Below are positions 1 to 49,076 of a stretch of 49,076 nucleotides of DNA, piece by piece; position 1 is the first letter of the stretch; each line of letters opens with the position of its first letter. The notes beneath the pieces are model-generated. The model saw only the letters and a program-made list of their open reading frames with translations, was not told where the DNA came from and did not search any database. Both the position numbers and the translations under genes were made by a program. The DNA is from Desulfobacteraceae bacterium (GTDB taxonomy: Bacteria; Desulfobacterota; DSM-4660; Desulfatiglandales; Desulfatiglandaceae). Where the stretch lies: the NCBI GenBank assembly GCA_030613055.1, contig JAUWMR010000030.1, positions 1 through 49,076 of the forward strand, written 5' to 3'.

Positions 1-141
1 GAGATGGTGATGCCGGGAGACAATGTGACGATGGAGATTAATTTGATTACGCCGATAGCGATGGAGAAGGAATTGAGGTTTGCAATTCGTGAAGGCGGAA
101 GAACTGTTGGTGCCGGCGTTATCAGTGAAATTATAGAATAA
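1..141 (+). CDS. tuf: Elongation factor Tu, C-terminal end (partial)
   Basis: The first 46 codons read through to a TAA and match the end of EF-Tu domain 3, with [19 protein letters not shown] and the terminal [19 protein letters not shown] block. EF-Tu delivers aminoacyl-tRNA to the ribosomal A site as a GTPase; only the last beta-strands of the tRNA/EF-Ts-contacting domain are visible. The gene starts outside the window. Its position 11 bases before rpsJ is the common tuf-rpsJ order of the str-S10 junction, which supports the call. Confidence 0.97.
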
Positions 142-152
142 GGGAAATTAAC

Positions 153-464
153 ATGATTACCAAGCAAAAGATCCGGATACGCCTGAAGGCTTACGACCAC
201 AAGCTGCTTGATAGATCAGCTAGAGAAATTGTAGAGACAGCGAAGGAAACAGGTGCGCGTGTTGTCGGGCCAATTCCACTCCCAACGGTAATCAATAAAT
301 ACTGTGTTTTAAGGTCCCCTCATGTTGATAAAAAATCAAGGGAACAATTTGAAATAAGAACCCACAAACGCTTATTAGATATTCTGGACCCTACACAGCA
401 GACTGTGGATTCGCTAATGAAACTTGATTTGTCTGCAGGGGTTGATGTGGAGATAAAGCTATAA
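153..464 (+). CDS. rpsJ: 30S ribosomal protein S10 (NusE)
   Basis: At 103 residues the protein has the family's normal length and begins [20 protein letters not shown], the standard S10 N terminus. The GPIPLPT segment and the following [14 protein letters not shown] loop are the hallmark conserved core. S10 sits in the head of the small subunit and, as NusE, partners NusB in transcription antitermination. It is the first gene of the S10 cluster here, 11 bases after tuf. The ATG start is preceded by a modest AGGGAAA. About 100 bases without a gene follow before rplC. Confidence 0.97.
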
Positions 465-568
465 AATCAATTCGAATTTGTAAACGCCTACCCATCAAGT
501 TATTTTTGTTTTATTGGGGTTAACGCATACGCAGAACACAGGGCGGATTGATCTGGAGTTAGAAAACC

Positions 569-1192
569 ATGGTCAAAAAACTTTTTGGCATAAAACTTGG
601 CATGACACGTTATTTTCTTGAGGAAGGGAAGAGTGTTTCCGTGACTGTTTTAAAGGTCGGTCCATGTGTGGTGGTGCAGAAAAAGAACTTTGCAAAGGAA
701 AGCTACAATGCAATCCAGGTAGGTTTTGGAAAACTAAAGGAAAGCCGTTCAAACAAGCCATCCTTAGGACATTTTAGGGCTGCCGGGGCTGGGTGTTTTG
801 TCCATTTAGGCGAAATTAGGATTGATGATCCCGATGGCTTTGACATTGGTCAAGAGATAAAATCAGATATTTTCAGTGTGGGCGATATCGTTCATGTGAG
901 TGGTGTCAGCAAAGGCAGGGGGTTTTCAGGGGTTATTAAGAGATGGGGATTTTCAGGAGGAAGAAAAACACATGGATCACGATCCCACAGGATTCCCGGT
1001 TCCATTGGATGTAGTGCAACACCCGGACGAGTTCAGAAAGGGAAAAAGCTTCCTGGTAGGATGGGGTGTCAGCGCGTAACGATTAAAAACCTCAAGGTAG
1101 TGGATGTTAGACCTGAAATGGACCTGCTTTTGGTTAAGGGATCAGTACCAGGAAGCCGGAACAGTGTTGTTGAAGTCTGTAAAATATCATAA
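569..1192 (+). CDS. rplC: 50S ribosomal protein L3
   Basis: The 207-residue product matches bacterial L3 in length and starts MVKKLFGIKLGMTRYF. The central extension that reaches toward the peptidyl transferase centre is clear: RGFSGVIKRWGFSGG followed by THGSRSHRIPGSIG and a TPGRVQKGKKLPGRMG loop. L3 is an early assembly protein of the large subunit. A GGAG lies 12 bases before the ATG. The position of the methylated glutamine of E. coli L3 falls in the GSIGCSATPGR stretch, where cysteine replaces it, so that modification is not expected. Confidence 0.97.
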   Translation: MVKKLFGIKLGMTRYFLEEGKSVSVTVLKVGPCVVVQKKNFAKESYNAIQVGFGKLKESRSNKPSLGHFRAAGAGCFVHLGEIRIDDPDGFDIGQEIKSDIFSVGDIVHVSGVSKGRGFSGVIKRWGFSGGRKTHGSRSHRIPGSIGCSATPGRVQKGKKLPGRMGCQRVTIKNLKVVDVRPEMDLLLVKGSVPGSRNSVVEVCKIS

Positions 1193-1293
1193 TAAAATGC
1201 AAGGCCCTGGCAAAACAGCATGGCGATTCAAGAAGCAGGTTTCGATTCCTGCAGCCGGTTTGGGGCAATCTGATTTAAATTCAGAGGCGCGAA

Positions 1294-1917
1294 ATGACTG
1301 CCGTGAATGTTTATAATCTTCAAAATGAAAAAATATCCGAAGTGGAACTAAAAGATGAAGTCTTTGATGTTTCCCTAAAAACGCATATTCTTCACCAGGT
1401 AGTTGTCAGCCAGCTTTGTAATCGAAGATCTGGAACTTCTTCGGTAAAAAGCAGAGCGGAAGTTAAAGGCTCGGGTGCAAAATTATGGCGTCAAAAGGGC
1501 ACAGGGCGAGCAAGAGTTGGATCTGCTTCTTCTCCCACAAGGAGGGGGGGAGGTGTGGCTTTTGGCCCGGTCCCACACGCACATGTTCACAAGGTACCGA
1601 AAAAGGTCAAGAAATCTGCTGTATGTATGGCCCTGACTGATAAAGTTCGGGATGATAAACTTGTAATACTAGAGGATCTAAAACTTCCTAAGATCAAGAC
1701 GAAAGAATTTGTAGAAGTGATGAAGAATTTTGACGTAAAAAAAGCGTTGATTGTAACACATGACAAAATGGTAAACCTGGAAAAATCGTCGAAGAATGTT
1801 TCCTGGGTGAAGGTCATGCGGTACCAGGGGCTGAATGTCTATGATATTTTAAAATATGATCACGTTTTTTTGGAACAAACCGCCATAGGTAAGATTGAGG
1901 AGGCTTTGATTTCATAG
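1294..1917 (+). CDS. rplD: 50S ribosomal protein L4
   Basis: This 207-residue protein has the L4 fold signature: an extended loop GAKLWRQKGTGRARVGS followed by a glycine-rich RRGGGVAFGP segment that lines the exit tunnel, then an alpha/beta C-terminal half. In enterobacteria L4 represses its own operon; no equivalent leader structure was identified here. A gap of 101 bases separates it from rplC, while its TAG overlaps the rplW GTG by one base, pointing to translational coupling downstream. Confidence 0.96.
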   Translation: MTAVNVYNLQNEKISEVELKDEVFDVSLKTHILHQVVVSQLCNRRSGTSSVKSRAEVKGSGAKLWRQKGTGRARVGSASSPTRRGGGVAFGPVPHAHVHKVPKKVKKSAVCMALTDKVRDDKLVILEDLKLPKIKTKEFVEVMKNFDVKKALIVTHDKMVNLEKSSKNVSWVKVMRYQGLNVYDILKYDHVFLEQTAIGKIEEALIS

Positions 1918-2204
1918 TGGATGTTTATCAGGTGATCAAAGAGCCACACATCACCGAAAAGGCAAATCTACAGAAAGAAATGGGTAATCAGATATCCTTT
2001 AAGGTGGACAGAAAGGCCAATAAGATAGAAATAAGACAGGCTGTGGAGAGACTTTTGAAGGCAAAAGTCCTTGAGGTCAGGACTTTAAATGTGAAGGGGA
2101 AGCTCAGGCGGATGGGAAGGAATGCCGGAAAGAAACCTGATTGGAAAAAAGCCATTGTGAGATTGGCTCCAGGTGAAAATATTGATTTTTTTAAGGGACT
2201 GTAG
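1917..2204 (+). CDS. rplW: 50S ribosomal protein L23
   Basis: The 95-residue product has the L23 motifs IKEPHITEKA near the start and KVLEVRTLNVKGKLRRMGR in the extended loop. L23 sits at the tunnel exit and is the docking site for trigger factor and SRP. The start is GTG at 1917, sharing one base with the rplD stop (TAGTG); no ATG or other start gives the full conserved N terminus. The DWKKAIVRLAPGENIDFF ending is typical. Confidence 0.95.
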   Translation: MDVYQVIKEPHITEKANLQKEMGNQISFKVDRKANKIEIRQAVERLLKAKVLEVRTLNVKGKLRRMGRNAGKKPDWKKAIVRLAPGENIDFFKGL

Positions 2205-2210
2205 AAAATT

Positions 2211-2253
2211 AAATCGCTTTGCGATTTCATAAAACGCGGTTTCGCCGTTTTAA
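2211..2253 (+). repeat. Twin small hairpins between rplW and rplB
   Basis: Directly after rplW there is AAATCGC-TTT-GCGATTT (2211-2227, perfect 7-bp arms), followed by a less perfect AAAACG...CGTTTT palindrome (about 2231-2251). Neither has a terminator-style T-run. The first arm pair resembles hairpins at 7913 and 43217 in this window. It may be a copy of a short interspersed palindrome or a processing site. Confidence 0.6.
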
Positions 2254-2308
2254 ATATGAAGGAAGAAAAAACATATTAGATTGCTGGAATTAGTAAGTGG
2301 GGCAGTAG

Positions 2309-3133
2309 ATGGGTATCAAGACGAATAAACCAACGTCGCCAGGAAGAAGATTTCAGACTTCTTCCACGTTTGATGAGATAACCAGCAAAAAACCGGAAAG
2401 AAGTCTCATAAAACCCCTGAAGAAAAAAGGCGGTCGGAATTCGAGAGGTCGCATAACGGTGAGGCACAGGGGTGGCGGTCATAAGCGCGCATACCGGGTG
2501 ATTGATTTTAAGCGGGACAAGGACGGAATTACTGCCAGAGTAGCTTCTATTGAATATGATCCTAACCGTGCGGCAAACATCGCCCTTTTGCATTATACTG
2601 ACGGAGAGAAGCGGTACATAATAGCCCCTCATAATCTAAAAGTGGGAGATCGGGTGGTTTCGGGTCCAAGCTCGGAAATTAGAACGGGCAATACTCTTGC
2701 CTTGAAGGAGATTCCTCTCGGGACTACAATTCATAATATTGAGTTGAACATAGGACACGGGGGGCAGTTAGCAAGAAGTGCTGGAAATTATGCTCAACTA
2801 ATGGCTAAGGAAGGGAAATATGCCCAAGTGAAGCTTCCTTCCGGCGAAGTGCGAATGGTTCTCCAGGATTGTAAGGCGACCATTGGTCAGGTTGGCAATC
2901 TGGACCATGAAAACATATCAATAGGAAAAGCAGGACGGAATCGATGGTTAGGGAAAAGGCCCCATGTGAGAGGTGTTGCAATGAACCCTGTTGATCATCC
3001 CCACGGTGGAGGAGAGGGGAAGTCCTCTGGTGGACGTCATCCAGTGACACCATGGGGCGTCCCGACTAAAGGATACAAGACCCGTGTGAAGAAATCGAGT
3101 GATAAGCTGATCATAAAAAAGCGAAAGAAATAG
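2309..3133 (+). CDS. rplB: 50S ribosomal protein L2
   Basis: L2 is one of the largest conserved 50S proteins and is needed for subunit association and peptidyl transfer. The 274-residue length is normal. The N terminus [13 protein letters not shown] and the C-terminal [18 protein letters not shown] are diagnostic; the His in the HPHGGGEG motif corresponds to the functionally important His229 of E. coli. The ribosome-binding signal is weak (GTGGGG). A 160-base gap with a large nested palindrome follows, so distance to rpsS is greater than usual. Confidence 0.97.
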
Positions 3134-3139
3134 GTAATC

Positions 3140-3234
3140 GTTTAGCGCTTTGAAAACAGTACCTGCCCGCAATACGGCAGGCGGGCGGCAGGCAGGTCTT
3201 ACAATGCGTGATCGATATTTTCAAAGAGCTAAAC
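3140..3234. repeat. 95-base nested palindromic element between rplB and rpsS
   Basis: GTTTAGCGCTTTGAAAA at 3140-3156 is answered by TTTTCAAAGAGCTAAAC at 3218-3234, a 17-bp inverted repeat with one mismatch. Inside lies a GC-rich block (3160-3197) that is itself palindromic and nearly identical to 48008-48043. The GC-rich core inside an AT-rich frame looks like an inserted miniature element or a REP-type sequence. No coding potential is seen. Confidence 0.7.
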
Positions 3235-3293
3235 TGTTACAGAGATAGTTGTTTTTGAGGTAAGTCTAACTTACTTAAACAGGAGAAAGGATT

Positions 3294-3584
3294 TTGCCAA
3301 GATCGCTAAAAAAAGGACCGTTTGTTGATGAGCATTTATTAAAGAAAGTACAGAGCGCCAATGATACCATAAGTAGGAAGATCATCAAGACCTGGTCACG
3401 AAGATCAACAATTACACCTGAGTTTGTTGGCCTGACATTTGCGGTCCACAATGGCAGAAAATTCCTGCCTGTCTTTATAACTGAAGACATGGTGGGAAAT
3501 AAGTTAGGCGAATTTGCCCCCACAAGGACATTTTACGGTCATGCAGGGGATAAGAAAAGCAGGTTGAAAGGGAAGAAGAAATAA
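3294..3584 (+). CDS. rpsS: 30S ribosomal protein S19
   Basis: The protein starts [17 protein letters not shown] after the initiator, which is the invariant S19 N terminus, so TTG at 3294 must be the start; AGGAGAAAGG lies just upstream. Its 96 residues include [20 protein letters not shown] and the C-terminal [18 protein letters not shown]19 lies in the 30S head with S13 and contacts tRNA through its basic tail. It is separated from rplB by the nested palindromic element. Confidence 0.96.
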
Positions 3585-3625
3585 AAGTTGACTACCCAAA
3601 ATTGGGATAAGTTGGAAGATTTGAA

Positions 3626-3958
3626 ATGGAAACAAGGGCAGCAGCAAGATTCGTAAGGATATCACCACGGAAGGTTCGTTTGATAATGGATCAAGTACGG
3701 GGGAAGAAGATTGAAGAGGCATTAAACATGCTTTCCTTTACTTCCCTGAAGGGTGCTCGAATTTTGAAGAAGCTGATTGATTCGGCGGTTGCCAATGCCG
3801 AACAAAATTCGGGTGTTGATGTGGACTCGCTTTATGTCAAAAGGGTATTTGCAGATGAAGGTCCGACTTTGAAACGGTGGCGGCCGCGAGCTCTTGGGCG
3901 TGCAACGAGAATAAGGAAAAGGACAAGCCATTTGACTGTTATTTTGGACGAAATGTAG
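3626..3958 (+). CDS. rplV: 50S ribosomal protein L22
   Basis: L22 spans the large subunit and its hairpin narrows the nascent-peptide tunnel. The 110-residue product contains RFVRISPRKVRLIMDQVRG at the start and the tunnel hairpin LKRWRPRALGRATRIRKRTS near the end, both diagnostic. The ATG is preceded by GGAAG at a spacing of eight bases. The gene lies 41 bases after rpsS and 41 bases before rpsC, as expected for a co-transcribed cluster. Confidence 0.96.
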   Translation: METRAAARFVRISPRKVRLIMDQVRGKKIEEALNMLSFTSLKGARILKKLIDSAVANAEQNSGVDVDSLYVKRVFADEGPTLKRWRPRALGRATRIRKRTSHLTVILDEM

Positions 3959-3999
3959 CCTGGCAATAATTAAGTATCTAACCACACCGGAGGTGCATA

Positions 4000-4644
4000 T
4001 TGGGACAGAAAGTTCATCCAATCAGTTTTAGATTGGGAGTTCACAGAAATTGGGACTCAAGATGGTTTGCTGGTAAAGAATACAGTAGTTTTGTCCTTGA
4101 AGATTATAAAATAAGGAAGTTTTTAAAAGAGAGGGTATACCAGGCCGGAGTGGCGAGGATAGAGATTGAAAGGGCAGCTGATAAGGTTCGAATTCGTATG
4201 CACACTGCGAGACCAGGTATCGTAATAGGGAAAAAGGGCGCTGAAATTGAAAAGCTAAAAAGAGACCTGGAAAATGAAATTAAACGTGAAGTTATCATTG
4301 ATATTCAAGAGGTGAGAAAAGCGGAGGTTGAAGCACAGTTGGTTGCAGAGAATATAGCACTGCAATTGGTTCGAAGGATTGCTTTCAGGCGTGCCATGAA
4401 AAGGAGCGTTAGCGCAGCTTTGAGGTTTGGGGCCCAAGGTATCAAAATCACGTGTAGCGGTAGATTGGGTGGTGCCGAGATGGCCCGGCGGGAATGGTAT
4501 CGGGAGGGCAGGGTCCCACTTCATACTATTAGAGCTGACATAGATTATGGTTTTGCCGAGGCATTTACAACGTATGGCGTGATTGGCGTAAAGGTAATTA
4601 TTTTCAAGGGTGAAATTCTGCCAAATAAAAATAAAGAAGAATAG
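4000..4644 (+). CDS. rpsC: 30S ribosomal protein S3
   Basis: S3 forms part of the mRNA entry channel and contributes to helicase activity. The 214 residues begin [19 protein letters not shown], so the TTG at 4000 is the start, with a good GGAGGT upstream. A type 2 KH domain is marked by [18 protein letters not shown] (around residues 68-85). The C-terminal half carries [18 protein letters not shown] and [17 protein letters not shown]. Length is at the short end for the family, with no basic tail. Confidence 0.97.
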
Positions 4645-4653
4645 GAAACTCAT

Positions 4654-5064
4654 ATGTTGAGCCCAAAAAAAACTAAGTACCGCAAAAGGCAGAAAGGTAG
4701 AACGAAAGGAAAGGCCCTTCGAGGCAGTACTCTGGAATTTGGTGATTACGGGCTGCAGGCGTTAGAATGCGGCCATATGTCTGCCCAGCAGATCGAAGCA
4801 GCTCGAATTGCTGTAACGCGACACGTAAAGCGGGGGGGGAAAATCTGGATTAGAGTATTTCCTGATAAGCCTGTTGGTAAGAAACCTGCTGAGACAAGGA
4901 TGGGCAAAGGAAAAGGTACCCCTGATAAATGGGTGGCCGTGATAAAGCCGGGAAGGGTTTTGTATGAACTGGAGGGGGTGGCAAAAAGTATGGCTGCCGA
5001 GGCTTTCCGGTTGGCTGGACATAAGCTGCCTATTGCCACAAGATTTGTAAGCAGGAGAGCATAA
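4654..5064 (+). CDS. rplP: 50S ribosomal protein L16
   Basis: At 136 residues this is a normal L16. It starts [16 protein letters not shown] and carries the A-site-proximal stretch [20 protein letters not shown], followed by a glycine-rich [13 protein letters not shown] segment. L16 positions tRNA in the A and P sites of the large subunit. It begins nine bases after rpsC, and rpmC begins five bases after its stop, which fits tight co-translation. Confidence 0.97.
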
Positions 5065-5068
5065 ACTT

Positions 5069-5272
5069 ATGAAGCCCAGGGAGTTGAGAGAGTTAACTGA
5101 GGAAGAACTCAGAGAGAAGGAAAGAGATGCAAGCCAGGAATTGTTTAATTTGAGGTTCCAGAAGGCTACCGGACAATTAGGTAATACTGCAATAATTCCC
5201 AAAACCAAGAGGATATTAGCACGTGTAAAAACAGTAATCAGGGAATTGGAAATCTCCAGTACAAGTAGATAA
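5069..5272 (+). CDS. rpmC: 50S ribosomal protein L29
   Basis: This 67-residue protein is two helices with the L29 signature LRELTEEELREKERDASQEL and NLRFQKATGQL. L29 neighbours L23 at the tunnel exit. Its GGAGAG binding signal lies within the end of rplP. The arrangement rplP-rpmC-rpsQ is the universal order. The C terminus is slightly longer than in minimal L29 proteins but otherwise unremarkable. Confidence 0.95.
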   Translation: MKPRELRELTEEELREKERDASQELFNLRFQKATGQLGNTAIIPKTKRILARVKTVIRELEISSTSR

Positions 5273-5284
5273 CGTGGGGGAGTG

Positions 5285-5545
5285 ATGACAAAGCGTGGGT
5301 TACGAAAAAAGCTGGAAGGGGAGGTTATAAGCAATAGTTCGGACAAGACCGTCCTGGTTCTGGTTGAACGGTTAACCAAACATCGGACCTATAACAAATA
5401 TCTCCGAAGGCGCGCTAAGCACATGGCCCATGATCCTCAAAATATGTGTCAAATCGGGGATAAGGTCAGGATAATTGAAAACCGGCCTATTAGCAAGCGC
5501 AAGAGATGGCAGGTTTTAGATATTATTGAAAAATTTAGAGGTTAA
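5285..5545 (+). CDS. rpsQ: 30S ribosomal protein S17
   Basis: The 86-residue product has the OB-fold S17 core: [19 protein letters not shown] and [16 protein letters not shown], ending [18 protein letters not shown]17 binds helix 11 of 16S rRNA and is a primary assembly protein. An in-frame GTG lies one codon upstream (5282), but it is part of the purine-rich GGGGGAG, so the ATG at 5285 is the likelier start. It follows rpmC by 12 bases. Confidence 0.94.
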
Positions 5546-5585
5546 AGCTGAGTGGACGCAAGAATAGTGCATCGGAGTTGATAAG

Positions 5586-5954
5586 ATGATACAGGCGCAA
5601 ACAAAATTGAGAGTTGCTGACAATTCTGGGGCTAAATTGCTCTCCTGTATAAAGGTATTAGGTGGGTCAAAGAGAAGATATGCAAGCGTAGGAGATATTA
5701 TCGTTGTATCGGTAAAAGAGGCGATGCCTAACTCAAAGGTCAAGAAGGGTGACGTTGTTCGAGCGGTTATTGTCAGGACCGCAAAAGGTATTCGCAGGTC
5801 TGATGGGTCCTATATAAAGTTTGATGATAACTCAGCCGTTTTGGTCAGTCAGCAAGGAGAGCCTATTGGGACAAGGATTTTTGGGCCTGTAGCGAGAGAA
5901 TTGAGAAGCAAGAATTTTGTGAAGATTATTTCTTTAGCTCCAGAAGTCCTTTAG
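5586..5954 (+). CDS. rplN: 50S ribosomal protein L14
   Basis: L14 forms an intersubunit bridge on the large subunit. The 122-residue length is exact for the family. The start [17 protein letters not shown] and the internal [20 protein letters not shown] are textbook, and [20 protein letters not shown] is the conserved C-terminal block. The TTAG-rich stretch after the stop begins a gap of about 120 bases that contains two small palindromes. Confidence 0.97.
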
Positions 5955-5960
5955 GTTCCC

Positions 5961-5996
5961 GTCTGCCTCCGGTAGACTTGTTTTCACATCGAAAAC
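5961..5996. repeat. Two small hairpins after rplN
   Basis: GTCTGCC-TCC-GGTAGAC (5961-5977) is followed by GTTTTC-ACATC-GAAAAC (5980-5996, perfect 6-bp arms). The first palindrome recurs before rpsE at 8980-8996 with a different three-base loop. There is no T-run after either, so they are not intrinsic terminators. Confidence 0.55.
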
Positions 5997-6076
5997 ATCA
6001 GCGTGCCCTCCTGGAGCTTTGCAATTTATGCATTGACTTTCATAAGTAAATCAGGGTGGGGTTGGGAGCAGTAGAA

Positions 6077-6406
6077 GTGAAAAAAAAGCATCCTAAAATA
6101 AAAAAAAATGACAAGGTTATTGTTATTGTTGGAAAAGAGAAAGGAAAAATCGGCGCGGTTTTAAAAGTTAATTCTGAGAAAGGGCGTATTATTGTTGAGA
6201 AAGTCAATATGGCCAAAAGGCATGCCAAGCCCAGTGCGAAGACTGCCCAGGGTGGAATTATTGAAAAGGAAGCTGCTCTTGATATTTCCAAAATAATGAT
6301 CGTTTGTAATAAATGCGCTGAACCCACAAGGATTGGCAATCGAATACTCGATGATGGCTCAAAAGTACGCATTTGCAAGAAGTGTGGCGAACCAATGGAT
6401 GAGTAA
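6077..6406 (+). CDS. rplX: 50S ribosomal protein L24, zinc-knuckle form
   Basis: L24 initiates assembly of the large subunit. The KOW core KNDKVIVIVGKEKGKIGAVL is near the N terminus, and the C-terminal half carries two CxxC pairs (CNKC and CKKC) typical of L24 versions that bind zinc. GTG at 6077 is chosen because GGGAG sits eight bases upstream and it gives a normal start (KKKHPKIKKND); a GTG at 6056 would add seven non-conserved residues. The resulting 109 residues match the family. Confidence 0.93.
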   Translation: MKKKHPKIKKNDKVIVIVGKEKGKIGAVLKVNSEKGRIIVEKVNMAKRHAKPSAKTAQGGIIEKEAALDISKIMIVCNKCAEPTRIGNRILDDGSKVRICKKCGEPMDE

Positions 6407-6425
6407 TGGGAGTGGAAATTTGCCA

Positions 6426-6502
6426 TTGAATATTGACGATTGACTATTCAGGGGTCGAGTGCATTTTATTGAAATAGTCAGTCTTCAATCGAAAATCGTC
6501 AA
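6426..6502. repeat. Heptamer-periodic inverted repeat between rplX and rplE
   Basis: The left arm reads TTGAATA, TTGACGA, TTGACTA, TTCA (6426-6450). The right arm, read on the opposite strand from 6502, is TTGACGA, TTTTCGA, TTGAAGA, CTGACTA, TTTCA. Both arms keep a strict 7-base period and can pair into a long imperfect hairpin with a roughly 20-base loop. No protein-coding content is seen. Confidence 0.7.
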
Positions 6503-6594
6503 TTTGTGGATAAATGCTAAACAAGATGGAATCTTGGTCGATTGTTTTCCATGGGTCCTTATGATGGGAAGAGAAAAATATTGAGGAGGAAGAG

Positions 6595-7134
6595 TTGTCA
6601 CGGTTGAATGAAAAATACCGCACAGAAGTGGTACCCGCCATGATGAAGGAATTCGGGTATGAAAGTATCATGGCTGTTCCTCGCTTGAAGAAGGTTGTTT
6701 TAAATATGGGCCTGGGAGAAGCTATACAAAACATAAAAATACTTGATTCCGGTGTTGAAGAACTCTCCTTGATTGCTGGTCAAAGGGCGGTAATAACAAA
6801 AGCAAGAAGATCTATCGCCGGATTCAAAATACGGCAGGGAATGCCTATAGGATGCATGGTGACATTAAGACGGAACAGGATGTTCGATTTCCTGGACAAA
6901 CTTTTTAATGTGGCTTTACCACGGGTGAGAGATTTTAGAGGGTTACCGGATAGGATATTTGACGGCCGCGCCAATTGCAGTATCGGGATCAAGGAACATA
7001 TCATTTTTCCAGAAATTGACTACGACAAAATGGATAAAATGAAAGGACTCAATATCTCTATCGTGACTACGGCAAAGACCGATGCCGAAGGCCATTTTTT
7101 ACTTAAAAATTTAGGGATGCCTTTTAGGAGTTGA
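6595..7134 (+). CDS. rplE: 50S ribosomal protein L5
   Basis: L5 binds 5S rRNA and touches the P-site tRNA. The 179 residues include [32 protein letters not shown] and the diagnostic [39 protein letters not shown] is the conserved end. The start is TTG at 6595, with a strong GAGGAGGA five bases upstream; it gives the standard [15 protein letters not shown] opening. The preceding gap contains a heptamer-based palindrome. Confidence 0.97.
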
Positions 7135-7147
7135 TTGGGAGGTTATT

Positions 7148-7333
7148 TTGGCGAGAAAATCACTTGTTGTTAAGGCCCAGAGGAAACAGAAATTTTCAAC
7201 CCGTCACTATAACAGGTGCCCCATTTGTGGACGGAGTAGGGCTTTCATAAGGAAATTTGGAATCTGCCGTATCTGTTTCAGGAGCTTGGCATCAAAAGGT
7301 GAAATCCCGGGAGTTATTAAGTCGAGCTGGTAA
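7148..7333 (+). CDS. rpsZ: 30S ribosomal protein S14, zinc-binding (type Z)
   Basis: The 61-residue protein is the short, zinc-binding S14 form. [20 protein letters not shown] supplies the two CxxC pairs, and the end [18 protein letters not shown] is the family's C terminus. It is needed for late assembly of the 30S head. The start is TTG at 7148, preceded by GGGAGGT. Its place between rplE and rpsH is universal. Immediately after the stop begins a heptamer-repeat hairpin. Confidence 0.97.
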
Positions 7334-7336
7334 ATA

Positions 7337-7424
7337 GAAGTAAGCAGAAGGCAGTATGCAGTAAGCAATTTTTAAACTGCTTAGTACCTACTGCCTACTG
7401 CTTAGTCCTTACTGATTACTATTT
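7337..7424. repeat. Heptamer-repeat hairpin between rpsZ and rpsH
   Basis: Four left-arm heptamers (AGTAAGC, AGAAGGC, AGTATGC, AGTAAGC; 7339-7366) are followed by seven complementary-type heptamers (ACTGCTT, AGTACCT, ACTGCCT, ACTGCTT, AGTCCTT, ACTGATT, ACTATTT; 7376-7424), all in register. The two blocks can pair into a stem of around 28 bp with a short A/T loop. No open reading frame crosses it. Confidence 0.75.
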
Positions 7425-7514
7425 AAGTGGTATAAGACGATTGCTTGCTAAGAAAAGACTTTCCATCCATATACGGATATAATGTCCAATACACCATAAT
7501 ATGGAGTTGAACAA

Positions 7515-7913
7515 ATGGCTATGACCGATCCAATTTCCGATATGCTGACAAGAGTCAGGAACGCCCTTAAAGCCTCCCATGAACAGGTGGATGTTCCCAG
7601 TTCAAAAATTAAGATAAATATCGCCAGCGTTCTTAAATCTGAAGGTTATATCAGAAATTTTAGGATTATTTCCGATGGTGGACATAAGCATATTAGAATC
7701 TTTTTAAAGTATGATGAGGATGGGGTTCCCGTCATTGAAGGCCTTAAGAGAATAAGCAAACCAAGCTGCCGTGTGTATGCAGGATACAATGAAATTCCAA
7801 AAGTGCTAAATGGATATGGCATCAATATTATTTCAACGTCAAAGGGGCTCATGACCGATAGAGAGGCGAGCCGAATACGCGTTGGCGGTGAAATACTCTG
7901 TTCATTATGGTGA
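7515..7913 (+). CDS. rpsH: 30S ribosomal protein S8
   Basis: S8 is a central-domain 16S binder and, in E. coli, the repressor of the spc operon. The 132 residues start MAMTDPISDMLTRVRNA and end ISTSKGLMTDREASRIRVGGEILCSLW, the signature block, with only conservative changes. GGAG lies eight bases before the ATG. A second ATG two codons later is possible. The stop is immediately followed by a hairpin that fills the gap to rplF. Confidence 0.96.
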   Translation: MAMTDPISDMLTRVRNALKASHEQVDVPSSKIKINIASVLKSEGYIRNFRIISDGGHKHIRIFLKYDEDGVPVIEGLKRISKPSCRVYAGYNEIPKVLNGYGINIISTSKGLMTDREASRIRVGGEILCSLW

Positions 7914-7935
7914 TAAAATCACTTTGCGATTTTAT
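7913..7935. repeat. Small hairpin filling the rpsH-rplF gap
   Basis: ATAAAATC (7913-7920) pairs with GATTTTAT (7928-7935) across ACTTTGC, ending just before the rplF binding site GGAGG. The same ATAAAATC...GATTTTAT frame occurs at 43217-43239 and a related AAATCGC...GCGATTT at 2211-2227. It lacks a terminator T-run, so it may act on mRNA stability or be a dispersed repeat. Confidence 0.6.
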
Positions 7936-7946
7936 GGAGGTTCTTA

Positions 7947-8486
7947 ATGTCACGTTTAGGTGAGAAACCTATTACCATACCAAAAGGAGTTGAAATCAAA
8001 CTTGATGGTGATCTCCTCACAGTGAAAGGACCTAAGGGTGAACTCAGGAGAAGAATTCATCCCAAGGTCAAGGTGGATAAGCATGAAGATAGAATCATAA
8101 TATCAGTGGCTGACGAAACAAAGGAATCAAAGTCTCTTCATGGCCTTTTTAGAGTATTGATCGATAATATGGTGACTGGCGTGACGAATGGATTTGAAAA
8201 GATACTTGAGATTGTTGGAGTTGGATATAGGGCTGAACTAAAGGGTAGAGTGGCTATTTTCAATTTAGGATATTCACACTCAATAAATTTTGAGTTACCT
8301 GACGGAATTGACGCAAGTATTGAAAAGACAAAAATTATACTAAATGGAATTGACAAAGAGCTGTTAGGGATGACTGCCGCGAAAATCCGGGGTTTTCGAA
8401 AACCGGAGCCTTATAAAGGGAAGGGTATTAAATATGCTGATGAGGTTATCCGTAGAAAGGCGGGTAAAGCAGGGGCCACTGCATAA
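7947..8486 (+). CDS. rplF: 50S ribosomal protein L6
   Basis: The 179-residue protein has the two repeated L6 domains. SRLGEKPITIPKGVEIK opens the first, TVKGPKGELRR is its conserved hairpin, and the second ends with the PEPYKGKGIKYADEVIRRKAGK motif. L6 sits near the sarcin-ricin loop and the factor-binding site. The ATG has GGAGG upstream, at the foot of the small hairpin that follows rpsH. Confidence 0.97.
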   Translation: MSRLGEKPITIPKGVEIKLDGDLLTVKGPKGELRRRIHPKVKVDKHEDRIIISVADETKESKSLHGLFRVLIDNMVTGVTNGFEKILEIVGVGYRAELKGRVAIFNLGYSHSINFELPDGIDASIEKTKIILNGIDKELLGMTAAKIRGFRKPEPYKGKGIKYADEVIRRKAGKAGATA

Positions 8487-8576
8487 ATCCTGTAAAAGAA
8501 GTATCTTTGAAAGACCTGAATTGTTATTAAAAGAGAAATAACCAAAGATAAAATTGAAGATAAAGAGGTTGTTGGC

Positions 8577-8945
8577 ATGAGTGTCGTTAGTAGAGCGGAG
8601 GCAAGATTAAGAAGAAAGATAAGGGTAAGGAAGAAGATTCGGGGTACTTCCGTAAAGCCCCGCTTATGTGTTTTTAGGAGTTCGAAGCATATTTATGCTC
8701 AGATTGTCGACGATACTACAGGCAGAACTCTGTCGTCAGCGTCCTCATTGCAAAAGGATCTGAGCTTAAAGGATGGGAAGAAAGGTGGAAACAAGGAGGG
8801 GGCTGCGGTAGTTGGTGCTGAAATCGCGAATCGGGCACTTAAGAAGGGAATCAAGAAGGTTATCTTTGATCGAAATGGATTTCTATACCATGGTCGAGTA
8901 GGAGCCCTTTCTGAGTCAGCACGTAAAAATGGACTGGAGTTTTAA
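8577..8945 (+). CDS. rplR: 50S ribosomal protein L18
   Basis: L18 binds 5S rRNA and anchors it in the central protuberance. This 122-residue version has the basic start [19 protein letters not shown], then [19 protein letters not shown] and the closing [20 protein letters not shown] block. A purine-rich AAGAGGT lies about ten bases upstream of the ATG. It lies 90 bases after rplF; rpsE follows. Confidence 0.96.
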
Positions 8946-8979
8946 AGCTGTGAATTCTTTAAGCTATGATTGATAACTT

Positions 8980-8996
8980 GTCTGCCGGCGGTAGAC
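8980..8996. repeat. Small palindrome before rpsE (second copy)
   Basis: GTCTGCC-GGC-GGTAGAC matches the palindrome after rplN at 5961-5977 in both seven-base arms, while the three-base loop differs (GGC against TCC). It sits about 20 bases before the rpsE start. Confidence 0.55.
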
Positions 8997-9017
8997 CAAT
9001 ACATGGGGAGAGAGGGA

Positions 9018-9515
9018 TTGTTCAAGGAAGAGGATGAAAGCCAATTAATTGAAAAGGTAGTTCACATCAACCGCGTTGCAAAGGTCGTGAAAGGTGGTCG
9101 ACGGTTTAGTTTCAGCGCTATTGTCATTGTCGGCGACGGCAAAGGGATGGTTGGAAGTGGACTTGGGAAGGCTAACGAAGTCCCTGAAGCAATCAGGAAG
9201 GGAATCGAGAAGGCCAAAAGGGATATGGCGGAATTCCCCTTGCAAAATACAACAATTCCACATGAGATAATCGGAGAGTCTGGCGCCGGTCGAGTTTTTT
9301 TAAAACCTGCCGGACCTGGAACCGGTTTAATCGCCGGAGGCGCGGTTCGAGCGGTTCTGGAGGCAGCGGGCATCCAGAATATACTTACAAAGTGCCTTGG
9401 ATCCCACAATCCTCACAATCTGGTTAAAGCAACAATAGGAGGATTGCGTTCTATGCGCAGTCCGGAAGAGATTGCCCGCCGAAGAGGAAAAAAAATTGAG
9501 GAACTGATTGACTAA
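9018..9515 (+). CDS. rpsE: 30S ribosomal protein S5
   Basis: S5 shapes the mRNA entry site and affects decoding fidelity. The core [20 protein letters not shown] and [20 protein letters not shown] motifs are clear. The open frame extends upstream to 8970, but that part translates a palindromic repeat. TTG at 9018 is chosen as start because GGGGAG lies seven bases upstream and it gives the usual short lead-in before [17 protein letters not shown] at 9003 is the alternative. The product is then 165 residues, within the family range. Confidence 0.93.
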
Positions 9516-9632
9516 AAAGGGTTTGTAGCCGTACCTGCTGGAAAATACAGAAAATGAAGCCGTCTATTGAAATTAGGCATTAATTGTTAAGGATTTAGAT
9601 TAAACCGTGGAATGATAAAATGAGTTGTAATA

Positions 9633-9809
9633 ATGGCTGATACAATCAGACTTACGCTTGTGAAAAGCGGAATAGGAAAAAACAAGAAAATTCGTCAAAC
9701 CTTAAGAGGGCTTGGGCTTGCAAAGCTGAATAAGACAGTTGAACTGGAAAATACCCCTGCCATAAGGGGGATGATTGAGAAGGTTTCTTTCCTTGTCAAA
9801 ATCGACTGA
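9633..9809 (+). CDS. rpmD: 50S ribosomal protein L30
   Basis: A 58-residue frame reads MADTIRLTLVKSGIGKNKKI and continues with QTLRGLGLAKLNKTVELENT, the defining L30 block, ending VSFLVKID. The length matches short bacterial L30 proteins. L30 is a small two-domain-interface protein of the large subunit. It lies in its standard place between rpsE and rplO, 21 bases before the latter; a 117-base gap with no recognisable structure precedes it. Confidence 0.95.
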   Translation: MADTIRLTLVKSGIGKNKKIRQTLRGLGLAKLNKTVELENTPAIRGMIEKVSFLVKID

Positions 9810-9830
9810 GGTCTTGTTGGGAGTTAAGCA

Positions 9831-10271
9831 ATGAAGATTCATGAGCTTTCACCGGTTGAGGGTTCGAGAAAAAAGGGGAAAAGGGTCGGTAGGGGGCCGG
9901 GTTCCGGGCATGGTAAGACTTCTTGTCGAGGTCATAAAGGACAAAGATCGCGTTCAGGAGGTAGGCCTCGTCCTGGCTTTGAGGGTGGACAGATGCCCCT
10001 TCAAAGACGGCTTCCAAAACGCGGTTTTACGAACATATTTAAAAAACAGTACAGTATTGTAAATGTTGAAGATCTGAACCGATTTAAACCGAACGCCACT
10101 GTTGATCCGGATTCTCTTGTAAAGGCTGGGCTGGTCAAAAAAGCAAAAGAGGGGATCAAGCTTCTTGGGAATGGTGAGATTTCTCACCGTGTGGTTGTTA
10201 AAATCCACAAAGTGAGCAAGACTGCTAAGAAAAAAATAGAGGCATCAGGCGGCACGGTTGAAGATATATAA
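9831..10271 (+). CDS. rplO: 50S ribosomal protein L15
   Basis: L15 is a late-assembly 50S protein with a long glycine- and arginine-rich N-terminal extension. Here that is [20 protein letters not shown] followed by a [20 protein letters not shown] stretch, both classical. The C-terminal globular half ends [13 protein letters not shown]. The 146 residues are normal. GGGAG precedes the ATG. It is followed 24 bases later by secY, the common order in which the translocon gene joins the spc cluster. Confidence 0.97.
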
Positions 10272-10295
10272 TGTGGGTAAAGTGGAGCTAAGTCC

Positions 10296-11609
10296 ATGAT
10301 CGGCGGTTTTCGAAATATTCCCAAGATACCGGAACTGAAAAAGAGGATTATTTTTACGCTCCTCATGCTTACCGTTTATCGGGTGGGGTGCCATATCCCG
10401 ACACCCGGGATAGACGGAACAGCTCTGGCGGCATTTTTTAGTGCAAGACAGGGCACCCTTTTCGGGCTTTTTGACATGTTTTCTGGCGGTGCTCTTAGTC
10501 AGATGTCCGTGATGGCTCTCGGAATAATGCCATATATTAGCGCTTCCATTATTTTAGAACTCCTAACTGTTGTCATACCGTACCTTGAAAAACTTAAAAA
10601 GGAAGGCGAGCAGGGACGGAAAAAAATCATACAATACACAAGGTACGGCACAGTTTTTTTGAGTATTATCCAGGGTTTTGGTATTGCAGTTGGTCTTGAA
10701 AATATGTCCAGTCCAGGAGGAGCCATGATTGTCCCTGTCGGAGGCTGGGGCTTCAGACTCCTTACTGTGATTACACTCACTGCTGGAACTTCCTTTCTGA
10801 TGTGGTTGGGAGAACAGATCACCGAACGTGGAATTGGTAATGGGATTTCCCTTATTATCTTTGCCGGGATAGTGGCCCGATTTCCTGTAGCTGTGGCAAA
10901 TACTTTTAGATTGATGGGGACAGGTGAGCTTACTGCATTTTTTATGGTTTTAGTTCTGGCTCTCATGATAGGTGTCATAGCTCTAATTGTTTTTGTTGAA
11001 AGGGGACAGAGAAGGATACCGGTCCAATACGCGAAAAGGATTGTTGGCCGCAGGATGTACGGGGGGCAGAGTACGCATCTGCCTTTAAAGGTTAATACTG
11101 CAGGGGTTATTCCACCGATATTTGCATCCTCCATCATAATGTTTCCTGCAACCATAGCAAATTTCCTTAACGCAGAAGAGTTTCCCTGGATTCAATATGT
11201 CGTAAATTTTTTAAACCCAGGACATGTCGTATATAGTTTGATTTATGTAAGCTTTATCGTTTTTTTCTGCTATTTTTATACGGCAGTTCATTTCAACCCG
11301 GTTGATGTGGCTGATAATATGAAGAGATCTGGAGGGTTTATTCCTGGAATCAGGGCGGGAAAGCATACGGCAGACTATATTGATCGTGTATTGACAAGGA
11401 TCACTTTTTCTGGCGCCATTTATGTGTCGGCCGTTTGTGTCCTGCCTAATATTTTGATCTATCAACTGAATGTACCGTTTTATTTTGGCGGGACTGCCCT
11501 TTTGATCGTGGTTGGTGTTGCCATGGACACAACAAATCAGATTGAGTCCCATATGCTGACCCGGCATTATGAAGGTTTCATGAAAAAGGGGTTCGGGAAG
11601 GTGAGGTAA
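10296..11609 (+). CDS. secY: Protein translocase subunit SecY
   Basis: SecY forms the ten-helix channel of the Sec translocon in the inner membrane. The 437 residues have the family length. The N terminus ([20 protein letters not shown], then HIPTPGID) and the cytosolic loop [20 protein letters not shown] are diagnostic, as is [18 protein letters not shown]. The C-terminal [20 protein letters not shown] and LMTRHYEGF-like ([13 protein letters not shown]) segments are intact. GGAG lies upstream of the ATG. Unusually, infA rather than adk or map comes next. Confidence 0.98.
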
Positions 11610-11658
11610 CTGAAGATTTTGGAATTTCTGAGTCCGGTAGGTCAGTTAGGAAGACAAT

Positions 11659-11880
11659 ATGGCAAAGGAAGAGGCGATTGAGGTCGAAGGAGTCGTGATT
11701 GAAACTTTGCCGAATGCTATGTTTAGAGTCGAACTAAAAAATGGCCACCGGGTTTTAGGTCATATTTCTGGCAAGATGAGAAAACACTTTATCAAAATAC
11801 TTCCAGGAGACAAGGTTGTAGTAGAGTTATCTCCCTATGATTTAAGCAGGGGGAGGATTGTTTATCGTGGTAATAAATAG
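11659..11880 (+). CDS. infA: Translation initiation factor IF-1
   Basis: IF-1 occupies the ribosomal A site during initiation. The 73-residue OB-fold protein shows [40 protein letters not shown] and [14 protein letters not shown], essentially the consensus. AGGAAG precedes the ATG. It lies 49 bases after secY and 33 bases before rpmJ; adk and map, which normally stand between secY and infA, are not in this window. Confidence 0.97.
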
Positions 11881-11913
11881 TACTGTTTCGAGGTATAAGG
11901 GGAGTCCTTTACT

Positions 11914-12027
11914 ATGAAAGTGAGACCGTCAGTTAAAAAGATATGTAAGAAATGCAAGATTATAAGACGAAAAGGAATCACGCGTGTGATCTGTGATAAT
12001 CCTCGTCATAAACAGAGGCAGGGCTAA
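11914..12027 (+). CDS. rpmJ: 50S ribosomal protein L36
   Basis: A 37-residue frame [20 protein letters not shown] that ends NPRHKQRQG is the zinc-binding form of L36. The four ligands are Cys11, Cys14, Cys27 and His32. L36 is the smallest 50S protein. It is placed between infA and rpsM as in most bacteria, with AGGGGAG upstream of the ATG. A gap of about 125 bases follows, holding a small CCGG...TTCCGG palindrome near 12070. Confidence 0.97.
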
Positions 12028-12152
12028 TATATGCCGATAGCTGATGGTTTAGTTCTGATTCGATAGTCCGGTGGAACAATTCCGGTTCGTTATTAACAAT
12101 GATCCATATACCGTGAAATATTGATAGTTCATTAAGAAAAAGGAGTTTGAGA

Positions 12153-12524
12153 TTGGCAAGAATTGCGGGGGTTGATTTACCGAAGGGAAAAAGGATGGAG
12201 ATTGCCCTGACTTATATCTATGGTATTGGCAGAACTTCTGCTCAGAAAATACTATCTGAGGCGGGAATTGACTGGAATATCAAATCGGATGATATTACGG
12301 GGGAACAGATTTCCGGCATCCGGAAGATAATAGATGAGAAGCAGATGGTCGAAGGGGATCTCAGGCGGGAAGTATCCATGAACATAAAAAGGTTAATGGA
12401 CTTAGGTGCATACCGTGGGCTGAGACACAGAAAGGGCCTTCCTGTCAGGGGGCAGAGGACAAGTACGAATGCGAGGACGAGGAAGGGCCCTCGCAGAGCT
12501 GTTATGGGAAAAAAGAAAAAATAG
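12153..12524 (+). CDS. rpsM: 30S ribosomal protein S13
   Basis: S13 lies in the 30S head and contacts the 50S subunit and P-site tRNA. The protein reads [20 protein letters not shown] after the initiator and ends with [20 protein letters not shown] plus a basic tail, all typical. TTG at 12153 is chosen because AGGAG is seven bases upstream and MARIAGV is the conserved N terminus; a TTG two codons earlier is too close to that signal. The product has 123 residues. Confidence 0.96.
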
Positions 12525-12541
12525 TAATTTGAGGGAATATG

Positions 12542-12937
12542 ATGGCAAAAACCGCAAGAAAGAGAGGCAAGGCCAAGAAGGAAAAGAAGAATGTCCCTAC
12601 TGGAATTGTCCATATACAATCCACCTTCAATAATACTATAGTGACTGTCACTGATCCTGAAGGAAATGTTATTGCGCAGTCAACTGCAGGAATGGCAGGG
12701 TTTAAGGGGTCGCGAAAGAGCACTCCTTTTGCTGCACAGCTTACTACCCGGGATGCTATCAGACAAGCTATGGACCAGGGAATGAGGCTGGCTGAAGTAA
12801 GAGTGAAGGGCCCAGGTATGGGCCGGGAAGCTGCCTTGCGAGCCCTTCAGGTAGATGGTTTTACGGTGAGCGTTATCAGGGACGTAACTCCAATTCCTCA
12901 TAACGGCTGCCGTGCTCCCAAGAGACGCAGAGTGTAA
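12542..12937 (+). CDS. rpsK: 30S ribosomal protein S11
   Basis: S11 forms the platform of the small subunit with S18 and S6. The N terminus is lysine-rich ([20 protein letters not shown]), then come the conserved [20 protein letters not shown] and [16 protein letters not shown], and the end [14 protein letters not shown] is diagnostic. There are two consecutive ATG codons (12539, 12542); the second is taken as the start. rpsM lies 14 bases upstream and GAGGGA serves as binding signal. Confidence 0.96.
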
Positions 12938-12940
12938 TCA

Positions 12941-13045
12941 ATTTTAGATTTTGGATTGCGGAATTTGGAATGTGGTAATAATAGAAATAAGTGACAAATT
13001 ATTTATAACAAATAAAAAATAACGAATAACGAATAACGAATTAAG
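12941..13045. repeat. Heptamer-periodic AT-rich spacer between rpsK and rpsD
   Basis: The spacer starts with ATTTTAG, ATTTTGG, ATTGCGG, AATTTGG, AATGTGG (12941-12975) and ends with three exact AATAACG units (13018-13038) just before the rpsD ribosome-binding site. Units are seven bases long in both parts. It is not clearly palindromic, unlike the other heptamer spacers here. Confidence 0.65.
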
Positions 13046-13056
13046 GAGGGGCTATT

Positions 13057-13686
13057 TTGGCCAGATATACCGGTTCATCGTGCAGGCTTTGCCGGCGTGA
13101 GAACCTGAAGCTGTTTTTAAAAGGTGACCGCTGTTATGGTGACAAGTGTGCCTTTGAGAGAAGACCGTATGCACCGGGACAACATGGCCAGAGAAGAGGA
13201 GGCAAGTTCTCGGACTACAGGGTTCAACTCAGGGAGAAACAAAAAGTTAAGCGGCTCTATGGTGTTTTGGAAAAACAGTTCAGGGGATATTATTATCGGG
13301 CTGAGAGACAAAAAGGCATTACCGGCACGAACCTTTTGATTTTGCTCGAATCCCGGTTGGACAATATCATATATAGAATGGGTTTTGCTGCTTCTCGAAG
13401 TCAGGCAAGACAAATGGTGAGGCATAATCATTTTTCGGTAAACAACCGGAAGGTCAATATCCCGTCATTCCAGGTGAGCCTGGGAGATGTTGTTGAGGTA
13501 AGGGAAAAATGCCGCAAAGCCCCCCAGATTTTGGAAGCTATGGAGACAGTAGTGAGGAGAGGTATCCCCAGCTGGATTGAAGTGGAAAAGGAGAAGTTCA
13601 TGGGGGCTTTAAGAGCAATGCCCAATCGAGAAGATATCACAATGCCTATCCAGGAACAACTCATTGTTGAGTTATACTCAAAATAA
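13057..13686 (+). CDS. rpsD: 30S ribosomal protein S4
   Basis: S4 nucleates 16S rRNA assembly. The 209-residue protein starts at TTG (13057), with AAGGAGGGG upstream, and reads [20 protein letters not shown]. Cys9, Cys12, Cys26 and Cys31 form the zinc site found in many S4 proteins. The S4 RNA-binding domain is marked by [20 protein letters not shown] and [20 protein letters not shown]. In E. coli S4 represses the alpha operon; no such site was identified here. Confidence 0.97.
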
Positions 13687-13699
13687 CGCATAGGGAATT

Positions 13700-13755
13700 A
13701 ATTATTGAAGATTGAAATTGAGTAGTGTCAATCGACAATTAAAAATCGTCAATCA
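13700..13755. repeat. Heptamer-related inverted repeat between rpsD and rpoA
   Basis: ATTGAAG and ATTGAAA units (13704-13717) face TCAATCG, ACAATTA, AAAATCG and TCAATCA (13728-13755). Read on the minus strand, the latter contain GATTGAC twice, the same unit as in the rplX-rplE spacer. The arms can form an imperfect hairpin ending just before the rpoA binding site. Confidence 0.6.
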
Positions 13756-13770
13756 AAAGGGGAGGCTTTT

Positions 13771-14796
13771 TTGGTAGATTTAAAAAACAAGAACTGGCGG
13801 GAATTGATAAAACCCAAACGGATTGAAATCGATCAGGATAGCTATTCAAATTCATATGGGAAATTTATCTGCGAGCCGCTCGAAAGAGGGTTTGGGATCA
13901 CGATTGGTAATTCCTTAAGGCGGATTTTATTGTCATGCCTGCAGGGAGCGGCAATCGTTTCCGTAAGGTTTGATAGTGTACTCCATGAATTTTCCACTAT
14001 TTCTGGGGTACTTGAGGATGTGACTGATATCATACTGAATCTGAAAGAGGTTAGATTGAGTATCATTGATGATGAAGAAGCAGTAATCCACCTTTCCCGG
14101 GAAGATAAAGGGGTAGTAAGGGCGGGGGATATCGAGACGCATGGCCTGGTTGATATACTGAATCCCGAGCAACATATTGCAACGCTGAATAATGAAGCCA
14201 AGCTCGATATGGAGATGGTCGTTTGGACGGGAAAGGGATATGTTCCCGCTGAAAAGAACAAGGCGAATGATCAGACGATTGGTGTTATACCCATTGATGC
14301 AATTTTTACACCGATTCAAAAAGTAAACTATGTAGTGACAAACGCCAGGGTGGAGCAGATTACGGATTATGATAAGCTGACCCTGGAAGTCTGGACCAAT
14401 GGCAGTGTTTTACCTGAGGACGCAGTAGCATATGCGGCTAAGATTCTCAAGGAGCAGATGAATACGTTTATTAATTTTGAAGAAGAACCTGAGCCTGTGG
14501 AAGAAGAAGAAGAGGAAAAAGAAGAAAAACTGAATGAAAATCTTTTCAGGCCGGTGTCAGAGCTTGAATTATCTGTGCGTTCTGCCAATTGTTTGAAAAA
14601 TGCCAATATCACTCTGATTGGCGAGTTAGTTCAGAAAACGGAAACAGAGATGCTGAAAACTAAAAATTTTGGCAGGAAATCCCTGAATGAAATTAAATCA
14701 ATACTTGATGAAATGGGACTAACATTAGGCTTGAAACTGGATAATTTCCCGCCCGAGAAACCAGCAGATAATGAAAAAGAGGATGAAGATAAATGA
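13771..14796 (+). CDS. rpoA: DNA-directed RNA polymerase subunit alpha
   Basis: Alpha dimerises to seed RNA polymerase assembly, and its C-terminal domain binds UP elements and activators. The 341 residues show the NTD motifs [20 protein letters not shown] and [20 protein letters not shown]. The CTD has [20 protein letters not shown] and [20 protein letters not shown]. The linker (about residues 235-258) is strikingly acidic, with runs of glutamate. The start is TTG at 13771 behind AAGGGGAGG. The stop overlaps the rplQ start (ATGA). Confidence 0.98.
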
Positions 14797-15374
14797 GGCA
14801 CAGGATTGCAGGCAAGCAATTAGCGCGTAATTCAAGTCACCGCAGGGCTATGCTGAGGAACATGGTGACCTCTTTATTCAAGCATGAACAGATCGAAACA
14901 ACAGATGCGAAAGCAAAAGCAATACGGCCTGTGGCAGAAAAGATGATCACTCTTGCCAAACGGGGCGACCTCCACGCAAGACGCCAGGCCCTTGCATATA
15001 TAAAAGACAAGGCGGTCACCCACAGGCTGTTTGATGAATTGAAGGATCGGTATCTTGACAGACAGGGTGGATATCTCAGAATTATAAAAAAAGGCACGCG
15101 AAAAGGAGATGGTGCACCTATTTCTATTGTTCAGCTTTTACCCCCTGAGGAATCAAAGAAGTCCGGCGGGAAAAAGGTCAAAAGGACAAAAACCAAAAAG
15201 AGCCAGGTAGACAAACCCAAAAAAGAGCAAAAAGACCAAAAAGTCAAAAAAGAAGAAAAGAAAGCTGCTAATAAGAAAAATGATAAGTCTTCTGATGTGG
15301 CCAGTAAAGACGCCGGTGTGAAAGATGAGAAAGGTTCCAAGGCTGAACAAATGGATAATGAGTCCGGAGCGTAG
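14793..15374 (+). CDS. rplQ: 50S ribosomal protein L17 with lysine-rich tail
   Basis: The first 115 or so residues are a normal L17: [40 protein letters not shown], and [20 protein letters not shown]. The protein then runs on to 193 residues with a low-complexity tail dominated by Lys, Glu, Asp and Ser, where most L17 proteins stop at 115-130. L17 lies by the tunnel exit. The ATG overlaps the rpoA stop, so translation is coupled. It is the last gene of the cluster and is followed by a strong hairpin with a T-run. Confidence 0.95.
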
Positions 15375-15491
15375 TTTTAAACTTTTAATTTTTTAGGCTT
15401 GCTTTTTTAGGTTTTTGATTTTAATAGTACATGAACAAATGAATATTATTTCTAAATATTACAATTAAAATATGATTGGATACAGTGGCAA

Positions 15492-15536
15492 CAAAAAAAA
15501 CCTCCTTGCCGGTTTGCTGGCAAGGAGGTTTTTTTT
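15492..15536 (+). terminator. Rho-independent terminator after rplQ / before pyrB
   Basis: CCTCCTTGCC (15501-15510) pairs perfectly with GGCAAGGAGG (15519-15528) over an eight-base loop and is followed by eight T. An A-run in front makes it potentially bidirectional. It closes the alpha operon. It ends only about three bases before the pyrB ribosome-binding site, so it could also act as a pyrB attenuator. Confidence 0.9.
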
Positions 15537-15550
15537 GCAAGGAGTATCAG

Positions 15551-16480
15551 GTGAAGAAATTTAGCCATAAAGACCTGCTGGGTATGGGACAGTTGTCCGT
15601 TGATGATATTGAACTTATTTTAGACACGGCCGAATCATTCAAAGAGATTTCCACAAGGGATATCAAAAAGGTGCCAACATTGAGGGGTAAAAGCGTTGTC
15701 CATTTTTTTTATGAGCCAAGCACGAGGACCCGAACATCCTTTGAAATGGCGGCAAAAAGACTCAGTGCCGATACTGTCAGCCTTTCTGCTTCGGGAAGCA
15801 GTATGGTTAAAGGAGAGACCCTTATAGACACCGCCAGGAACCTTCAGGCAATGAACCCTGATCTCATTGTTTTGAGGCACCCTTCAAGCGGTGCCCCTCA
15901 CCTATTAGCTAAAGAAATCAAGGCCGGAATAATTAATGCCGGAGACGGGACAAATGAGCATCCGACACAGGCATTGCTTGATTTGTTCACTATCAGGGAG
16001 AAAAAGGGGAGGATCAAAGGACTAAAAATAGCAATCATCGGGGATATCTCCCACAGTCGCGTGGCCAGATCAAATATTATAGGTCTAACTAAGATGGGTG
16101 CTGAAGTTACTGTGTCCGGGCCGCCAACCATGATCCCTGTCGGCATTGAAACCCTTGGAGTTAATGTAGTTTGCGATCCGGTTGAAGCGGTCAAGAAAAA
16201 GGATGTGGTTATGTTACTTCGGATCCAACTTGAAAGACAGAGCAAGGTCCTGTTCCCGGGAATTAGAGAGTATGCGAGTTTTTTTGGATTGACAGGGGAA
16301 ATGATAAAAGGCGCAAAAAATGATGTAATTGTAATGCATCCCGGGCCAATGAATCGAGGAGTGGAGATATCCTCTGAAGTGGCAGACGGTCCATATTCCG
16401 TCATTCTTGACCAGGTGACTAACGGTGTTGCCGTTCGCATGGCCCTGCTTTATTTTTTAATCGGAGGATACAAGAAGTGA
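15551..16480 (+). CDS. pyrB: Aspartate carbamoyltransferase, catalytic subunit
   Basis: This enzyme condenses carbamoyl phosphate with aspartate in pyrimidine synthesis. The carbamoyl-phosphate loop [19 protein letters not shown], the [10 protein letters not shown] motif and the C-terminal [12 protein letters not shown] are all present. GTG at 15551 is chosen because AAGGAG lies six bases upstream and it gives 309 residues, the family length; the open frame continues upstream only through the terminator hairpin. No regulatory pyrI is adjacent. Its stop overlaps the pyrC start. Confidence 0.96.
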
Positions 16481-17781
16481 TAACGTGGATTAAGTCTGGT
16501 GAGCTTGTTGACCCGGTTCAAGGGGTTGTTGAAAAGGCTGATTTGATCATTGAAAGGGGCAAAATCTCTAAAATTTTACCCCCGGGTGTATTTGAAGACA
16601 GAGAACACCGACTCAGGGTCATCGATGCCTCCGGCAGGCTGGTTATCCCGGGTCTTGTTGATATGCATGTTCATTTGAGAGAGCCCGGGCACGAATACAA
16701 GGAAACTATAGAAACAGGGGGAAGGGCGGCAGTGGCAGGGGGGGTTACGGCGCTGGCCTGCATGCCCAATACCATACCACCGAATGACAGCCGGTCTGTT
16801 ACGGAATTTGTATTGGAGCAGTCTAAAAGGGCAAATCTGGCCAGAGTCTATCCTATTGCAGCTATTACGATGGGGCAGAAAGGCGAAACGCTCACCGAGT
16901 TTGGCGACTTAAAAGAAGCGGGTGCCGTGGCCGTGTCTGATGACGGGTTTCCTGTTGTAAACAGCGAGGTGATGAGAAGGGCTCTTGAGTATGCAAATCA
17001 CCAGGGGCTTGTGGTTATTTCACACTCAGAAGATATCAGCCTGTCGAGTGCGGGTATGATGCATGAGGGTGTTGTTTCGACCCGGATCGGCCTCCCAGGT
17101 ATTCCGGCAGCCAGTGAAGAGATCATGATATTTCGGGAGATATCACTCGCCAGGCTAACCGGTTGTCCGGTGCATATAGCCCATGTGAGCACAGCAGGAT
17201 CGGTTGAATTGATCAGAAGGGCTAAGGATGACCGAATACCTGTTACTGCAGAAACGGCACCCCATTATTTCAGTCTGGATCATAATGCCGTCATGGGATA
17301 TGATACCAATGCAAAGGTGAAGCCCCCTTTGAGAACGAAAGATGACGTTTTTGCGATCAAGAAGGGGTTGGCCGAAGGCGTCATAGATGTTATTGCATCG
17401 GACCACGCCCCTCATAGCCCGCTGGAAAAAGAATTGGAGTTTGATAAAGCAGCATTCGGTATGATTGGGCTTCAAACCACCCTGCCTTTAACGCTTCAGC
17501 TTGTAAGGGAAGGGATATTAAAATTAGGAGAAGCGATCAGGAAATTGTCATACAATCCTGCATCAATTCTCGAAGTTTCAGGTGGCCGCCTGGTTGAAGG
17601 CGTTCAAGCTGATCTGGCATTAATCGATCCTGAATATGAGTATATACTGAAGAAAGAGGATATTCTTTCCAAAAGTAAGAATTCTCCTTTTATCGGAAAA
17701 GCCCTGAGAGGTAGAAACGAAATGACTATGGTTGGAGGTAAGATTGTCTGGGAAAGAAACAAGGCGCATTCTGGTCGTTGA
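16477..17781 (+). CDS. pyrC: Dihydroorotase (class I)
   Basis: The enzyme cyclises carbamoyl aspartate to dihydroorotate. The zinc site is visible as [10 protein letters not shown], with further ligands in [10 protein letters not shown] (near residue 230) and ASDHAPH (near 308). [14 protein letters not shown] is the substrate-binding stretch. The length of 434 is normal for the class I family often called PyrC or PyrX. GTGA overlap with pyrB indicates translational coupling. Both metal histidines of HxH are intact, so it should be catalytic rather than a structural pseudo-enzyme. Confidence 0.95.
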
Positions 17782-19123
17782 CGATGAAAAGAGTATGCGG
17801 GAATTCCTGGAGATCATGTTGACACAGGAAGGTTACCGGGTAACGCTTGCTGAAAGCGGCGAGAATGCTTGCACAATTCTGGATAAAGAAAGTTTTGATC
17901 TTGTCATTACCGATATACGCATGAGGAATATTGACGGTATAGGTGTCCTGAAGAAGACCAAGACCGTGAGCCCTGAAACCATGGTGGTTCTAATCTCAGC
18001 TTTTGCCACTGCCGAAACCGCTGTTGAGGCCATGAAAGAGGGGGCCTATGATTATATCCCCAAACCATTTAAGGTCAGGGAATTTAAGAAAATTGTAAAA
18101 GATGCTCTGAGATCCAAAAAATCGCCAGAATCAAAGGAGGAAGACCGATTAAAAAGCCGCTATCATTTTGATTGTCTTGTGGGAGAGAGCCCCCAGATGA
18201 GGAAGGTGTATGATCTTATAAAGAAAGTTTCCCGGACAAGGACGAATATCCTTATTTCGGGTGAGAGCGGGACCGGAAAAGAATTGGCGGCAAGGGCTAT
18301 ACATCAATTAAGCGACAGAAGAGAAAAGCCTTTTGTGGTGATTAGCTGTGCAGGGATGCCGGAAAATTTGATAGAAAGTGAATTATTCGGTTACAGGAAA
18401 GGGGCCTTTACGGGTGCAGGCAAAGACAAAGAAGGCCTGTTTGATGTGGCGGACGGGGGAACGGTCTTTCTTGATGAGGTTGGAGATCTGAGTCCGGCTA
18501 TCCAGGTAAAGCTTCTGAGGGTGATTCAGGAGAGAACATTTACCGCGGTAGGAGGTACAGAGGAAAAAAATGTGGATGTCCGGTTTATTTCCGCGTCCAA
18601 CAGGGAACTTGAACAGGAGGTTATGGATAAGAATTTCAGGGAAGACCTCTATTTCAGGCTTAATGTCATCAATATCGCCATGCCTCCCCTGAGGGAGAGA
18701 GATGGGGATTTGCCTTTGTTAGCCCGGCATTTTCTCGAGAGATACTCTCTGGAATTTGGGAAAGATATTAAGAAAATTTCCACTTATGCTATGGATATTC
18801 TTGCGCAATATTCTTTCCCTGGAAACGTCAGGGAACTGGAAAACATAATTGAGCGGAGCGTGGCCCTTGAGACCTCCAACATTGTTTTACCGGAGAGCCT
18901 GACCCTCTCCAGGTTTCGAGGCCGGCTTTCCGGGGGAAGCAGGCGACAGTTTGATCTGGGCCCGGAGGGCATTGAACTCGACAGTATTATTGCCGGAATT
19001 GAAAAAGAGTATATTATAAAGGCTTTAAAAATGACCTATGGTTCAAAGCAAAGGGCTGCCGAACTCCTGGGCATCAGTATGAGATCATTGAGATACCGCC
19101 TGGATAAACTGGGAATATTATAG
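17744..19123 (+). CDS. Sigma-54-dependent response regulator (PilR/NtrC type)
   Basis: The protein has a receiver domain (residues 1-120, phosphoacceptor Asp57 in VITDIRM, Lys in the IPKPF turn), an AAA+ sigma-54 interaction domain (Walker A GESGTGKE, the sigma-54 loop GAFTGA) and a Fis-type helix-turn-helix at the end (SKQRAAELLGISMRSLRYRL). TTG at 17744 is chosen for its GGAGG five bases upstream, giving 459 residues; it overlaps pyrC by 38 bases. No sensor kinase is beside it. A sigma-54 promoter and pilA follow, so a PilR role is likely. Confidence 0.92.
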   Translation: MSGKETRRILVVDDEKSMREFLEIMLTQEGYRVTLAESGENACTILDKESFDLVITDIRMRNIDGIGVLKKTKTVSPETMVVLISAFATAETAVEAMKEGAYDYIPKPFKVREFKKIVKDALRSKKSPESKEEDRLKSRYHFDCLVGESPQMRKVYDLIKKVSRTRTNILISGESGTGKELAARAIHQLSDRREKPFVVISCAGMPENLIESELFGYRKGAFTGAGKDKEGLFDVADGGTVFLDEVGDLSPAIQVKLLRVIQERTFTAVGGTEEKNVDVRFISASNRELEQEVMDKNFREDLYFRLNVINIAMPPLRERDGDLPLLARHFLERYSLEFGKDIKKISTYAMDILAQYSFPGNVRELENIIERSVALETSNIVLPESLTLSRFRGRLSGGSRRQFDLGPEGIELDSIIAGIEKEYIIKALKMTYGSKQRAAELLGISMRSLRYRLDKLGIL

Positions 19124-19160
19124 TCGCTGGAGTGACGATAAAATGGACTTTTTACGAGTC

Positions 19161-19213
19161 TGTCAATTTTATAACGTGACAAAAATTGTTGTTTATGTTA
19201 CAAAAAATGTCAA
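19161..19213. promoter_or_regulatory. Possible activator-binding sites upstream of pilA
   Basis: TGTCA (19161), TGACA (19177) and TGTCA (19209) lie 115-170 bases upstream of the predicted sigma-54 promoter, at a distance and with a symmetry usual for an enhancer of an NtrC/PilR-type activator. The first two form an inverted pair with 11 bases between them. The motif resembles the TGTC core reported for PilR sites; assignment is inferred. Confidence 0.45.
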
Positions 19214-19327
19214 AATTTAGCAGAAACGATGAAATGAGAAAACTAAATTCTGCTCAATAGATAAAAATGCACTGTAAGTATTTAAAAATAAAAGGGATTG
19301 ACAAACCGAACTAAAAATGCTGTTTTA

Positions 19328-19343
19328 TGGCATGATAATTGTA
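19328..19343 (+). promoter_or_regulatory. Sigma-54 promoter of pilA
   Basis: TGGCATGATAATTGTA matches the -24/-12 consensus TGGCACG-N4-TTGCW with the invariant GG and the TTG correctly spaced. Transcription would begin near 19354, leaving a leader of about 113 bases. The adjacent upstream gene encodes a sigma-54 activator. Confidence 0.8.
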
Positions 19344-19466
19344 TAGTATATAGTCGGTACCGTTTTATTTTAAAAATGTTTTTGGATAAAGGAGGTGAGT
19401 TATTCATTTTAGGTATTTTTTTTAGATTTTGATCATGATCAGAAACTGATTTTTCAGGAGGTAAAA

Positions 19467-19856
19467 ATGTTAAATATCAAGAAAAAGGAAAAAGGTTTTA
19501 CGCTTATTGAGTTGATGATCGTTATCGCGATCATCGGTATTTTGGCGGCCATCGCGATCCCTAATTTCATCTCATATCGCGACAAGGCGTATTGCGGCTA
19601 TGCGGAAGGGGATGCCCAGAATGTCCTTGCAGCCTTATCAAGCTATTATGCCGACCCGTTACACACGTCAATGCCTACTATTCAAAACCTTATAGATGCA
19701 GAGCAACTGTCCATGAATAACTCAACCAGTAGTGTTACCCTCACAGGCAGTGTTACAGGGCAAATAGAGGTAATAGTAGGAGATGACAGCGGAAGGTGCC
19801 CGCGAGACACTACATACACGGCTACAATGGGAGGTGGCATTGGTTCATGGTCGTAA
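19467..19856 (+). CDS. pilA: Type IV major pilin
   Basis: A ten-residue leader ending in Gly precedes [20 protein letters not shown], the type IV prepilin cleavage and helix motif, with Glu5 of the mature protein present. The mature part is about 119 residues, containing two cysteines (Cys43 of the precursor and one in SGRCPRD) that can form a D-loop disulfide. The Thr/Ser-rich C-terminal part ends in Ser. The gene is monocistronic: sigma-54 promoter, AGGAGGT six bases before ATG, terminator after. It would be cleaved and methylated by PilD, which is not in this window. Confidence 0.93.
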
Positions 19857-19882
19857 TTAATGCCGACGTTTGAAATTAAAAC

Positions 19883-19911
19883 AAAAAGGGGGGCTTCCCC
19901 CCTTTTTTTTT
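19883..19911 (+). terminator. Rho-independent terminator after pilA
   Basis: Six G (19888-19893) pair with six C (19897-19902) over a CTT loop, with A-runs and T-runs extending the stem on both sides and a T-run following. It ends the pilA transcript about 20 bases before the next gene. Confidence 0.9.
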
Positions 19912-19932
19912 ACCTATTTGATTGGCGATAAT

Positions 19933-22044
19933 ATGTTAGATAGAGGAAAAACATGGCCCGCCTACAGGGGTTGTAGGGCTTTTGTGTTTCTTTTTTTTCT
20001 TGTACTGCTCATATATTGCAACACCTTTTATGCCTCCTGGCATATGGATGATTACCACGTTATCATCAATAACAGTTATTTACACATAAACGATTTACAA
20101 CCAAAATCTCTCATTAAAAGCTTTTTTGCCCATCCTGACCAGCAATCCGACCTAAATGAAGGATTTTATCGTCCACTCTCCTGCCTGACCCTGGCAATTA
20201 ACTGGTATTTTGGCAAGAAAAATGTGGTTGGTTATCATGTTGTCAACATCACCATTCATTTCTTGACAGCTTTTTTTTTATACCTGACCGTTTATAATAT
20301 CTTGAAAACACCTAATATGAGAGACAGGTATCACGGCAATGAATATTTCATTGCCCTCCTGACCGCCACTCTCTGGGCAATCAACCCCATACAGACCCAG
20401 GCAGTGACCTATATTGTACAGCGTATGGCATCCATGGCCGCCATGTTTTATGTCCTGAGTATTCTTTTCTACATAAAGGGCAGATTCGACAACTCTTATA
20501 AGCAACAGGCCATCTTCTTTTGCTGTTGTTTCATCAGTTATCTGCTTGGATTAGCCTCCAAGGAAAACGTTATTCTCCTGCCCATTTCTTTGCTGCTGGT
20601 GGAAATGACATTTTTTCATGATCTGAGTCAGGCAAAGACAAGAAGCCTCTTTATCTGGATTACAGTGGGAGTCGGGGTTTGTATCATTGTTTTTGGTTCC
20701 CTGGTTTTTTTACGTTCCAATCCCCTTACATTGATTCTCGGCGATTATGAAAATCGTTTTTTTACCCCGATGCAGCGATTGATGACAGAACCAAGGATCC
20801 TTATTTTCTATTTGAGCCAGATCTTTTATTCGGTACCGACGCGGTTGTCCATTGAACATGACGTAGTGATCTCAACATCCCTATTAGACCCATGGAACAC
20901 GTTGCCATCCATTGGTTTGGTCCTGATTCTTATAGCATTGGGTTTGTGGCATATAAGAAGGATGCCGTTACTCTCTTTTGCCATCCTCTTTTTTTTCCTC
21001 AATCATCTCATAGAATCAACTATCCTTAACCTTGAACCTATTTTTGAACACAGGAATTACCTGCCGTCTCTCTTTTTGTTTCTTCCTGTTTCAATCGGTA
21101 TAAAGAGGGTGTTGGATTATTATTATGATAAAAGGCGGTCTATGTTTTATGCACTGGTTTCCTTCTGTATTCTTTTACTTGTCGGCCTGGGTACCGGCAC
21201 TTTTATCAGGAATATGGCATGGGCAACGGAAAGGGTGCTATGGGAAGACGCCAAGAAAAAGGCCCCGGGAATGATGCGTCCGGTTCATAATTTAGCATGG
21301 GGATATTACGAGAGAAGGGGTAATTATGGTAAGGCCGTGGAATTGTATGAAAATTCCCTTAATCTTAAAGCGCACAGCAGAAATCATGTGCTTTTATCAT
21401 TTAACAGTATGGCCAATATATGTATTAGGACAGGCGATTATAGGAGGGCGGTTGACTTGTGGAAAGAGGCACTAAAGATCCATCCAGGGCTCGCAGAAAT
21501 GCATTATGGAGTGGCACTGGCATACACGAGACTTGGGGATTGTACAAAAGCCATGAATAATCTTGAAGTGGCAATTTCAAAACGCTCCGGGAGCCATAAG
21601 TATTTCAATCTGAAGGGTCTTATCCTATTGAACCAGAACAGGCCCAAACAAGCCCATACAAATTTTAAAAAAGCATTGAAACTGAGGCCAGATTATAGAA
21701 AAGCGATTGTAAATATTGGAAAATGCCTTAGTCTGATGGGAGAATATGAACGGGCAGAATGGTTTTTGAAATCGGCTGTTTCAACTGATGCAAGACACGT
21801 TTCGGCGCTATTATGGCTTATTGAAATCAACCTGAGGACAAATGATAAGGAAGATGCTGAGCGATATTTGGACAGACTGTTTTCCCTGGTCCGGGTAACT
21901 GGATTAGTATACGCTCTAAAAGATCTTTTTGACGAGAACCTAATGGTGCCTGTCTCGCAAGAGTTGCTTATCCGGGAGATTGCCGGAAGATCAAAAGAGA
22001 AATCCCGGTATATTGCAGAATTAGGTAAGTATCGAAAGAAATAA
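19933..22044 (+). CDS. Membrane GT-C-type glycosyltransferase with TPR domain (TMTC-like), copy 1
   Basis: The first 430 or so residues form about ten membrane helices, with the periplasmic WHMDDYH motif (Asp-Asp in the first loop, as in GT-C enzymes), YRPLSCLTLAINWYFG, GYHVVNITIHFLTAFFLYL and AINPIQTQAVTYIVQRMAS. The last 270 contain tetratricopeptide repeats (for example WGYYERRGNYGKAVELYENS). That layout matches TMTC-like O-mannosyltransferases; substrate is unknown. The frame also opens upstream inside the pilA terminator, so ATG 19933 (703 residues) is preferred. A close paralogue follows five bases later. Confidence 0.8.
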   Translation: MLDRGKTWPAYRGCRAFVFLFFLVLLIYCNTFYASWHMDDYHVIINNSYLHINDLQPKSLIKSFFAHPDQQSDLNEGFYRPLSCLTLAINWYFGKKNVVGYHVVNITIHFLTAFFLYLTVYNILKTPNMRDRYHGNEYFIALLTATLWAINPIQTQAVTYIVQRMASMAAMFYVLSILFYIKGRFDNSYKQQAIFFCCCFISYLLGLASKENVILLPISLLLVEMTFFHDLSQAKTRSLFIWITVGVGVCIIVFGSLVFLRSNPLTLILGDYENRFFTPMQRLMTEPRILIFYLSQIFYSVPTRLSIEHDVVISTSLLDPWNTLPSIGLVLILIALGLWHIRRMPLLSFAILFFFLNHLIESTILNLEPIFEHRNYLPSLFLFLPVSIGIKRVLDYYYDKRRSMFYALVSFCILLLVGLGTGTFIRNMAWATERVLWEDAKKKAPGMMRPVHNLAWGYYERRGNYGKAVELYENSLNLKAHSRNHVLLSFNSMANICIRTGDYRRAVDLWKEALKIHPGLAEMHYGVALAYTRLGDCTKAMNNLEVAISKRSGSHKYFNLKGLILLNQNRPKQAHTNFKKALKLRPDYRKAIVNIGKCLSLMGEYERAEWFLKSAVSTDARHVSALLWLIEINLRTNDKEDAERYLDRLFSLVRVTGLVYALKDLFDENLMVPVSQELLIREIAGRSKEKSRYIAELGKYRKK

Positions 22045-22049
22045 ATGAA

Positions 22050-24152
22050 ATGTTAAACGAAAAAACCTTTACATGTTACAGGACTATCTTTAGCGCCGCG
22101 CTTCTATTGGTTGTTATCTTTCTCATATACAGCAATACCTTCCATGCCTCATGGCACATGGATGATTATCCCAACATCACCTATAAGCCCCAGTTACATA
22201 TCAAAGATTTACGCCCTTCAACCCTGATTGGAACCTTTTATGCACAGATTGGCGAAAACAAGAAACTGTACCGTCCCCTCTCTTGCTTGACATTGGCAAT
22301 AAACTGGTATTTTGGCAAAGCGAATGTTTTTGGCTATCATGTAATTAACATCCTAATCCATTTTCTGACTGCCTGCTTTTTATTTCTGACTGTTTTTTGC
22401 GTTTTAGGCTCACCTAATTTGAAAGAGCGATGCAATGGCAACGAATACTTCATCGCACTCTTGACTTCCACCCTCTGGGCAATCAATCCAATTCAGACCC
22501 AGGCAGTGACCTATATTGTCCAGCGCATGGCTTCTCTCTCCACCATGTTTTACATCCTGTCCCTCTTTTTTTATGTAAAGGGCAGGATTGCACATCCCAC
22601 CCTGTTAAAAAAAGCGATATTTTTTATCTGTTGTCTTCTAAGTTTCATACTTGCATTGGGCTCAAAGGAGAACGCAGCAATTCTTCCAATCTCCCTGATT
22701 CTTGTCGAAATCTGTTTTTTTCAGGATTTAGGGCAGCCAGGGACAAGGAAGGCATTTGCCTGGGCCTTTTTGGGTGGAACCCTTCTTTTGGTTGGCATCG
22801 GCACCGTGTTTATGCATGGGAATCCTCTCGCTTTTTTACAGGCATATGAGGATCGTCCCTTTACGTTTTTTCAACGTTTGATGACTGAGCCCAGGGTGTT
22901 GTTGCTATATCTCACGCAGATATTCTATCCGGTGCCGCCCCGTCTTTCCATAGAGCATGATATTGCTGTTTCAACTTCACTATTTACCCCGTGGACTACA
23001 CTGCCGTGTCTCCTGATTGTCCTGGCACTCATAACCATGGGACTGTCACAAATTAAAAAAAGGCCCATACTTGCTTTCGGGATCCTCTTCTATTTTCTGA
23101 ATCACGTCATCGAATCATCCATATTAGGCCTTGAATTGGTATTCGAGCACCGCAATTATCTGCCATCACTCTTTCTCTTCTTCCCGGTTGCCACTGGCGT
23201 TATATGGATACTCGATTATTACAACGAGAAAAAACGTTTAATGTATTATGTTCTAATTTCATTTTTCACGCTTATGCTTATCGGGTTTGGTATGGGAACT
23301 TATATTAGGAATATGGCCTGGGCTACAGAAAGGACATTATGGGAAGATGCAATGGCCAAGGCGCCCAAATCAGCTCGCCCCCCTCATAACCTTGCATGGG
23401 GATATTATGAAGTGGTTGGTCAATATGACAGGGCAATGGAGCTATACGAAAAGTCTTTTTTACGTGAGTGGCACAGCTATTCTCACAGAGCTAACGCTTT
23501 ATATGGCATCGCTGGTATCCATTTCAAGAAAGGGGATTATGACAGAGCTGTGGAACTATATAAAAAGGCCCTAAGAATTGCCCCAAAAGATGAAATGACC
23601 TATCAACAATTGGTTTTATCTCTAATAAGGTTGGGGAGATGGGATGAGGCATCAAAAAACCTTGACTTCTTACTTTCAAGGTTCCCAGATAAAGTGAAGT
23701 ATCTGAATCTAAAAGGTTTTGTGCTATTGAAGCAGATAAGGACAGAAGATGCCCTGCCTTATTTCAAAAAATGCCTCAAATTGAATCCATATTACCGAAA
23801 AGCCCTTATCAATATGGGAACGGCCCTCAGTTCAATGGGAGAACATGAAAGGGCAGAATGGTTTTTTAAAGTTGCAAAAGCACGCTATCCGAGAGATGCT
23901 TTAGTGCTATTATGGCTTATTGAAGTCAACTTGAGAGCGGATGATAAAGGAGATGCTGAGCAATACATGAATAAACTATTTGCTTCAGTCCATATAAATG
24001 GATTAGTATCAGTTGCAGAAAGGCTTTTTGAACATAATCTTATGGTGCCAATTTCATCAGAACTGCTCACCCAGGAGATTGCCAGAAAATTGGAGGAAAA
24101 ATCCAAGGAGATTGCCCAATTGGAAACCCATCAGAGCGGCCAGTCGAAATAG
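22050..24152 (+). CDS. Membrane GT-C-type glycosyltransferase with TPR domain (TMTC-like), copy 2
   Basis: This 700-residue protein is a tandem paralogue of the preceding gene, aligning end to end: WHMDDYPN, YRPLSCLTLAINWYFGKAN, AINPIQTQAVTYIVQRMAS and the TPR opening PHNLAWGYYEVVGQYDRAME. Divergence is spread along the length, so it is an old duplication rather than a recent one. Both DD residues are kept, suggesting both copies are active. It starts five bases after copy 1, so the two are likely one transcription unit. Lipid-linked sugar donor and protein acceptor are unknown. Confidence 0.8.
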   Translation: MLNEKTFTCYRTIFSAALLLVVIFLIYSNTFHASWHMDDYPNITYKPQLHIKDLRPSTLIGTFYAQIGENKKLYRPLSCLTLAINWYFGKANVFGYHVINILIHFLTACFLFLTVFCVLGSPNLKERCNGNEYFIALLTSTLWAINPIQTQAVTYIVQRMASLSTMFYILSLFFYVKGRIAHPTLLKKAIFFICCLLSFILALGSKENAAILPISLILVEICFFQDLGQPGTRKAFAWAFLGGTLLLVGIGTVFMHGNPLAFLQAYEDRPFTFFQRLMTEPRVLLLYLTQIFYPVPPRLSIEHDIAVSTSLFTPWTTLPCLLIVLALITMGLSQIKKRPILAFGILFYFLNHVIESSILGLELVFEHRNYLPSLFLFFPVATGVIWILDYYNEKKRLMYYVLISFFTLMLIGFGMGTYIRNMAWATERTLWEDAMAKAPKSARPPHNLAWGYYEVVGQYDRAMELYEKSFLREWHSYSHRANALYGIAGIHFKKGDYDRAVELYKKALRIAPKDEMTYQQLVLSLIRLGRWDEASKNLDFLLSRFPDKVKYLNLKGFVLLKQIRTEDALPYFKKCLKLNPYYRKALINMGTALSSMGEHERAEWFFKVAKARYPRDALVLLWLIEVNLRADDKGDAEQYMNKLFASVHINGLVSVAERLFEHNLMVPISSELLTQEIARKLEEKSKEIAQLETHQSGQSK

Positions 24153-24181
24153 TAAGAAGTATCTGTCATCTTCACTTACCA

Positions 24182-25363
24182 ATGTTACGGATTATTGCAA
24201 AAGAGAATCAGATAACCCCTCTGCCCTTTCCGGTTTATTTCTGGACAGTAGCTATTCTTGTGTTGGCCGGGCTTTTAGACTCCGTTTACATGTCCATGTC
24301 CCATTACCGAGTTCATGTGGATATCGGATACAGGAGTTTCTGTGCCATTTCCAAGTCCATTAATTGTGATACTGTTTCCCAAAGTACTTATTCGATTTTC
24401 TTAGGTGTGCCAGTCCCTGTCTGGGGAGTGATAGGATATGCCTTTTTTCTGCTTCTCGTATCCCTTGCAAGGGGGAAGCATGCCGAACAAAACCGTCCGT
24501 GGTCCCTGCTTTTGCTATTGTCTTTGGCTTTTAGCTGTTACAGCATCATTCTTGCCGTGATTCTGACCTCATATATCTATAGCTACTGCATCATGTGTCT
24601 TTTGGTTTATGCTATCAATCTTTCACTTCTGTATTACGTCTGGCTTATTAGAAAACGATTCGGCAAAGGAGGTTTGATAGATGGTGTTAAACAGGATTTC
24701 AGATTTTTATGGAGTAACAAAAAACGGAGCGTATCTTTGTTTTCACCGTTTCTACTCGTGATGGTGCTAATCGTCAGCTTATTTCCCAGATATTGGGAGG
24801 TTAAACCGCCACGACTTTCAGCAAACATGTCCCAGGGGATTACTGAAGACGGGCATCCATGGATTGGGGCTGAAAACCCTCGTCTGGTTATCAGAGAGTA
24901 CACGGATTATCTCTGTTTCCAGTGTAGAAAAATGCACTTCTATCTTCGCCAGTTGATTTTACAATATCCTGAAAAAATCCGCCTTGTTCATTATCACTAT
25001 CCCATGGATCATGAATTTAATCCGGTTGTCGTTCCTGATCCTTTTCATGGGGGGGCGGGAAAATTATCACTTCTGGCTATTTATGCGGCGAGCAAGGGAA
25101 AGTTCTGGGAAATAAACGATATCCTGTTTAGTACTGCCCGGGAGAGCAAAACGATCGATCTGAGGAAGCTGGCAAAGGATGTAGGTTTGGATTTCTGGCC
25201 CCTTGCCAGATCGATCAATGATCCAAGAATGAATAAAAAACTCCAGGTAGATATTTGGAAAGGCATGAAACTCCGTGTGATCGGAACTCCCACTTATTTG
25301 ATTGAGGGCAAGCTGTATCCCGGCCAGATACCGCCTGAAATCCTAAGACAAGCCCTGGAATAG
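24182..25363 (+). CDS. VKOR-DsbA fusion (disulfide-forming enzyme)
   Basis: Residues 20-165 are a membrane VKOR domain with the loop cysteine pair (SFCAISKSINCDTVSQSTYS) and the active-site CIMC near residue 145. After another membrane segment near 190-205 comes a periplasmic thioredoxin-fold DsbA/G-like domain with CFQC in EYTDYLCFQCRKMHFYLRQ and the cis-Pro loop VIGTPTYLIEG. Such fusions oxidise exported cysteines and pass electrons to quinone, replacing DsbA/DsbB. The gene follows the GT-C pair by 29 bases; no clear ribosome-binding site is visible. Confidence 0.9.
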   Translation: MLRIIAKENQITPLPFPVYFWTVAILVLAGLLDSVYMSMSHYRVHVDIGYRSFCAISKSINCDTVSQSTYSIFLGVPVPVWGVIGYAFFLLLVSLARGKHAEQNRPWSLLLLLSLAFSCYSIILAVILTSYIYSYCIMCLLVYAINLSLLYYVWLIRKRFGKGGLIDGVKQDFRFLWSNKKRSVSLFSPFLLVMVLIVSLFPRYWEVKPPRLSANMSQGITEDGHPWIGAENPRLVIREYTDYLCFQCRKMHFYLRQLILQYPEKIRLVHYHYPMDHEFNPVVVPDPFHGGAGKLSLLAIYAASKGKFWEINDILFSTARESKTIDLRKLAKDVGLDFWPLARSINDPRMNKKLQVDIWKGMKLRVIGTPTYLIEGKLYPGQIPPEILRQALE

Positions 25364-25429
25364 ATTCCATGTCTTCGGATAACTCCATTCTTTAACCTGG
25401 TAATTCCCTGCAACTTGCTGCATGGAGAT

Positions 25430-28400
25430 TCATTCTGAACGTTTCAGGTGGGTTTTCAAGAGGGAGGTGTATTGGGTTAATGTCTGTCTATAATTTTTAT
25501 TTTTAGGGTCTATTTTCAATGCGGATTGTATGGCAGAAACCGCTTCCTTGAATCGGGACAGCCGCGCATAATAGAAAGCGATCCTTGCCTTGAACTGCGG
25601 GTTGTTCGGTTCTATCTCCGACATTATTTTTTGTAAACGCAAGCACCTTTCAAGTATTGTCTTGGTTATGTGCTTTCGGGTCAATAATCTGAATGTGATC
25701 CATTCGTAACAGAAGCGCAGGTAACGCTTTTTAATAACCCTATTATTCGGGTTTTTTGCAATCAATTGATCAAAAACCGCTATTCCGTCATCTTCCTTTT
25801 GAGCCTTGAATGCCCTTTTTATCTCCTTCATTATTCCAAGGTTTTTTGCCAGGTTAACAGAAGCACCGTTCATGTCCCACCATTTTTTCCATGTAGTATA
25901 TGCGTATCGCTTTTCTTTTTTAAAATCGACACCGCAGTAAAAGGCTAAATCGTTTGCCAGTTCATGATCATAGTTTTCAAAAGTGTCCCTTGAGGGGTAC
26001 GTTAATGATTCGATCAGTACGGGGATTGCCGGTCTGAAGCCCTGAAGAATCAACGATTTGGACGCCGCTTTTCTCACATAGACACTTCCGTCTTTCAGGA
26101 GTTTTTTCAAAGCCGCTTTCACCCCTGGATACACAAAGGAAAAAAGCACGGAAGCCGCCGCGGTCCTGACGGTCTCATCCCTGTCGTTCAAGGTATTGAG
26201 CAGCGTTTTCATGATTTGCTGTTCCAGATCCGGAGCTGAACTCCCAAACTTCCGAGCGAGTGAACCCAGGGAAAGAACCGCGTACCTTTGACACTCAAAG
26301 GATGTGTCGTTGACGGCTATCCCTGATAATAATGATACTGGTTTACGGAGTCCAAGCCGGCCCAGTGCCCAGATAATATAAGGACGCACGGTCTCATTAG
26401 AATCATTGATGGTATTTGTTAAGGCTGAAAGCGCCCCTTTCACCTGCCGCATTCCAAAAACACGTGCGGCAAATCCCCGCAAAAAGGGATCTTTGGCCTT
26501 GAGCAGGGGTTCAAGGGATCGATAGTGTTTTTGGTCTAATTGATTTCGAATTACGAAATGATTTATAATTTCGATGACATCAAGATTGAAGTCAGTATAG
26601 ACCGAGTCGTCAAGCAGAGCAACGAGATCGGGCATTATATCCGGTCCTTGCTGCACGATTTTTCCAATTGTCGAATACCGCACAAAAAGATCAGGATCTA
26701 ACAACCTCTGTATTTCTTCCTGTCGGGGATTTTTTGCTATATTGCTTGATAGATTTTTATCAGCATGATTCTTAGGAACACTTGAAGGAAAGTTGACCTT
26801 GCCCACTAACTCTGTTTTTGAGAATTCGGTGTCATAGCACAGCCCGTGTTTAAAATATCTGAAATAATGGTTGTTTTTTCTTCCATCCTTATAATAGAAA
26901 TCCTTACCACCCAGATCAAGAAGCAATGAGTGACTCCAATTCTGGGGTTCTTCGGGGGGTAATATTCCGCCACAACTTTCCACCCAGCCACGGTGTCGTG
27001 CAAAGTACCGGTCATTGCCTTGGTAGTCGATCAAAAAACTCAAACCCTTAGGCTTAAGAGCAGAGGCGAATGATACGTCGGCCATTTCTTGTTGGATGCG
27101 ATCCTTTAATTCAATTTCCGAAAGGTTATCCCCCTTTTTATTAACCTCTGTCTTTATTGCTTTCCTGACATATTCTTCGCTCGGCCCGTATGTGTCATCT
27201 CCTGCATAATCGACGAAGATTGCAATAGATCTATCAGATGCTACGCCTCCTGTGTGGGTGCTGCCAAAATAAAGGTCGTTCCCTTTTCGGTCAATCAGTA
27301 TAGCATTTGAGAGGTGTACGGCAAAACACAGGCCATAGCCACTTTTGGGGACATACATATCATTACCTTCATGGTCGACCAGTGCACCGATTGACATGAA
27401 ATAGCTACTGCCCATACAGTTTCCATGGCTGGCATAGTAAAGATCATTTCCCGTTTTGTCAGTTAACAGCCCAATGCCTCCATAAAGGGAAAACCGTTTT
27501 ATCCAGTCCGGAGAACGAATTGAAAGGCCTGCTCCCTGTACGTGACACCATTCGTCAGCAATGAGATGACCACGCTTTGCATTTCTATTAGCCAGGTATT
27601 TATCATTTCCTTCAATATCACAGAGGCAGCCATACCCCATTGTTGACCCGGTGCCCTGGCCCAGACCGGCAATCACATATCTGTCGTCGCCGTTTGTATC
27701 CAAGAGCAAGCCGAGGCCAAAAACACCAAAGCCTTGACCCATCAATCCCATAGTATATGTGTCTTTTCCCTCCATATCTGCTATCAGGCCTATGCCATAC
27801 ATCCCGCATCCTTGTGCCATATCACCGGCTAAGTATTGATCATCTCCTGAAACATCAACCAGTATCCCAACGCCTAAACAGCCATACCCTTGCGAAAATG
27901 GCTTTTTACTTGCGTCATAAACGTCATTTCCTCCAGTGTCTATTGTAATTGCGATCCGGCCTGGGACCAAGTGCCCAACGGCTATAGGGCCGGTATAACG
28001 GTCATTCCCGCCAAGGTCGATCACAAGTGCGCCGTTTCGGGCATGGGTATCATCATCCTGGCCGAGAATGATGATGTGACCAATGGGTGAGGGAAGATCC
28101 ATTAACAGACCGGTGCGTTTAACTCCGTCCCGGAAATAATGAGTGGGATTTTCAGGACTATCCAGATTCCTAAGGTAATCAAGGAACATGTCCGTGGCCT
28201 TAGAAATCAATAGAGCAGAACGCAACAGACTCACAAAATCGATTTTTCTGGTGATGCTTACGATTTTTTCTTGAACATGCGTGGGGGCGGTTAAAAAGTT
28301 GAACTGGTTTTCGTTTGGGAAAAAGAAGCGTTCAGGTCGTTCAGAAAGAAAGGATAATTCATCCCTTTTCAATTTTGAAAAGGCATTTTTTGCCAAAAAA

Positions 28401-28984
28401 GAGGCATCAGCAAGGGAAAATACAAGCATTCCTACCTCCCTGTCAAATAGGCGGGAAAGGCCAGCGTTCTTGATTGTTTCTACAACACTGTAATTAGGTT
28501 TCGCCCCATGTTTTTTACAGAGATAATGGTATGCTTTTGTAAGGTTCCCCTCAAAAGTGTGTGTACTATCAGTAATTTCGTAATTTACGTCACCGTTAAT
28601 AGTTTTTGCCATCACTGCGAGTGCGTGGTACAGGCCTTTCTCTGCAGCAGTTTGCATTTTAATGGATGTCTCATCGGCCCAGTTGTGGAGATAAAAGGGG
28701 GATTTGGAAACTTGATCTATTAACGGGATACGACACATCATGCGGTAGCCTTCTTCGTGATAAAGAGGCCGGGATAGCTGAGAACGTTTCAAACCAACGA
28801 GGCTTAGAGCATGGTCCATAGGGTTTAAGCCAGATTGGGCTATCTTGACTGTTTCGCCCCTCGTGAATGATATATCCGGGGATGGTGTTGAAGCGACTTT
28901 ACTCTCCCCCCCTTTGTTTTCATCACAGGCAGTGACAGAGAAAAGTGCAAAGAGTGGTATGAAAATCAATATCCTGTAAATCAT
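25430..28984 (-). CDS. Large lipoprotein with G-N-D-x-Y repeats, HEAT repeats and TPR tail
   Basis: An N-terminal signal with lipobox SVTAC (Cys20, Asp at +2) marks a lipoprotein of 1184 residues. Roughly residues 320-720 hold twelve copies of G-(N/D/K)-D-x-Y, spaced irregularly about 25-60 apart, many inside GxGxxxDxxGxD units that recall calcium-binding RTX-type turns. Residues about 760-1010 are HEAT-like helical pairs (SALTNTINDSNETVRPYIIW). The last 90 are TPR-like. No enzyme signature is seen. It is convergent with the VKOR-DsbA gene. The function is unknown; a surface scaffold is plausible. Confidence 0.75.
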   Translation of the reverse strand: MIYRILIFIPLFALFSVTACDENKGGESKVASTPSPDISFTRGETVKIAQSGLNPMDHALSLVGLKRSQLSRPLYHEEGYRMMCRIPLIDQVSKSPFYLHNWADETSIKMQTAAEKGLYHALAVMAKTINGDVNYEITDSTHTFEGNLTKAYHYLCKKHGAKPNYSVVETIKNAGLSRLFDREVGMLVFSLADASFLAKNAFSKLKRDELSFLSERPERFFFPNENQFNFLTAPTHVQEKIVSITRKIDFVSLLRSALLISKATDMFLDYLRNLDSPENPTHYFRDGVKRTGLLMDLPSPIGHIIILGQDDDTHARNGALVIDLGGNDRYTGPIAVGHLVPGRIAITIDTGGNDVYDASKKPFSQGYGCLGVGILVDVSGDDQYLAGDMAQGCGMYGIGLIADMEGKDTYTMGLMGQGFGVFGLGLLLDTNGDDRYVIAGLGQGTGSTMGYGCLCDIEGNDKYLANRNAKRGHLIADEWCHVQGAGLSIRSPDWIKRFSLYGGIGLLTDKTGNDLYYASHGNCMGSSYFMSIGALVDHEGNDMYVPKSGYGLCFAVHLSNAILIDRKGNDLYFGSTHTGGVASDRSIAIFVDYAGDDTYGPSEEYVRKAIKTEVNKKGDNLSEIELKDRIQQEMADVSFASALKPKGLSFLIDYQGNDRYFARHRGWVESCGGILPPEEPQNWSHSLLLDLGGKDFYYKDGRKNNHYFRYFKHGLCYDTEFSKTELVGKVNFPSSVPKNHADKNLSSNIAKNPRQEEIQRLLDPDLFVRYSTIGKIVQQGPDIMPDLVALLDDSVYTDFNLDVIEIINHFVIRNQLDQKHYRSLEPLLKAKDPFLRGFAARVFGMRQVKGALSALTNTINDSNETVRPYIIWALGRLGLRKPVSLLSGIAVNDTSFECQRYAVLSLGSLARKFGSSAPDLEQQIMKTLLNTLNDRDETVRTAAASVLFSFVYPGVKAALKKLLKDGSVYVRKAASKSLILQGFRPAIPVLIESLTYPSRDTFENYDHELANDLAFYCGVDFKKEKRYAYTTWKKWWDMNGASVNLAKNLGIMKEIKRAFKAQKEDDGIAVFDQLIAKNPNNRVIKKRYLRFCYEWITFRLLTRKHITKTILERCLRLQKIMSEIEPNNPQFKARIAFYYARLSRFKEAVSAIQSALKIDPKNKNYRQTLTQYTSLLKTHLKRSE

Positions 28985-29188
28985 GGTATAAACCTGAGTC
29001 CGGATTCCCCATGCCGGTTGTTGTTCTTGGCCCTGGAAGAAAATGAGTGATAAACGAGTAGTAGATCCCCTAATGATTCATTGACTCACACAAAAAAAAA
29101 GACTAAAAATTTCCTAAGGAAGCATGTTTTAACTCTAATTTTCACGGCTTCACAAAAAGTCCAAGTTCATTTTTTTTGTGTATTTGGT

Positions 29189-29217
29189 GCCTGCCTGTGC
29201 GTTGCACGCAGACAGGC
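29189..29217. repeat. Dispersed palindromic repeat, copy 1
   Basis: An imperfect palindrome GCCTGCCTGTGCG...CGCAGACAGGC lies upstream of the next gene. Its reverse complement recurs at 47954-47979 with two mismatches in 26 bases, both near the centre. It looks like a REP-type element. The rest of the 28985-29253 gap is AT-rich with a small TTCCTAAGGAA palindrome and no gene. Confidence 0.65.
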
Positions 29218-29253
29218 CTTTTTGCGGCTATATCAACCTTAAGGAGGGCACTT

Positions 29254-30933
29254 TTGGATACAAATGAACTGCCCGTTCTTGAATCTCCTAAAACGAAAAA
29301 TTTTTTGAAAGCTGTTTTGTTAGTACTGCTTCTTGTACTGATCGTATCAGTTTTAATACTCTCCTGGGTTCCCCCTGTCAGCAGAGACGCTCTCACTCAT
29401 CATCTGGCCGTACCGAAGCTTTATCTCAAACACGGCGGTATTTTTGAAATACCTTTCATGTCTTTTTCATACTATCCTATGAACCTGGACCTCTTATATC
29501 TAATTCCACTCTACTTCGGCAATGATATTATTCCCAAATTTATCCACTTCAGTTTTGCCCTGCTTACGGCCTGGCTTTCTTTTTCATATCTGCGACGTCG
29601 AATCAACCAGGTTTATGCAATGGTGGGGGCTGTCTTTTTTCTCTCTATCCCTATCATAGTCAAGCTTTCCATTACTGTTTATGTTGATCTGGGGCTCATT
29701 TTCTTTTCAACCGCGTCTCTTTTGTTGATGTTTAAGTGGATCGAAAGCGGATTTAGTCTTAAGTATATTATATTTTCTGCTGTTTTCTGTGGATTGGCTT
29801 TAGGGACCAAATACAATGGCCTGATAGTCCTTTTTCTTCTGACGCTTTTTGTTCCCTTTATCCAATCAAGATCTCCTAAGGAGGGGAAAACAGGTTTAGT
29901 AAAGGCATTAGGATCCGGGATATTTTTCGGGCTTTTGGCCCTCCTTATATTTTCTCCATGGATGATACGAAACTATCATTGGACAGGCAACCCCATTTTT
30001 CCGCTGTACGATACCTTGTTCAACCCACAAACCGGGATTTCCCAGAACGGCCTTGATCCATTTACTATCAGAAAAGTGGTGTTCCACGAGTCTGTCTGGG
30101 ACATGATAATGGTACCGCTGAGGGTTTTTTTTGAAGGGCAGGATGGAAATCCCCAATACTTTGACGGAAAACTCAACCCATTCCTTTTATTTCTTCCATT
30201 TCTTGCATTTTTTAGATTCAAGAACGAATCAACTGAAATCAAGACCGAGAAAAAGATGCTGCTTGCTTTTTCTGTCCTATATTTCGCCTTTGCGTTTTTT
30301 AGGACCAGCATGAGGATAAGGTACATCTTGCCCATAATTCCCCCGTTAGTGATTTTGTCTGCTTTCGGGGTAAAGAATATAGTTGAGTGGATAAAGAAGG
30401 CTGGATCTTCAAAGGTGCAACGTATTGGAATACCATTTATTTTTATCATCGTGGCCTTTGCCTTGTGTCTAAATGCAGACTATATTTTTAGACAGTTCGG
30501 GGTGGTAAAGCCCATCGGCTTTTTGAACGGTGCTGTAAGTCGAGATGAATACATAACAAAGTACCGATCAGAGTACCCTGCCATGAGACATATTAACGAG
30601 AATCTGCCTCTCGATGCTAAAATACTCTTCATTCATTTGGGTAATCGAGGTTATTATTGTGATAGGGATTATCTCTTTGACATGAAAAGAGGTATAAGCA
30701 CACTGCATCAAATCGTGAAAAATTCCAATTTACCTAAGGAGGTTGTGTTAAAACTTAAGAAGATGGAAATCACTCATTTTCTTGTCCGTCATGATCTTTT
30801 TAAGTTTTGGGTAAAAAATAATTATGATGGCAGGGAAATGGCTATATTAGATAAAATGTTTGCAAAATATGTCAAAATGATCTATTTCAGGAAAGGGTAT
30901 GGAGTATATCGATTGGAACATTCCATCTTATAG
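29254..30933 (+). CDS. Membrane glycosyltransferase, GT-C superfamily (ArnT/GT39-like)
   Basis: The protein has about 11-12 membrane helices and an early periplasmic loop SRDALTHHLAVPKLYLKHG with the acidic/His residues expected of GT-C enzymes that use polyprenyl-phosphate sugars. The C-terminal 120 residues are soluble (FLVRHDLFKFW). TTG at 29254 is chosen as start, with AAGGAGGG upstream, giving 559 residues; the frame upstream translates a repeat element. It stands alone between the lipoprotein and the toxin-antitoxin block. Donor and acceptor are unknown; it could serve the nearby glycan locus. Confidence 0.72.
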   Translation: MDTNELPVLESPKTKNFLKAVLLVLLLVLIVSVLILSWVPPVSRDALTHHLAVPKLYLKHGGIFEIPFMSFSYYPMNLDLLYLIPLYFGNDIIPKFIHFSFALLTAWLSFSYLRRRINQVYAMVGAVFFLSIPIIVKLSITVYVDLGLIFFSTASLLLMFKWIESGFSLKYIIFSAVFCGLALGTKYNGLIVLFLLTLFVPFIQSRSPKEGKTGLVKALGSGIFFGLLALLIFSPWMIRNYHWTGNPIFPLYDTLFNPQTGISQNGLDPFTIRKVVFHESVWDMIMVPLRVFFEGQDGNPQYFDGKLNPFLLFLPFLAFFRFKNESTEIKTEKKMLLAFSVLYFAFAFFRTSMRIRYILPIIPPLVILSAFGVKNIVEWIKKAGSSKVQRIGIPFIFIIVAFALCLNADYIFRQFGVVKPIGFLNGAVSRDEYITKYRSEYPAMRHINENLPLDAKILFIHLGNRGYYCDRDYLFDMKRGISTLHQIVKNSNLPKEVVLKLKKMEITHFLVRHDLFKFWVKNNYDGREMAILDKMFAKYVKMIYFRKGYGVYRLEHSIL

Positions 30934-31260
30934 TTATTATGTGTATATACATATATTCACTTGATATGTACACCATATTGTCTTAGGCTGAAGTAAAGTC
31001 GATTGTGGGAGGCGTGATTGTGGAAGAGGTCAATGCCCTTAAAATCAGAAATAATTAATTAATTCATGAAACTGGATTCTTATTTTGAGGATATAGATTT
31101 AAAAGAAATCCTGAAAATCAGCGTCCATCTGCGTCCAAAATCTTTTTCTTGAATGCTATACTTGTTGAAAATAGTTACAGAATGCATCGCTAACTTCTCC
31201 AGAAAAGAAATCATTTCTGAGAATAAAACGGATGAGCCAAAGCTTTGAAAAGGTGAGACA
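30934..31260. other. Gene-free stretch with a small inverted repeat
   Basis: About 330 AT-rich bases without a convincing gene. GTGT-ATAT-ACATAT (30941-30954) faces ATATGTACAC (30964-30973), an imperfect inverted repeat just after the glycosyltransferase. Near 31120 there is a short GCGTCC-ATCT-GCGTCC direct repeat. Several broken reading frames suggest decayed coding sequence, but none is recognisable. Confidence 0.5.
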
Positions 31261-31569
31261 ATGGCTGATATCAAGAAGGATGGAATAAAAGATGCCAGGA
31301 GACTATTTGACCCCACCCTCTTTTGGGATGCGGAGTCAGTAGACATAGAACAGCACGCTGACTATATCATTGGAAGGGTACTGGATTTCGGGGATGAGAA
31401 GGACTTGAAGACACTCAGGGAAATATACGCGGATGAAAAATTAATTGGGGTTGTAAAAGAAAGAAGGGGACTGTTGAGCATGACCAGGCGTTTTTGGTCA
31501 GTATATTTTAATATCACACTTTCGGGGTTGAAAGATGATCGAGGACGTGCTTCCACAGAAAGCCCTTAA
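31261..31569 (+). CDS. DUF6922-like protein, probable antitoxin partner
   Basis: This 102-residue protein has the pattern LFWDAESVDIEQHADYIIGR followed by LDFGDEKDLKTLREIY and an end RRFWSVYFNI, which resembles DUF6922 proteins that are commonly encoded just before AbiEii-type nucleotidyltransferases. AAAGGTGAG precedes the ATG. Its 3' end overlaps the next gene by 35 bases, a strong sign of coupling. No DNA-binding motif is visible. The family assignment is from memory of its motif order and is moderately secure; the antitoxin role is inferred from the pairing. Confidence 0.68.
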   Translation: MADIKKDGIKDARRLFDPTLFWDAESVDIEQHADYIIGRVLDFGDEKDLKTLREIYADEKLIGVVKERRGLLSMTRRFWSVYFNITLSGLKDDRGRASTESP

Positions 31570-32173
31570 TTTGATTGATAAGCTTGCAATTCAGCCTGAT
31601 ACTTTTTACTTAGCCGGAGGCACGGCACTTGCCCTGCAATTAGGCCACAGGGTTTCCGAAGATTTTGTTTTTTTTATTGATAAGGCATTTGATGCCGAAG
31701 CTCTAAAGAACAGAATCCTTCCGGATAAAGTTTCATCAATTCGTCCAGGGACATTGCACTGCGTAAAAGAGGGGGTCAGGTTATCCTTCCTCTTATATGA
31801 TGTCCCCCTCTGTTTCCCACCTCGTATATGGCGCGGCAAGAAGGTGGCTGCATGGCAGGATATCGTGGCGGAAAAGATTAAAACCATGTCCCAACGTGGC
31901 GCCAAGAAGGATTTTTATGATATCTATGCTGTTATTATGTTGAAGTCAGATATAAGAGAAGTGTGCACACTATTTTTGAAACGTTTTGGACATACTGACA
32001 TCAACCTTTATCATGTGTTGAAAAGCCTTGTGTATTTTGAAGATGCAGATGAAGATCCTCATCCAACTTTATTGAACAGCAGCAAAGGATGGACCTGGGA
32101 TAGCGTAAGACGTTTTTTTGAAACCCATGTAAAGGAGTTTGAGATTGCCCTTATTAATAGGTCTGGGAATTGA
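31535..32173 (+). CDS. AbiEii-like nucleotidyltransferase toxin with altered catalytic motif
   Basis: AbiEii/MenT-type toxins transfer nucleotides using a GG-x9-13-D-x-D site. Here YLAGGTALALQLGHRVSEDF is the first part of the site, but the usual second acidic residue of S-x-D-L-D is Val (SEDFVFF). The segment WQDIVAEKIKTMSQRGAKKD with KDFYDIYAVI is the conserved central block, so the fold should be kept. The length is 212 residues. The missing Asp suggests reduced or changed activity. It overlaps the DUF6922 gene and, depending on start, the next gene as well. Confidence 0.78.
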   Translation: MIEDVLPQKALNLIDKLAIQPDTFYLAGGTALALQLGHRVSEDFVFFIDKAFDAEALKNRILPDKVSSIRPGTLHCVKEGVRLSFLLYDVPLCFPPRIWRGKKVAAWQDIVAEKIKTMSQRGAKKDFYDIYAVIMLKSDIREVCTLFLKRFGHTDINLYHVLKSLVYFEDADEDPHPTLLNSSKGWTWDSVRRFFETHVKEFEIALINRSGN

Positions 32174-32495
32174 AGATGGGAAAGATGGAAGTCTAAATAA
32201 TCATCCCTATAGGGAATGGATAATTGGGGCTATTTTGGATGCTGTGCCTGCGATCGAAATGATATTTATGTTTGGTTCAAGGGCAAGAGGAGATAACAAG
32301 AATCCGCATTCGGATATAGACATTGGAGTGGTAGCTGAAGGAAAATTAAGCCTCGTTGATCTGGCAAGAATTGAGGATGCGTTGGACAGGCTTGATACCC
32401 TGTATACGGTAGAAGTTGTTGATTTTACCAATAGGGAAGATGCCTTTACAAGAGAGGCATTAAAGAATATTGAGATATTGTATGAAAAAAGATAA
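32145..32495 (+). CDS. MNT-type nucleotidyltransferase (HEPN/MNT pair)
   Basis: The minimal nucleotidyltransferase signature is complete: MFMFGSRARGDNKNPHSDID with Gly-Ser and the Asp-x-Asp pair. In known MNT/HEPN systems this protein AMPylates and silences the HEPN RNase encoded beside it. The start is uncertain: TTG 32145 has AAAGGAG seven bases upstream and gives 116 residues, overlapping the AbiEii-like gene by 29 bases; the homologous core begins near residue 22. The next gene starts within its end. Confidence 0.83.
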   Translation: MPLLIGLGIEDGKDGSLNNHPYREWIIGAILDAVPAIEMIFMFGSRARGDNKNPHSDIDIGVVAEGKLSLVDLARIEDALDRLDTLYTVEVVDFTNREDAFTREALKNIEILYEKR

Positions 32496-32859
32496 TTTGT
32501 TAAGACAACTGGTCAATGCCTACAAAAGACTTCAAGAAGCACTGGAAATTCCCCTTGGCGAGCCATTGACGCTCGATGGTACCATTCAAAGATTTGAATT
32601 TACATTTGAGTTGGCCTGGAAAACAATAAGAGTATTTTTGGAAGACCAGGGAATCATTTGCCATTCACCAAAGGCATGCTTGAGAGAGGCATTTAAGATA
32701 GGCTGGGTAGACAATGAAGAAAGCTGGATAGTAATTTTAAAGGCAAGGAATATGACCTCCCATGTGTATAACGAAGAAATGGCAATGGAAATATACGAAG
32801 CAATAAGGAATAATCATCATCTCATTCAAGACTTAATAGTAGTGCTGGAGGAATATTGA
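32482..32859 (+). CDS. HEPN-family protein (HI0074-like), probable toxin of the MNT pair
   Basis: The 125-residue all-helical protein has the HI0074 layout (FEFTFELAWKTIRVFLEDQG, REAFKIGWVDNEESW) and ends its fold with RNMTSHVY, which supplies the R-x4-H catalytic motif of HEPN RNases. ATG 32482 overlaps the MNT gene by 14 bases. Proteins of this family were first described as substrate-binding partners of nucleotidyltransferases; with R-x4-H intact, RNase activity is plausible. Confidence 0.85.
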   Translation: MKKDNLLRQLVNAYKRLQEALEIPLGEPLTLDGTIQRFEFTFELAWKTIRVFLEDQGIICHSPKACLREAFKIGWVDNEESWIVILKARNMTSHVYNEEMAMEIYEAIRNNHHLIQDLIVVLEEY

Positions 32860-32928
32860 TATATTGAATTAAAAAAATATTTGTATAAGCATTTTATGTT
32901 ATATATTTTGAGGAGATCTACTACAAAA

Positions 32929-32985
32929 ATGAAGAAAACAGAAGTCTCAATAATCATCTCGGCTTACAATGAAGCTCAGATGTAA
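32929..32985 (+). pseudogene. Remnant of a GT2 glycosyltransferase N terminus
   Basis: MKKTEVSIIISAYNEAQM followed by a stop is the opening strand and Asn/Glu loop of a family 2 glycosyltransferase. A GAGGAG lies upstream of its ATG. Only 18 codons remain, 52 bases before an intact GT2 gene of different sequence, so this is a deletion scar in which the original 5' end and ribosome-binding site survive. Confidence 0.65.
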
Positions 32986-33037
32986 TCCTCGAAATGATAA
33001 CTCTTTTACAAAGTTAATAATTTCAAAGTGGTGAATT

Positions 33038-33985
33038 ATGTATCTCGAAAAAACGATCGCCGTGGTTGTCCCTGCCTATGACGAAGAAAAGCTAATAGGA
33101 GAAACATTGTCATCAATTCCTGATTTTGTGGATAGAATTATTGTTATTAATGATGCAAGTAGTGACAATACAGCCCAAATTGTCAAGAAAATTGCAGAAA
33201 AAGATCAAAGAATACATTTAATTGAACATGAGGTGAATCAAGGTGTAGGCGGGGCAATTATCAGCGGGTATATTAGGGCGCGAGATTCAGGAATAGATGT
33301 GACCGTAGTTATGGCTGGCGATGCACAAATGGATCCTGATGATCTTGTTCATATTATCGAACCAGTAGCAAATGGGAGTTCAGATTACTGTAAAGGGAAT
33401 CGGCTTTTTTATGGCGATGCCTGGAATATGATCCCACATTACCGGTATTTGGGTAATTCTTTTCTCTCATTGTTGACCAAGATTGCTTCGGGTTACTGGC
33501 ATATTGCTGACTCCCAAAGTGGCTATACTGCGATTTCTCTTATGGCTCTTAAAAGGATAGACCCTACCAAGATTTATAAGCGCTATGGTATGCCAAATGA
33601 TCTGTTAATCAGGCTGAATCAATATGACTTCCGGGTAAGAGATGTACATGTCAGACCTGTTTATAATGTGGGAGAAAAATCGGGAATAAGGCTCTGCCAG
33701 GTCATCCCAAGGATATCATGGATATTGTTTAAGGGCTTTTGGCAAAGGCTACTTTTTAAGTATGTCGTAAAGGATTTTCATCCTCTGATTTTCTTTTATT
33801 TTCTTGCATTTATCCTTTTAGGAGCAAGTGTCCCCCTTGCGATTAGATTGTTTTACATATGGTTTGTGAATGGTGATATTCCTGATATTAATGCTCTGGC
33901 ACTTGCCTTTACATTCATTAGTGGACTTCAGACCCTTTTTTTCGGTATGTGGTTTGACATGGAGTATAACAAGAATCTTAAGTGA
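33038..33985 (+). CDS. Family 2 glycosyltransferase, dolichyl-phosphate-mannose synthase-like
   Basis: The catalytic domain starts TIAVVVPAYDEEKLIGETLS and carries the VINDASSDNT and MAGDAQMDPDD motifs (DXD-type), with DSQSGYTAIS further on. Two predicted membrane helices close the 315-residue protein (FFYFLAFILLGASVPLAIRL and a second one at 290-308). That is the layout of polyprenyl-phosphate sugar synthases such as GtrB or DPM1, which feed GT-C enzymes. The GT-C proteins in this window could use its product, but that is inference. A GGTGA-like signal precedes the ATG. Confidence 0.85.
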   Translation: MYLEKTIAVVVPAYDEEKLIGETLSSIPDFVDRIIVINDASSDNTAQIVKKIAEKDQRIHLIEHEVNQGVGGAIISGYIRARDSGIDVTVVMAGDAQMDPDDLVHIIEPVANGSSDYCKGNRLFYGDAWNMIPHYRYLGNSFLSLLTKIASGYWHIADSQSGYTAISLMALKRIDPTKIYKRYGMPNDLLIRLNQYDFRVRDVHVRPVYNVGEKSGIRLCQVIPRISWILFKGFWQRLLFKYVVKDFHPLIFFYFLAFILLGASVPLAIRLFYIWFVNGDIPDINALALAFTFISGLQTLFFGMWFDMEYNKNLK

Positions 33986-34075
33986 GAACTATTTCAACAG
34001 AATGGGTGTCTCTTCTCGTGCATTTTTTTTGCTATTAATCCTGATGCGATTAAATTTAGGATAATTTCTAATAGA

Positions 34076-35233
34076 GTGAAAATTTTAATCATCACAACCA
34101 GTTATCCCCGCAGCGATATTGATCTAAGCGGGATCTTTATAAGACGGCTGGCTATGGCAATGGTACAAGCTGGGGCGGAAGTAACCGTCCTTGCTCCCGG
34201 TAACAGGGATTCCAGAACAAGGGAAACCAGTCAAGGCATTGATATTGTTAGGTTCATTTACGCTCCCAAATACCTCATGAGGATTGGATACGGAGATGGG
34301 GGTATCCCTGAAAATCTTGGGCGTTGGCCATGGCTTTTTGTTATCCTCCCTTTTTTTCTCCTCTCTATGGTCATTCATGCGGTACTCCTGGCCAAGGAAT
34401 GTGATGTTATACACGCAAACTGGCTTCATACGGGTTTTTTTTCTCTGCCGGCTAAAAAGATAAGAAAAAAGCCATTGGTGGTGACTCTTCGTGGAAGTGA
34501 TCTCAGAAAAGGTGCTTCAAGGATTCTGCCTTTTGTTGCAAGATGGGCAAATACGATTACTACTGTCAATAAAAAGTGGGCGGAAGAACTCAGAATAAAA
34601 TTTGGCTGTGACGTATTTTATACTCCAAATGGAGTTGATATCTCAGATAAGGCAATTGATCTGAAAGCCAGGTTTGATATTGGTGACAATGAAGTCGTCG
34701 CGCTTTATGTCGGGGCATTACGAAAGGTGAAAGGGGCAGATTTGATCGCGGAAATTGCCAGAATAACATATGAGGTAGATCAATCTGTTCGTTTCTTGGT
34801 GGTTGGCCCAGGAGATCCAAAGGAATTCGGTTTAGAAAGGCTTCCCAATGTTATTTATACAGGGAGAATCCCACCCTATGAGGCCCTGGCTGTTTACCCT
34901 CATTGCGACATTTTTATACTCCCAAGCCGTTCGGAAGGGAGACCAAACGCATTGCTCGAGGCAATGGCGTCGGGTTTACCTGTAGTGGCTACAAAGCTTC
35001 CTGGTGTACTGGAGATCGTGACCGATGAATCCGGGATATTAGTTGATGTAGAAGATACGTTCGCATTAGCAGAAGGCATTTGTAGACTTGCAAAAGATCA
35101 TTCCATGCGTAAGGCTATGGGCCAGAAAGCGAGAGAAAGAATTGCCGAGCTTTCCATCGACTGGCAATCAAGCGCTAAAACCTATCTTGGTATCTTTGAA
35201 GAGGTTTGTTTGTGTGCGGCATCTGCGGACTAA
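34076..35233 (+). CDS. Family 4 glycosyltransferase
   Basis: This is a GT-B enzyme of 385 residues: MKILIITTSYPRSDIDLSGI at the start, VVTLRGSDLRKG in the middle and the donor-binding SRSEGRPNALLEAMASGLPV with the E-x7-E motif at the end. It is cytoplasmic and would add a sugar to a lipid-linked glycan. One hydrophobic stretch near residues 84-104 may attach it to the membrane. The start is GTG. The 3' end overlaps the amidotransferase gene by 22 bases. Confidence 0.88.
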   Translation: MKILIITTSYPRSDIDLSGIFIRRLAMAMVQAGAEVTVLAPGNRDSRTRETSQGIDIVRFIYAPKYLMRIGYGDGGIPENLGRWPWLFVILPFFLLSMVIHAVLLAKECDVIHANWLHTGFFSLPAKKIRKKPLVVTLRGSDLRKGASRILPFVARWANTITTVNKKWAEELRIKFGCDVFYTPNGVDISDKAIDLKARFDIGDNEVVALYVGALRKVKGADLIAEIARITYEVDQSVRFLVVGPGDPKEFGLERLPNVIYTGRIPPYEALAVYPHCDIFILPSRSEGRPNALLEAMASGLPVVATKLPGVLEIVTDESGILVDVEDTFALAEGICRLAKDHSMRKAMGQKARERIAELSIDWQSSAKTYLGIFEEVCLCAASAD

Positions 35234-37095
35234 TCGATTTTAGAGACCAAAGCGGTGTTGATCTCAGGGAAGCTGTCCAAAACATGACTGCTCGTTTGGC
35301 TCATAGGGGTCCTGACGCGAAAGGTCTATGGTACGACCCGGGGATTGCTTTCGGACACAGACGTCTAAAGGTTATCGATCTTGTTGGTAGCCATCAACCC
35401 ATGGAGGATATTACCGGCCGGTATGTTATGGTATATAATGGAGAAATTTATAACTATCTGGAGATACGAAGAGAACTCGAGGAAGCGGGAATACGCTTTA
35501 GATCAAATGGAGACACTGAAGTACTTCTGAATGCCTATGTGGTTTTTGGGGAAGGATGTCTTAATAAGCTGAATGGGATGTACGCCTTTGCTGTTTGGGA
35601 CAGAGAAGAGAATGTCCTGTTTGCTGCAAGAGACCGGATTGGTGTTAAGCCCTTTTTTTATGGAAATGGCGGTGGCGAGCTTTTCGCATTTGCATCGGAG
35701 ATCCAGGCTTTCCGGAATCTACCTTTGGATTTTTCCATTAGCTATTCAGCCCTCGAACAATACCTGAGGCATGGTTTTATCCGTTCTCCAGCGACTATAT
35801 TTAAGGGTATTCAAGAGTTGCGGCCCGCTCACTTTCTCCGGTACGGCGCTAAGGGACTTGAAGTGAAACGCTACTGGGAGCCTCCGCTACCTGATCCAAC
35901 ACTGCAAGAACGGCCAGTATCTGAATTGGCGGAGGAACTAAGGGATCTCTTACGCTCTTCAGTCCGTCTTCGCTTGAGGAGCGATGTTCCTTTGGGAGCC
36001 TTTCTCTCAGGAGGGCTTGACTCAAGCATTATTGTGGCAGCCATGCGAGACTTGGAAGAGACCAAAATCCATACCTATGCGATCGGGTTTGAAGAATCAA
36101 GTTTTGATGAGAGCGCGCATGCCAAAAGCGTGGCAACTTATTTTGGTACTACCCACTCAGAATCACGAGTGGCTATGCAGGCAGAGGACCTGCTTTTCGA
36201 TCTTGTCAGGCACTATGGTCAACCCTATGGAGACTCATCGGCTATCCCCACATGGAGGCTGTGTCAGAAAACACGGGAGCATGTCACAGTTGCCCTTTCA
36301 GGGGATGGCGCGGATGAATTATTCTGTGGCTATCGCCGCTATGTGGCCCGGCGACTCCTGAGGTATTACAAATATTTTCCAAGATTCGTTCGGGAAAAGC
36401 TGATCCCGGCTTTTACGGCTATTCTTCCGGAAGGAACCGCCTACTATGATCGGAGTTTTATCAAGAAACTGCGTCTATTTGTTGCTCTTGATCAGCGCAT
36501 TAACAAAAATATAGAGGATATTTATCCTGCATATTTTACAGAGGAAGATCTTAACAGCCTCCTCAATGATTCGGTTCAGAAAGAAAGACAGGGAGAACAG
36601 AATCGGTTTGATGTTTCATTTGATAATCAAATGGATGAAATTGAGTTTATGATGCGAGTTGACTTATTTCATTATCTCCCCGATGATATCTTGACAAAAG
36701 TGGACCGTGCCAGCATGGCACATGGCTTGGAAGTAAGATCGCCATTTGTTGATTATCGCGTTGTTGAATTCGCCTGTCGACTGCCGCTTCAGTTCAAGCT
36801 TAAAGGGTTGACCACAAAGTATCTGCTTCGCAAAGCGTTTTCCAGAGACCTTCCACCGAGTCCTATTAAGAGAAAGAAACATGGGTTTGCGGTGCCTTTG
36901 GGTGACTGGTTTCAGGGACCATTGCGGGATATTTACTATGACCTGGTACTTTCAAGGTCCGGATCGGGTTTTATAAATATGTCTGAGGCTGAGCGGCTTA
37001 TTCAGGATCAACAGAATGGTCACGTGGATCACGGAAACCGGCTCTGGCTGATTTTATTCCTGTATGCGTGGTATCAGTGGTGGCAGCAGAGTTGA
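35212..37095 (+). CDS. asnB: Asparagine synthase-like glutamine amidotransferase
   Basis: The N-terminal class II glutaminase begins CGICGLIDF with the nucleophile Cys2, which fixes GTG 35212 as the start; YNGEIYNYLEIRRELE is a substrate-binding segment. The C-terminal half has the PP-loop SGGLDSSIIVAAM and SGDGADELFCGYRRY of asparagine synthetase. Length (627) is normal. In glycan clusters such enzymes often amidate a sugar acid rather than make asparagine; position between two GT4 genes supports that reading. It overlaps the GT4 gene before it. Confidence 0.9.
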   Translation: MCGICGLIDFRDQSGVDLREAVQNMTARLAHRGPDAKGLWYDPGIAFGHRRLKVIDLVGSHQPMEDITGRYVMVYNGEIYNYLEIRRELEEAGIRFRSNGDTEVLLNAYVVFGEGCLNKLNGMYAFAVWDREENVLFAARDRIGVKPFFYGNGGGELFAFASEIQAFRNLPLDFSISYSALEQYLRHGFIRSPATIFKGIQELRPAHFLRYGAKGLEVKRYWEPPLPDPTLQERPVSELAEELRDLLRSSVRLRLRSDVPLGAFLSGGLDSSIIVAAMRDLEETKIHTYAIGFEESSFDESAHAKSVATYFGTTHSESRVAMQAEDLLFDLVRHYGQPYGDSSAIPTWRLCQKTREHVTVALSGDGADELFCGYRRYVARRLLRYYKYFPRFVREKLIPAFTAILPEGTAYYDRSFIKKLRLFVALDQRINKNIEDIYPAYFTEEDLNSLLNDSVQKERQGEQNRFDVSFDNQMDEIEFMMRVDLFHYLPDDILTKVDRASMAHGLEVRSPFVDYRVVEFACRLPLQFKLKGLTTKYLLRKAFSRDLPPSPIKRKKHGFAVPLGDWFQGPLRDIYYDLVLSRSGSGFINMSEAERLIQDQQNGHVDHGNRLWLILFLYAWYQWWQQS

Positions 37096-37100
37096 GAGGA

Positions 37101-38273
37101 GTGAAGGAAATAGTGGAATATCCTCACAACTGTAAAAGGCAGGCAAATGGTTCGCTGCCCGGGCTTATCTTTCTAATCCCATCCCTGTCAGGTGGAGGTG
37201 CGGAGAGGGTGGCATCCAACCTGCTCCCATATATCTCACAACACTTTGACGTTACCCTGGCTTTGTTAGAAAACCGCCTAATACATCCCGTACCGGAAAA
37301 AGTGCGATTGAAATCCTTTTCCGGTCCTCTGGAGAGTCAGACTGCCCACATTTCAAGAATCCCTTATCATATCCTTTCCTTAGCCCGGCTGGTTCGAAAA
37401 TACAAAGTCCGGATAGTGCTAAGTTTTATGGAGCAGGCGAACATACTCAATTTGTTAACTGCCTTCATAACACATCACAAGACTGTGATATCGCAAAGGA
37501 TTGAACCCAAACGACAGTATGCGAATAAGGGAATCCTTGGGCAACTTATCCTGAAAGCCTCGTATATGCTTTATCCCAAGGCCAGCCAAGTTGTGGCAGT
37601 TTCAGATGGGGTCAGGAAATTTTTACTTTCCGACTATAATTTGGCCCCCAAAATGCTGAATGTAATACACAATCCAGTAGACATTGAAAAACTTTCCTAT
37701 CAAGCCAAGGCATCATTGCCATCAGGTATTCCCGCCAAATTTCTACTCCATGTGGGGCGCATGCGGTTGGCCCACAAAGCTCAGGATGTCATACTTAGGG
37801 CATTCCACATTCTGCATCGGAAGTATGCGGATCTCTCATTAGTATTTGTCGGGGATGGACCGGACCGTGAGCGGATAATGAGCCAAATTGATAGTTTAGG
37901 CCTTAATAATGCCACAATATTGACGGGCTGGCAGGACAATGTGGCCGTCTTTATGGCTCGTGCCGATGTGTTTGTTTTGGCATCGCGTTATGAGGGTTGG
38001 CCCAACGTCTTAATGGAAGCGATGGCGTGTGGTTGCCCGGTGGTGGCCACTGACTGTGATACAGGTCCAAGAGAAATACTTGGTAACAATGAGTACGGGA
38101 TTTTAGCACCTGTGAACAACGCGGAAGCTTTGGCCCGTGCGGTAGATGAACTTCTATCTAATAAATCAAGAAGAGAATGGTATAAAGAGCAGGCCTTCAA
38201 ACGGGCGAAAGATTTTCAATTGGAAATCATCGCTGAACGATATGTGAACTTACTTTGCAAGCAAGTACTGTGA
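37101..38273 (+). CDS. Family 4 glycosyltransferase (second)
   Basis: A GT-B enzyme with the acceptor-side opening LIFLIPSLSGGGAERVASNL and a donor-side ASRYEGWPNVLMEAMACGCP followed by VVATDCDTGPREIL. That set is typical of GalNAc/Gal-type alpha-glycosyltransferases of O-antigen clusters, though the sugar cannot be read from sequence. Two GTG codons, 37101 and 37113, are both possible starts, each with GAGAGGAG or AAGGAA nearby; an upstream frame overlapping asnB is less likely. The gene converges on the minus-strand block downstream. Confidence 0.85.
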   Translation: MKEIVEYPHNCKRQANGSLPGLIFLIPSLSGGGAERVASNLLPYISQHFDVTLALLENRLIHPVPEKVRLKSFSGPLESQTAHISRIPYHILSLARLVRKYKVRIVLSFMEQANILNLLTAFITHHKTVISQRIEPKRQYANKGILGQLILKASYMLYPKASQVVAVSDGVRKFLLSDYNLAPKMLNVIHNPVDIEKLSYQAKASLPSGIPAKFLLHVGRMRLAHKAQDVILRAFHILHRKYADLSLVFVGDGPDRERIMSQIDSLGLNNATILTGWQDNVAVFMARADVFVLASRYEGWPNVLMEAMACGCPVVATDCDTGPREILGNNEYGILAPVNNAEALARAVDELLSNKSRREWYKEQAFKRAKDFQLEIIAERYVNLLCKQVL

Positions 38274-38510
38274 GTGATTATTGAAATGACTTTGCGGGCG
38301 CAATATCTTTTTTGGTCGGGGCGTACTTTTTTCATTTTCATGTTTTATCTTCACGTCAAAATTTACAGTCTTCACTAATGGGATAATCTCCGAACATTGA
38401 AGCGCTGATACGGGCAAACTCTTGACGTATCCTTCATCGTTGCGCTGCATTGCTAAATATACCAGCCAGTACAAGGACTTCACAATCCTTCGAGGATTAT
38501 ACATTGACAT
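38250..38510 (-). CDS. Hypothetical 86-residue protein, doubtful
   Basis: An open frame starts two bases after the stop of the methyltransferase gene and reads MSMYNPRRIVKSLYWLVYLA near its start. It then becomes polar and lysine-rich and runs into the end of the convergent GT4 gene. No family is recognised. Position immediately behind a gene in an operon is suggestive, but composition in the second half looks non-coding. It could be a decayed reading frame. Confidence 0.3.
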   Translation of the reverse strand: MSMYNPRRIVKSLYWLVYLAMQRNDEGYVKSLPVSALQCSEIIPLVKTVNFDVKIKHENEKSTPRPKKILRPQSHFNNHSQYLLAK

Positions 38511-38512
38511 TA

Positions 38513-39367
38513 TTAATTCATCTCCAATTGCCTTCTGGCAAACACAAATTCATTACAACCGCTCCCTTTTTTAAGGCGCAACTGGGTTGCCGTGAACCCT
38601 CGACTGGAAAAGAAGTCGATAATATTATGAGGTTTAGACGTTTCAAAAGGATAGCCGCCTATCCAGTCAACGACATCGTGCCAAATATCCATACCTCTGA
38701 CTCCACTACTCTCAAACCATTTTCCAGGAGGGCGCAAGTGGGCAATTCCAACAGCAGCCAGGACCGACAAAGTAAAAGCAAAATAGCCCAAGGCCATGAG
38801 AAATCTAACTGGTTTGGGGGAAATGTTGTAGAAGCGCTTGATCAGTTTCCAAAACATGCTTAAAAGTCCTTGATCATTATAAATACTGATATAGAGAATC
38901 CCTCCTTTTGCAACGGGAAGAGTAATGTTGTCCAGGGCCTCAAACATTGCTCCTGTATGATGCAACACGCCCCAGGAATAAACAACGTCAAATTTCCCCA
39001 AGCTGAGAAGCCAATCCCTGTTGAGGACAGAGCCTGAATATATTATCCAGTGACGGAACGGCCCATATCGATCATCAAGGTATCGGCAGCAACTAACACA
39101 TTCCCTGTCGACATCAAAAGAAACGACTTCAGCAGCTCCAAGGCGAAGAGCCGCAAGCGAGAAGAGCCCGCTGCCGCAACCCGCATCCAGAAACCGCAAT
39201 CCCTGCAAATCATCACGATCTATCATTCTACAAAGCGACGTTTTTGCCTTTTCAATCCTCTCTTCGTTCAGCCTAGTGAGGAAACTACGCCAGTTTTTCC
39301 CAAACTGAAACATGGCACTTCCTTTCGTTATACTATTGTTAGATGACTGTCTGTCTGATATTGTCAT
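38513..39367 (-). CDS. SAM-dependent methyltransferase, class I
   Basis: The Rossmann motif LRFLDAGCGSGLFSLAALRL (motif I) followed by VVSFDVDRECVSCCRYL and FDVVYSWGVLHHTG makes this a class I methyltransferase. A hydrophobic stretch near residues 190-212 (FLMALGYFAFTLSVLAAVGI) could bind the membrane. ATG 39367 is chosen because AAAGGAG lies nine bases upstream; ATG 39376 is too close to it. The 284-residue protein is the last secure gene of the minus-strand glycan operon. The substrate is probably a sugar or lipid-linked glycan, which is inferred. Confidence 0.83.
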   Translation of the reverse strand: MTISDRQSSNNSITKGSAMFQFGKNWRSFLTRLNEERIEKAKTSLCRMIDRDDLQGLRFLDAGCGSGLFSLAALRLGAAEVVSFDVDRECVSCCRYLDDRYGPFRHWIIYSGSVLNRDWLLSLGKFDVVYSWGVLHHTGAMFEALDNITLPVAKGGILYISIYNDQGLLSMFWKLIKRFYNISPKPVRFLMALGYFAFTLSVLAAVGIAHLRPPGKWFESSGVRGMDIWHDVVDWIGGYPFETSKPHNIIDFFSSRGFTATQLRLKKGSGCNEFVFARRQLEMN

Positions 39368-39395
39368 TTGCCCCATCTCCTTTGAGCTATATTTT

Positions 39396-40130
39396 TTAAG
39401 AGGCGGAATTGTTTTTGATTCGGGACTGTTTTATGTCTCCGTCTTTGATGGCCATTGCAAACATGGAAGCGTAGTTCTTCAGGTAGATCCTGGCAATTAT
39501 CCTGTAGAGCCACATTAACGGGGCTGGCAACATAAAATTTGCGGGATATATCTTCTTTATGAAAGCAACCTGAAAATTGGCTTGAACTAAAATAGCATTT
39601 AGTTTTGCCTCATCAAAAGACTGCTTGTGGCCGAAACGGTGGAAGGTTTTGTGGCAGTGGGGGCAAAAGACCTCGGTGAGCTTGAGGTCTTCATTCCAGG
39701 GGACATTTATAAACCATTTTCCTTCCATCTTAAGAACCTTATGTATCTCTTTGTACGCCCTTGACAGTTGATCGGAGGTTAGGTGCTCGATTACGTCTAT
39801 GGTGATCACGGCGTCCATGTCCTGGGAGACCGTGCTTAATCGACAGATATCACCATCTCTCAGTTCAATGTTAGAGAAATCAGGCTTGGATTTGAGGTGA
39901 ACAATGGTGTCTTTGCTCAGGTCCACTCCCATCACCCTGCGTGATCGGGCGAGTTCCTTTAACATCAGTCCGTTCCCCAGTCCTACTTCACAGAGGTAAT
40001 CGGTGTTACTTGTGTAGCGTTTTATAATCTTTGAAAGCATCATAATCTTGTCGCGTGAAGTGGTTTCAAGATAGGCGGGGTTGACTCGTTGGTAGTAGTT
40101 CCAAGTCTTTTCGTCCAAGTCAAATTTCAT
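39396..40130 (-). CDS. SAM-dependent methyltransferase with CxxC/HxxxH-like insert
   Basis: Motif I reads YLCEVGLGNGLMLKELA and the acidic loop VMGVDLSKDTIVHL, with VITIDVIEHL as motif IV, all class I hallmarks. After residue 150 there is a short FCPHCHKTFHRFGHKQ segment that could bind zinc, as in several uncharacterised methyltransferases of polysaccharide loci. Length is 244. Its start overlaps the flippase gene by 11 bases, so the two are co-translated. Confidence 0.83.
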   Translation of the reverse strand: MKFDLDEKTWNYYQRVNPAYLETTSRDKIMMLSKIIKRYTSNTDYLCEVGLGNGLMLKELARSRRVMGVDLSKDTIVHLKSKPDFSNIELRDGDICRLSTVSQDMDAVITIDVIEHLTSDQLSRAYKEIHKVLKMEGKWFINVPWNEDLKLTEVFCPHCHKTFHRFGHKQSFDEAKLNAILVQANFQVAFIKKIYPANFMLPAPLMWLYRIIARIYLKNYASMFAMAIKDGDIKQSRIKNNSAS

Positions 40131-41478
40131 TTTGCTCTCCTTTTTCCTTCAAAAGGAACGATATGGTTGTCAGAACAATACAAAAGCCTAAGGTGCTCGC
40201 TGCTGCCATTCCCTGAAACGCGCCTGTAACGCCGTGAAGTGGAATGAGAAACGGCATCGTGATGAGCTGAACTGCGATAAAGGCTATGTATGCCACGGCG
40301 TTAAAAAAAAGTGCTTTTTTGCCCAGGGTCATGGAAAAAAATACCATTACCTGCAGCCAGAAAATGGTTATGGTAAATATTGATGCCCAAATGATTTCAA
40401 TCCAACTGAAACTGAAGGATTTTCCAAAAAGGATAAAAGCCAGGCGTCCAAAGAACAAACAGCATACCCAGAGAGGTAGGGAAGCCGTAAGAAGGAAACG
40501 CATCAGGGCCTTTTTCACTGTTTTTTTACTATGTTTGCCGTAAAGGGGTAGCAGATAATTGTTGAGAATGATTGAAAAACTGCTCAACAGACCAAAAGTG
40601 GAAACGTAGTAAGCGTGGTACTGGCCAACAACTCCAGAACCTGCATAGTAGTTGATGAGTAGTTTGTCCATTTGCATTGCAAGAAGACTGAGGCCGAAGG
40701 AAATCAGCAAACCGGAACCGTATGCTGCCATTTTCAGCAGATCTTTTAATTTAGGAAGGCGTAACGACCGCAATAACACAGGGAATACTAAGAGGATTCC
40801 GGCCACATGGGCTAAGGCAAAAACACCGAGCATTGGTCCGAATTGGATGCCGGTGTGGGCCAAAAAAAGCACTAAAACACCAAGCGTCAAACTACTGGCG
40901 AACAAAACTTCGCATGCCGCATACGATGACCACTCTTGGCTAGCCTGAAAGACGTTTTTGGAGAAATAGTATCCTCCCATCAGAACACCGAAAACGCATC
41001 CCCAGACCCATATGTCCGGTGATACATTGATCATGGTTGCAAACGCTTTCGAGAAAATAAAAAGGCAGGGAAGTATCAGGCTTATGGTGGCTATTATCAT
41101 TGCGAGAGCCTCATTTAGATAGTCATCGGAAGTTTTTTCACTATTCTTCTCCGAAGCAAATTTAACATAAGCCAATCCCCAACAGGTAAAAAAAGGTAAA
41201 CACCAGAAGTTGCCAATGGCAAGGACGATTGCCAGATCTCCATAATAGCTGGCTCCAAGGAAGTTCCCTGCAAGAATTGTCGAGATTGTCACCAGGATTT
41301 TGGCAAAAGCAATCTTGTACGCAAGAGTTAGAAATGAAGACGAAATACGAGCGGAAGTGGAGGTCGGACTTCTCCCTGTGATCAGCTTGTACCCGAAATC
41401 TGAGGCCTGGGACAGGAGTTTTATTTCATGCATAGGACTATTGCTTAGGCTAAGATACTTCCTGATAACCCCGTTCAC
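40120..41478 (-). CDS. Polysaccharide flippase (Wzx/MATE-like)
   Basis: This 452-residue protein has about 12-14 membrane helices, including YKIAFAKILVTISTILAGNF, the Lys/Asp-containing AMQMDKLLINYYAGSGVVGQ typical of Wzx-type lipid-linked oligosaccharide flippases, and a C-terminal pair ending in FCIVLTTISFLL. It would move undecaprenyl-linked repeats across the inner membrane. It begins at GTG 41478, overlapping the radical SAM stop (GTGA). Finding it with glycosyltransferases and methyltransferases marks the region as a surface glycan locus. No polymerase was recognised. Confidence 0.82.
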   Translation of the reverse strand: MNGVIRKYLSLSNSPMHEIKLLSQASDFGYKLITGRSPTSTSARISSSFLTLAYKIAFAKILVTISTILAGNFLGASYYGDLAIVLAIGNFWCLPFFTCWGLAYVKFASEKNSEKTSDDYLNEALAMIIATISLILPCLFIFSKAFATMINVSPDIWVWGCVFGVLMGGYYFSKNVFQASQEWSSYAACEVLFASSLTLGVLVLFLAHTGIQFGPMLGVFALAHVAGILLVFPVLLRSLRLPKLKDLLKMAAYGSGLLISFGLSLLAMQMDKLLINYYAGSGVVGQYHAYYVSTFGLLSSFSIILNNYLLPLYGKHSKKTVKKALMRFLLTASLPLWVCCLFFGRLAFILFGKSFSFSWIEIIWASIFTITIFWLQVMVFFSMTLGKKALFFNAVAYIAFIAVQLITMPFLIPLHGVTGAFQGMAAASTLGFCIVLTTISFLLKEKGEQNEI

Positions 41479-42959
41479 CGTTTAGATGATACAATTCGAC
41501 GCTTAAGATAGAACTTAACTGCTTGGTCGTAAAGAAATGCTTCAACTGGGAAAAACATGACGTTGGTTTTCAACCGGAGACGCGCAATAGCGGCGAAAAA
41601 TCTTCTTACACTGCCTACAAAAGGATTTCTAAGCCCACCTGTATAAAGCATTTTCGAGTAACGGTCGATGCGGGCAATACGCCGGACTTTTGAAGGAGTG
41701 ATCCACGGTAGTTCCATGTCCCCCTTCAAGATGTCAAATGAGCCCCAGCTTAAGATGTCTTTGGGGAACCTGAAGCCGCGTTCTAGTGCATTTTTTGCTA
41801 TGGGGGTTCCAGGATAGGGGGCATAAATGCCGATGTTGAATTTGTTCCGTCCAGGGTTGATGTTCTCAATGCGCTGTGCCATGTCAATCGTTTTCTTCCA
41901 ATCCGACTCTGTCTCAAACGGGAACCCCACGATGGCCGAAGCATCCACGTCAAAGGAGTATTTTGCCGCCAGCTTGAAGTTCTTCAGGATCAAAGAGGTA
42001 TCAAAGCCTTTGTCGATCATCTTTAAAGTCCGATCGGAGCCGGACTCCCATCCGATAAACAGAGTGCGCACCCCATATTGGGACAGTTTGCTCAAAATCC
42101 GATCGTTTATTTGGTCAAGTCGAACTTCAAGCCAGCTCACACGCACATGGATAGCCTCCAGCTGCCCGAGTATTTGAAATGCCCGCGATTCATTTACCAT
42201 AAAGTTGTCGTCGTTAAACGTAATACAATCAATGCCGGTCAATTGGCGGAGTTTTCTAATTTCATCAACCACAAAATCAACAGAATGTGCTCGCCAGCGC
42301 CGTCTGTTAAAGGCGAGATTGTAACAGAAGCCGCAATTGTGAGGGCATCCTCGGGATGTGATAAAACTAATGTATCTAGTACCGTCAAGTCCCCTCCGAA
42401 CGTAATTGGAAGGATCTATGAGACTCCAGTCTTGGTGGAATTGATCAAGGTCCTTGATAAAGGGGCGATCAGGATTGATTTTTATATTCCCATCGGAGTC
42501 TTTCCAGCATAAGCATGCAATATTTTCAAGAGCACCACCGTTTTTCAATATACCGGCAAATTCTGTCACAGTAACCTCGCCCTCTCCACGGATAACGAAA
42601 TCAACTGAATCCTCTTTCAGGCAGGAATCCGGCATCAGCGAAGGATGAATTCCACCCCACACAACCGGTATTTCAGGCGATGTTTTCTTCAGCAGTCGCG
42701 ACATCCTTGCAGAATGGACGACGGGTGAGCCAGTCAGTACCGAAAAGCCTACAAACAATGGCTTCGAGGTCGAGATGATATGTGTAGCTTCCCCAATCTG
42801 ATTCGAAGACAGATGGTGAACTGTAACGCTGTAACCCGCTTTCTTCAAGGCATCTCCAACATACAGACATCCTGAGGGCGGGATAGTAGTATCTTCAATG
42901 CCACGATATTCTGCAGCTATACACACTAGATGGATGTGTTTTGATACACTATTGGTCAT
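41475..42959 (-). CDS. B12-binding radical SAM protein
   Basis: The N-terminal 150 residues resemble a cobalamin-binding domain (GYSVTVHHLSSNQIG, VVWGGIHPSLMPD, FVIRGEGEVTVTEF). The radical SAM core follows with CPHNCGFC, the three-cysteine [4Fe-4S] site, and TFNDDNFMVNESRAF, then GFPFETESDWKKT. The 494-residue architecture is that of class B radical SAM enzymes, which methylate or rearrange unactivated carbons. In a glycan operon it may modify a lipid carrier or sugar. The start ATG has a weak binding site; the stop overlaps the flippase start. Confidence 0.87.
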   Translation of the reverse strand: MTNSVSKHIHLVCIAAEYRGIEDTTIPPSGCLYVGDALKKAGYSVTVHHLSSNQIGEATHIISTSKPLFVGFSVLTGSPVVHSARMSRLLKKTSPEIPVVWGGIHPSLMPDSCLKEDSVDFVIRGEGEVTVTEFAGILKNGGALENIACLCWKDSDGNIKINPDRPFIKDLDQFHQDWSLIDPSNYVRRGLDGTRYISFITSRGCPHNCGFCYNLAFNRRRWRAHSVDFVVDEIRKLRQLTGIDCITFNDDNFMVNESRAFQILGQLEAIHVRVSWLEVRLDQINDRILSKLSQYGVRTLFIGWESGSDRTLKMIDKGFDTSLILKNFKLAAKYSFDVDASAIVGFPFETESDWKKTIDMAQRIENINPGRNKFNIGIYAPYPGTPIAKNALERGFRFPKDILSWGSFDILKGDMELPWITPSKVRRIARIDRYSKMLYTGGLRNPFVGSVRRFFAAIARLRLKTNVMFFPVEAFLYDQAVKFYLKRRIVSSKR

Positions 42960-43069
42960 TGTTTTTTCTTTTGCATCAATATCAGAACAGATTTACGAAA
43001 ATACCTCAATTCTGTCAATTGCTAACAATTTTTTATCACTCCCTGATATTCAATTTTCTGATAGCTCGT

Positions 43070-43386
43070 TTAGGCCTCCTTCGCTTCCCAAACTAAAGTG
43101 TGAGGCCGTTTCTTTAATCTCGTCGCAAATTCATTGAACTCATCCCGGCTCAAGACTAAAGAACGGATTTTTCTCTTTATATAATGTTTAGTTTTTCTAC
43201 TCAGATCGTTCAAATTATAAAATCATTTCATGATTTTATACAATCCCGCCGCAGGCGGGACTACACCTCTCCGAAAAAAGGGAATTCCTGACCGATCAAA
43301 TTATAACGAGCTATATAGTTTACCAGCAGCAGACCGATTATCCTCCAGGTCTTTCCGTCAATAGTAATACATATTTTAGCTGTCAT
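43070..43386 (-). pseudogene. 3' half of a winged-helix/nucleotidyltransferase-like gene, interrupted by an insert
   Basis: Read on the minus strand, RIIGLLLVNYIARYN (before the insert) continues as LNDLSRKTKHYIKRKIRSLV (after it), matching the intact paralogue 44738-45286 (IIDLLLVGNIDQYHLNDLSR). Only the second half survives, starting right at the stop of the Schlafen-type gene. An 86-base addition (75-bp insert plus one 11-bp repeat) breaks the frame. A 41-codon frame from 43386 to 43261 overlaps the Schlafen stop (TAATG), but is best seen as this fragment. Confidence 0.75.
43210..43306. mobile_element. Miniature palindromic insertion with 11-bp target duplication
   Basis: TCAAATTATAA occurs at 43210-43220 and again at 43296-43306. 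Between them are 75 bases with two hairpins, ATAAAATCA-TTTCA-TGATTTTAT (43217-43239, partly in the repeat) and TCCCGCC-GCA-GGCGGGA (43244-43260). Removing the insert and one repeat restores the frame of the host pseudogene. Both hairpins have relatives elsewhere in the window (7913, 47908). No transposase is encoded. Confidence 0.7.
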
Positions 43387-44732
43387 TAGGGTGAAGTCAC
43401 TTTCCAATACCCGTCACGATCGCTTCCAATACGCTTAAGACGTCCCTCGGATTTCAGTTTTGCAATATGCCCTTTTATAGTATTGGGGCTTTTTGCAAGT
43501 GCTTGCGCGATCTCATCGCGTGTCATTTTTGGGTTTTTGCTTAGAAGTTCAATGACTTGCTCACGCGTTCCGGTTTTCTGGGTGGTTTTCTGGGTGGTTT
43601 TCTGGGTGGTTCTGGAAACCGTTACCTTAAAACCGCTCTGAATCTCCTCAAAAGTTGGCTGGGGCAAGTCATATTCTTTAAAAGCCTCGAGCACCCTCCT
43701 GATCCCTGAGCCATATTTTTCGATGATTCCACACTCTTTAAACACTGAGGCGATCTGCTTGTTTCGAATGGAAGGAGAGTAGTCTCCACGGATCAATTGC
43801 TTTATAGTTAACCCATTTGGTAGCTTGCCCGGATTAAAAAACTCAATGCGGTCATCAAAAAACTTTATAACTGAGTCGTTTGAGTTCATGTAATCTCTGT
43901 GTACAATCATATTCACGACGATTTCCCGCAATGCCTCGAGCGGATATTCCCAGCGCTCTTCACGTTGAGCATTACCGGAAATAATGTAGGCCCTTCCCAT
44001 GTGCTTACGGATGAATTCAAGAATTGCTTCAACTTCACTGATAAGGTCCGCTCGAATGGTCAGGCTGTCTTTTATTACAGTTTCACTGGCAAAACGACCA
44101 ATTTCAATAGTGCTTAGCAAGGAATCGCCAGTTGTGAAAAGTAAATAACAGCCATGTGTGATCTGCTCATTATGTAGTAGTTCAAATTTTTTTAGCACTG
44201 TCATGGGGTCATCTATGATTGGATAAGGGCGAACCTTGTTGGCCAATTCGATAAAACGGTTCACTTTGTCCAGTGAGATATCCTCAAGTGTATGACGTTT
44301 GTCCGTATAGTGATCCCAGCTTGAATGGTATGTTTGGAGGTGGAGGTCTGAGATTTCATTGATGCCCATTTTGTGATTGGAGTTTTGGATACGTTTGAAA
44401 TATTTTCCTTTGCAGCTTATGGGTTTAACCGGATACTCGATGATTGTCAGAACCACAATGGTTTTCTTTTTGATTGTGATTGTGGACATATCCGGAACAA
44501 TAGAAGGCGAGGTTTTGAGTTTGATCTGGTTCATCCACTGTTGAAGGGTTTCTTTACCTAACTGAATGCCCTTAAGTTCTCCATTATTCTGCACTCCGAT
44601 GATAATGTTTCCACCTTTCGTGTTAGCAAATGCTGTGAGTGTCTCGATTGTCTCTTTATCAAAAGAGGTCTTGAATTCAACCGACTCTGATTCACCGGTT
44701 GCTATAAGCTGCCAGAATGCTTCCTCGGTCAT
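43386..44732 (-). CDS. Schlafen/AlbA_2-type ATP-binding DNA-binding protein
   Basis: The first 130 residues are an AlbA_2 (Schlafen AAA) domain: GESESVEFKTSFDKETIETL, then AFANTKGGNIIIGVQNNGEL. The central REIVVNMIVHRDYMNSNDSV with FFNPGKLPNG is the GHKL-like ATP-binding C-terminal block of these regulators. A TTQK triple repeat (12-bp DNA repeats) links to a C-terminal winged helix (KMTRDEIAQALAKSPNTIKG). ATG 44732 is taken as start (448 residues); an in-frame TTG upstream overlaps the previous gene. Such proteins are usually transcriptional regulators or defence-linked; the target is unknown. Confidence 0.82.
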   Translation of the reverse strand: MTEEAFWQLIATGESESVEFKTSFDKETIETLTAFANTKGGNIIIGVQNNGELKGIQLGKETLQQWMNQIKLKTSPSIVPDMSTITIKKKTIVVLTIIEYPVKPISCKGKYFKRIQNSNHKMGINEISDLHLQTYHSSWDHYTDKRHTLEDISLDKVNRFIELANKVRPYPIIDDPMTVLKKFELLHNEQITHGCYLLFTTGDSLLSTIEIGRFASETVIKDSLTIRADLISEVEAILEFIRKHMGRAYIISGNAQREERWEYPLEALREIVVNMIVHRDYMNSNDSVIKFFDDRIEFFNPGKLPNGLTIKQLIRGDYSPSIRNKQIASVFKECGIIEKYGSGIRRVLEAFKEYDLPQPTFEEIQSGFKVTVSRTTQKTTQKTTQKTGTREQVIELLSKNPKMTRDEIAQALAKSPNTIKGHIAKLKSEGRLKRIGSDRDGYWKVTSP

Positions 44733-44737
44733 GGATT

Positions 44738-45286
44738 TTATTCCTTTTTCGCCTCCCAAATCAACACGCGGGGCCGTTTTTTCAGTTCCGGCATCAGGTT
44801 GTCATATTCCTTCCTGTTTAGGACCAGGGAACGGATCTTGCGCTTGACATATCGTTCAGTTTTTCTACTCAAATCGTTAAGATGATACTGGTCTATATTT
44901 CCTACCAGCAAAAGGTCGATAATACCAGTATCCTTACCCTCCGCATAATCATCTATGAGATAGGCGCGTTCAAGTTCGCCCAACCTGTTGACAATACCAT
45001 CAATAACCTGGTCAATGCCCATAACCTTAGAAACCATAGACCTGAGTTCCGGGAACAAAGGATGTTCCTCATTTGCCATATAATAAACCTGCCTACCATT
45101 CTTCTGGGATTTCAGAAGCTCGGTCTTTGTTAGCTGGTTTAATTCTTCTCTGACCGAATTTGTCGAAACATTAAACTCTTTAGCAAGCTGTCTCAAATAG
45201 GATCGGGTCTCTGGGTTAAAGAATAACCTGATCAGCAGTTTGATCCGGGTTTTTGATGCGATGATGCCTGCGAATAGATTGTCCAA
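44738..45286 (-). CDS. Winged-helix protein with degenerate nucleotidyltransferase domain
   Basis: Residues 1-75 form an ArsR-like winged helix (TRSYLRQLAKEFNVSTNSVR). Residues 95-182 resemble an MNT nucleotidyltransferase, but the catalytic Gly-Ser-x-Ala-Arg-Gly is replaced by AYLIDDYAEGKDT and the Asp-x-Asp by GIIDLLLVG, so it is probably inactive. Related proteins are often found in polysaccharide loci. The TTG start has AGAGG upstream, and a perfect 10-bp inverted repeat lies immediately before that, fitting autoregulation. The Schlafen-type gene starts five bases after its stop. Confidence 0.75.
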   Translation of the reverse strand: MDNLFAGIIASKTRIKLLIRLFFNPETRSYLRQLAKEFNVSTNSVREELNQLTKTELLKSQKNGRQVYYMANEEHPLFPELRSMVSKVMGIDQVIDGIVNRLGELERAYLIDDYAEGKDTGIIDLLLVGNIDQYHLNDLSRKTERYVKRKIRSLVLNRKEYDNLMPELKKRPRVLIWEAKKE

Positions 45287-45297
45287 TAACGGCCTCT

Positions 45298-45322
45298 TTA
45301 TGAGTAGTTTATCTACTCATAA
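45298..45322. promoter_or_regulatory. Perfect inverted repeat, probable operator
   Basis: TTATGAGTAG-TTTAT-CTACTCATAA has 10-bp perfect arms and lies 12 bases upstream of the winged-helix gene start, between promoter and ribosome-binding site. Size and symmetry suit a dimeric winged-helix repressor; the gene behind it encodes one. Confidence 0.65.
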
Positions 45323-45814
45323 CATATTTAAGATACGTGTCAAGCATTTTTTGTTAAATTTGTCACTGGATCGAGAATATGGAGAAATGTTTAATATAAT
45401 CAGCCAGTTCTACGAAAAGACGGTTTTTCCCTATATAATATTGAGTTTGGAGAACTTGTGATTCCATATCTGGACCAATTGCTGGTGTTGAAAATCTAAA
45501 GGAATCCTTCAGATTTTAGCTATCCCAACACCCTCGCCTATAAATGGCTTTTAATAAATGCGTTTTGGAGGTTCACCTAAAAAAAATTCCTTTATCTGTA
45601 TTTGTTGGCTTTGGATGCTGGGATTGAAGCGCTGCTTTAAATCAATATACGAGAATCATAGTGAAGTTATTGATAATGAATTGACAAAAGGTTGTGTTTG
45701 ACAGTAATTATTTAAATACTTCATGGTTCAGTGTGATGCTTCTGAGGAGGGCCGAAACCGCGCTGTAAAGAACAGTGTTTGAGATAAAATTAAAGAATAT
45801 CATAAGGAGAAAAT
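45323..45814. other. Gene-free stretch with a long inverted repeat
   Basis: Around 490 bases between divergently oriented genes. A hairpin AAAATCTAAAGGA/ATCCTTCAGATTTT (45491-45517) is flanked by further pairing GGTGTTG (45484-45490) and CAACACC (45526-45532). No gene is recognisable; several frames are broken. The last bases carry AAGGAG, the binding site of the next gene. Confidence 0.5.
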
Positions 45815-46672
45815 ATGAAAAGTCCGAAGAATGGTGTTCTTGTTGGACTAGCTATCGCCTTCGTTTTGATTTCCTTATTTCAAATATTCAGACTGAACAA
45901 GGAACTTCAAGAGAATGAGAAGTTGCTATTCAATCTTGCAAGAACTAAAAATGAAAAACTAAAATATTTGAAGCACCTCAATAAGATCAAGGATATAATA
46001 AAAGCCAGCTCTGCCAGCATTTCCGTTACGGATATTGCAAAGGTGGCCATGGAATTTGTGCATGACAACTCTTTGCATCTTATTGATAGTGAACACAGGA
46101 AATATGCCTTCAACATCCCTATAGTTGTTAACAAACTTTTATTGACATATAGTGGACAAGAGAATGAAAAACCACATTTGTCTTGTGGCCCGAGTAGCTA
46201 CGTGATGAGAGAAATATTGACACGTTTTGGCATCATTTCGAGATTGATTCAAGTGTATTCAGACGAATACGATAACGTACAAGGTCATCGCATACTTGAG
46301 GTGTTTAACCCCCAAGAAAAAAAATGGGAGATTTGGGATCCAGATTATAGAGTAACTTATGTCGATCGATATTCGAAAAAGCCTGTTGGTATAATGGATC
46401 TTGTGTTCGGTGACATGAGTAAGATAGTGCCCAGGAACGGTTTTGTTGAAGGATGGAAAGAGACTGGTACGGAACGTTTAAGGACAGATTATTTCAAGGC
46501 CTTCATATTAGAGAGTTACACCCATGGGATGATAAACAGCACAATAATTATCAATAAAGCTAAATTCAACGTTAATAAAATATTTTCAGACGGACTCACG
46601 TTTGAAGAATGGGCAGTCAGACATTATCAGCATCCACGGTTCATAGTATTTCCTTACAACACGGAAAGGTGA
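45815..46672 (+). CDS. Transglutaminase-like protein with N-terminal membrane anchor
   Basis: Residues 8-26 are an uncleaved membrane anchor (GVLVGLAIAFVLISLFQIF), followed by a charged, possibly coiled segment to about residue 55. The cysteine in HLSCGPSSYVMREILTRFGI, the histidine in QGHRILEVFNP and the aspartate in IWDPDYRV make up a transglutaminase/papain-like Cys-His-Asp triad in the right order and spacing. The 285-residue protein would face the periplasm and may be a protease or peptide-modifying enzyme. It stands alone with AAGGAGA before the ATG. Confidence 0.7.
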   Translation: MKSPKNGVLVGLAIAFVLISLFQIFRLNKELQENEKLLFNLARTKNEKLKYLKHLNKIKDIIKASSASISVTDIAKVAMEFVHDNSLHLIDSEHRKYAFNIPIVVNKLLLTYSGQENEKPHLSCGPSSYVMREILTRFGIISRLIQVYSDEYDNVQGHRILEVFNPQEKKWEIWDPDYRVTYVDRYSKKPVGIMDLVFGDMSKIVPRNGFVEGWKETGTERLRTDYFKAFILESYTHGMINSTIIINKAKFNVNKIFSDGLTFEEWAVRHYQHPRFIVFPYNTER

Positions 46673-46752
46673 AGATCTTTTTTGAATTCAAATTGAATTT
46701 AAAGATAAAGGGGAAATTATCCCTGTGGTTTGGATGATCCTGATGCTTCAAG

Positions 46753-46872
46753 TTAGAGATCAAGCCCCCATTTTTTGACGGCCGCAATACCCCCTTGAAG
46801 ATTGTAAGTATCCTTGATGCCTATCTGGTCTAAGGTTATCTGGGCCTCATAGGAACGGACTCCGGTATTGCA
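46753..46872 (-). pseudogene. Rhodanese C-terminal remnant, copy 1
   Basis: On the minus strand the bases encode CNTGVRSYEAQITLDQIGIK followed by DTYNLQGGIAAVKKWGLDL and a stop. That is the catalytic loop (Cys-x-x-Gly-x-Arg) and closing helix of a rhodanese domain, lacking everything upstream. A near copy lies at 47750-47935, on the other side of the HigBA-like pair. Confidence 0.75.
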
Positions 46873-46887
46873 GAACGATCATGTTTC

Positions 46888-46923
46888 TTGACTTATAACC
46901 TAAAAGAGGTATAATTATACCAA
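46888..46923 (+). promoter_or_regulatory. Promoter with overlapping palindromic operator for the HigBA-like pair
   Basis: TTGACT (46888) and TATAAT (46910) are 16 bases apart, close to the sigma-70 consensus. The perfect palindrome GGTATAATTATACC (46908-46921) covers the -10 box. The ATG at 46924 begins nine bases after the -10, so the mRNA should be leaderless or nearly so. Repression by the antitoxin at this palindrome is the obvious prediction. Confidence 0.75.
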
Positions 46924-47220
46924 ATGAGTTGGACAGTAAAAGTAAGCAAGAAAATCCAGAAGCAGATAGAAAAATTGCCTCCAAGCCCCAGGAGGCGACT
47001 TAATTTTCTTGTTGCGGAAATTGAAAAATATGGTCCTATGCGGGATGGCTGGCCAAACTATGGGAGAATACGAGGGGAAACGGATTGTTATCATTGTCAT
47101 TTAAAAGGGGGTAATCCAACCTATGTGGCTGTCTGGAAGGTCACTGAAAATGAAATCAAGATTGTGGAGATAAGATATGCAGGAACACATGAGAGAGTCG
47201 ATTACAGTAGAGTTTGCTGA
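46924..47220 (+). CDS. RelE/HigB-type toxin
   Basis: The 98-residue protein has the RelE/ParE fold pattern: SWTVKVSKKIQKQIEKLPPS, GPMRDGWPNYGRIRG, and the C-terminal strands YHCHLKGGNPTYVAVWKVTE and IKIVEIRYAGTHERVDY. Members cut mRNA on the ribosome. It is first in the operon, the HigB order (toxin before antitoxin), and overlaps the antitoxin gene by 44 bases. The gene starts almost at the predicted transcription start. Catalytic residues vary within the family, so activity cannot be judged from this. Confidence 0.85.
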   Translation: MSWTVKVSKKIQKQIEKLPPSPRRRLNFLVAEIEKYGPMRDGWPNYGRIRGETDCYHCHLKGGNPTYVAVWKVTENEIKIVEIRYAGTHERVDYSRVC

Positions 47221-47548
47221 TGTTTGTATCCGGGTGCCCGCAACAGAAGTAGATCGGGTTAAATCTGCACTCAGCAAATTTTTAGAACTGGCCGGAGTTC
47301 AGCACAGTATCCCTGGTGATGATGAAGATTTGTTAACATGGGAAGAAGCTTTCCCTGGGCTTGGACCGGGAGATATTCTCCAGGGAGCCAGAGACCGTGA
47401 GGGATTGACCCAAACTGAACTGGCAGAGAGAATTGGAGTAAAACCCCACCATATTTCTGAAATGGAGAAAGGGAAACGCTCCATAGGTAAAGATATGGCC
47501 AGGCGGTTAGCCAAGGTTCTCAATACCGGCTATAAGGTTTTTCTATGA
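47177..47548 (+). CDS. XRE-family antitoxin (HigA-like)
   Basis: The C-terminal half (residues 70-120) is an XRE helix-turn-helix, REGLTQTELAERIGVKPHHI followed by SEMEKGKRSIGKDMARRLAK. The N-terminal part, VEFADVCIRVPATEVDRVKS, would wrap the toxin. The 123-residue product is longer than minimal HigA. ATG 47177 has GGAG at seven bases; ATG 47189 is an alternative. It should repress the operon through the palindrome over the promoter. The stop abuts a convergent gene remnant. Confidence 0.83.
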   Translation: MQEHMRESITVEFADVCIRVPATEVDRVKSALSKFLELAGVQHSIPGDDEDLLTWEEAFPGLGPGDILQGARDREGLTQTELAERIGVKPHHISEMEKGKRSIGKDMARRLAKVLNTGYKVFL

Positions 47549-47749
47549 AAATATTTCGGGATCAATATATTCTGCATAGCTGTATGTTTTGATACCCAGT
47601 TCAGTCGCCAATTTTTTGGCCAGATCATGTATCATCGGAGAAATCACGATCTTTTGATTGGCCTTTCTATTATGTCGTTTTTCATAGAAATTGATCTTTC
47701 GATGGTTGGACATAATTGCCTGGAAGTTGCGGAGAAGCGGTGACAGATG
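47543..47749 (-). pseudogene. C-terminal remnant of a DUF3782-like/PD-(D/E)XK protein
   Basis: An open minus-strand frame without a start reads LLRNFQAIMSNHRKINFYEK and ends VISPMIHDLAKKLATELGIK followed by TYSYAEYIDPEIFS and a stop. The ending resembles the C terminus of DUF3782 proteins, though this is a tentative match. It is cut off at its 5' side exactly where the second rhodanese remnant begins (47749/47750), so a rearrangement joint is here. Confidence 0.5.
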
Positions 47750-47935
47750 TCAAAGGTCAAGCCCCCATTTTTTCAGGGCAGCCATGCCCCCTTGAAGGTT
47801 ATAGGAATTGTGTATGCCCGCCTGGTCAAGTGTTATCTGGGCCTCATAGGAACGCCGGTAGCCTATTAGGGTAATCTGACAGAGCGTGGTGCTATTCACG
47901 GTTTTATTCCCGCCCGGAGCGGGACCGGCATGCAA
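47750..47935 (-). pseudogene. Rhodanese C-terminal remnant, copy 2
   Basis: The reading frame ends RRSYEAQITLDQAGIHNSYN LQGGMAALKKWGLDL, close to copy 1 at 46753-46872 but preceded by an altered active-site loop (LCQITLIGYRRS). It has no proper start and lacks the N-terminal half of the domain. The two copies lie in the same orientation on either side of the HigBA-like genes. Confidence 0.65.
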
Positions 47936-48043
47936 GCAAAGTCAACGAAAGAGCTGTCTGCGTGCGATGCACAGGCAGGAAGGCAACCCTGAACCCCGCC
48001 TGCCATCCCTGCCCGCAGTATGGCAGGCGGGCGTCGGGCAGGG
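47908..48043. repeat. Cluster of three dispersed palindromic repeats
   Basis: Three GC-rich palindromes in a row: TCCCGC-CCGGA-GCGGGA (47908-47924, like 43244-43260); a 26-base one at 47954-47979 (inverse of 29189-29217); and one at 48008-48043 (like 3160-3197). Each has its relative elsewhere in the window, so this gap is a landing zone of REP-like elements. No gene is present in 47936-48076. Confidence 0.7.
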
Positions 48044-48076
48044 GTGAACCATGAACCTGTTAACGCCTACGTTTGG

Positions 48077-48850
48077 TCATTGGTGTTGCTGCCAATATTC
48101 TCGGAAGGTCAGCACTCGTTCCTTTTGTTCCGGTGAAAATAAAAAGGGCTCCACATCCCTGGCCAAAAATTTCAAATCCAGTTCTTCCACCCTTCTGGTA
48201 AATTTTTCGATTACTTCTTTTTTCCCAAGGCTGAGATATCTGGCAATATAATCGAAATCAGGTTGCGCAACTCCCATTAAAATTGAAACATCAAACAAAT
48301 CACGGCCTTTTTCGCGATTTCTCTGCAGAACTGTCATCATTTTCTGGGATAATAGTATTGACGGAGGGGCCGTAAGGATTTGCCGGTAGAGGGCAAATTT
48401 ATTCAGCAGATACATCTGGGGTTGATAGAATTTTTCCTTACGTTCGGTGTCTATCCTTATCAGTATTTTCTCGCTGGCATGAGAACTTATTCCTGATTTG
48501 TAGAGGATCTCCGGAAACCTGATATAACAATGATACGCCCCTCGTTCAATGGTTCTGTATTCTACCGAAAATCCCTTGGCTTCCATGTCCCTGCATGTTT
48601 TTCGAAGGGATTCTTCGAATTGCCCGAATGTCAGGCCGAAATTATCAAAGTCAAGATCTTCGGAGAAACGGGGGCTCTGCTGCAGCATCCTGATAGCTGT
48701 GCCACCTATAAAGCTGAGAGATGATGCCTCTTTAAGTTTAAACAGGGAATCGAGAAGCTCGTATTGCAGGTATTCAACCAGAATGCCCCGCGGGTTTATT
48801 TTGGCCACCTGCTCCGGGAAGTATCCTTTGATCTGCTCTAAGGTAAGCAT
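48077..48850 (-). CDS. AbiEii-type nucleotidyltransferase toxin
   Basis: Type IV-like AbiE toxins block growth by nucleotide transfer. Here the catalytic FIGGTAIRMLQQSPRFSEDL continues with the canonical Asp-Leu-Asp-Phe (DLDF), in contrast to the altered motif at 31.6 kb. The second block, QRNREKGRDLFDVSILMG, carries the conserved Lys/Arg and Asp. The length of 257 is normal. ATG 48850 overlaps the upstream AbiEi-like gene by 13 bases, giving a bicistronic pair. Confidence 0.88.
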   Translation of the reverse strand: MLTLEQIKGYFPEQVAKINPRGILVEYLQYELLDSLFKLKEASSLSFIGGTAIRMLQQSPRFSEDLDFDNFGLTFGQFEESLRKTCRDMEAKGFSVEYRTIERGAYHCYIRFPEILYKSGISSHASEKILIRIDTERKEKFYQPQMYLLNKFALYRQILTAPPSILLSQKMMTVLQRNREKGRDLFDVSILMGVAQPDFDYIARYLSLGKKEVIEKFTRRVEELDLKFLARDVEPFLFSPEQKERVLTFREYWQQHQ

Positions 48851-49076
48851 CTATCCGCCCACCTTTTCAGTTTTTTTATTTCGAATGCCTGCAGGTATCG
48901 CAAAAATTTTTCCCTGTTTAATGTCTCGCTGAGCCGGTCTTCATTGAATCTCAGGTTCTCAAAATCGGATTCGCTGTTGATTTTTGACAGATTGAGGTAG
49001 AGGTAATCCAGCACCGCCTTTTCCGGCTCGGCAATGAGGTACCGGCCGGCGTCGGTTTTTACTTCCCGATATCCCC
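48838..49076 (-). CDS. AbiEi-like antitoxin, C-terminal part (partial)
   Basis: The last 79 residues of an open frame read in from the window edge, with GRYLIAEPEKAVLDYLYLNL as a recognisable AbiEi/DUF6088-type C-terminal block, and end FEIKKLKRWADRCLP. The antitoxin's N-terminal winged helix, if present, lies outside the window. It is cut at 49076. The stop lies within the toxin gene, overlapping it by 13 bases. Confidence 0.75.
   Translation of the reverse strand, partial: GYREVKTDAGRYLIAEPEKAVLDYLYLNLSKINSESDFENLRFNEDRLSETLNREKFLRYLQAFEIKKLKRWADRCLP

Follow-up and report, generated by a model that had tools for sequence, protein, structure and literature searches.

The window analysed here, a stretch of 49,076 nucleotides from a Desulfobacteraceae genome, includes part of the spc ribosomal-protein operon, where the rpsN and rpsH genes are separated by an inverted array of heptamers (window 7331–7424, counted from the rpsN stop codon; Table 1). 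The array begins 5 nt past the TAA stop, from which it is separated by the spacer ATAGA, and some 90 nt lie between the end of the right arm (7424) and the start of rpsH (7515). The initial annotation had described four forward and seven inverted heptamers in one register filling the gap, and these counts are right on direct reading, the units of the two arms sharing a register and being degenerate rather than identical.

Table 1. Genes and sequence features at the rpsN–rpsH gap, in window coordinates
Feature	Position	Strand	Basis and remarks
rpsN/rpsZ (zinc-type S14), upstream gene	7148..7333	+	ORF list, translation, CxxC...CxxC S14 sequence; TAA stop 7331–7333
rpsN stop and spacer, TAAATAGA	7331..7338	+	Sequence; pairing possible with the outermost CTATTTA of the right arm
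Left (forward) arm, 4 heptamers: AGTAAGC AGAAGGC AGTATGC AGTAAGC	7339..7366	+	Direct reading, TRF, word scan
Loop, AATTTTTAA, 9 nt	7367..7375	+	Direct reading; S23 remnant absent
Right (inverted) arm, 7 heptamers: ACTGCTT AGTACCT ACTGCCT ACTGCTT AGTCCTT ACTGATT ACTATTT	7376..7424	+	Direct reading, TRF, word scan
rpsH (S8), downstream gene	7515..7913	+	ORF list; served to locate the same gap in relatives

Both period-7 and period-21 arrays were reported by TRF at the hairpin. When a 16-nt two-unit word was searched with up to three mismatches, eight of its nine matches in the window fell at the hairpin; shuffled whole windows gave a mean of 0.75 matches, and none of 100 shuffles reached nine. 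As a single strand, the region is predicted to fold at −36 kcal/mol with about 33 pairs, which corresponds to z = −4.3 for the trimmed stretch and −2.6 with more flank, relative to dinucleotide shuffles.

The initial annotation was also correct that this is not a terminator, a CRISPR or an ordinary REP. An intrinsic terminator is ruled out by the A+T-rich heptamers, the position inside the spc operon and the absence of a U run after 7424, and a CRISPR array by 7-nt units that stand head to tail without spacers. Nor is the window copy a 23S rRNA IVS proper, lying as it does between rpsN and rpsH and not in 23S or 16S rRNA. An Rfam search of the hairpin returned no model at gathering score, only sub-threshold animal miRNA models that reflect a generic hairpin effect, and on direct reading there is no exact target-site duplication beside it. 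No ORF of the S23 family (PF05635) lies between its arms.

The rpsN–rpsH gap in relatives

A homologous hairpin with a different number of units occupies the gap in the closest genus (G019), and the hairpin stands at the same place in genera g1, g20 and g5, with a fold z of about −4 in three of the four genomes. Within g5, G042 retains it and the copy of its congener G036 has decayed (z = −1.3); the seven differences between these two are unpaired and not compensated. One paired change was found in the outer stem, where TAAATAG/CTATTTA in the window corresponds to TGAATAG/CTATTCA in G019. In genus g13 only the forward arm is present; the gap of two species measures 92 nt and that of a third 85 nt, a difference of precisely one unit, so that unit numbers do vary between relatives in one-unit steps. 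Most other relatives have a plain gap of 36–71 nt. No relative was found to carry S23 in this gap; it is missing from the four genomes with the homologous hairpin and from the three with a single arm, absences that are soft because many of the genomes are draft MAGs. Judged from this comparison of gap sequences, the rpsN–rpsH copy is old, has been passed down in three genera, and can be dispensed with in at least one lineage.

AGTARGS arrays in the genome and in other phyla

In the window's genome (4.26 Mb in 97 contigs), about ten sites carry clear AGTARGS arrays, among them, with genes named from sequence, the tsf/pyrH gap, the hisF/carA gap and the positions in front of two tuf copies. The rpsN–rpsH gap is thus not the only such site in the genome, and relatives do not preserve its sequence base for base; uniqueness and such conservation were the two properties by which the initial annotation would have recognised a gene-specific structure, and the arrays at other sites uphold its preference for a repeat family. 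The same AGTAAGC hairpin precedes both tuf copies (L013/L023 at the end of contig C39 and L019 at the start of C12), and tuf gene conversion probably maintains the likeness of the two. Elsewhere in the genome, an AGTAAGC array lies in frame within a chemotaxis-receptor ORF and reads SKQYAVSSK (L011, C15:4469–4500).

Arrays were found in 42 of 99 relatives. The pattern AGTARGSAGTARGS-N0-30-SCYTACTSCYTACT, whose chance expectation is negligible, matched on at least 115 contigs, and its carriers among the matches listed include Planctomycetes, Bacteroidota, Chloroflexi, Nitrospinota, Acidobacteria, Desulfobacterales, Mesorhizobium and others, in genome collections that are a non-random sample. 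An Acidobacteria contig (JACQTK010000123.1; L123, 256–310) carries an AGTAGGC hairpin in the identical rpsN–rpsH gap. Measured with genes called by a simple ORF finder, the median start of the forward arm is +3 nt from the stop of the upstream gene, and 96 of 126 arms start within −40 to +15; in G072 the upstream stop is frequently inside the array. The window copy, 5 nt past a stop in an operon gap, fits this class position. Single-arm arrays are common.

Ribosomal-operon targeting was considered and rejected: four of the genome's own arrays are at translation genes, but only 2 of the 115 cross-phylum hairpins listed touch S10, spc or alpha genes, which is about the number expected by chance, and the spc-operon setting is not a special one. 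A stop-codon cassette, in which stops in all frames would drive the choice of word, was likewise rejected, with 14 occurrences of the TGA-bearing AGTGAGC and 17 of the stop-less AGTGGGC, and with GG only mildly under expectation.

Other repeated sequence was seen around some arrays. In Clostridiales RUG14706 (L154, 7048–7105), about 12 bp from the 3′ end of the gene (GCCTTTCAGCGC) recur as a direct repeat on either side of the hairpin, which may be the footprint of an insertion. Other dispersed intergenic repeats, such as GTAGGATGGGTAGAGCGAAGCGAAACCCATC, lie beside arrays in G072 (L254, L236 and others), and the low-complexity intergenic words AAAGTGCCTA, GAGCAAT/GAGCAAC and GGATTTA adjoin AGTAAGC arrays in relatives and in the window's genome (L072, L063, L011).

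S23 genes between inverted arrays

In some relatives the arrays lie far apart, inverted, with an ORF of PF05635, the 23S rRNA IVS protein, between them (for example on contig C260 of G057). S23, also annotated as 'four helix bundle protein', forms a common family of genes to which no function has been assigned (PMC4990558). In the 23S rRNA IVS of Coxiella, which is cut by RNase III, two to three tandem heptamers (GACAGAT) stand directly upstream of the S23 ORF in a number that varies between strains (PMC4990558). The window's genome has 24 PF05635 matches, 15 of them above the family cut-off, and the S23 genes inspected there lie mostly between inverted short tandem arrays with one word per locus (for example CGTCACT, CTCAGTC, GGGTATT); AGTAAGC flanks were found at none of those inspected.

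We compared the flanks of 54 S23 loci, drawn both from this order and from other phyla, with those of 211 control ORFs, scoring inverted complementarity at a threshold of at least 14. Inverted flanks were present at 87% of the S23 loci, against 7% when partners were swapped and 1.4% of control ORFs (p~1e-25), and autocorrelation at lag 7 was 0.365 in S23 flanks versus 0.281 in control flanks, with peaks at lags 7, 14 and 21. The array word differs by locus, AGTARGC being among the commonest, and AGTARGC arrays flank S23 in the relatives G012, G023 and G057 as well as in a planctomycete, a Chloroflexi genome and Mesorhizobium. The idea that S23 type sets the word was rejected, since the correspondence holds only between orthologues (>60% identity), with no match of word to clade below 60%. 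The S23 gene runs in the same direction as its upstream neighbour in 42 of 48 loci; in 37, both neighbouring genes share its direction.

Presence of the arrays also follows S23 at the level of genomes. Among the 99 relatives, none of the 15 genomes without S23 has arrays, compared with 42 of the 84 that have it, and the numbers of arrays and S23 copies per genome are correlated (Spearman 0.54, or 0.49 when corrected for size). Within families the correlations are 0.59, 0.56 and 0.14, the last not significant, f2 being the family without correlation. S23 was found in 43 of 47 cross-phylum genomes with AGTARGS hairpins and is absent in four; the baseline for this comparison, S23 in 0 of 14, consists of 14 control genomes only. 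The initial annotation's reading as a repeat family therefore stands as far as it goes, and the tie to S23 genes and the change of word from locus to locus had escaped it.

The most direct link between the two kinds of locus is in the liv operon, where orthology emerged when array loci and S23 loci were compared after masking and then aligned. The liv gap of G012, G057 and G023 holds an intact S23 gene between AGTAAGC arrays; S23 is frameshifted in G011, internally deleted in G073, and only a stump of it is left in G031. The window's genome (C21, ~38351–38385; L050) has at this place an ORF-less AGTAGGC hairpin, AGTAGGCAGTATGCACTCCTTACTTCCCGCTGCCTGCT only. As aligned, the intact, deleted, stump and hairpin forms at one site are direct evidence for the origin of ORF-less AGTAAGC hairpins from S23 elements.

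A second case of presence and absence was found in Mesorhizobium. In 9 of 30 species, the gap that separates mmsB from an acyl-CoA dehydrogenase gene holds S23 between (AGTAGGC)n and (GCCTACT)n; the eight S23-bearing gaps that could be parsed are 451–510 nt long, with unit numbers that vary independently. The gap is a plain 22–26 nt in 19 species and 45 nt in one, with one unparsed, and no ORF-less hairpins orthologous to the S23 sites were found in the genus. On the mmsB tree the S23 element changes state six times, at least four of which are forced by well-supported branches, and homologous exchange of the segment could be behind some of these changes. The Mesorhizobium S23 protein, which matches PF05635 and TIGR02436 strongly and also matches the solved structure 2GSC, is under purifying selection (median dN/dS 0.077). 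Avd of diversity-generating retroelements belongs to a homologous four-helix-bundle fold family; the Mesorhizobium protein matches the bAvd and DivGenRetAVD models weakly, below their cut-offs.

The window's genome further contains a dispersed sister family (L412–L422) with ends GTAACTACTCAGGT/ACCTGAGTAGTTAC, the end CAACCTAAATACCTGAGTAGTTAC being common to 11 sites, whose copies occur both with and without S23: one copy of 453 nt with an intact gene, one with a truncated gene, and ORF-less hairpins of 101, 117 and 184 nt. Exact 8-bp duplications (aagcagat, gactgatt, gaaaataa) bound three copies, one S23-bearing and two ORF-less. The GTAA ends and 8-bp duplication resemble those of IS66. No IS66 transposase (PF03050) was found in the genome, and IS66 was accordingly rejected as the present-day mover. 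Target duplication is confined to this GTAACTACTCAGG family; at 113 AGTARGS hairpins there was no signal above the low-complexity background.

Similar broken S23 copies with an internal TGA (L321–L325, L327, L328, L330) were also noted at the ends of contigs C67, C97, C58 and C90 of this genome and on C34. Their recurrence at several contig ends indicates that a multi-copy repeat breaks the assembly there. A 23S rRNA site for these near-identical fragments was rejected, there being no Rfam rRNA match beside them.

Origin of the rpsN–rpsH hairpin

We consider it likely that the rpsN–rpsH hairpin is an ORF-less member of an S23-carrying, IVS-like class of operon-gap elements. The shared word, anatomy and position, together with the liv example, suggest that this copy is best read as the S23-less form, and by the same analogy we infer that it formerly held an S23 gene; its 9-nt loop has no such ORF, and for this reason the window copy is claimed only as the ORF-less form. 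The class has close counterparts among known elements. Like the rRNA IVS of Coxiella burnetii, Leptospira and others, its full form has an S23 ORF between long-stem inverted repeats; unlike them, the elements described here lie in gaps of mRNA operons past a stop codon, have arms that are themselves heptamer arrays, and occur in many copies and with many words per genome, and the window copy has no ORF. REP/BIME and MITE hairpins are likewise short, dispersed, intergenic and near stops, and are likewise ORF-less copies of a gene-bearing element, but REP lack the 7-nt tandem build, and here the partner that bears a gene carries S23 rather than a transposase. In Geobacter metallireducens, dispersed elements of four or five heptamers are both intergenic and intragenic (PMC2700814); their words, GGACCGG and MTYCTGA, differ from ours and were described as putative regulator sites (PMC2700814). 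A search of the open-access PMC literature, with subscription papers and preprints outside its scope, found no description of a link between S23 and such arrays, and searches there with the heptamer words returned primer noise only.

Several other explanations would each account for part of the evidence. A simple heptamer repeat could have grown by replication slippage and quasi-palindrome template switching, with no causal link to S23, whose elements would merely use or create similar sequence. Such growth fits the single-unit changes (92 versus 85 nt in g13, and the window's genome versus G019), the existence of single-arm arrays, the lack of target duplication at AGTARGS hairpins, and the preference of long simple repeats in prokaryotes for heptamer units (Mrazek 2007, cited in PMC4679880). 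We nevertheless regard it as unlikely, given that many phyla share the AGTARGC word, that arrays are missing from all genomes without S23, that the liv-site hairpin derives from an S23 element and that inverted arrays flank most S23 loci. Tandem sites for a translational regulator have been proposed for the TAACTGA repeats of Beggiatoaceae, known also from Cyanobacteria and Bacteroidetes, intergenic 7-nt units of which some are in ribosomal-protein operons (PMC4679880), a setting shared with the window copy. Unlike the arrays here, those repeats are almost only direct, have another word and are read as regulator sites, and S23 goes unmentioned (PMC4679880). Since the word changes from one locus to the next but the 7-nt period and the inversion are retained, and since ribosomal operons are not enriched among the cross-phylum matches listed, this is the reading to which we give least credence.

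Hardly more probable is a stem that acts in cis on the spc operon, as an attenuator, mRNA stabiliser or differential-expression element between rpsN and rpsH. Its constant place in g1, g20 and g5, the paired TAA/TTTA to TGA/TTCA change of the outer stem between the window's genome and G019, and the low z in three of four homologous hairpins would all be expected of such a function, but the G036 copy has decayed while that of its sister G042 was kept, their seven substitutions are uncompensated, most of the family has no hairpin in this gap, and similar hairpins stand in unrelated operons. Mobilisation in trans as a MITE, by an IS66-like DDE transposase with 8-bp target duplication, is about as improbable: the sister family, with its IS66-like GTAA ends and three exactly duplicated targets, offers a precedent in the same genome, against which stand the lack of a duplication signal at AGTARGS hairpins, the failure to find an IS66 transposase in the genome, and the unconserved outer ends of AGTARGS elements.

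For the S23-carrying class of elements, the sequence comparisons point to the following course of events. The full form is an array of ~7-nt units, an S23/IVP four-helix-bundle gene and the same array inverted. It has the plan of an rRNA IVS, with a long terminal stem and the S23 ORF in the loop, but is located in protein-coding operons, past one gene's stop codon and ahead of the ribosome-binding site that follows. The element would be cotranscribed with its host operon, and we propose that the stem is tolerated because it is located after the stop codon. RNase III probably cuts the stem, to go by the rRNA IVS, with the predicted stem of ~33 pairs in the window as a candidate substrate, and S23 probably binds the RNA or DNA of the element and helps to keep or spread it; it may act as an RNA chaperone, as a reverse-transcriptase partner like Avd, or in another role. 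AGTAAGC-type copies would also reach new gaps. Internal deletion would then remove the S23 gene, so that the two arrays, facing each other, remain as a short hairpin; this may afterwards gain, lose and mutate units. The best-supported reading is of an IVS-like element transcribed within its host operon and tolerated by virtue of a stem that starts at the stop, in which the S23 gene is selected for yet often lost to leave the hairpin. More tentatively, and with considerable reservation, S23/IVP proteins might define a widespread class of selfish RNA-hairpin elements at operon-gap stops, of which the rRNA IVS would be only the rRNA-inserted branch and the heptamer hairpins of MAGs gene-less derivatives, with S23 driving establishment or spread.

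Inverted heptamer arrays in operon gaps give S23 a definite genetic context in many phyla, by which its role becomes testable, and in Mesorhizobium the element is a presence/absence polymorphism in a culturable genus. An origin from S23 elements would supply one source for intergenic heptamer repeats earlier called unexplained simple repeats or regulator sites, and would show that essential ribosomal operons can harbour a hairpin for long periods.

Two further repeats were noted in the window. A second heptamer-bearing gap (12938–13041) has ATTTTGG-like units after the rpsK stop (12941–12969) and ATAACGA units before the rpsD ribosome-binding site (13005–13041), the latter not being the inverse of the former, and at 43572–43611 the 12-nt unit GGTTTTCTGGGT is perfectly repeated in tandem 3.3 times.
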